29,751 bases of DNA from a virus. A program made the position numbers and the translations under genes. The stretch is from the IMG/VR virus record IMGVR_UViG_3300036791_000914, positions 1-29,751 of that record; one strand, given 5' to 3'. Positions 1 through 29,751 of the stretch are shown one piece after another; position 1 is the stretch's first letter, and each line of letters starts with the position of its first letter. Below the pieces are notes generated by a model that did no database searches, was not told the DNA's origin, and saw nothing but the letters and a program-made list of their open reading frames with translations.

Positions 1-310
1 GCCGAATGATGTCGGCGAGCCGGTCCTCGATCTTCTGCGCGCTGCGCGGCCAGGGGTTTTCTTCGTGCACTGCGTACCGGCAAACCTCCTGATGGTTGAA
101 GCCGTCGAGCTGATAACGCGGCAGCGGGCCACTTCCTACGCCGCGATGCCGAAGGAAGAACATCGGCGCGCCGCAATCGCAGACGCGGCGGTGTACGCTG
201 CTGCGCTGGATGATCATGGCCAGCCGTTCGTCGGCGGTCGAAGGAGGCCGAATGCGTATCAGCCGTTCGTTCTCTTCTTCGACGCCACGCCTGAATAGGT
301 CGTCTTGCAT
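1..310 (-). CDS. Partial protein of unknown function, cut by left edge
   Basis: The frame is open for 103 codons from an ATG at 308-310 down to the window edge, so only the N-terminal part is visible. It begins MQDDLFRRGVEEENERL, has an acidic helical start, a CDC pair near residue 44 and a further Cys near residue 81, and high GC in third codon positions as in the neighbouring phage genes. I do not recognise the family. A plus-strand frame (65-298) overlaps it but looks like a shadow. If the genome is circular, this gene lies upstream of the large terminase in the same direction, so a packaging or early function is possible. No strong ribosome binding site precedes the ATG. Confidence 0.45.
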   Translation of the reverse strand, partial: MQDDLFRRGVEEENERLIRIRPPSTADERLAMIIQRSSVHRRVCDCGAPMFFLRHRGVGSGPLPRYQLDGFNHQEVCRYAVHEENPWPRSAQKIEDRLADIIR

Positions 311-365
311 CAGTCGATTTCTCTGTTGTTTTTTACTCCCGAAACTGGGGCTTGGCAAGAGGTGC

Positions 366-388
366 TTGTCCTAATCTTGTCCATATTT
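366..388 (+). repeat. Left arm-type integrase site repeat
   Basis: TTGTCC at 366-371, five bases, then TTGTCCATATTT at 377-388. The same composite (6 bp, 5 bp gap, 12 bp) recurs in the same orientation at 605-627, on the other side of the tRNA-Leu fragment. Paired direct repeats with an 11-bp period flanking the core resemble arm-type binding sites for the N-terminal domain of a tyrosine integrase. That role is inferred from position. Apart from this repeat and the tRNA fragment, I see nothing else in the non-coding stretch 311-546. Confidence 0.6.
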
Positions 389-470
389 CAATGTGATTCA
401 GTGATACTCCGTGCGATTGCCGGACGAAATATCAATCAGTTAGCGGCTATTTGGCCCACCGAAAACCACC

Positions 471-535
471 TGCACTGGATTTAGGTTCCAGCGCTCGTAA
501 TGGGCGTGAGAGTTCAAGTCTCTCCATCCGCACCA
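471..535 (+). other. attP core: 3' half of tRNA-Leu(UAG)
   Basis: The anticodon arm (stem 475-479 with 487-491, anticodon TAG at 482-484), the variable arm (about 492-507), the T arm (508-512 with 520-524, loop TTCAAGT), the 3' acceptor strand CATCCGC (525-531), discriminator A and CCA (533-535) are all present. The 5' acceptor strand GCGGATG and the D arm are absent: the sequence to the left does not fold with it. It is therefore not a functional tRNA gene. It is the identity segment by which the phage would rebuild a host tRNA-Leu gene after integration. The integrase gene ends 11 bp to the right. Confidence 0.85.
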
Positions 536-546
536 TATAACCCCTT

Positions 547-1683
547 TTATTGCTTATATTTAGAATCAGCCGGCAATTTCGGCCCAATAGCCGGTCCGGC
601 GGCGTTGTCCACAATTTGTCCATATTTTTTTTCTGCAGCCTGGCGCTTTTGCTCTGACTTGGCCTCCAATTCCTCTACCAGGGACCGCGCATCATCCTCC
701 TCTTCGATCAGATACCGCCGGAAGGCTTGCGATATGTGGCCCGTGACACGCCGCGCTTTCCATTCCGAATAGCCCTGGCGCATGAGGTTCGTACCGGCCG
801 TGCGGCGCGTGTCATGAAACAGAATATGCGGCAAGCCGAGGCGCTCGCGGGCTTCCTCAAACGCCGTACGGAAACTCTTGATACAAGCGCCGCGACGCTG
901 GAACACGCACGGCACCGCGGGATCGCGTGCCGCCCATGCCATTTCGAGAAAGGCGCGCATCTCGTCGAATACCGGGATAAAATGCGTCTTACCGTTTTTA
1001 GTGATGCGCTCGCCGTTTGACCAGCCCGGCACCCGGATCAGCCAGGAATCCCAGTCCATCCATTCCCAGCGCAGTTTGAGCAGCTCGCCTTTGCGCACGC
1101 CGGTGTAATAGGCGAAGACCCAGAACAGTTTGGCATGGTCCGGCAATTCGCGCAGGAGCGCGCGGTATACCTCTTCACTGACGATGCCCTGGCGAACGTT
1201 ATCCTCGCGCAATTTGGGAATGCGTACGAGGCGCGGCAGCCGATCCGCCGCTAAACGCAGCGCAGCGGAAATGATCGCCGTCTCGCGGTTGATGGTCGCA
1301 TTCTCGAACGGTTCGCCCTGCTTCGTGCGATCGCCTTGCCGGCTGGTGATATAAGCGATAGCCTCTTTCTTGCCGAACAGACGGGCGTCGGCCATTCCGA
1401 GGCGCGGCCGCAAATAACCGTCGATCCGGCGCTGCGGAGTCACGATGTCGGTCGCGCCCTTGCACCGCAGATGCACCATATATTCGTCAAACAGGTCGCT
1501 CATGGTGAGGGTCCCTGGCGGTGCGCCCCTGATCTCCCTGACCCATTTTTCAAGCTCGGCGTCGGCTTCCTGCTGGCTCAAGGCATGGACGGTTTTGGAT
1601 TCGCCCTGAAAGCGCAATTGCGCGCTATTGGCGCCACGCATGCGCGCTGTGCCCTTGCCGTAAGAGCGCTTGCGTTTGCTCAT
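547..1683 (-). CDS. int: Tyrosine-type site-specific integrase
   Basis: This 378-residue protein catalyses phage integration and, with an excisionase, excision. The catalytic set of the tyrosine recombinase family is visible: Arg197 in TGVRKGELLKLRW, Lys232 in the following beta-hairpin, His290 and Arg293 in FHDTRRTAGTNL, His316 in VTGH and the nucleophile Tyr324 in FRRYLIEEE. The first 60 residues are basic and fit an arm-binding domain; residues 60-160 fit the SAM-like core-binding domain. The C-terminal tail (from about 340) is unusually long and Lys-rich, and its DNA contains an arm-type repeat. The start overlaps the stop of the upstream gene by 4 bp (ATGA). It ends 11 bp from the tRNA-Leu fragment, which is its probable attachment core. 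Confidence 0.95.
   Translation of the reverse strand: MSKRKRSYGKGTARMRGANSAQLRFQGESKTVHALSQQEADAELEKWVREIRGAPPGTLTMSDLFDEYMVHLRCKGATDIVTPQRRIDGYLRPRLGMADARLFGKKEAIAYITSRQGDRTKQGEPFENATINRETAIISAALRLAADRLPRLVRIPKLREDNVRQGIVSEEVYRALLRELPDHAKLFWVFAYYTGVRKGELLKLRWEWMDWDSWLIRVPGWSNGERITKNGKTHFIPVFDEMRAFLEMAWAARDPAVPCVFQRRGACIKSFRTAFEEARERLGLPHILFHDTRRTAGTNLMRQGYSEWKARRVTGHISQAFRRYLIEEEDDARSLVEELEAKSEQKRQAAEKKYGQIVDNAAGPAIGPKLPADSKYKQ
605..627 (+). repeat. Right arm-type integrase site repeat (inside int)
   Basis: TTGTCC at 605-610, five bases, then TTGTCCATATTT at 616-627 match the repeat at 366-388 in sequence, spacing and orientation. This copy lies within the 3' end of the integrase gene and encodes residues near KYGQIVDN of its C-terminal tail, so one stretch of DNA appears to serve both as coding sequence and as a protein-binding site. 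Confidence 0.6.
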
Positions 1684-2174
1684 TGGATGGGTTCCGGCTT
1701 ATCGATGCGCGGATCACCTGCTTCGAGGAATCCAGCCGTGGTTATCAATCCATGGCGGCCTCGCAGCGACATGATTTTCTGTTCGTCGGGAGTGAAGGGC
1801 GTTTCTTTACTCGGCTGCAGCCAGGTGTGATTCAGGAAAACGCCCAACCCCTCTAAGCCGCCATATTTTACGATCGCATCCACTACGAAGTTATCGATCG
1901 CAGAAGGCACCGTATAGTCCGCAGCTTCCTTTAGCGGTTGGGCGTCCGGGAGCCTCCGCCCATGGTCGATGATGGATTGCTCGTCGCGGGGCAAATAGAT
2001 AAACTCCAACGTAATTCGGCAGCGCTTGCCCCAGCGCTTCAGCGCGGTCTTTTTTCCGGCCTCCGAAGCCTTGCCCGATGTCGCAAAGCCCTTCGGCCCC
2101 TTCACCTTTCCACCCTTTTGTCCGAGCAAGGCGGCAGCTCGTTTTATTTCGTTCATGCCATCGCAGGATAACAT
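1680..2174 (-). CDS. Small basic N-tail protein of integration operon, unknown function
   Basis: 164 residues. The N-terminal 50 residues are strongly basic and Gly/Ala/Lys-rich (LLGQKGGKVKGPKGFA, then GKKTALKRWGKR), similar in style to the short GKKGG-type basic proteins found next to phage and plasmid regulators. The rest is mixed alpha/beta with no motif I recognise. It sits between the excisionase-like gene and int and overlaps int by 4 bp, so translation is likely coupled. A second in-frame ATG six codons downstream (2154-2156) is an alternative start; neither has a clear ribosome binding site. A DNA-binding accessory role in recombination is only a guess from basic charge and context. 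Confidence 0.7.
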   Translation of the reverse strand: MLSCDGMNEIKRAAALLGQKGGKVKGPKGFATSGKASEAGKKTALKRWGKRCRITLEFIYLPRDEQSIIDHGRRLPDAQPLKEAADYTVPSAIDNFVVDAIVKYGGLEGLGVFLNHTWLQPSKETPFTPDEQKIMSLRGRHGLITTAGFLEAGDPRIDKPEPIQ

Positions 2175-2192
2175 AAGCGTATATGCAATACC

Positions 2193-2477
2193 CTAGCTGG
2201 CCCGCTTACTCTCCTGAATGAGCCGTTCCAGATCCTCGATATCGAGCATCGGCCAGCGCGTAAAACGAGCCGCCGTCAATTTCTTCTCGGCAATGAGGTT
2301 GTGAATGGTTCCCTTGCTGACGCCGAGATATTCGGCGGCCTCGTCGATGCTCAATAAGCGCCGCTGGCGGAAACTGCTGCTCGACAGTTCCTCGCGCACA
2401 GCCCGCCGGATGGCATCGTCCACCGTTTCGCGAACTGGCGGCATTTTCTTTACGGCTGCAGACTCGGATATGGCCAT
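2193..2477 (-). CDS. xis: Excisionase / MerR-like helix-turn-helix DNA-binding protein
   Basis: 94 residues. Residues 40-90 (RRLLSIDEAAEYLGVSKGTI, then a wing and the IEDLERLI helix) match the helix-turn-helix 17 / excisionase-family winged helix: the DEAAEYLGVS recognition element followed by the conserved hydrophobic wing. The first 38 residues are a charged extension. A good ribosome binding site (GGAGG, 4 bp before the ATG) fixes the start. It heads the operon with 1680-2174 and int, the usual place for a recombination directionality factor. It could instead be an AlpA-type transcription activator. Confidence 0.8.
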   Translation of the reverse strand: MAISESAAVKKMPPVRETVDDAIRRAVREELSSSSFRQRRLLSIDEAAEYLGVSKGTIHNLIAEKKLTAARFTRWPMLDIEDLERLIQESKRAS

Positions 2478-2673
2478 TTATCCTCCGAACACGCAAAAGG
2501 CGCACACTACGAGCAGGGCGGCTGTTTTGAACGTACAGTCACACGAGCAGGAATCCGGATTTAAGGATAAACGACGATTATTTCTTAACGATCGCTTAAT
2601 CCGTAAAGTGGGAACGTTTATTTATTACCAGACAATCCGGAAGCGCGCAAGCGAACAATTACAAAATTCCTAA

Positions 2674-2692
2674 CTTTCGATGAAAACGAAAG
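2674..2692. promoter_or_regulatory. Inverted repeat CTTTCG-N7-CGAAAG in divergent control region
   Basis: Six-bp perfect arms (2674-2679 and 2687-2692) lie in the 341-bp stretch (2478-2818) between the divergently transcribed excisionase-like and RHH-like genes. This stretch is visibly more AT-rich than the rest of the window and holds no gene I can support. The repeat is a candidate operator; the binding protein is unknown. Confidence 0.3.
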
Positions 2693-2710
2693 ATGTTCTG
2701 TTCTAAAGTC

Positions 2711-2739
2711 TACAGATGATCTAGAGCGTTATATATAAT
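2711..2739 (+). promoter_or_regulatory. Putative sigma70-type promoter for the RHH-like gene
   Basis: A perfect -10 hexamer TATAAT (2734-2739) sits inside the palindrome TTATATATAA. A weak -35 (TACAGA, 2711-2716) lies 17 bp upstream. It points rightwards toward the gene starting at 2819. Confidence 0.45.
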
Positions 2740-2762
2740 CCGCCTCGGTCATCAAGTACGAA

Positions 2763-2776
2763 TACGCATTTGCGTA
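2763..2776. promoter_or_regulatory. 14-bp palindrome, candidate operator of the RHH-like regulator
   Basis: TACGCA-TT-TGCGTA is an inverted repeat with perfect 6-bp arms. It lies about 24 bp past the putative -10 box and 43 bp before the start codon of the RHH-like gene, a suitable place for autoregulation. Assignment to that protein is inference. Confidence 0.35.
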
Positions 2777-2818
2777 CACTACGGCGCACTCTACACCGTC
2801 AAGTGAATAATCAATCGT

Positions 2819-3145
2819 GTGACTACGCCTAAAAATAATGCGATTCGGGTCAAGGTTTGCACGAAAGTATCGCTCGATACTCATGTCAAACTGCAAGCCG
2901 TCTGCGGCACCGGAAGACCGTATCGCTCGATCGAGTACTTCCTACAACGCGCTACTGAGAAAGCGCTGACAGAAGCCGGTCGAGGTCCGGCTCAAGCGAA
3001 GCCCTACGATCACGAATATGCGCCGCAGAACGAGCTCGAGTGGCGCTGGGCCTACGGATTGATCAGATACCTTCGGCACGGCAAAACGACATATCCGGCG
3101 CTGAGACAATTCCTGGCTGAACTTCTCAAAATTCGCGACCGCTAA
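2819..3145 (+). CDS. Ribbon-helix-helix-like small regulator (putative)
   Basis: 108 residues from a GTG, the first start codon after an in-frame TGA at 2804-2806. Residues 9-50 (IRVKVCTKVSLDTHVKL, then PYRSIEYFLQRATEKAL) have the strand-helix-helix pattern of CopG/Arc-type RHH repressors: an amphipathic strand, then a helix, then the S-I-x-x-F-L turn. The C-terminal half (about 60-105) is a helical, Tyr/Trp-rich extension without a known motif. It is the only plus-strand gene near the integration block and diverges from xis-int, so control of the lysogeny decision is plausible. No good ribosome binding site precedes the GTG, so the start is uncertain. Confidence 0.6.
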   Translation: MTTPKNNAIRVKVCTKVSLDTHVKLQAVCGTGRPYRSIEYFLQRATEKALTEAGRGPAQAKPYDHEYAPQNELEWRWAYGLIRYLRHGKTTYPALRQFLAELLKIRDR

Positions 3146-3154
3146 AAACGGTAA

Positions 3155-3193
3155 GGCCGCTCAATCCTTGGGATATGGCAAGGAAGAACGGCC
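3155..3193. terminator. Hairpin between convergent genes, possible terminator
   Basis: GGCCG (3155-3159) pairs with CGGCC (3189-3193), and inside it TCCTTG (3165-3170) pairs with CAAGGA (3179-3184). It lies between the 3' ends of the RHH-like gene and the leftward recombination operon. No T-tract follows on either side, so a factor-independent terminator is not established. A second small hairpin, CATTAG/CTAATG (3235-3254), overlaps the stop codon of the next gene. Confidence 0.3.
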
Positions 3194-3248
3194 CGTTCGC
3201 TTGGATAAACGAATCGCGTTGTGTGACTACGCGTTCATTAGTATAACT

Positions 3249-4133
3249 CTAATGGGCTGCTCCCGCGCCGGCATTTTCGACCGCGGCGCAGACTTCTTCG
3301 TACCGGTCGACCGTAACGTCTTCGGCGCGCTGGAAGCCGAAGCCATTCAAGATTTGGCCGGTGATCTTCTTATCGACACCCTGGCTGAATCCCAGCGCCC
3401 AGATCCGGCTGGCCTGCTTGCCGGTAATGATTCGCTTCTCGCTATTGCCGTTCTGCGCCGAAGCGGGCGGCGTCTCAGATACGGGCGCTTCGCGTTCCCG
3501 CGGCGGCTGTGCGATCGGCGCTTCGGTTCTAGGCATTTCTACCGTCCGCTCGCGTCCGGTCATCTCTTCGGCCGGCGTCGGTGCGTATCCGGCCATTGCG
3601 ATGATCCAGCTAAACGGTCCCTTGAGCGCCTTCGCCTGCGCGCGCGTCTGCGCCATCGACCGGAGCTGGAACAGCGGAACCGGCCGCTCGCCGGTCTGGA
3701 TACGCTTGCGCGACTGCTGATCGTATTCGTAGGTCGGACGGAACGACCAGTTTTCCTCATCGTTCAGGCACATGGCATCGGCGGTGCCAATCACGATCCC
3801 GGATGGAACATGAAATGCTTCCGCCGTACATTCGTACCCGACAACATCGCCGATCTGAACAATACGCGTTTCACGCGTGCGTGGTGTTACGCGATACATC
3901 GCGCCCAGAAAGGCCCACGCTTCGAAGAACAGATGATCGCGCCCACCGAACCGCTGAACCCAATTGTTACGCTTGACGGCCGCGACCAGCGCATCGGCGC
4001 AGAGCCGCGCCTCTGCCACAATCGCTTCCGGCTTCCGCTGCAGGCGCAGGCTAAAGCCGTCGTCGATGTCGGCCAGGGCTTGCGTGATGACGGCGGCGTT
4101 CGCCGGTTCTTGAATGATTTGATGACTCTGCAT
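3249..4133 (-). CDS. Single-strand annealing / recombination-mediator-like phage protein
   Basis: 294 residues. The N-terminal 190 residues carry an arrangement I associate with phage ssDNA-annealing and related recombination proteins: HLFFEAWAFLGAMY (67-80), then GTADAMCLNDEENW, then the signature SMAQTRAQAKAL (159-170) and AGYAPTPAEEM (181-191). Residues 234-294 form a separate C-terminal module (ITGKQASRIWALGFSQG, then FGFQRAEDV and a Tyr-Glu-Glu helix) that is typically fused to RecT/ERF/Rad52-like phage proteins. A Pro/Glu-rich linker (195-232) joins them. The start has a strong site (AAGGAGGT, 9 bp before ATG) and follows the upstream stop directly. A partner exonuclease lies upstream. 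The exact annealase superfamily is uncertain. Confidence 0.65.
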   Translation of the reverse strand: MQSHQIIQEPANAAVITQALADIDDGFSLRLQRKPEAIVAEARLCADALVAAVKRNNWVQRFGGRDHLFFEAWAFLGAMYRVTPRTRETRIVQIGDVVGYECTAEAFHVPSGIVIGTADAMCLNDEENWSFRPTYEYDQQSRKRIQTGERPVPLFQLRSMAQTRAQAKALKGPFSWIIAMAGYAPTPAEEMTGRERTVEMPRTEAPIAQPPREREAPVSETPPASAQNGNSEKRIITGKQASRIWALGFSQGVDKKITGQILNGFGFQRAEDVTVDRYEEVCAAVENAGAGAAH

Positions 4134-4826
4134 TTATGAAGACCTCCTTAAAGTGGCAATGTTCGATTCGTTGTATACGCGTACGCCGGGAATCGCAAAT
4201 GCTCCGCGCATAGAACGCGCCAGCGCATTAATCGCCGGCATGTTCGCCATAACCAGGTTCGACAGTTCCGGCCGCGACGAGACGTACTTAATCAGCGCCG
4301 AAAGATCCGTCACTTCGGCCTTCCAGGTTTCGCGAGCCGTGAAGCCGGTCTGCTTCGGCGCAGGCGCAAGTACCACCGGACGCCGGACCAGCGGCGCTTC
4401 GACCAGCGTTTGTACTTCGTCTGCCGACGCGCCCAGCGCTTCCGCGGCTTCGATTTCACGTTCACGCTCCAAAGCAGCTTCGCGTTCGGCTTCTTCGCGC
4501 AACCGGCGTTCTTCGGCCAGGCGGATACGCTGCTGCTCCTGCGTGTATGCCGAAAGCTTCGCCTTAATGATCTGTTCGGCCTTGTCAAGCGGCGCGCAAA
4601 CGTTTTTCTTCTGCGTCAGCGCTTCCTTATGCGCCGCGTGTGCCTTGCTGATGATCGGATCGAAAATCTTCGCGGCTTCGCTCTGTAGTCCGGCGATCGC
4701 CTGCAGATGCCCGGCGGCCATCTCGACGGATGGCTGGTCGATTATCTCTACGTGGTCAGCTAACTCGATCCAATACGCCGTTTCGCGGGACAGCTGTTTC
4801 ATCTCTACTTGCATCAATGCATCCAT
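4134..4826 (-). CDS. Coiled-coil phage protein of the recombination block
   Basis: 230 residues. Residues 30-135 form a long, highly charged coiled coil (IRLAEERRLREEAEREAA and neighbouring heptads). The C-terminal 65 residues hold the pattern TWKAEVTDLSALIKYV, then N-M-P-A-I-N-x-L-A-R and I-P-G-V-R, recurrent in small phage proteins encoded beside exonuclease/annealase pairs. Its molecular role is not known to me; an accessory or inhibitor role around host nuclease is only suggested by context. It has its own promoter/operator region (4851-4882) immediately upstream, and the annealase-like gene follows without a gap. Confidence 0.75.
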   Translation of the reverse strand: MDALMQVEMKQLSRETAYWIELADHVEIIDQPSVEMAAGHLQAIAGLQSEAAKIFDPIISKAHAAHKEALTQKKNVCAPLDKAEQIIKAKLSAYTQEQQRIRLAEERRLREEAEREAALEREREIEAAEALGASADEVQTLVEAPLVRRPVVLAPAPKQTGFTARETWKAEVTDLSALIKYVSSRPELSNLVMANMPAINALARSMRGAFAIPGVRVYNESNIATLRRSS

Positions 4827-4850
4827 TGCTTAAAAACTACCTCGACTTCT

Positions 4851-4882
4851 ATTATTATACGAAGCGCTTCGAATGTAAATAG
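4851..4882 (-). promoter_or_regulatory. Promoter with embedded palindromic operator, copy 1
   Basis: On the minus strand, a -35-like TTTACA (4874-4879) is followed by the palindrome CGAAGCGCTTCG (4860-4871) and the run TATAATAAT (4851-4859), which offers TATAAT at a 14-bp spacing or AATAAT at 17 bp. The 26 bp from 4857 to 4882 match 6110-6135 at 24 positions. The palindrome sits between the -35 and -10 elements, where a repressor would block polymerase. It lies in the 56-bp gap between the exonuclease stop and the ATG of the coiled-coil gene. Confidence 0.65.
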
Positions 4883-5464
4883 CTAGGCGGCAGGTTTTTG
4901 CTGATTCGCCAGGGCGAATAGAAATAAGTCCAGATCGCGGTCGAAATCAGCGCGTGAATACTGATGGACGCGATACGTACCATCATCCGACAATTTGACG
5001 CAGGCGCGCCGGTAGCGGCGCGGCTTCGGCCGGCAGTTCACGTACGCCGCCAGTTGCGCGCGATGACCGTCCAGGACCAGGCCGGTCTTATAGTCGACTA
5101 ACCATAATTCGTCCTGGATGACACAATCCAGATCGTACATGCCGGCGTAGTCGTATTGTTCGTGATAAACGATCCTTTCCGCATTCGCCGGGACCAGGCC
5201 GGATTCTTCATGGAAGCGGATTCCGGCCACGACGTATCCGGCGATTCCGGCATCGAGTGCCGCCGTATCGAGCGTTCCCAGCGCGTAAGCGTGCATTGCT
5301 TTATGCACCGCCGTTCCGCGCCGTCCGGCGCGTTCCAGCACGTCATGCGGAATCATCGAATAGTCGAGAACGCCGGCATTCCGCAGTACTGACGTCACGC
5401 CGCGTACTTCGCGGCCATCGACACGGTAGATATGCGCCGGCTGCTCCAGCGTGAGGGTCGGCAT
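4883..5464 (-). CDS. PD-(D/E)XK exonuclease (RecB/Cas4-like)
   Basis: 193 residues from the ATG at 5462-5464. A longer in-frame reading to 5572 would run through the preceding gene and its N-terminus does not resemble the family. Visible motifs: AVH at 52-54, the conserved His of RecB-like nucleases; YAGMYDLD (107-114), giving metal-binding Asp111; VDYKTG (123-128), giving the D-Y-K active pair Asp124/Lys126; and GHRAQLAAY (133-141), giving the motif Gln137 and Tyr141. It would degrade one strand of linear dsDNA to feed the annealase-like protein downstream, as in phage Red-type recombination. The upstream Cys-rich gene ends 1 bp before this start, so the two are co-translated. Confidence 0.8.
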   Translation of the reverse strand: MPTLTLEQPAHIYRVDGREVRGVTSVLRNAGVLDYSMIPHDVLERAGRRGTAVHKAMHAYALGTLDTAALDAGIAGYVVAGIRFHEESGLVPANAERIVYHEQYDYAGMYDLDCVIQDELWLVDYKTGLVLDGHRAQLAAYVNCRPKPRRYRRACVKLSDDGTYRVHQYSRADFDRDLDLFLFALANQQKPAA

Positions 5465-5465
5465 T

Positions 5466-5657
5466 TTATTCGTCCGCGTTGTAGCCGCCGCATTTCCAGC
5501 AGACGGAAATCGTGTCGTCGTACTGATGCTGTGGTTTGTGCGGGCTGCCGTGGTCCGAACAAAACCAGGCATCGCAGATTTCGCAGCAGTGCTGCGCGTC
5601 TTCGCAACAGTTCGGATGCGCGCACCAGCCGACCGGAGCGTGAGCGAGGCTACTCAT
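5466..5657 (-). CDS. Small Cys/His-rich zinc-binding protein
   Basis: 63 residues with nine Cys and several His arranged as CAHPNCCEDAQHCCEICDAW, then FCSDHGSPH and VCWKCGGYN. This fits two zinc knuckles resembling B-box or zinc-ribbon fingers. The ATG follows directly on the stop of the KTSC gene. It precedes the exonuclease and could mediate DNA or protein contacts for it, but I cannot name a family with confidence. Confidence 0.7.
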   Translation of the reverse strand: MSSLAHAPVGWCAHPNCCEDAQHCCEICDAWFCSDHGSPHKPQHQYDDTISVCWKCGGYNADE

Positions 5658-5876
5658 TTAGAGGGTTTCCCCTTTATGAACGGGGCGGATCTGGCGCGAA
5701 AAATACGCTCCGTGCGATTTGTCCGCGAGCAGCCCGGCCCACTTGTCTGCCGGTACGTTCGCATAGCGGTACGTTTTTCCTGTCGCGTGAAACTGAATAT
5801 GCAGCTCGCGCGCCGCGGGATCGTAGCCGGCAGCTTTGATGGTGCCCGATTGTCGAGGCAGTGGTTTTAGCTCCAT
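5658..5876 (-). CDS. KTSC-domain protein
   Basis: 72 residues from the ATG at 5874-5876, preceded by GAGG at a suitable distance and overlapping the end of the upstream gene by 10 bp. A longer reading to 5954 is a shadow in another gene. Nearly the whole protein is a KTSC domain: SGTIKAAGYDPAARELHIQF (10-29), then the Y-R-Y-x-x-V-P strand and SHGAYFSRQI. The domain is named for its similarity to the lysyl-tRNA synthetase C-terminus and occurs in many phages and bacteria; its role there is unknown. Confidence 0.8.
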   Translation of the reverse strand: MELKPLPRQSGTIKAAGYDPAARELHIQFHATGKTYRYANVPADKWAGLLADKSHGAYFSRQIRPVHKGETL

Positions 5877-6094
5877 GCCGCCTCGCACGCCATCTCGATC
5901 TCGTAGCCCATCTCGATCAGCAGTTCCGAGGCTTTTGCATTCTCTTCGAGCCATTCATTCAGGTGATCACTCTGCCGGCCCTGCGCTGTTCGCGCGGCCA
6001 TTAATGCCCGGATCGCGATCTTGCCGCCCGATAGCGCGGCGCTCAGTGTGTCCCATTGTGCTTCTGTCATCAGCCGGTTTACATTTGGTGTCAT
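5867..6094 (-). CDS. Small hypothetical protein heading the recombination operon
   Basis: 75 residues from the ATG at 6092-6094. A longer frame (to 6412) runs antisense across the plus-strand operon and its promoter, so it is rejected. The protein is acidic and helical (MTEAQWDTLSAALSGGKIAI; ELLIEMGYEIEMACEA). I do not recognise it. It is the first gene after the strong promoter/operator at 6102-6146 and would be the first product expressed on derepression. An internal ATG eight codons later is an alternative start. Confidence 0.6.
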   Translation of the reverse strand: MTPNVNRLMTEAQWDTLSAALSGGKIAIRALMAARTAQGRQSDHLNEWLEENAKASELLIEMGYEIEMACEAAWS

Positions 6095-6101
6095 ATGTAT
6101 T

Positions 6102-6146
6102 ATTCTAGCATACGAAGCGCTTCGCATGTCAATAGGAAACGCTTCG
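6102..6146 (-). promoter_or_regulatory. Promoter with tandem palindromic operators, copy 2
   Basis: On the minus strand, a consensus -35 TTGACA (6127-6132) is followed by the palindrome CGAAGCGCTTCG (6113-6124) and a -10-like TAGAAT (6102-6107, 19-bp spacing). A third, imperfect palindrome (10 of 12 positions) covers 6135-6146, centred exactly 22 bp from the second, about two helical turns. The pair also lies just upstream of the plus-strand gene at 6173, so it could control both directions. The perfect palindrome and its flanks repeat at 4857-4882. Confidence 0.7.
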
Positions 6147-6172
6147 AAATCAGAAAGGCTACTATATGAAGT

Positions 6173-6343
6173 ATGGAAAAGACGAAGAAGCCGATGACGG
6201 CCTCCGAGATGGGGAAAAAGGGCGGGCGGGCTCGCGTTGCGAAGATGACGCCGGAAGAACGGTCGGAACAGATGCGGAAACTTGTCAAACGGCGCTGGCG
6301 GCTGGCGAAGGCCAAGAAAAAGGAAGCAAAGACTGATGGATAG
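6173..6343 (+). CDS. Short basic GKKGG-type protein
   Basis: 56 residues, too short for many gene callers. MTASEMGKKGGRARVAKMTP, then EERSEQMRKLVKRRW, matches the widespread family of tiny basic bacterial and phage proteins with G-x-x-G-G-x-A-R followed by S/T-P-E-E-R and a K/R-x-R-W helix. Codon third positions are GC-rich in this frame. Its function is unknown; basic charge suggests nucleic-acid contact. It diverges from the recombination operon at the tandem operators and overlaps the next gene by 8 bp. A second ATG at 6166 opens another frame of equal length (see findings). Confidence 0.65.
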   Translation: MEKTKKPMTASEMGKKGGRARVAKMTPEERSEQMRKLVKRRWRLAKAKKKEAKTDG

Positions 6344-6581
6344 CGGGATAGTGACATCGGTCATTTCTGCCAGCAGCGCCGTTATCATTGCTGGGCTGGC
6401 TATTGCGTCCAATACGTATTGGATCGGGCGGTCCTTCGATGAGCTTGCGCGATCCCTTAATCAATTTCGGGTGGATGTGAATAAACGGCTGGACACGATC
6501 GAGGCTGATCTGAAGGAGATAGTCAAAATAACGAACGATCTGGACAAACGGCTAGATCGGCTGGAGCAGCAGAAGAAGTGA
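6336..6581 (+). CDS. Membrane-anchored coiled-coil protein
   Basis: 81 residues. Residues 5-25 (IVTSVISASSAVIIAGLAIA) form one transmembrane segment, followed by a continuous heptad-patterned coiled coil from about 33 to the end (VNKRLDTIEADLKEIVKITN; DLDKRLDRLEQQKK). The ATG overlaps the stop of the preceding small gene, so the pair is one operon. Its stop abuts the stop of the convergent ejection gene at 6582. A single-spanning membrane protein with a coiled coil, expressed apart from the virion genes, could be a lysogen-expressed exclusion factor or an unusual lysis component. Neither is shown by the sequence. Confidence 0.65.
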   Translation: MDSGIVTSVISASSAVIIAGLAIASNTYWIGRSFDELARSLNQFRVDVNKRLDTIEADLKEIVKITNDLDKRLDRLEQQKK

Positions 6582-8534
6582 CTAACGCTTCTGCTGACGT
6601 TTGCGCAACCGCTCTACTGTCTGCGCAGCAGTCTCCGGCGCCGGGAGCGCTTGCTGCGGGGCAGCCGGGCCGCCCTCGTCCACCATCTTGGCGAGGTGCG
6701 CTTTGGCGAGGTCCAACGTCTTGCCGTCGAGCATCGACCCGGTTTTCTTGTTTACCTGGTATTGGGTCTTCGGAGTCGGATTCCCTACCTCGCGCCCGTG
6801 CTGCAGCGCGCCTGGCTCCGCCGGCTGGCCCGGTTCCTCCTTCGTGCCGTTCATGAAGGCCCGCTTTTGGGCCTCGGTCATGTCGTCAAAGATTTTGGGA
6901 TCCGTAATGCCGGTCGAGTAGGCGTAGTGCGCGGCGTTGTACCCTTTCTCGTTTTCGGCGCGCTGATGCTCCAGTACCGAAGAGTTCAGCTCCGTATCTT
7001 CCGGTACGTACGTGCCGTGCCCCAACTCGCCGGGCGTGGGAATGTGCTCTGGCCGGCCGGAGGGATAGTATTCGAGGCTCCTGGGCGGTACGTGCGCAGT
7101 ACTCCTAGCACTTGGTATCGCCTCGGGGGCGACGGTAGGCTGGGAAGGTGACTCTGTACGCCCAGGAAGGGGTGGCTCTGCTACGGCGGGCGAAACGACA
7201 TTTTGACGAGCTGGTACTGGCGCTGGCACCACTGGTGACGCAGGAGTCACTGGAGCGGTGGTTGAAGGCGTTTGAGTCGCTGCCGCCTCTGGAACTGCGC
7301 CCGCGGCCGCCACAGGAGGAGAAACGGGCGCAGCCTGCGCGCCCGCAGCAGCCGCTTTCTCGTCCTCGACCACCCGTGACGCGAGTCGTCGCAGATTTAC
7401 TTGCTCGGCAGCAGGCAGCTTGGCGAAGTTCTTCACGCCAAAGCCCTGCGCAATCTCCTTCATCTTCACCAGAACCGGATCAGCCTCCGGGGCAGTAGCT
7501 GCGGCAGCCTGCTGTGCCCGCGCCTCGAGGATCTTCGCGTTCACAGCTTGGCGTGCCGTACGCTTCGCAGCGAGGTCTGCGACGTCCGGCGCAATTGGTT
7601 GGACGGGTGCCGGCGCTGCTGCCGGCGCTGCTGCCGGCGTTGGCTGCGCTCCTCCAGCCTGCCAGCCCGGTGTGTTCCCCTCTGCACGGTTTTGTGCGGC
7701 TGCGGCATCGCGTGCCTGAGCTGCTGCTCGGTCCGCGAGCTCCGCTTTAGCCCCACGCACTGCGCTCACGAGCGTGTGCCCTGCTTTGATTGCGCCGGCC
7801 ACACCAGCAGCCGCTTCGTGACCAATGATCGGGGTTAGCACGGCTCCCGTACCTGCCGCGACGCCCAGCATGGGATTTGTCAGGCCGCCCTTGTTCGCGG
7901 CAAGGACGCCTTGCGCGGCGCCTTTAGCTGCGGTGCGGATGACACCTGGAGCAGCGGGGGGCGCCTCAGCCGCATCGCTGACAGTTGGGCTGGCACTTGT
8001 TGGCACTACGCCCATCGCCCGCACGGTTTCATGCGCGCCGTGCGCCATCAATGCGTCCGTAATTAATTCAGACGTAGCGCCGCTGTAATCGCCGCTACTT
8101 AACTGCTGTCCAATTTGGACACCCGCTTGATACGGGTGCCTGATCGCAAACGGCACCAGATCTTTGGCCGCTTCCCAGGCTTCGCCGTAGTCGCGATGGG
8201 CCGGGCTCAGCGCATCATCGATGCGCCCGATACCTTCGAGGATGTTCTGGTAGTTTAATTTCTCCGCGACTTTGCGCGAGGTGTTCCCGAGATAATCCAG
8301 AACGCCCGTGTCCTGTGGGCCTCCTGGTTGTGGTCTGGGCATCGGTTGCATGTTTAGTTTGTGCGCCAGTTTACTGCTGGCGTTATCGAGATAATCCAGG
8401 AAGCCCGTATCCTGCGATCCTGCCGGCGGCGTGGCGGCAACGTGGTTGGTGGTAGTGTCCCACGTTTGCGGTGGCGCGACATGGGCGACTGTACTGTCCC
8501 AGCCCTGATCAGGATTTACTGTGCTGGTTGCCAT
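6582..8534 (-). CDS. Large Ala/Pro-rich virion protein, P22 gp16-position ejection protein
   Basis: 650 residues, rich in Ala, Pro, Gln and Thr with a long low-complexity middle (about 280-470). Residues 40-61 and 73-94 are an imperfect duplication (QDTGFLDYLDNASSKLAHKL against QDTGVLDYLGNTSRKVAEKL), preceded by a shorter one (WDSTVAHVA / WDTTTNHVA). Residues 205-265 hold a Gly/Ala-rich hydrophobic stretch (PMLGVAAGTGAVLTPIIGHE) that could insert in a membrane. As the last virion gene after two other ejection-type proteins, it occupies the place of P22 gp16, which passes into the cell with the DNA. Family assignment rests on synteny and composition, not on a motif. It overlaps the upstream gene by 19 bp. 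Confidence 0.75.
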   Translation of the reverse strand: MATSTVNPDQGWDSTVAHVAPPQTWDTTTNHVAATPPAGSQDTGFLDYLDNASSKLAHKLNMQPMPRPQPGGPQDTGVLDYLGNTSRKVAEKLNYQNILEGIGRIDDALSPAHRDYGEAWEAAKDLVPFAIRHPYQAGVQIGQQLSSGDYSGATSELITDALMAHGAHETVRAMGVVPTSASPTVSDAAEAPPAAPGVIRTAAKGAAQGVLAANKGGLTNPMLGVAAGTGAVLTPIIGHEAAAGVAGAIKAGHTLVSAVRGAKAELADRAAAQARDAAAAQNRAEGNTPGWQAGGAQPTPAAAPAAAPAPVQPIAPDVADLAAKRTARQAVNAKILEARAQQAAAATAPEADPVLVKMKEIAQGFGVKNFAKLPAAEQVNLRRLASRVVEDEKAAAAGAQAAPVSPPVAAAGAVPEAAATQTPSTTAPVTPASPVVPAPVPARQNVVSPAVAEPPLPGRTESPSQPTVAPEAIPSARSTAHVPPRSLEYYPSGRPEHIPTPGELGHGTYVPEDTELNSSVLEHQRAENEKGYNAAHYAYSTGITDPKIFDDMTEAQKRAFMNGTKEEPGQPAEPGALQHGREVGNPTPKTQYQVNKKTGSMLDGKTLDLAKAHLAKMVDEGGPAAPQQALPAPETAAQTVERLRKRQQKR

Positions 8535-10141
8535 TTGAATTGCGTCGGATCAGCGGGATTTACAGCAGTGACTTTGATGACCTTGTTTTGTTTGGGCGAG
8601 AAGAAGGTTTTGCCGACATCGGAGGCGGAAAGCGTTGCCGGCAGAGCGGGTGCGCCGCCGCCGCCTGCCAGCGTATTCAGAATGCCACGGCCCTTCTGTG
8701 TTGCGGCAATACGTGACTCGCGATCCGGCGCATTTTCGATCTCCTGCAACGTCTGCGTGGCAGTATCCATCTTGCGTGAAACCAGGCCCTGCACGTCAGC
8801 AAGCACGCCTTGCAATTGCCGGGACTGATCGGGCGTAAGCTTCTGACCGCTTCCGAGTTTTTGCATCCATGCCTGAAGGTCGCCGGAGACGCCGCGAGCG
8901 CCGCCAATTGAATTCAGTTCGGGTTGTGTAATTCGAACGCCGCTGCCCTGGCCGCCCACAAGCGCAGTAAGTACCTTCGGAATCGCCAGCGCCTGCGCTT
9001 CAGGCGTGCCGGACGCTAACATCTGCTGCGCTTCGCCGATGCGTTGCAGCTGGGTATTTGCTCCGGTAAGCGCCGTCTGGAACGGCGAACCGAAAACCTT
9101 CGTTTCGCGGTCTGCCTGATTGAACCGCGCCAGCGCTGTTTCGGCGTTCGCCCTCGTCGCCTGAATTCCAAGCTCCCGGTTGCGCTGCTGTTCTTCAACA
9201 GTCTGGTGCGCCGCCGTTTGCCGCTCCGCTTGCGTCATCCCGGCGTTTTGCACGTCGCCTAAGGTTGGATTCGTTTCGGGCTTCGGCGCGACCGTTTTTG
9301 CGAGTGCCGGCAGCGCATCATATGCCGTTTTATATTTCACCGGATCGCCGACTGCTTTTAATAGACCTGGCAAAACGGTTTGGTACTGCTCACGCGCCGA
9401 TGTCGCTGTTTCTCCCGGTATTTTCGCCGCCGATTCTAACCCCTTTTGCCTTGCATCTTCGGTCTGTTGCTCCTTCAATGCGCGGTCGGTCAGGAAGTCC
9501 TTCGCTGCCTTACTGCTCCCGATCAACTGGTCGGTGAGAGTCTTAATACCCGCCGGCGTCGGATTGGCGTCAATCATGGAAGTGTACTGCTGCGCTTGTT
9601 GCGGCGTTATATTTCCATTCACCACTTCATGCTGGACTTGCTTCCTGGCGAAATCCGGATCATTTAGGTGATCGGCGATGGTAACGCCCAGCATTCCCTG
9701 GTGATCTTGCGCCGTCTGCTGTACTTTATTCTGCGCATCGGTAGCATCGGCTTTGGCTTTATTTAACGCGGCCTGAGTCTTTTCCTGTTCATCGAGCGAC
9801 TGGTTGACCTTGAAGGCTAGATAGCCCTTCCCGCTGGTGGCCAGATTTTGGTTGATTACGTTGCGATCATATGAGTAGCTGCCATCAGGATTCACCTTGA
9901 ATGCGCCCGGGGTCTGCATAGCGCTATTGATCGCTTGCTGATTGGCGATGTCCTGCTGCTTCTGCTGCAACTCCAGTGCGCCGGACTGTATTTGCTGCTG
10001 ACTCGCCTGGCTTTGCAGCCGCGCATTCTGCAGCGCCAACTGCTTCGCCTGCAGGTCGGCCACCGTGGGGATGGGCTGCGGGTTTGCAATGGACTGCAGC
10101 ACTGCCGCACTGGGCTGAATGATGGAGGGATCAAGTGGCAT
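8516..10141 (-). CDS. DNA ejection-type virion protein, P22 gp20 position
   Basis: 541 residues from the ATG at 10139-10141. GGAGG precedes it by 6 bp, which makes it a better start than the TTG two codons upstream. The protein is Gln/Ala-rich and helical throughout, with coiled-coil stretches (LQAKQLALQNARLQSQASQQ near residue 35, and 110-150). The N-terminal 100 residues with repeated Gln resemble internal/ejection proteins of P22-type phages. The C-terminal 45 residues (from about SASDVGKTFFSP) look like a small beta domain. It lies between the gp7-position and gp16-position genes, and all three overlap or abut. Confidence 0.75.
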   Translation of the reverse strand: MPLDPSIIQPSAAVLQSIANPQPIPTVADLQAKQLALQNARLQSQASQQQIQSGALELQQKQQDIANQQAINSAMQTPGAFKVNPDGSYSYDRNVINQNLATSGKGYLAFKVNQSLDEQEKTQAALNKAKADATDAQNKVQQTAQDHQGMLGVTIADHLNDPDFARKQVQHEVVNGNITPQQAQQYTSMIDANPTPAGIKTLTDQLIGSSKAAKDFLTDRALKEQQTEDARQKGLESAAKIPGETATSAREQYQTVLPGLLKAVGDPVKYKTAYDALPALAKTVAPKPETNPTLGDVQNAGMTQAERQTAAHQTVEEQQRNRELGIQATRANAETALARFNQADRETKVFGSPFQTALTGANTQLQRIGEAQQMLASGTPEAQALAIPKVLTALVGGQGSGVRITQPELNSIGGARGVSGDLQAWMQKLGSGQKLTPDQSRQLQGVLADVQGLVSRKMDTATQTLQEIENAPDRESRIAATQKGRGILNTLAGGGGAPALPATLSASDVGKTFFSPKQNKVIKVTAVNPADPTQFKWQPAQ

Positions 10142-10143
10142 AA

Positions 10144-11490
10144 TCAACCTCCTCCGTAGTTATACATTTCACTCTCTGGCACCGGACCAGCCATTGACCC
10201 AAACCCAACGAGCCCGGCGTTGCCGCTGAGGTCTGGACTGAAGTTCATGCTGTTCAGGCTTCCCGCTCCAGGCGATGCGACGAGTGAGCCCGCACCGAGC
10301 CCAGGGCTATTTTGCCCCAGATAGTTATTCAGTTGGTACTTGTTGTATGCGCTCTGGCCGAGGCTGCCCAGGCCGGAGGCAATACTGCCGAATGCATTGC
10401 CTAATCCCATTGTCCCAGCCGCCTGAGCATTGCCTGCTCCCATCGTGCCAGCCGCCAGCGCATTGCCTTGCCCGGTCATCAGATTGGCCATGTTGCCGCC
10501 AAATTGCCCCGCAGTGCTGGCACCTTGGCCGGTAGCCGTTTCCCCAATCCCGGCGATCTGGGCCAGCCGGTTGAAGTTCTGATTCTGCTGGGTGTTGTAA
10601 ACATCAAAACCCTGGCCATACAGACCTTGCTGATTCGCCAGTGCCTGCTGTGCCACTCCCAGGTTCTGCCCATACAGGCCGGACTGTGCTGCTAATGCTG
10701 CTTGGTTTGCCGCGAGATTCTGGCCGTATTGTCCGGACTGCGCTGCGAGTGCTGCCTGATCAGCAGTGAGGTTCTGTCCGTACAATGCAGACTGTCCGCT
10801 CAAGGCCTGCTGAGCCGCATTCTGGTTGGTGGTGTACGCGCCCAGCGCCTGGTTGTAATAGTTCTGATAGTTCGTGCTCGCCAATCCTTGGCCATACTGC
10901 TGCGCTGCTTTCGCCGCCGCACCGCCCAGGCCTCCAGTGGCAGCCTGCGACCTTTGCAGCGCCTGCAATCCCTGCTGCAGTTGGAACTGATACCCAGGCA
11001 TCTGTGCTGCCTGCTCTGCCGTGGGTGCTTGAAACGCTGTCGGATTTAGCGCCTGCTGCGCCATGCCGGTAGCTTGAAACGCCGCCGGATTCAAAGCGTT
11101 GGCCGCCGCGCCGGTCGCTTGGAATTGCGCTGGATTTAATGCATTCAATGCCCCGCCGGCCGGCGTGAAGCCGTTCGGGTTCACTGCTGCCGCCGCCGCG
11201 CCGGTCGGCTGAAACGGCGCATACGCCTTCGGCTGGAATTGGCCTCCGGCCTTCGTGCCGGCTGTGAGCTGAGATAACGCAGTCGAGCCGGCCCCCAGGT
11301 AGGGCTTGATGTTCCCTTGCTGCGTATTGAACATCGACTGCTGCTGGTTCAGCGCATTCTGCCCGGCTTGGTATTGCTGCTGTGCCGCGTACTTCGATGC
11401 ATTCGCTGCTGTATCGGCAGCCGATTTGGTAGCAGCTGCCGATGCAATGCCAGCCGTAGCGGTGCCGATGCCTTGCGCTATTCCACCCAT
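10144..11490 (-). CDS. DNA transfer / ejection protein with two tandem-repeat arrays (P22 gp7 position)
   Basis: 448 residues. The N-terminal Gly/Ala segment, then QQQYQAGQNALNQQQSMFNT and the L-x-A-G-x-x-A-L-x-Q-L-x-A-G-T motif (65-79), PGYQFQLQQGLQALQRSQAA (165-184) and NRLAQIAGIGETATGQGAST (307-326) follow closely the pattern of podovirus DNA-transfer proteins. Residues 101-160 hold four 15-residue units of type NALNPAxFQATGAAA; residues 227-298 hold four 18-residue units of type QAALAAQSGLYGQNLxxx. The C-terminus is Gly/Ser/Asn-rich. The arrays are an insertion into the usual compact layout. It probably travels with the DNA through the cell envelope. Confidence 0.85.
   Translation of the reverse strand: MGGIAQGIGTATAGIASAAATKSAADTAANASKYAAQQQYQAGQNALNQQQSMFNTQQGNIKPYLGAGSTALSQLTAGTKAGGQFQPKAYAPFQPTGAAAAAVNPNGFTPAGGALNALNPAQFQATGAAANALNPAAFQATGMAQQALNPTAFQAPTAEQAAQMPGYQFQLQQGLQALQRSQAATGGLGGAAAKAAQQYGQGLASTNYQNYYNQALGAYTTNQNAAQQALSGQSALYGQNLTADQAALAAQSGQYGQNLAANQAALAAQSGLYGQNLGVAQQALANQQGLYGQGFDVYNTQQNQNFNRLAQIAGIGETATGQGASTAGQFGGNMANLMTGQGNALAAGTMGAGNAQAAGTMGLGNAFGSIASGLGSLGQSAYNKYQLNNYLGQNSPGLGAGSLVASPGAGSLNSMNFSPDLSGNAGLVGFGSMAGPVPESEMYNYGGG
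10597..10812 (-). repeat. Four 54-bp coding repeats
   Basis: Codons 227-298 of the ejection protein form four 18-residue units; the Y-G-Q core recurs every 54 bp. The copies have diverged somewhat at DNA level. Confidence 0.8.
11011..11190 (-). repeat. Four 45-bp coding repeats
   Basis: Codons 101-160 of the same protein form four 15-residue units with the core NP-x-x-F. The first unit is the most diverged. Confidence 0.75.
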
Positions 11491-11494
11491 AAAA

Positions 11495-11950
11495 TTACAA
11501 TTCCTTTCCTACCCAAACCTGGTCGCACAATTGGCCGTGCTTCAGGACGCTCTTGGTGTTCAGCCCGATCCGTTTCAAACCGCTGCTCAATGCCATCCAG
11601 AGCGCCGGCCTGTTGTCGGGCGAAATGGCCCCGATGACCTTTCTGCAAGTGGTATGCTCCCTCAGCCAAGCATGGCCAGCCTTATAAACTGCCAGAGCTT
11701 CGCGCCCGCGGCAATGCGGCAGCAAACAGGTGTGCGCTTCCCAGCAGACCGCATTGTGCAGAAAGCACACAAACAAGCCCAGCACCCGGCCGGCATCCTC
11801 TGTGACCAGGATGTACCAGAGCCTGTCGCTACGCTCCGGCTCAAAGTCTTCCGCCGATGGCGCGGTGTCATCCCGGATGCCTTCATACACGGCTGGATGA
11901 GTCATAATCTGCCGCACCAGTTCATAGTCGAAAGTACGCTCGAAGGTCAC
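11495..11950 (-). CDS. GNAT-fold phage protein, P22 gp14 position
   Basis: 151 residues from a GTG. The layout (an N-terminal strand/helix; WYILVTEDAGRVLGLFVCF at 45-63; HTCLLPHCRGREALAVYKAG at 73-92; CRKVIGAISPDNRPALWMAL at 102-121; a last strand ending DQVWVGKEL) matches the N-acetyltransferase fold, with the R-G-R/E-A region standing where the acetyl-CoA loop lies. Phages of P22 type have such a GNAT-like protein beside the ejection genes, including the gp14 head-assembly protein family as I recall it. Whether it acetylates anything is unknown. It sits directly upstream of the gp7-position gene. Confidence 0.7.
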   Translation of the reverse strand: MTFERTFDYELVRQIMTHPAVYEGIRDDTAPSAEDFEPERSDRLWYILVTEDAGRVLGLFVCFLHNAVCWEAHTCLLPHCRGREALAVYKAGHAWLREHTTCRKVIGAISPDNRPALWMALSSGLKRIGLNTKSVLKHGQLCDQVWVGKEL

Positions 11951-11967
11951 AGGCTTAGAATGTCCAG

Positions 11968-12720
11968 ATGGATGACATCACGGCTAAAGCGCTGGCCTTG
12001 CTGCATCGCCCATTGCGTATCGTGGATGTCGGCGCACAGTCACTAGGCGCACATGCGTACTCATCTCTGGTGGGGCTTTGCGAGCTGGAAATTATCGGCT
12101 TCGATCCGTTGATAGACCGCCTGCGCGAACGTGCCGAAAACGAACCGGCACCGAACACTACACTGTTGCCGTATGCAATCGGTGATGGCGCGCTGCACAC
12201 GTTTTATGTAAACAGCAATGATGCCAATTCGTCTCTGTTTGCGCTCAATCTGCCCTGGCTGCGGCTGTTTCGCCGGCCTCGGGAAGTGCACACGGTTCGT
12301 ACCGAACAGATCGAGACGCATCGCCTGGATGACGTACTGCCGCCGGAACCCATCGATTTTTTAAAGCTGGACTTGGAAGGCGGCGAGCTGATGGCGCTGC
12401 GTGGCGCGAAGCGCACGCTTTCAGAAACCGCGGTACTGCATTGCGAAGTGTCATTCAGCCAAAGCCTTGTCGCGCAGCCGCTCTTTTCCGATGTCGACCC
12501 GTTTATCCGTTTTCACGGCTTCCAGCTCATTGATTTACTGCTTGGCCCTCACTATAGCTTTGTGGTTCCGTCGGGGCAACAATCGCCCGACTGCCTGCGC
12601 TGGGCCGACGCCGTATACTTCCGACAGAGCGATGACGCCGCAGTGAAAGCCGTACAAGCTCTCATCGCGGCAGCGGTATATGGCAAGCCGACGCTCGCCG
12701 AATATCTGCTGAGTTCCTAG
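11968..12720 (+). CDS. FkbM-family SAM-dependent methyltransferase
   Basis: 250 residues. Rossmann methyltransferase motifs are in order: RIVDVGAQ (motif I, about 17-24), EIIGFDP (40-46, with the acidic residue that binds SAM ribose), LLPYAIGDG, then the FkbM signature PIDFLKLDLEGGELMALRGA (about 127-146) and HCEVSF. FkbM enzymes usually O-methylate sugars or polyketides. It runs against the tail operon: its start is 17 bp from the start of the GNAT-like gene, and its stop overlaps the next virion gene's stop by 4 bp. This is the position of a 'moron' gene, suggesting acquisition and separate expression. Modification of a surface glycan, changing phage adsorption, is a plausible but unproven role. 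Confidence 0.85.
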   Translation: MDDITAKALALLHRPLRIVDVGAQSLGAHAYSSLVGLCELEIIGFDPLIDRLRERAENEPAPNTTLLPYAIGDGALHTFYVNSNDANSSLFALNLPWLRLFRRPREVHTVRTEQIETHRLDDVLPPEPIDFLKLDLEGGELMALRGAKRTLSETAVLHCEVSFSQSLVAQPLFSDVDPFIRFHGFQLIDLLLGPHYSFVVPSGQQSPDCLRWADAVYFRQSDDAAVKAVQALIAAAVYGKPTLAEYLLSS

Positions 12721-13187
12721 CCGCATTGATACGTTCCCGTGATATTCACGCTGGCACCGGTGCCCAATACCCAGCTCGTTTGATTGTTTCGCCGCGTCAG
12801 GAGCCCGGTAGCCGTTATGAATCCTAAGTAATTTTCCTGGACAACCGGGGTTGGCTGATTTCCGTTTGCAGAAAACGGCACCGGATTCGGCCCGGTATAT
12901 GGCACAGGAGCCGAAAATGTGATGTCCTGACCAGCGGTGCCACCGATTGTGAACTGCAAAGCGCAATAGAAATGCACGACCGGTCCGAGCCTGAGGTAAC
13001 GCGCCACGAAAACGGTAAATGCGCTAATCGTCATCGTTCCCGAGTTGAGAACGGTCGGCGTCCAGGTCTGCCAAGCGCCGTATGAATCGTTGGCTGAGAT
13101 GTTTCCCGAAGCATCCGATTGAAAGTGAATGTTGTTTGTATTCGCTGGAGCCGCTGGCGTGGTGTCGTTAAAATTGACTGTTGACAT
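12717..13187 (-). CDS. Small fibre/receptor-type structural protein
   Basis: 156 residues. The N-terminus (MSTVNFNDTTPAAPANTNNI, then F-Q-S-D-A-S-G-N-I-S-A) is the N-terminal segment recurrent in phage tail-associated proteins (V-N-F-x-D-x-T-P-A-x-P-x-x). The rest, from about 38, is beta-rich (WQTWTPTVLNSGTMTISAFT; RYLRLGPVVHFYCALQF) and looks like a jelly-roll head of the kind found at fibre tips. AAGGA precedes the ATG by 5 bp. It lies at the end of the fibre cluster, next to the foreign methyltransferase gene. Confidence 0.75.
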   Translation of the reverse strand: MSTVNFNDTTPAAPANTNNIHFQSDASGNISANDSYGAWQTWTPTVLNSGTMTISAFTVFVARYLRLGPVVHFYCALQFTIGGTAGQDITFSAPVPYTGPNPVPFSANGNQPTPVVQENYLGFITATGLLTRRNNQTSWVLGTGASVNITGTYQCG

Positions 13188-13199
13188 AAGATCCTTTCG

Positions 13200-14432
13200 C
13201 TAAGAAATCGCGTGCCCGTTGACCAAGACTGGTGACACGTTGACAAGGCCCACTAGCCCACCATTCACGCTTAAATTGCTTGAAGAAACAGATACGCCGC
13301 TATCTATCGCATTGCCGCCTGTGTCGTAGACAAGGCCATGCCCTGCTGTGACGGTGCCGCCACCAAACATTTGGAACATGGCTCCAGCCCCCTGCCTTGC
13401 GGTAGAGCGGATCTGGTCATAGTCGATATTGCCGCGCTGCAGTGGAGCGATAACGGTGAACGTTGTGGTGGGTGCCTCAGCTCCTGTGGTCACAGTCAGC
13501 GTGCGTGCGCCAAGTGTTGCCCCGCTTGCAATGGTCAGGGCAACTGTGAGACTGGTGGCTGAAGAGACAGCAATGGTGCCTACTGAAACCCCGGTGCCGC
13601 TGACAGAGACAGCAGTGGTGCCGCCTGCAAAGTGCGTGCCTGTTCCAGTGACGGTGACGGTGACAGTTTGCCCCGGCTGGCCGCTGCTAGGCGCGAGCGA
13701 TATGCTGGCGGCGGCAGCCAGCGGCCCGGAGAATAAAGCACGGCGCGGAGTTGCGAAAAAACTGTAGGGAGCTTGGGCAATCCGCTGAAATTCAGCCGGA
13801 CCGAGAACCCGGTCCCACATGTAGGCATAAACAAGAATGGAGCCATTGTCCAAATACTCGCCGGCGCCGGATGCCCCGACCACCAAGTCGCCATTCGAAA
13901 ACGTTTGTGCGCTACTAGCCGTTCCATCGGCGACACCATTTAAATAGAAGTTCGCATTCGTACCGTCGTAGCTAACGCCAGCATGATAGAAAATATTGTT
14001 GGCCCAGGTTGTGGTGCTTGATCCTACCTGGGCGACACCGCTTTTGAGCAAATTGATTTTCCCGTTGAGAATGCGCAGCTCAATGCCGGAACCGCCGAAG
14101 CCCATCCAGACAGAGTTGGCGGTAGTCGCAATCGGCACCATGAGCAGGCAGGCTGCACTGAAGGCCTGAATGCTGTAGCGGCCATTTCCAAAATTGCTAT
14201 AGCAGCCGCCACCGCTAAACTGTTTGCCGAGGCCGAACTGAGTCGAGACAGCGAGCGGCGTGGCGGTAACAACAGATCCGACAGTTCCGGCCGCTAAATC
14301 GAATGGCGGCCCGGCGCCTTCATTGAGCGGCACTGCGATTCGCAGATTACGCGCAAGCGGGTGGCCTCGATTCACCGCCGTTCCCGCGGGCGGCTTCAGA
14401 ACCCCTGTATTCGCTTTGCTGGAGATGAGCAC
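13200..14432 (-). CDS. Fibre-type protein with LamG-like and IPT/TIG domains
   Basis: 410 residues from a GTG placed directly after the upstream stop. Residues 25-220 form a concanavalin/LamG-like lectin domain (FYHAGVSYDGTNANFYLNGV at 148-167, then VVGASGAGEYLDNGSILVYA and MWDRVLGPAEFQRI). Residues 242-330 form one IPT/TIG immunoglobulin-like domain (SLAPSSGQPGQTVTVTVTGT and SATSLTVALTIASGATLGAR), of a type very abundant in acidobacterial secreted proteins. The last 80 residues carry a VYDTGGNAIDSGVSV segment typical of phage tail proteins. It probably binds surface carbohydrate. The TIG domain suggests exchange with host genes. Confidence 0.8.
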   Translation of the reverse strand: MLISSKANTGVLKPPAGTAVNRGHPLARNLRIAVPLNEGAGPPFDLAAGTVGSVVTATPLAVSTQFGLGKQFSGGGCYSNFGNGRYSIQAFSAACLLMVPIATTANSVWMGFGGSGIELRILNGKINLLKSGVAQVGSSTTTWANNIFYHAGVSYDGTNANFYLNGVADGTASSAQTFSNGDLVVGASGAGEYLDNGSILVYAYMWDRVLGPAEFQRIAQAPYSFFATPRRALFSGPLAAAASISLAPSSGQPGQTVTVTVTGTGTHFAGGTTAVSVSGTGVSVGTIAVSSATSLTVALTIASGATLGARTLTVTTGAEAPTTTFTVIAPLQRGNIDYDQIRSTARQGAGAMFQMFGGGTVTAGHGLVYDTGGNAIDSGVSVSSSNLSVNGGLVGLVNVSPVLVNGHAIS

Positions 14433-14918
14433 TTAGACGACTTGCGAAAGGACGCCTTGGTAAGTCTTTTGATGATTGCCTTCGGTTGCATCGAGCGTAT
14501 TGCCGGTTCTGTTTTCGACGATGATGCCCCAGTGATCCGGCAGCGCTCCCCCGAAGGCTGCCGCTACCGACATCGGGCCGCCCTTGTAGGTAGTAGCGTT
14601 CGCGACACAGTTAATAACGCCAACCAGCCGCGCATTGGGCGGTGCCGTCAGCGTGATGGCCGCGTCGGTTCCCGTCGCGCCTTCGGTGTAGTTCGCGCCG
14701 CCGTCCACAGTGCCATAGACGTACACGTTCACGTATCCGGTAGCCGACACGCCGCTCGACGCGGTCTTGATGGCGACAAAAACCAATACATCGAGAAATA
14801 GATTCGTGGTGTTGTCTATCGCCGTCGAAGCGCGCGCCGCCGCGCTCGCAAGCGACGCCAGCGTACAAGTAAAGCCCTGGCTATTCGCTCCGTATTTCGA
14901 TTCGATTGTGTTCGCCAT
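14433..14918 (-). CDS. Virion-associated beta-rich protein, unknown
   Basis: 161 residues. The protein is beta-rich with a repeated Ala/Thr/Gly character: FLDVLVFVAIKTASSGVSAT, then G-Y-V-N-V-Y-V-Y-G-T-V-D-G-G, then LTAPPNARLVGVINCVANAT and WGIIVENRTGNTLDATEG. Proteins of this pattern occur next to fibre genes in environmental phages and are probably structural, but I cannot name the family. A GGGGGC run 4 bp before the ATG may act as ribosome binding site. Confidence 0.7.
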   Translation of the reverse strand: MANTIESKYGANSQGFTCTLASLASAAARASTAIDNTTNLFLDVLVFVAIKTASSGVSATGYVNVYVYGTVDGGANYTEGATGTDAAITLTAPPNARLVGVINCVANATTYKGGPMSVAAAFGGALPDHWGIIVENRTGNTLDATEGNHQKTYQGVLSQVV

Positions 14919-14927
14919 AATAGCCCC

Positions 14928-15419
14928 CTAATGCGTGTACTGCGCGATCATCAGGTCCGAACTTTTGGGCGCGACGATATAGGTAATCGTGCCTCCGCTG
15001 ATCGTGTAATCAGTCGCGGGCACCTGCTCCACGCCGTTAAGCCAGAGCGTCAGGGACGCTGCTGGAGCCGGCGTAAAACTCAAACTGAAGTTCGTATTCG
15101 CGCCGTTCATCGCGCCGGCAGGCGTTTCGCGCGCTACAGCCGGAACCGCCACGGACTTCGGCTCCCAGTCATTGTTGGTGCTGCTCCAAGTCAGCACCTG
15201 CCCATTGCTGGGCACCGTACTCGCTACGTGCTTGCCCTGCAGACCGATCACAATCGGACTGGCCGACGTGCCGCCGATGTCGCCGCCGAGCTGTACCGGG
15301 CCTTCGCCGGCCGTGGTGACGGTCTTAAACAGCGCGTTCAGCCAGAGGCGCGATTGATCTGTCAGCACTCCATTGGTGTCTGCCCAGCGGAGCTGCGACT
15401 GATATTGCCAGAGATGCAT
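14928..15419 (-). CDS. Short tail-fibre protein
   Basis: 163 residues. The start overlaps the gp10-like stop in a TGATG junction. Residues 40-90 resemble a fibre shaft/adaptor segment (LGGDIGGTSASPIVIGLQGK, then S-N-G-Q-V-L-T-W-S-S-T-N-N-D-W-E-P). Residues 98-163 form the small beta domain recurrent in phage fibres: TPAGAMNGANTNFSLSFTPA, then L-W-L-N-G-V-E-Q-V-P-x-x-D-Y-T. It may connect fibres to the gp10-like hub encoded immediately upstream. Confidence 0.8.
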   Translation of the reverse strand: MHLWQYQSQLRWADTNGVLTDQSRLWLNALFKTVTTAGEGPVQLGGDIGGTSASPIVIGLQGKHVASTVPSNGQVLTWSSTNNDWEPKSVAVPAVARETPAGAMNGANTNFSLSFTPAPAASLTLWLNGVEQVPATDYTISGGTITYIVAPKSSDLMIAQYTH

Positions 15420-16879
15420 CAGTTAGAGCAGGGCCGCACAGAACCTTTGACCGCCAGAATTGCCAGCGGGATTGGATCGTTACCGGTCAACTCGAAGACG
15501 CGGTCGGTACTGTAGCCCATCGCGTTCCAATCGAGGCGTTTGTTAAATGCGCCGGCCGCGCCGATGCTCACGGGGTAGGTGGGGGTCGTGAAGGTATAGC
15601 CGCCGTCGTCCGATTTGGCGAGCGTCACCGTGCCAGGCGTTCCGGCTGGAAGCGAACCTGGTACGCCCGTCTGCATGATGACGCGAACCAGGTCATACAC
15701 GATGCCGGATTGGTCATCGTTGATATGCGGGAACCGTCTGCGCCAATAGATAGGCGTTCCGGCGAAATCAAGGTACTTCTGCCCCTGCAGGTAGATATTG
15801 CCGTTGCGGTAGTCGCCTACGAAGTGCAGCTGCAAAACCGGGTCAAAAAAATGCACCTCACCCCAGTCTCTGTCCCAGTTGCCAGTGCCTGAGTTATAGA
15901 CGCCACGCTCATGCCACATGCCGGTCGTGATGTCGTAGCCCCAGCTGGTGTTGGCCGTGGGAAAGCTGAAGACGACGACGGCATGGCCGTCCTCCTGGTA
16001 GACCTTGGGCACCACATCGCGCACCGTGGCGTACTGGTTCCAGGCGATCTCAACGGCATGAGTCGAAAAACGCTGCGGCTGCGCCCCATTCAGAAAGAAG
16101 GCCCAGCCTGCGCCGCGCGCATCCGTGGCGATGCCGTACACCGTATTGTCCGCAATGCACAAACTGTTGCGGTAAGCGCCTGCTTCCACGTAGACGCTCT
16201 GATCGCGCGTGAACGGAAAATTGGGATCGCCGCTGTCTACAAACACCTCGATGTGCTGGCTGCCGAACATCCAGACGCGGCGGTTGCAGACTTTAAAACC
16301 CATCGTTAGATCCGGCGTTTCCTCGAATGCGAAATCGAGCGCGTCCCAGCTGGTGCCGTCCTGGAAGGCACTGAGGTAGAAGTTGCCGGACGATGCGAGT
16401 CCGATGAAGTAGCCATCCACTTCGTCGACCATGATGAGTGGTTCGGGCGTCGTCACATTTGCGGTAAAGGTGTTCGTCGTTAAGTCGTAAACGCTGGTAA
16501 CGTTATTGCTTGCGATGCAGAGCTGGTTGCCTCGGATGTTAGTGGCAATCGAGTAGCGCACATACTGCCCCAGGCAAGGCCCGACATTCCCGATCACCGC
16601 AGAACTGAATGGAATAGCGCTGCCGGTGATTTCCCACAACTGATCGCCTGCAATGAAAAAACGCCGGCCGTTGATGTAGAGGCCACCCTGCACGCCGCCC
16701 GTTGCCGAGGTAGTGGCGGCGACACTGCTGTAGCCAGCCACGCGTCGGTAGTAATACGAAACTTTGCCGTTGCTCTCCACCTTTTCTGCAAGCAGGTTGG
16801 TCGTCTTCTCGCTGTTAACGGTAGCTGGAAGGCCGGTTGCCGTTGGTCCGATCGCGCCAGGAAGATCTGTCAGTGGCAT
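15419..16879 (-). CDS. P22 gp10-like packaged-DNA stabilisation / tail hub protein
   Basis: 486 residues from the ATG at 16877-16879. The frame extends to 16924, but MPLTDLPGAIGP is the family-like N-terminus and the longer version would overlap the divergent Xre gene. The P22 gp10 family pattern runs through the protein: GGLYINGRRFFIAGDQLWEI, then FYLSAFQDGTSWDALDFAFE, RRVWMFGSQHIEVFVDSGDP-N-F-P-F, ADNTVYGIATDARGAGWAFF, PQRFSTHAVEIAW, VVFSFPTANTSWGYDITTGM and WHER. P22 gp10 is about 472 residues, so this is full length. It plugs the portal-gp4 complex after packaging and carries tail appendages. Confidence 0.92.
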   Translation of the reverse strand: MPLTDLPGAIGPTATGLPATVNSEKTTNLLAEKVESNGKVSYYYRRVAGYSSVAATTSATGGVQGGLYINGRRFFIAGDQLWEITGSAIPFSSAVIGNVGPCLGQYVRYSIATNIRGNQLCIASNNVTSVYDLTTNTFTANVTTPEPLIMVDEVDGYFIGLASSGNFYLSAFQDGTSWDALDFAFEETPDLTMGFKVCNRRVWMFGSQHIEVFVDSGDPNFPFTRDQSVYVEAGAYRNSLCIADNTVYGIATDARGAGWAFFLNGAQPQRFSTHAVEIAWNQYATVRDVVPKVYQEDGHAVVVFSFPTANTSWGYDITTGMWHERGVYNSGTGNWDRDWGEVHFFDPVLQLHFVGDYRNGNIYLQGQKYLDFAGTPIYWRRRFPHINDDQSGIVYDLVRVIMQTGVPGSLPAGTPGTVTLAKSDDGGYTFTTPTYPVSIGAAGAFNKRLDWNAMGYSTDRVFELTGNDPIPLAILAVKGSVRPCSN

Positions 16880-16897
16880 AATGTATGCGGTACATGC

Positions 16898-17242
16898 ATG
16901 GTTAGCATTCGGGAACTGCGCCACCGATTGGCATTAAGTCAGCAGGCGTTCGCAACACGTCTTGGAATCTCAATTCGTGGCCTAGCTAATTACGAAGCCA
17001 CCGAGGACCGGTCTATTCCGATCCACTTAAACTTGTTGCTCTGGGCGATCGCGGGCCGCGCCGGTTTTGGAGATCTGGCAAAAGATTTCGGGCTTGATTT
17101 CTGTTACGCGCTCGACTTAGAACAAGTGTTGAAAGAAGCGACAGTACCGTCTTCCTGGAAATATCAATGGCCCGACACGAATAACAATCGCGTGGTTACC
17201 ATATTCGTCTCAGTTGATAAAATCTCAGAAATTCCCGCTTAG
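16898..17242 (+). CDS. Xre-type helix-turn-helix regulator inside structural operon
   Basis: 114 residues. Residues 3-40 form an HTH-3 domain (SIRELRHRLALSQQAFATRL, then G-I-S-I-R-G-L-A-N-Y-E). The C-terminal part is unlike a cI peptidase domain: no Ser/Lys autocleavage site is seen. It runs opposite to the structural genes, head-to-head with the gp10-like gene (starts 18 bp apart) and overlapping the 3' end of the gp4-like gene by 18 bp. A -10-like CATAAT (16877-16882) would give a near-leaderless transcript. It could be a lysogen-expressed repressor or a moron. Third positions are less GC-rich than in the neighbours, consistent with acquisition. Confidence 0.75.
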   Translation: MVSIRELRHRLALSQQAFATRLGISIRGLANYEATEDRSIPIHLNLLLWAIAGRAGFGDLAKDFGLDFCYALDLEQVLKEATVPSSWKYQWPDTNNNRVVTIFVSVDKISEIPA

Positions 17243-18178
17243 AAACTGCGCCTTGCTGATGTAGCCGGCGTATTTCGAACCGGGCATCCCGCGATCGATG
17301 CGCATCGTCATATCGGGCGCGTTCAGCTCTTTAATATCGCCCAGCGCATCCGCCGCATTCTTCAGCGTCAAAGCGTTGATCTGAATCCCGAAGCCAGGCG
17401 CAATTTCGACAGCCAGATTTAGCACCATCGCACGAAAGTACCCTGCCTGCACGTTTACCGGGTCGGTTAAATTTCCGGCTGTTATCGCGTGCCAGTAAAA
17501 AAATTCGATCTGGTTCACGACGGTCGGAATTCCCCAAACCGAAATACGCGACGCCGTGTACGGCTGCCCTCCGTTCGTTCCCGTAACGACGGAACCGTCT
17601 AGGTAGCAGCCGGATGGATACGAATTCTGCAAGTACGGCAGGGAAATGTTTGCCCACTGCTCGACGCTTAGAACGGCTAACGGAATGCGAATGGGCGTCG
17701 CTGCTGTATAGCTGCCGGCGCTGGCGCCTGGCCCCTGCCAATTGACCAGCAGGTTTACCGGATAGCTGCCAAGGTTTGCGCTGTTGATCAGGAAGCTATA
17801 TGGTGGACCGCCGATAAAGATGCTATTACATTGCACGAATTCCGGATAATAGCCGGTTCCGGGAACGCCGGCTGCAACCGGGTTCGTCAGCAGCAGATTC
17901 GTTGCATCCGGATTCAAGCGGATCGGCGTTGGCGCATTCCAGTCCGGCGCGTTCGGCCCGATCAAATACGTCTGCTTCCCCGGCGCAAGATTGAATACGT
18001 GCTGGTCGTACCATGGAACGACCGTTGGCTTCAGGTTCCATGAATCGACCATCATCACCAGGCGATCAAGCAAGCGCTGCGTCATCGGCGAACCAGCCGC
18101 GAGCGAGTCGCCGATTGCGACCAGGTTGAGTTCGCCAGCGGCTTGCTGCAGTAAATCTAGGTACGTAGAAGTTGGCAT
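17225..18178 (-). CDS. P22 gp4-like head-tail connector / DNA stabilisation protein
   Basis: 317 residues. The N-terminal 60 residues (YLDLLQQAAGELNLVAIGDS, then T-Q-R-L-L-D-R-L-V-M-M-V-D-S-W-N-L) match the helical start of the gp4/connector family that binds under the portal. It then has a Y-D-x-H-V-F-N-L-A-P-G-K-Q-T-Y-L-I-G-P segment common to the longer podovirus adaptors, and a beta-rich insert from about 110 to 230. It is nearly twice as long as P22 gp4 (166 residues), as in the extended adaptors of environmental podoviruses. The place between coat and gp10-like genes agrees. Confidence 0.85.
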   Translation of the reverse strand: MPTSTYLDLLQQAAGELNLVAIGDSLAAGSPMTQRLLDRLVMMVDSWNLKPTVVPWYDQHVFNLAPGKQTYLIGPNAPDWNAPTPIRLNPDATNLLLTNPVAAGVPGTGYYPEFVQCNSIFIGGPPYSFLINSANLGSYPVNLLVNWQGPGASAGSYTAATPIRIPLAVLSVEQWANISLPYLQNSYPSGCYLDGSVVTGTNGGQPYTASRISVWGIPTVVNQIEFFYWHAITAGNLTDPVNVQAGYFRAMVLNLAVEIAPGFGIQINALTLKNAADALGDIKELNAPDMTMRIDRGMPGSKYAGYISKAQFLSGNF

Positions 18179-18182
18179 CGCT

Positions 18183-18608
18183 TTAGCGGCGCCGGCGGGC
18201 AGCAGTCTTCTTTACCGCCGGCCGCTTCTTCGCGACATGAACCGGCTCGGCTTCGTCATCGTGTTCCGCCGTTAAGATGTCGCCGTCTTCATCGCCGTCA
18301 TCATCATCTTCCTCGCCATTGCGCGCGTAATGCGCCTTGGCTTCCGCAAGGCTGGCGAAATAACCTTCGGCTGTCCGCTTCGATTCTTCGTCTTCATCTT
18401 CGACGACGATCGGATCGCCGCCTTCTTGCTCCGGATACATCGCCTTCGGGAACTCTTGATGCACGTACGCCGGCAATTCATCGTCTTCCGACAGCCCTAA
18501 TACGTGGCGCTGTACCTTTTCCGCGTTCCGCGCTTCAGTTTCGAAGAAGTTTCGAACGGCATCGCGCGTTGACCCATGCGCCTTCACTTGTGCCGGTCCA
18601 GTTGGCAT
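18183..18608 (-). CDS. Highly charged small protein between coat and connector, unknown
   Basis: 141 residues with an acidic middle (DPIVVEDEDEE, then NGEEDDDDGDEDGDIL at about 97-112) and a basic C-terminal tail (HVAKKRPAVKKTAARRRR). The first 70 residues are mixed helical. It lies directly after the coat terminator and just before the gp4-like gene. Its bipolar charge would suit binding to the capsid and DNA, as in head-completion or decoration proteins, but no family is recognised. It could also be an assembly factor that is not in the virion. Confidence 0.7.
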   Translation of the reverse strand: MPTGPAQVKAHGSTRDAVRNFFETEARNAEKVQRHVLGLSEDDELPAYVHQEFPKAMYPEQEGGDPIVVEDEDEESKRTAEGYFASLAEAKAHYARNGEEDDDDGDEDGDILTAEHDDEAEPVHVAKKRPAVKKTAARRRR

Positions 18609-18634
18609 AGTTATTGACTCCTCATTTCCGGGTT

Positions 18635-18700
18635 AAAAAAAGGGAAAGCGCAAAAAGCCGCCCATGCGAGAAACGGCTTGGCTCAAGAATGCGCTTTCCC
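18635..18700 (-). terminator. Nested Rho-independent terminator after the coat gene
   Basis: Read on the minus strand, GGGAAAGCGCA (18690-18700) pairs perfectly over 11 bp with TGCGCTTTCCC (18642-18652), followed at once by seven T's (18635-18641). Inside it, AAGCCG (18674-18679) pairs with CGGCTT (18655-18660), which continues into a further T-run. It begins 22 bp after the coat stop codon. It would make coat mRNA more abundant than that of the downstream tail genes. Confidence 0.85.
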
Positions 18701-18722
18701 ACGCTTGGAAGAAAATCAGACT

Positions 18723-19967
18723 TCAGCCGGTAGCTGCGTTACCAGCAACCACGCAGGCCCACTCGGGGTATAGAGCTCCATAACCAAAAAGAATGTCCCA
18801 GCGGCATTTCCACTGATCGTTGTCGCCGTCGAGGTACATCATGTAACGCATGTAGGCGCCGGTTTCCGGATCGGTGTCGCCGTATGCTTCGATGACGCCT
18901 TTGTCCGGCACATCGAGCTTGCCGTAAACGACAGCAAAGGCCTTTTCATGGAAGGCCAGACCGGTGACGATCGGCGTCGTTCCGCCGCTCGCGACCCAGA
19001 CGTTAATCGCTGCGCCCGCAGGCGGCGACTGATTGATGTTCTGATATTGGCCGGTCGGCTGCATCGCCGGATAAACCGGGATGTTAGTCGTTGCGGTAAG
19101 CGCCGTCGTCGTCGTAACGATGAACGATTGCAGGACGCCAATCGATGCCCGCGACTGCGCGTTGACTGTGTTCACCGCCGTCGCACCGGTCCCGATCGTA
19201 AAGCGCGTTCCGGCCGGTAAACTGCCGGACGTAAAGCCACTCACAACTAGCGTCGAGCCGGTCTGACTGGCTCCGGACACGACCGGCGTACCGGCATAGG
19301 TCGGCGCTGTTGTAACCGGCGTATTTTGCGTTTTAAACCACTGAAAACCATGCGCCTCGCCTACGCTGCCTTCGCGGTACTGCATCTCAATTTCCTGGCC
19401 GGCGTGGAATAACGCCTGGTCGTTCGTGATCGCCTTCCGCATCTGCTGCGGCGATACGAGCATCATCCGGTCTGTGGCGTTCATCGGACAGTCGAAATTG
19501 TCGAGTGCTACGCCAGCGTCGAGATAGACGCCGTTATCGGTCGGCGACGTTCCCGGCGTACCGACAAAATTCGGCGTCGTATTCGTCGCGAACAGGAACG
19601 AATTGTAATCGACATAGTTCGACAACGCATCGGCAGCAGGCTTGCCGTACTTTTCGTACATGTGATCGGCGTTCAAGAAGCGCTCCGCCGAGGATAGTTG
19701 ATACGCGACGTTCGCCTGGACCGACATCGTAAGCGGCGTCGTAATGTTCGTGATTCCCTGGAAGCTCGCGGCCTGCGCAGCCGTTACCGTAAAGCGCTGC
19801 GGCTTCGGAACCTGAATCGTTTGTCCGGCTTTGTTGTGGCTGCCGACGACCGCGCCGAATTCATCGCTGTAGGAATGATCGACGTTGCGTGCAAATTTGA
19901 GGTTGTTCTTCCATCGCGCGAGCGTCTTCCACAAGACGACTTGCGTGTTGGTCCATGTATTGGGCAT
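18723..19967 (-). CDS. Major capsid (coat) protein, P22 gp5-like
   Basis: 414 residues (P22 gp5 has 430). The N-terminal arm and E-loop region follow the P22 coat pattern: TWTNTQVVLWKTLARWKNNL, then F-A-R-N-V-D-H-S-Y-S-D-E-F, G-S-H-N-K-A-G-Q-T-I-Q-V-P-K-P, and the PLTMSVQANVAYQLSSAERF strand. Residues of about 225-285 (GSTLVVSGFTSGSLPAGTRF) form an Ig/I-domain-like insert as in P22 gp5. The C-terminus (PETGAYMRYMMYLDGDNDQW, then L-F-G-Y-G-A-L-Y-P-E-W-A-C-V) completes the HK97-fold A and P domains. It follows the scaffold gene by 6 bp. Confidence 0.93.
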   Translation of the reverse strand: MPNTWTNTQVVLWKTLARWKNNLKFARNVDHSYSDEFGAVVGSHNKAGQTIQVPKPQRFTVTAAQAASFQGITNITTPLTMSVQANVAYQLSSAERFLNADHMYEKYGKPAADALSNYVDYNSFLFATNTTPNFVGTPGTSPTDNGVYLDAGVALDNFDCPMNATDRMMLVSPQQMRKAITNDQALFHAGQEIEMQYREGSVGEAHGFQWFKTQNTPVTTAPTYAGTPVVSGASQTGSTLVVSGFTSGSLPAGTRFTIGTGATAVNTVNAQSRASIGVLQSFIVTTTTALTATTNIPVYPAMQPTGQYQNINQSPPAGAAINVWVASGGTTPIVTGLAFHEKAFAVVYGKLDVPDKGVIEAYGDTDPETGAYMRYMMYLDGDNDQWKCRWDILFGYGALYPEWACVVAGNAATG

Positions 19968-19973
19968 CTGAAG

Positions 19974-20942
19974 CTATTTCCCTTTTTTGGCGAGCCGCCG
20001 TTCAATCGCTTCGAATTCGGCGAAGTTCTTCGCGCCGTGATCCGGTCGATTTAAGACAGCTGCTGATCCGCCAGAAGCACCGACTTTTGCCGGTACTTTG
20101 ACAGGTTGCGCCGTCGATTCAGGTTCAGAAACAGCAGAAGCGGCACTAGCGCCGTTACCGTTCGTACGCGCGGCCAACTTGCCCATCTCGAAGATTTGAA
20201 CGTCGCGCGGCAACGCCTGGATGCGCTTGGCTTCGTCCTTGTCGTCGATCAGGATTTGCCCCAGTTCCGGCCCGGTATGAAGAACGATGTCGACCATCAA
20301 GGCCGTCATCGGCGTTTGCGCGATTTCGGCGTCATAGTCCGGATACGTCTTCAGGTGCTCGGCCAGCTTATCGCCGTAAGCCCGTGTAATCCGCTGCTGG
20401 TCGGCCTGGACTTGCTGCGCGTCCTGCTTGCGCTGCCATTGCCGCTCCAGAAACGCACGGCTATCGTCGTCGTACTTTTCGACCGCCTTCTCGTACTCTT
20501 CGAGCGAACCTGGAAACGTCGATAGCTTCGGCCTTACGGGCGGCTTATCGTCATCGACCGGCGGCGGCATAGCAGCAGTACCGGCTTCCGGCGCCGGCGG
20601 GCGCGTTGTTTGTGGCTGCTGTAGTTCGCGGCGCTCCTTACGAAGTTCAACTACTTCGCGTAGTAAGCGGGCATGCTCGTCGGATAACGATAGTTTTTGC
20701 GTCGCCTTCGCTGGCGGCTTCTTCGGCAGCGCTGGCGCTGCTTCTGCTTTTTCTGTCTGAACCGATTGATCTTCGACGGTTTCCGATTCCGCCGCGCTTT
20801 CGGATGTTGGCGTTTCTTCGGTCGTAGCGGCGTCGCTGGCAGGTTCCGGCGCCGGCGCAGGGCTAGCATTGAACTTGCCATCCTTCACCGCGCTTTCATA
20901 CTGCGCGAACGTCGTTACGGCTGAACTGGCGTCGTCAGCCAT
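19974..20942 (-). CDS. Capsid scaffolding protein
   Basis: 322 residues (P22 gp8 has 303), highly charged and Pro/Ala/Glu-rich. The N-terminal 90 residues are disordered, followed by helical segments (DEHARLLREVVELRKERREL; LEEYEKAVEKYDDDSRAFLE and RQWQRKQDAQQVQADQQRIT), which is the usual scaffold architecture. The C-terminal helix (AKNFAEFEAIERRLAKKGK) is basic, as is the coat-binding tail of P22 scaffold. Place directly before the coat gene supports the call. There is no protease motif, so it is probably recycled and not cleaved. Confidence 0.85.
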   Translation of the reverse strand: MADDASSAVTTFAQYESAVKDGKFNASPAPAPEPASDAATTEETPTSESAAESETVEDQSVQTEKAEAAPALPKKPPAKATQKLSLSDEHARLLREVVELRKERRELQQPQTTRPPAPEAGTAAMPPPVDDDKPPVRPKLSTFPGSLEEYEKAVEKYDDDSRAFLERQWQRKQDAQQVQADQQRITRAYGDKLAEHLKTYPDYDAEIAQTPMTALMVDIVLHTGPELGQILIDDKDEAKRIQALPRDVQIFEMGKLAARTNGNGASAASAVSEPESTAQPVKVPAKVGASGGSAAVLNRPDHGAKNFAEFEAIERRLAKKGK

Positions 20943-21003
20943 AGGGGTTACAGTTCCTCACTGAGATTTCGCTTTTAACGGCAAGCGATCAGCCGAAAAA
21001 ACT

Positions 21004-21198
21004 TCACGGCATCATGGCGCTTACGAACCACCTGCAAGCGCATTTCGCCGATGTGATCCAGGCATCCTGAATCTTCGGCGGAAGGTCTTCCCAGGCCGGC
21101 ACCGGAAGCGGAGCCGCTTCGGATCGCGATTCGCGCTGGAATGCTTCATAGGCGGCATCGCCGATCGCGTTCCAATTGATTTCAGCCGCTAGCGGCAT
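21004..21198 (-). CDS. Small phage protein, unknown (WEDLP motif)
   Basis: 64 residues: EINWNAIGDAAYEAFQRESR, then VPAWEDLPPKIQDAWITSAK. The W-E-D-L-P-x-x-I-x-x-A-W pattern recurs in tiny phage proteins. Its function is unknown. It lies between a small membrane protein and the scaffold. Confidence 0.65.
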   Translation of the reverse strand: MPLAAEINWNAIGDAAYEAFQRESRSEAAPLPVPAWEDLPPKIQDAWITSAKCACRWFVSAMMP

Positions 21199-21217
21199 AT
21201 TCGGCCGGACAGCCGCT

Positions 21218-21355
21218 TCACCTGAACCAGAGCGCGATCGTCAGCAATGCCAGGCCCAGCCAGCCGAATTCTAGCTTCGGATGCGCAATGTTGAAACCGG
21301 CCAGCATGAAGAGAACGAACGCGAAGGCCAGCAGGATCAGATGAACGGTCGGCAT
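21218..21355 (-). CDS. Small two-helix membrane protein
   Basis: 45 residues from the ATG at 21353-21355. It begins MPTVHLILLAFAFVLFMLAG (first transmembrane helix), then a short polar turn N-I-A-H-P-K-L-E-F, then GWLGLALLTIALWF (second helix). It resembles short phage membrane proteins of the form L-L-L-A-F-A-F-V-L-F. It is placed exactly in the gap between its neighbours, with 3 bp to the upstream stop. A holin or membrane accessory role is possible. Confidence 0.7.
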   Translation of the reverse strand: MPTVHLILLAFAFVLFMLAGFNIAHPKLEFGWLGLALLTIALWFR

Positions 21356-21358
21356 AGG

Positions 21359-21691
21359 CTATCCGTGCGCTTTGTGCGCTTCGTGCGTTTGCGACTTATC
21401 CGGATGTTCGGATTTAAGCTTGTCGTCCTTCGCGGCGGCCTTCTGGAAATCGGCGCGCGCCTGGAATGTTCGCGGCTGCGGCGCATCCGGGTCTTCGGCC
21501 TTAGGGTCAAACGGCGCAACCTTCTGAAAGTCGGTCGTCCCTTGCGCGTATCCGTTATAGACGCGCAGATCGGCTGTTCCGTCGTCATGCGCTTCGATGA
21601 CGAGCGCGGCGCGCGGCATACGGCCTAAATCGACGGATGGATGAAAGACGACGACGTCGCCAAGATTCGCGGTTGCCGTTGTAGTTGCCAT
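21359..21691 (-). CDS. Small SH3-like phage protein, unknown
   Basis: 110 residues from the ATG at 21689-21691. AAGGAG lies 7 bp upstream, so the longer reading to 22165 (inside the portal gene) is rejected. The N-terminal half is beta-rich: NLGDVVVFHPSVDLGRMPRA, then a V-I-E-A-H-D-D-G-T-A-D-L-R-V-Y strand pair. The C-terminus is charged (KLKSEHPDKSQTHEAHKAHG). The gene follows portal by 2 bp. Its role is unknown; head-associated placement. Confidence 0.75.
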   Translation of the reverse strand: MATTTATANLGDVVVFHPSVDLGRMPRAALVIEAHDDGTADLRVYNGYAQGTTDFQKVAPFDPKAEDPDAPQPRTFQARADFQKAAAKDDKLKSEHPDKSQTHEAHKAHG

Positions 21692-21693
21692 AG

Positions 21694-23856
21694 CTATTCT
21701 CCTTGTTGGTTGGTTGTGGATGTATCGATGCCGTTCGGAGCCAGTTGCTGCTGCTGCGGTTCCGGCGGCGGCATCGCCAGCTTCGTTAGTTCGTGGAAGT
21801 GCTCTTCCTTCTGCATCGCGTGTTCGTGCGCTTGCGCGTGGCCCAGCTTCAACATTTCGGCCATCCGGTCGCTGGCCGCTTCGAGCGTTCGGACGCGCGT
21901 ATCCATCATTGCCAGCAGTTGATCGTTCTTCGCGTTCAACTCCGCGACCCTTATCTGCGTGGCCGCCTTCAATTCTTCGGTCGCGTACTTCTGCTGTTCG
22001 ACCGCCATGTCGCGCTGATACTTGCCCTGCTCTTCGACTTGCTTCTGCTGGATCGCCTGCTTCAACTGCATATTCTCTTGCGAGAGCTGATTCACTTGCG
22101 CCATTGCCTGCTGCGCCTGCGGCGGCAGGTTTTGATCCTGGCCCGCGAACTGCGGCGGCGTCCACCGGTTGGCGATTTCGTCGGCATAATGGCCGAGGTC
22201 CGGCTCCTTGATACGTGCGCCGATATCGCGGATCAGCGCCCAGCCCTGCGGATCGTACTGCACAACGGAATCGATAAAGTCGCTGGCCGCTTCACGCTGC
22301 GTCTGCTGGGTGGGGCCGACGGATACGATAACCCCGAGCCGGCCCTTTGACACCAGCAGCGGCATGGCAGCCATAGAATCGTTGACACGGGCCCGATCCT
22401 GCTTGCCGTCCGGTTTCACGATACGCATTGACCGGATCTTGTTGCCGGTCAGCTTCCGGTCGACCTCGATGATGTCTTCATATAGGGACTTCAGGATATG
22501 CGCGAGCGCTTGCGAATAATGCGACGTGCCTAATCCGGTCTGCTGCTGCAGCGCGGTAATAGCGCGCCCGGACTGCGTCTGCGGATCAAGGTTCCCCAGC
22601 GCAGCATCGAAGAATCCGGTTTCTAATTTGACGTCTTGCTTCGCGCCATCCGAAACCATCTGGAACGCCTGGATCGGCGGCACGAATACTTTCCAGTCTG
22701 GCGGCGGCACCGGATTGCCGCGCGAATCAATGGTCCCGTTGTAGAACAGCGTCGCGTCGCTCGAAGTATTCGCCGTCTTCCAGGCCTGTTCGTGCCCGGC
22801 AATCTGCTCTGTTGACACTAGCCATTTTGGTTTCGGCGCCATCACCAGCGATTCGAGTTTCAGCGATTCCGAGCAGTTATACGTCTGCTGGCTGGGAATC
22901 GAATCCGAAATCGCCGACTTTTCGACGCGCTTGCCGTCGGCGTAGAACTGATTCGCGACCGCTTGGTAGATCGGAATGCGCGAACCGAGCCAGGGCGTCT
23001 TATCCAGCTCTTCCGCGCCGCTGACCAGGTACTGGGTAACGACCGGACAATCCTTCATTGCAGAATTGCCTTCGCCGGTCAGCGCAACGGCACCCGGACG
23101 AAGGCGCGCTTGAAAATCCTTGTCATCGGCAAAGCCTTCGCTGCCGTCGGAATAGCGCTGCAGCTTGCGCTTCTTGTAATCGAGCCGCCAGTATTCCGCG
23201 ACCCAGATATCGCGCCCGTTTCCCCATTCGGCGTACTTCGGGTCTGCGCCGAACCAGGATGCGTCGATCACTTCCGCGTCCGGCCACTGACGCTTGAATT
23301 CTTCAACCGAATATCTGCAGCGGCCGATGGCCCAGCGCCGATCGCTTCCGTCCGGTTCCTGCGACGGGCCCAGCACCCAGTTCGCCGGATCGTCGATGGC
23401 GCGTATCCGCGGCTCCTGGTCAAGCGAATCATGCGCGATGTAGTCAACCGTTAATCCGACCAGGCCATGCCCGCCAGTAGCCATATACGCAACGCAAGTC
23501 CCGTAGGCGTGTTGTGCGTCCGATTCGTATTCGATATGGCGTACGCGGCCCTGGAAGTATTCGGCCACTTGATCCGTCGCGGCGTCGTCTGCCGGCGCTA
23601 CTTTGCCACCCGGATGGTTCTTCAGGTTGGAATTGACGATCTGCTGTATCGGCTGTTCGAGCAGATTCACGACAATCGCGGGCCGGTCTTTCCCGCGCGC
23701 CGTAACATCGGCCGGGTCCCACTGGTCGCCGGCGCGGAAGCGCATCCGCTTGTCGAACTCTTCGCGCTGCTCGCGTTCCGATTCGATGCCGTCGTGCCAG
23801 TAGCGGCGCACTTGCTCGGGGATATCGAGCTGAGAGTAGTCTTCGCTGTCAGACAT
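21694..23856 (-). CDS. Portal protein, P22 gp1-like
   Basis: 720 residues, close to P22 gp1 (725). The dodecameric portal is the DNA channel at one capsid vertex. The P22-portal pattern is seen throughout: RMRFRAGDQWDPADVTARGK near residue 40, then R-P-A-I-V-V-N-L-L-E-Q-P-I; IEYESDAQHAYGTCVAYMAT; GLVGLTVDYI; RAIDDPANWVLGPSQEPDGS-D; the wing region D-P-K-Y-A-E-W-G; GFFDAALGNLDPQTQSGRAI-T-A-L-Q-Q-Q; and a long C-terminal helical barrel (about 590-700: LSQENMQLKQAIQQKQVEEQ and following), ending in a Gln-rich tail. Confidence 0.93.
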   Translation of the reverse strand: MSDSEDYSQLDIPEQVRRYWHDGIESEREQREEFDKRMRFRAGDQWDPADVTARGKDRPAIVVNLLEQPIQQIVNSNLKNHPGGKVAPADDAATDQVAEYFQGRVRHIEYESDAQHAYGTCVAYMATGGHGLVGLTVDYIAHDSLDQEPRIRAIDDPANWVLGPSQEPDGSDRRWAIGRCRYSVEEFKRQWPDAEVIDASWFGADPKYAEWGNGRDIWVAEYWRLDYKKRKLQRYSDGSEGFADDKDFQARLRPGAVALTGEGNSAMKDCPVVTQYLVSGAEELDKTPWLGSRIPIYQAVANQFYADGKRVEKSAISDSIPSQQTYNCSESLKLESLVMAPKPKWLVSTEQIAGHEQAWKTANTSSDATLFYNGTIDSRGNPVPPPDWKVFVPPIQAFQMVSDGAKQDVKLETGFFDAALGNLDPQTQSGRAITALQQQTGLGTSHYSQALAHILKSLYEDIIEVDRKLTGNKIRSMRIVKPDGKQDRARVNDSMAAMPLLVSKGRLGVIVSVGPTQQTQREAASDFIDSVVQYDPQGWALIRDIGARIKEPDLGHYADEIANRWTPPQFAGQDQNLPPQAQQAMAQVNQLSQENMQLKQAIQQKQVEEQGKYQRDMAVEQQKYATEELKAATQIRVAELNAKNDQLLAMMDTRVRTLEAASDRMAEMLKLGHAQAHEHAMQKEEHFHELTKLAMPPPEPQQQQLAPNGIDTSTTNQQGE

Positions 23857-23859
23857 GAA

Positions 23860-24081
23860 TCAATGCGTTCTTATAGCCTCTAAAGCCGGATGCACCGCTT
23901 TCACCGGGCGAACCTTCACGACAACGGCCGGCTTTACGCTGACGGCCGCCTTCTTCGGCTTCGACTTTCCGGCCTTACTGAGCGCGATCGCGATTGCCTG
24001 CTTATGCGGATAGTTGGAGCTTTGCAGCTCGCGTATGTTCGCGCCGATCGTTGCCGGAGCAGAACCAAGCTTTAACGGCAT
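23860..24081 (-). CDS. Small basic protein upstream of portal
   Basis: 73 residues. MPLKLGSAPATIGANIRELQ, then S-N-Y-P-H-K-Q-A-I-A-I-A-L-S-K-A-G-K-S, is a well-conserved motif of small phage proteins encoded near the terminase and portal. The C-terminal half is a Lys/Val/Pro-rich tail (KPAVVVKVRPVKAVHPALEA). Its function is unknown. Confidence 0.75.
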   Translation of the reverse strand: MPLKLGSAPATIGANIRELQSSNYPHKQAIAIALSKAGKSKPKKAAVSVKPAVVVKVRPVKAVHPALEAIRTH

Positions 24082-24085
24082 ATCG

Positions 24086-24235
24086 TTAACCTTCGCCTTT
24101 CGTTACGACCAATAGATAAAGCGCGTATTCGCGCAGCCGCCGATGCTCGGCCGTCTCTTTCGACCGCGCCCAGTCGGTAGGCTTATTGCCGACTTGCTTT
24201 AACGGATCCGGCGTATTGAAGACCTCCGCGGTCAC
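24086..24235 (-). CDS. Very small protein coupled to beta-helix gene
   Basis: 49 residues from a GTG (24233-24235) that overlaps the stop of the upstream beta-helix gene as GTGA. Sequence: VFNTPDPLKQVGNKPTDWAR, then SKETAEHRRLREYALYLLVV and a KGEG end. It ends 4 bp before the next start, so it fills an otherwise non-coding gap. Composition is normal for the region. I do not recognise a family. Confidence 0.6.
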   Translation of the reverse strand: MTAEVFNTPDPLKQVGNKPTDWARSKETAEHRRLREYALYLLVVTKGEG

Positions 24236-25497
24236 TGCGGTGTAATCACGGTATTGTTTGCTGTCGGCAGAGTAAACGTTGTTTTGCCGGCGCCCATCAG
24301 GACGTTGCCGGACGCCGTCTTGCGCACCGTAATCGGCCCGTAGTTCTCCGACACCTGCGAAGACACCAGGGAGTCAATCGACGTGCTCGCGGTCGGCCCA
24401 TTCGTTTCGCCTACATTGCCGCGCCAATGACATTCGGCGAGCGTCAGTCCGTTGTCGCCATACGCGAAATACTCGCCGGTTCCGCCCTCGTTCGAATCGA
24501 AGGTATAGCCTTCGATATTGGCGTGATGGATCGTGGCCTGCGCGTTCTTCTTGAAGTACAGCCCAAAGCCGCCGTTTTCGGTGCGGGTGTCGGACAAATG
24601 AAACACCGTGTTCGGCCCGCCCTGCGTAGAGTTGCCGCTGATCAGTTCGACGCCGATTGACTTCACATTGTGATTCAGCGCGATATATCCGTTGCGGTAG
24701 TAATGATCGCCGGTGCCGCCGCCCAGCGCATCGGCAATCGCGATGAACTGCGACGTCGCGCCCACGTAGCCGAGCACCTGATAGTCGGTCATAAATAACG
24801 ACAGATTGCTGCTCTGGCCGCAAGCCGGGGAGCAGATATGCAAATCGTCCGCACCCGAGGTGTAGAAGCCGTACAGTGCGCCGCCGCCGTCAAGTTCCAC
24901 GTGCAACTTATGCCAGGTGTTGACCTCAGAAGAAATCGAATAGATAGCCGCGGTGGTCGCGTAGCCCTGAATCAAAACAGAGTCGAAGATGTTATTCCCG
25001 GCCACCCCAGCTTGCCTCGCCAAAAATAAGATGCTGCGAGGCGGATAGGTCGCGTTCGTCTTCAACCCGATATTTTTGACCGTCGTATAACCACCGCCGG
25101 TAATTTGAAACGCTGCTTGCGGGACAGCTGCGGGCTGTGCAGACGGAGAGTAAACAATGCTTGCGCTCGAATGCATCGACTCGATGGTAGTTTTGGTCGG
25201 AAAAGTAAGGGGGCTTTTCACCAAGTAAGTACAATACTTTTGCGCCGCTGCGCAGGTAAACATCAACCGTGTTCCCTGGTGATTTGTCGCATAGGTGAAT
25301 GCGGAATTGAGAGCCGCTGCGTTGTCCGTGTAGCCGTCGGCCACGGCGCCGAAGTTCTCTACATACACTGCTGCCTCGGCAGCCACTGTTTTGGTCTTGC
25401 GATGGTTGTACCCGTAAACACTCGATACCAGGATGACGACGAAGAGCACCACGGCAGCACGCGACACTACTCGATCAATCGCTTCTCGCTCCACCAT
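24232..25497 (-). CDS. Membrane-anchored or exported pectate-lyase-like beta-helix protein
   Basis: 421 residues. Residues 13-30 (RAAVVLFVVILVSSVYGY) form a signal anchor or uncleaved signal segment. Residues 45-75 (VENFGAVADGYTDNAAALNS) are the entry of the pectate-lyase-3 right-handed beta-helix (F-G-A-x-x-D-G-x-T-D-x-x-x-A-L). The coils that follow repeat N/G-rich rungs (NIEGYTFDSNEGGTGEYFAY). Such helices form phage tailspikes, but those have no signal segment. The AAGGGGAGG site precedes the ATG. The gene overlaps the end of the glycoside-hydrolase-like gene by 23 bp, so the two are made together. A polysaccharide lyase or binding role is likely; the exact substrate is unknown. Confidence 0.8.
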   Translation of the reverse strand: MVEREAIDRVVSRAAVVLFVVILVSSVYGYNHRKTKTVAAEAAVYVENFGAVADGYTDNAAALNSAFTYATNHQGTRLMFTCAAAQKYCTYLVKSPLTFPTKTTIESMHSSASIVYSPSAQPAAVPQAAFQITGGGYTTVKNIGLKTNATYPPRSILFLARQAGVAGNNIFDSVLIQGYATTAAIYSISSEVNTWHKLHVELDGGGALYGFYTSGADDLHICSPACGQSSNLSLFMTDYQVLGYVGATSQFIAIADALGGGTGDHYYRNGYIALNHNVKSIGVELISGNSTQGGPNTVFHLSDTRTENGGFGLYFKKNAQATIHHANIEGYTFDSNEGGTGEYFAYGDNGLTLAECHWRGNVGETNGPTASTSIDSLVSSQVSENYGPITVRKTASGNVLMGAGKTTFTLPTANNTVITPQ

Positions 25498-27538
25498 GGC
25501 CTCCCCTTGCTGTACCAGTCTCGACCAGGATCGGGCTCGTTGAAATCGTTACGCTGCCTCCACTGATCGCATGCACTTTACCGGCAACATCGCGGTATTG
25601 AACGTACTTCGGATCGACCGTCCAGGATTTCGACCCGGAGGTATTCCAAATCGCTTGCGCCGAATAGGTGCCGGCGCGAGCCTCAGGGCTGTTCTCATTA
25701 CAGTCGCAATCCCCGCGGCGTCTTGTTGAACGCGTATAGCCGCAAACGAAGGTCGTCGCGTCATTGACGGTCTGTGCGCAAGGAGCGCTGACTGTTGCGC
25801 CACCGATCCACTGCTCAACTTGCTGGTAAGCCGCTCCGGCAGAATTAAGACCGGCCGAAGTCCAGAGCGTGCCCCAGTCCGCGCTGTCGTAGCTGTACCA
25901 CATCGTGCGCTGCACACCGATAGACTCTTCGAGCAGTAAATGGCGCGCCACCCAGGCGGGCTGGTCAGCGGCGGCAGTACCGCTATTCGCGGCCCAGCTC
26001 GATTCGGTATCCCACAGCGGCAGGCTGCCCAGGCCATTGTTCGTCATCGTGGATTCGAGCAGGTTCACCGCGCCCTGAACCTTCTCCGGCTGCGGGCCGT
26101 TCACCGGGTAGCCGTGAAAAGCTACGCCGCCGATGAAGTTCTTGCCGCCTAGCGCAAGCCACTGGTCGAGCCATGTGGACCCGCAAAACGATGGGCTGGG
26201 ATTACACAGCGCCTGCGTCTCGTAGTTGCCGGTGACACTGGGACTGAGCACCGCCGCATTTGCGTTCGCGCCTCGAATGATCCGGTAGGCATCGTCCACC
26301 ATCGTGACGAGCATCGCCGGATCACCCTTCCAGTAAGAAGGGATGTTGGCCTCGTTCCACATCTCCCAGTAATTGATGCTATTGCCGACATGAGCCACCA
26401 GCGCGGTAATGAACATGTCCCACATACCCAGATTCAGCGGAGCCTCCGCACACGCCCCCGGCGTATAGGCGCCGCTGCAAACAGTCGAGAGCGTTCCTGA
26501 AGACGACGAGCCGTTCGCGCCGGACTGGCTATAGATAAACGTAGTCGAGGACGGCGTGCCCGTTATATAGAAAGTGCCGTTGTAGCTGCTGTCAGCAACC
26601 CCGGCTATGGTCACCTGCGATTGCTGATTGCCGGGCTGCACCGCGTTGTAGTACAAACCGTGCGGAGATGAAGCCGTCACCGTTACTACGCCGGATGACC
26701 GGCTAATTGATGCCAGGGGCACGTTAGCTGCGAGCGCCCAAGTCGGAACACCGCCAAACGTATAAATCGCTTGAGCATTGTTTGTCTTAGCGAGCGCGAT
26801 CAACCGGTCGAGGTTCCCCCAGGTATATTGACCGGCGGCCGGGTTCAGGTCGCGCCACGTGGTGCGGGTATCCCATAGCCGCAGCGTACCGACCGGCATC
26901 GCCGGCCAGGGCGTGCCCCCTAGTAAGTTATGCACCACCACGCCGAAGAAGCTGGCGGCTGAGTTCGGCGTCATCACCGGCGTTGGCGACTGCCGAATCG
27001 TGTATTGCCCGGTTAAGGTGTTGCTGGGCGGGCCGTTCGGATAGACTGCGATGGCTCGCAGCTTGACATCGGACGTGAACGGCAGCGGCGCAACGTAGCG
27101 GGCCGACGTCGTGTCGGGCGCGAGTCCGTTGGTCGTGTAATAGATTCCTGCCCCCTGAGTTGTGCTGGCGATGGTAACGACCTGCGGTCCGGTGTACAGC
27201 GCAGCGGGCGGCGTAAAGGTCGGGTCAGCGGCGGGCACGATAGTGTAAACGGCAGTCAGCACACCGCTGGACTGCCCTGATAGCGAGGCCATGGCTCGCA
27301 ACTTCATCGTCGTCTTGATCTCGATGGGTGCCGTGTACAGCGCGGAGGAAGTCGTAGGCGCGAGTCCGTTGGTTGTGTAGTAGATTGCCGCCCCGGGCGT
27401 CGTGTCGTTAATGCCTATATTCTGCGTTGTCGTGTACGAGCCTTCCGGCTGAGAGAATGTAGGAACGGCTGGAGCTGCGCCGTAGCCAAGCCTGGCCAAG
27501 GCGAACACTGCGATAGCACGACAACCAAAGCTATTCAC
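25475..27538 (-). CDS. Exported clan GH-A glycoside hydrolase with chitobiase-like repeats
   Basis: 687 residues from a GTG (the next codons upstream contain a TAG). Residues 7-24 look like a weak signal peptide ending AAPA. Residues 26-100 and 104-181 are two chitobiase C-terminal-type repeats (AAIYYTTNGLAPTTSSALYT against AGIYYTTNGLAPDTTSARYV). From 195 on follows a TIM barrel of GH39/GH5 type: VGTLRLWDTRTTWRDLNPAA, YWEMWNEANIPSYW with acid/base Glu396, and SLPLWDTESSW with nucleophile Glu512. An insert of about 70 residues (278-350) interrupts the barrel. The C-terminal beta domain holds a short Arg/Cys-rich insertion (about 604-622). It would cleave a polysaccharide outside the cell. Resemblance to acidobacterial enzymes suggests host origin. 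Confidence 0.8.
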   Translation of the reverse strand: MNSFGCRAIAVFALARLGYGAAPAVPTFSQPEGSYTTTQNIGINDTTPGAAIYYTTNGLAPTTSSALYTAPIEIKTTMKLRAMASLSGQSSGVLTAVYTIVPAADPTFTPPAALYTGPQVVTIASTTQGAGIYYTTNGLAPDTTSARYVAPLPFTSDVKLRAIAVYPNGPPSNTLTGQYTIRQSPTPVMTPNSAASFFGVVVHNLLGGTPWPAMPVGTLRLWDTRTTWRDLNPAAGQYTWGNLDRLIALAKTNNAQAIYTFGGVPTWALAANVPLASISRSSGVVTVTASSPHGLYYNAVQPGNQQSQVTIAGVADSSYNGTFYITGTPSSTTFIYSQSGANGSSSSGTLSTVCSGAYTPGACAEAPLNLGMWDMFITALVAHVGNSINYWEMWNEANIPSYWKGDPAMLVTMVDDAYRIIRGANANAAVLSPSVTGNYETQALCNPSPSFCGSTWLDQWLALGGKNFIGGVAFHGYPVNGPQPEKVQGAVNLLESTMTNNGLGSLPLWDTESSWAANSGTAAADQPAWVARHLLLEESIGVQRTMWYSYDSADWGTLWTSAGLNSAGAAYQQVEQWIGGATVSAPCAQTVNDATTFVCGYTRSTRRRGDCDCNENSPEARAGTYSAQAIWNTSGSKSWTVDPKYVQYRDVAGKVHAISGGSVTISTSPILVETGTARGGHGGARSD

Positions 27539-27593
27539 CTGCGTCTAGGAAAAATATGGCTAAGTCGCACCCGCGGGGCACACTTACGGGCGC

Positions 27594-28181
27594 TCAGTGG
27601 TCGCGGATGACGCTTTTCATCGAATCCAGGCTCGATGATCCGTTTGAATAACTGATCCCCTTTGGTGCCGGTTGCTTATTGCCGGTTCCGACCTTCTTCT
27701 TCTCTGAACTGAGGTTCCTTACGCTTGGTGCTTGCGTCTGTCCGCCCGCTATTTTGACCTGGCCCTTCTTGCTCGCGCCGGCTGCTTGAGTCCCGCCGTG
27801 CTTCGCCTGGCCGGAATAGTCTTGGCCTTTCGCTGAACGGGCGGCTTCGCCGCTGCCCTGGCTGTCTGGTTTCACCTTTGCTCCTCTCGCTACTGGTTTC
27901 GATTTCCAATTGTTGATGTCGTCTTGCGCCGGCGATGGCGCGCGGTTTCCCGGCGCGTTGATGTCTTGCGTAACACCGCCCGGCCCGAGAATACGGTTCG
28001 CCTTCGCGCGGATTTTCGCCGCACTCGACGCCGCAAGCTTGCCTCGGTTCACCATCTGCGTCGCGCGCGCTTTTGCATTCGCAGCGTGAGCTCGATCCGG
28101 CATTGGATATTTTCTCGAGCCCGGCAGCCCGAAGCTCGAGCTCTTGAGCCGGTTCCGAGTGTCGGTGGATAGATTAGCCAT
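27594..28181 (-). CDS. Lys/Gly-rich small phage protein (YPMPDRAHAANAKAR motif)
   Basis: 195 residues with AAGGA 8 bp before the ATG. The N-terminal 65 residues follow a conserved pattern of phage proteins: S-S-F-G-L-P-G-S-R-K-Y-P-M-P-D, then AHAANAKARATQMVNRGKLA, then a K-I-R-A-K-A-N-R helix. This domain is common in phages of soil and water bacteria and is thought to be virion-associated, without a known activity. The remaining 130 residues are Gly/Ser/Lys/Gln-rich and probably disordered. Confidence 0.75.
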   Translation of the reverse strand: MANLSTDTRNRLKSSSFGLPGSRKYPMPDRAHAANAKARATQMVNRGKLAASSAAKIRAKANRILGPGGVTQDINAPGNRAPSPAQDDINNWKSKPVARGAKVKPDSQGSGEAARSAKGQDYSGQAKHGGTQAAGASKKGQVKIAGGQTQAPSVRNLSSEKKKVGTGNKQPAPKGISYSNGSSSLDSMKSVIRDH

Positions 28182-28182
28182 G

Positions 28183-28398
28183 TCATTCTTCCTTTCGTTC
28201 GGTCACCGCGTTTGTAGCGATCGCTGTAGCAATCGCCTCAATGATCCGGTCCTCGTTATCGTCCAGCCATTTAGTGACGGAATGCTTAATCGCGTCCTCA
28301 AACATTTCCGGCACGCTGATGTCGTGCTGCGATAGCCAGAAGTCGAATGCCGACTCCACGCCCTTCGCTGTTTCCGATAACCTAGCCTCTGGTTTCAC
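28183..28398 (-). CDS. Small acidic helical protein, unknown
   Basis: 71 residues from a GTG within the end of the upstream membrane protein (17-bp overlap). Helical and amphipathic: ESAFDFWLSQHDISVPEMFE, then D-A-I-K-H-S-V-T-K-W-L-D-D and an Ala-rich end. No family recognised. Its gene ends 1 bp before the next ATG, so it belongs to the same transcript. Confidence 0.6.
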   Translation of the reverse strand: MKPEARLSETAKGVESAFDFWLSQHDISVPEMFEDAIKHSVTKWLDDNEDRIIEAIATAIATNAVTERKEE

Positions 28399-28603
28399 TT
28401 TTGCCGTTCGCCTTATGCTGGCCGCGCAGCAATCCGAGCACAGCGCCGATCAATAAGGCGGCCTGTTCGCGCAGCCATAGCTTTGTCGCTGGATCGTAGT
28501 GACGCACACCGTGTTTGACCAGCAGGTCCACTCCCACTGAGAGCGCCATGGTGCAGCCGATCAGGAAACACAGCAGCAATACTTCAAAGTGGGCGTGGAT
28601 CAC
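28382..28603 (-). CDS. Small membrane protein, holin-like candidate
   Basis: 73 residues from a GTG at 28601-28603 preceded by GAGG; an upstream TTG (28637-28639) would give 85 residues. One clear transmembrane segment (VLLLCFLIGCTMALSVGVDL) lies near the N-terminus, and a weaker one (LREQAALLIGAVLGLLRG) near the C-terminus, followed by a basic tail. The topology suits a holin or other small phage membrane protein. No endolysin is next to it, so the holin idea is only suggested by size and topology. Confidence 0.55.
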   Translation of the reverse strand: MIHAHFEVLLLCFLIGCTMALSVGVDLLVKHGVRHYDPATKLWLREQAALLIGAVLGLLRGQHKANGKSETRG

Positions 28604-28651
28604 GGAGTACAACCTCGTGCCTCGAAAACGCTGCCTCAACCTGTCCCACTA

Positions 28652-28873
28652 TCATTCGCTGCGGATCGCGGAGCGTACCGCTGCTTCGGCCTCGTTCGAT
28701 CCAGGCTGGATTTCCTGGCACCTCGCTAGTTCGTGCTCGAAAACCTCGCGCGCCCTTCGGTCGAATTCTTCGATCTCAGCTTCAGTAGTCGGTTCAACTG
28801 CTGCCTTCGAAGGATCTTCGCCGACCGGTTCGCCGTTTACCGTGTAGGTCGTCTGTTCGTTGGTCGCTTTCAT
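28652..28873 (-). CDS. Small acidic protein, unknown
   Basis: 73 residues, Glu-rich and helical: TTYTVNGEPVGEDPSKAAVE, then EAEIEEFDRRAREVFEHELA. Its ATG overlaps the stop of the upstream gene by 4 bp (ATGA). No family recognised. Confidence 0.6.
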   Translation of the reverse strand: MKATNEQTTYTVNGEPVGEDPSKAAVEPTTEAEIEEFDRRAREVFEHELARCQEIQPGSNEAEAAVRSAIRSE

Positions 28874-29133
28874 ACTTCCCGGTGATGCCGTTTCATTTCA
28901 ACCGGCTGTTCCATTAAACTTGAATCGGTGCCAAAGCGAAGAAACCGCTGCAATGGATCTGCCTCGTCCAAAAATTCGATCTCGATCATATGCAGCGCAC
29001 CCCCGACGAGCTTGAGGTGTTTCTCAAAGAGCGCCGTGATGGACTGATTAAAGTTCTCCTCCGGAACGGAGACCTGCTCCTCCAAAATGAGCTCTCCCTC
29101 TTTCCACAGCCGAGCGATAATCGGGGTCGTCAC
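28870..29133 (-). CDS. Small protein downstream of terminase, unknown
   Basis: 87 residues from a GTG. Alpha/beta composition: ARLWKEGELILEEQVSVPEE, then FNQSITALFEKHLKLVGGAL and M-I-E-I-E-F-L-D. I see no family motif. It begins 15 bp after the terminase stop and continues the same operon. Confidence 0.6.
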   Translation of the reverse strand: MTTPIIARLWKEGELILEEQVSVPEENFNQSITALFEKHLKLVGGALHMIEIEFLDEADPLQRFLRFGTDSSLMEQPVEMKRHHREV

Positions 29134-29148
29134 TATATAGGCACATTA

Positions 29149-29751
29149 TCAGCCCCAGGCCCAGCTCGCCGGCGCACCGTTCGTCGCAACCTTCGGTGCC
29201 GGCTTCCAACGTGCAGCGGTCCGGCCCGACATCGCCACATACCGCAGCGCATCCGGTAAATGGTCGCGGTCTTTGACGATTCGTCCGGTGATGTCGCGAT
29301 GATAGAACCGCAAATCTTCCAGCAGCTTCGTACAAGTCCGGAAGATCTTCAGCTTGCCGGAAGCCATGCGCTGATAGACGCGCAAGACGCCGGCATCGAC
29401 CGAATTGTCGGCTAAGGCCAGCTTCAAGCCCAGCGCCTCGTATTCGACCAGTAAGCTTCGCCCATCGACCTGCGACCGCTGTTTTGCCGCAGGATCGATG
29501 CAGCCTGGAATCCAGTCGCCAGCGGCCTTGATCGCCGAAACGTGAACGTCGGGCGGCGCTTGTTCGCGTTGATAATCACGATATACGAAGTCCTGGTCGT
29601 TCTCGAGGTCGAAGGCCATCCACACCGCGGCCGTCCAGTTCCAGCCGATATCCAGGCCGAAGGCGCGCTTGAAGTGCGCTGGAACCGGAAACGGGTCGCA
29701 CATATAATCGCCTTGCGCCAGCGGATAGACCGCGCCATGTCCCAGCGACGG
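29149..29751 (-). CDS. terL: Terminase large subunit, C-terminal nuclease part (partial)
   Basis: The frame is open through the right edge, so the last 200 residues are seen. The edge begins SLGHGAVYPL, typical of the region joining ATPase and nuclease domains. The nuclease (RNase-H-like) domain shows FGLDIGWNWTA (first catalytic Asp), GCIDPAAKQRS (second region) and HLPDALRYVAMSG (last Asp). The ATPase domain with Walker motifs would lie outside the window. The protein packages DNA into the prohead through the portal and cuts at the end of packaging. An internal ATG (29701-29703) should not be taken as the start. Confidence 0.9.
   Translation of the reverse strand, partial: PSLGHGAVYPLAQGDYMCDPFPVPAHFKRAFGLDIGWNWTAAVWMAFDLENDQDFVYRDYQREQAPPDVHVSAIKAAGDWIPGCIDPAAKQRSQVDGRSLLVEYEALGLKLALADNSVDAGVLRVYQRMASGKLKIFRTCTKLLEDLRFYHRDITGRIVKDRDHLPDALRYVAMSGRTAARWKPAPKVATNGAPASWAWG

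Follow-up and report, generated by a model that had tools for sequence, protein, structure and literature searches.

A predicted lambda-type attachment site at a tRNA-Leu 3' half in an uncultured P22-like phage

The 3' half of a tRNA-Leu gene, with a pair of short repeats on either side of it, raises the question of whether the surrounding phage DNA was integrated in a host chromosome or free when it was sampled. The public record IMGVR_UViG_3300036791_000914, a linear fragment of 29,751 bp, is considered here from end to end (the window). Positions 366-627 are very probably a complete attP that has not recombined, belonging to a temperate P22-like phage, and the layout of the site is that of a lambda-type attP. 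Its features and their neighbours are collected in Table 1.

Table 1. Coordinates of the predicted attP and of adjoining features in the window
Feature	Position	Strand	Basis or remark
P0001, 5' part of phage ORF running off the left end	1..310	-	adjoins attP in G002 too
P-arm pair, predicted integrase arm-type sites, TTGTCC twice, 11 bp apart	366..388	+	copy at 605-627; equivalents in G002, G011, L049
Candidate accessory (Xis-like) repeat TTCAGTGATACTCCGTG, P arm	397..413	+	by eye; putative function
IHF consensus WATCAANNNNTTR, perfect match TATCAATCAGTTA	430..442	+	only perfect match in the window
Inverted partner of the 397..413 repeat, CCCACCGAAAACCACC	455-470		by eye
attP core, tRNA-Leu(UAG) 3' part, from before the anticodon stem to CCA	472..535	+	sequence, relatives
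Anticodon loop, likely 7-bp strand-exchange region	480..486	+	stem inverted repeat; crossover position inferred
Tyrosine integrase, 378 aa, PF00589 catalytic domain, N-terminal beta-beta-beta-alpha domain	547..1683	-	domain search, model
P'-arm pair, predicted arm-type sites	605..627	+	within int 3' end, codons ~353-360
HTH_17 protein, probable excisionase/regulator	2193..2477	-	domain match

Domain searches detect P22-type coat, portal and terminase proteins in the window (PF11651, PF16510 and PF17289, the last being Terminase_6C), and these genes identify it, at the level of sequence, as a fragment of a P22-like temperate podovirus. The portal is about 30% or less identical to the best known phage records among the matches listed. 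P22-like podoviruses share the coat, portal and Terminase_6C types with the window but differ in integrase, and the tRNA targeted by the P22 integrase is not the tRNA-Leu found here. Several other genes were observed. A FkbM-type methyltransferase (11968-12720, + strand; PF05050, 9.5e-17) lies on the opposite strand amid the late structural genes and is possibly a cargo gene. Two ORFs on the - strand, a large one (25475-27538) with chitobiase C-terminal-type and Fn3-associated repeats and another (13200-14432) with a concanavalin A-like lectin domain, are likely to encode tail or surface-binding proteins. A helix-turn-helix ORF (16898-17242, + strand) overlaps late genes on the other strand, its HTH matches being weak and below the cut-off.

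Relatives were found solely via the coat protein (14 relatives) and by integrase alignment. An exact search of viral contigs with the arm pattern and core of the window gave no match, and a search with the integrase as a single sequence yielded one distant match in viral contigs and one in genome contigs. The nearest relative, G002 (IMGVR_UViG_3300036832_000667, 38,428 bp), has a coat protein 97% identical to that of the window; the integrases are 61% identical in amino acids and the tRNA-Leu cores 92% over 75 bp. Beyond the core, G002 also matches positions 1-316 of the window (85% DNA identity, with 83% protein identity for the partial ORF). A second family by integrase alignment, L049-L053, has the same tRNA-Leu(UAG) 3' half, and in G011 a tRNA-Leu(CAA) 3' half, its anticodon read by eye, is surrounded in the same way. 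In two further phages, G003 (L035) and G010 (L034), the integrase is of an unrelated type and the candidate core is a tRNA-Pro-like 3' half that faces the other way from int (anticodon again by eye); G010 is closed by an end repeat of 127 bp. G004 (L037) encodes a different integrase, and CGCGTCCATAT repeats flank a candidate attP at a site not recognised as a tRNA.

The core of the window contains an anticodon stem (475-479 and 487-491, CTGGA/TCCAG), the anticodon TAG at 482-484, a variable arm, a T arm and a CCA end at 535. An earlier note on this DNA had placed the tRNA-Leu(UAG) 3' half at 471-535; the stem, loop, arms and CCA are real, and the start moves to 472, where the block shared with G002 begins. 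The note had also held that the 5' half of the tRNA is absent, and this is borne out, since ARAGORN finds no complete tRNA anywhere in the window. Strand exchange probably takes place in the anticodon loop, because homology starts just upstream of the stem. Across the four cores the tRNA stems show 5 double changes with 98% of cells paired, a value reached in 2 of 500 shuffles; such conservation, in what are only four related sequences, would be expected of a phage half that has to restore a functional tRNA.

Repeated arm-type sequences, as predicted sites, are present on both the P and P' arms. The left-hand repeat is TTGTCCTAATCTTGTCCATATTT and the right-hand one TTGTCCACAATTTGTCCATATTT, identical at 19 of 23 positions. 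Two copies of TTGTCC-N5-TTGTCCATATTT in the same orientation had been described here, and their coordinates and orientation hold. With up to 3 mismatches the pattern has exactly two matches in 29,751 bp, at 366-388 and 605-627, for a chance expectation of 0.02, and two matches occurred in 0 of 100 shuffles. When the flanks were shuffled (n=100), the best 23-nt match never exceeded 17. Since the integrase ORF runs to position 547, stopping 12 bp away from the CCA of the tRNA, its 3' coding end takes in the right-hand repeat, a point absent from the earlier note.

Accessory sites can be proposed between arm and core. Perfect matches to the IHF consensus are expected 0.56 times in the whole window and one is present. 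IHF-like sites with 0-1 mismatch occur in G002, G011 and L049 at a core offset of -43 or -44, as in the window, which gives a predicted bending-protein site at constant offset in four phages. An inverted TCGGTG-type repeat pair between arm and core is clearer in G002 and G011 than at 397-413/455-470 of the window; in all three these repeats could be Xis sites. A 13-nt inverted pair (444-456/581-593, 92% complementary) is roughly symmetrical about the att core; it was dropped as an att element, G002 having no counterpart evident by eye.

The integrase has a PF00589 catalytic domain (2.6e-16), and alignment shows a complete R-K-H-R-H-Y catalytic set (R197, K229/K232, H290, R293, H316, Y324). Its ORF points at the core. 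The core contains neither the stop codon nor the promoter end of int, and the gene is therefore expected to survive integration unbroken. In the structural model residues 11-50 form a beta-beta-beta-alpha fold (pLDDT ~90), and the full-length model is poor beyond the N-terminus. Fold searches with the N-terminal domain gave weak matches: lambda IntDBD (2wcc, Z 3.4), with dsRNA-binding domains scoring equally, and the HPI and P4-like arm-binding domains 3jtz and 3rmp (Z 3.2), among other small folds. The modelled fold is compatible with an arm-binding domain and does not discriminate. Identity between the window and G002, G011 and L049 is 44, 49 and 27% in the N-terminus and 74, 60 and 48% in the catalytic part. 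This lower conservation of the N-terminus fits co-variation of the arm sites with the domain that would read them, without proving it.

All relatives examined at tRNA-Leu carry a tandem pair of repeats, spaced by about 11 bp, on both arms. The sequence of the repeat varies: TTGTCC in the window, TTGGCCAA in G002, CGGGCCAACTCTGGGCC[C/A]AATGTTGTT in G011 and GTCTCGTAATCTTCTCGTAATCC in the L049 family, where 24-nt arms are identical on both sides; in G003/G010 it is of the CTGGGCAGAATTCGGG type. Within a phage, the best 23-nt match between the flanks is 19 for the window, 22 for G011, 23 for the L049 (G291) family and 20 for G003/G010. Between different tRNA-Leu phages the best match is 14-18, with a shuffled maximum of 17. 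The arm pairs of G002 match each other at just 15 of 23 positions because the spacing within the pairs differs by one base (11 vs 12). In these comparisons the arm repeats are phage-specific, alike within a phage and different between phages.

The TTGTCC repeats might have been regulatory operators or other non-arm sites next to a core that is still an attP, and the weakness of the N-terminal fold match leaves some room for this. It is nevertheless improbable, given the strict two-sided pairing in four tRNA-Leu phages, with the arm pairs 238-258 bp apart, and the 11-bp tandem spacing. The divergence of the arms between phages also accompanies a fast-changing integrase N-terminus, and the same architecture has been proposed for Cluster K mycobacteriophages (PMC3203893).

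In those phages (CrimD, Anaya and Adephagia), two pairs of 11-bp arm repeats surround a core that matches the 3' end of the host tmRNA gene, and close relatives differ in arm consensus, which was discussed together with the integrase N-terminus (PMC3203893). The window resembles them in its paired 11-bp arm repeats about a core from the 3' end of an RNA gene and in a consensus that varies among relatives, and with this precedent its attP belongs to an already known kind of site. There are differences: in Cluster K, P3/P4 run opposite to P1/P2 and the attP is 5' of int (PMC3203893), whereas the four repeats of the window are all direct and its attP is 3' of int. The embedding of the P' pair in the int coding sequence is a further difference from Cluster K.

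Phage lambda offers the other comparison. Its int adjoins P', and here too the gene next to P' encodes a tyrosine integrase predicted to be heterobivalent. The logic proposed for the arm, core and accessory sites of the window is that of the lambda attP and its Int-IHF-Xis intasome (PMC4880445): predicted arm-type sites on P and P' arms that flank the core, and a candidate bending site separating arm from core. In contrast to lambda, the core is a tRNA-Leu 3' half, each arm has a symmetrical tandem pair, the P' pair falls within the int coding region, and the arm-site sequences are unrelated.

The claim that the attP is unintegrated is supported by phage DNA to the left of the core, positions 1-316 being as in the circular G002, and by closed and permuted relatives. 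A complete tRNA-Leu with bacterial flanks beside 1-310 was looked for and not found; the DNA there is phage. G002 closes into a circle by an exact 127-bp end repeat. In the second family G289 and G291 are closed by 127-bp repeats, and the G291 junction lies inside G290, so that independent assemblies are circularly permuted. From the circular G002 and this permuted family, the order P-core-P' is that of a circular genome. A core lying between two integrated copies of a tandem (dimeric) prophage would also have phage DNA on both sides, with the same local sequence, and the window alone does not close: comparison of the two ends of the record revealed no end repeat. Its right end (terminase) aligns to G002 4094-4701, so the contig breaks at a distance from att, with about 6.6 kb still needed to complete the circle. 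Tandem prophages are nonetheless very unlikely. G002, G010, G009, G289 and G291 all close via end repeats of 123-127 bp, the att loci of relatives carry no whole tRNA, no host DNA is found at the att site in G002 or the L049-L053 family, and each viral contig carrying the tRNA-Leu core is one of these phages; several assemblies would each need a tandem integration of their own. A decayed prophage edge, at which integration displaced the tRNA 3' end and the left 470 bp are host or island DNA with a repeat due to chance, scarcely deserves credence: displaced tRNA 3' fragments are frequent at island ends and a family search with P0001 gave no match, but circular G002 keeps the left flank and its ORF beside the core, and the arms match across the core in four phages, with the repeat as rare by chance as given above.

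The search for a host gave less. Around Paraburkholderia, 274 genomes from the class and 150 from the phylum were searched, and none contained the core within 3 mismatches. Among phage and plasmid records, tRNA-Leu matches reach at most about 90% over most of the core (Pseudomonas and others). For example, Pseudomonas phage phi297 and the Moraxella Mcat phages have an 85-89% identical tRNA-Leu 3' sequence and, in the stretch compared, no DNA similarity outside it.

For a complete, unrecombined attP the following course of integration can be proposed, in which we infer the protein binding, the exchange in the anticodon loop, the restoration of the tRNA and the host. Integrase N-terminal domains would hold the paired TTGTCC arm sites, IHF would bend the P arm at its consensus site, and the catalytic domains would occupy core sites formed by the anticodon-stem inverted repeat. 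The 64-bp core would recombine with a matching host tRNA-Leu(UAG) gene, strands being swapped in the 7-bp loop, and at the int end (attL) the 3' half carried by the phage would make the tRNA gene complete again.

For this uncultured P22-like phage the site points to a temperate, tRNA-Leu-integrating lifestyle and a non-integrated state, and the tRNA sequence of the core is a clue to the host. Integration cassettes seem to have been swapped among phages with similar coat proteins. The balance tips slightly towards a further idea, that in a set of environmental P22-like phages with similar capsids the arm-site sequence has been switched as a unit, the four half-sites together, with the tRNA-Leu and the IHF position fixed. 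If so, the P' site would be constrained further, as it also encodes the integrase C-terminus, and the arm-switched cassettes would form a natural series for arm-site choice by the integrase N-terminal domain. The arm sites of the four related cassettes are a ready test set for the arm-site specificity of integrases.
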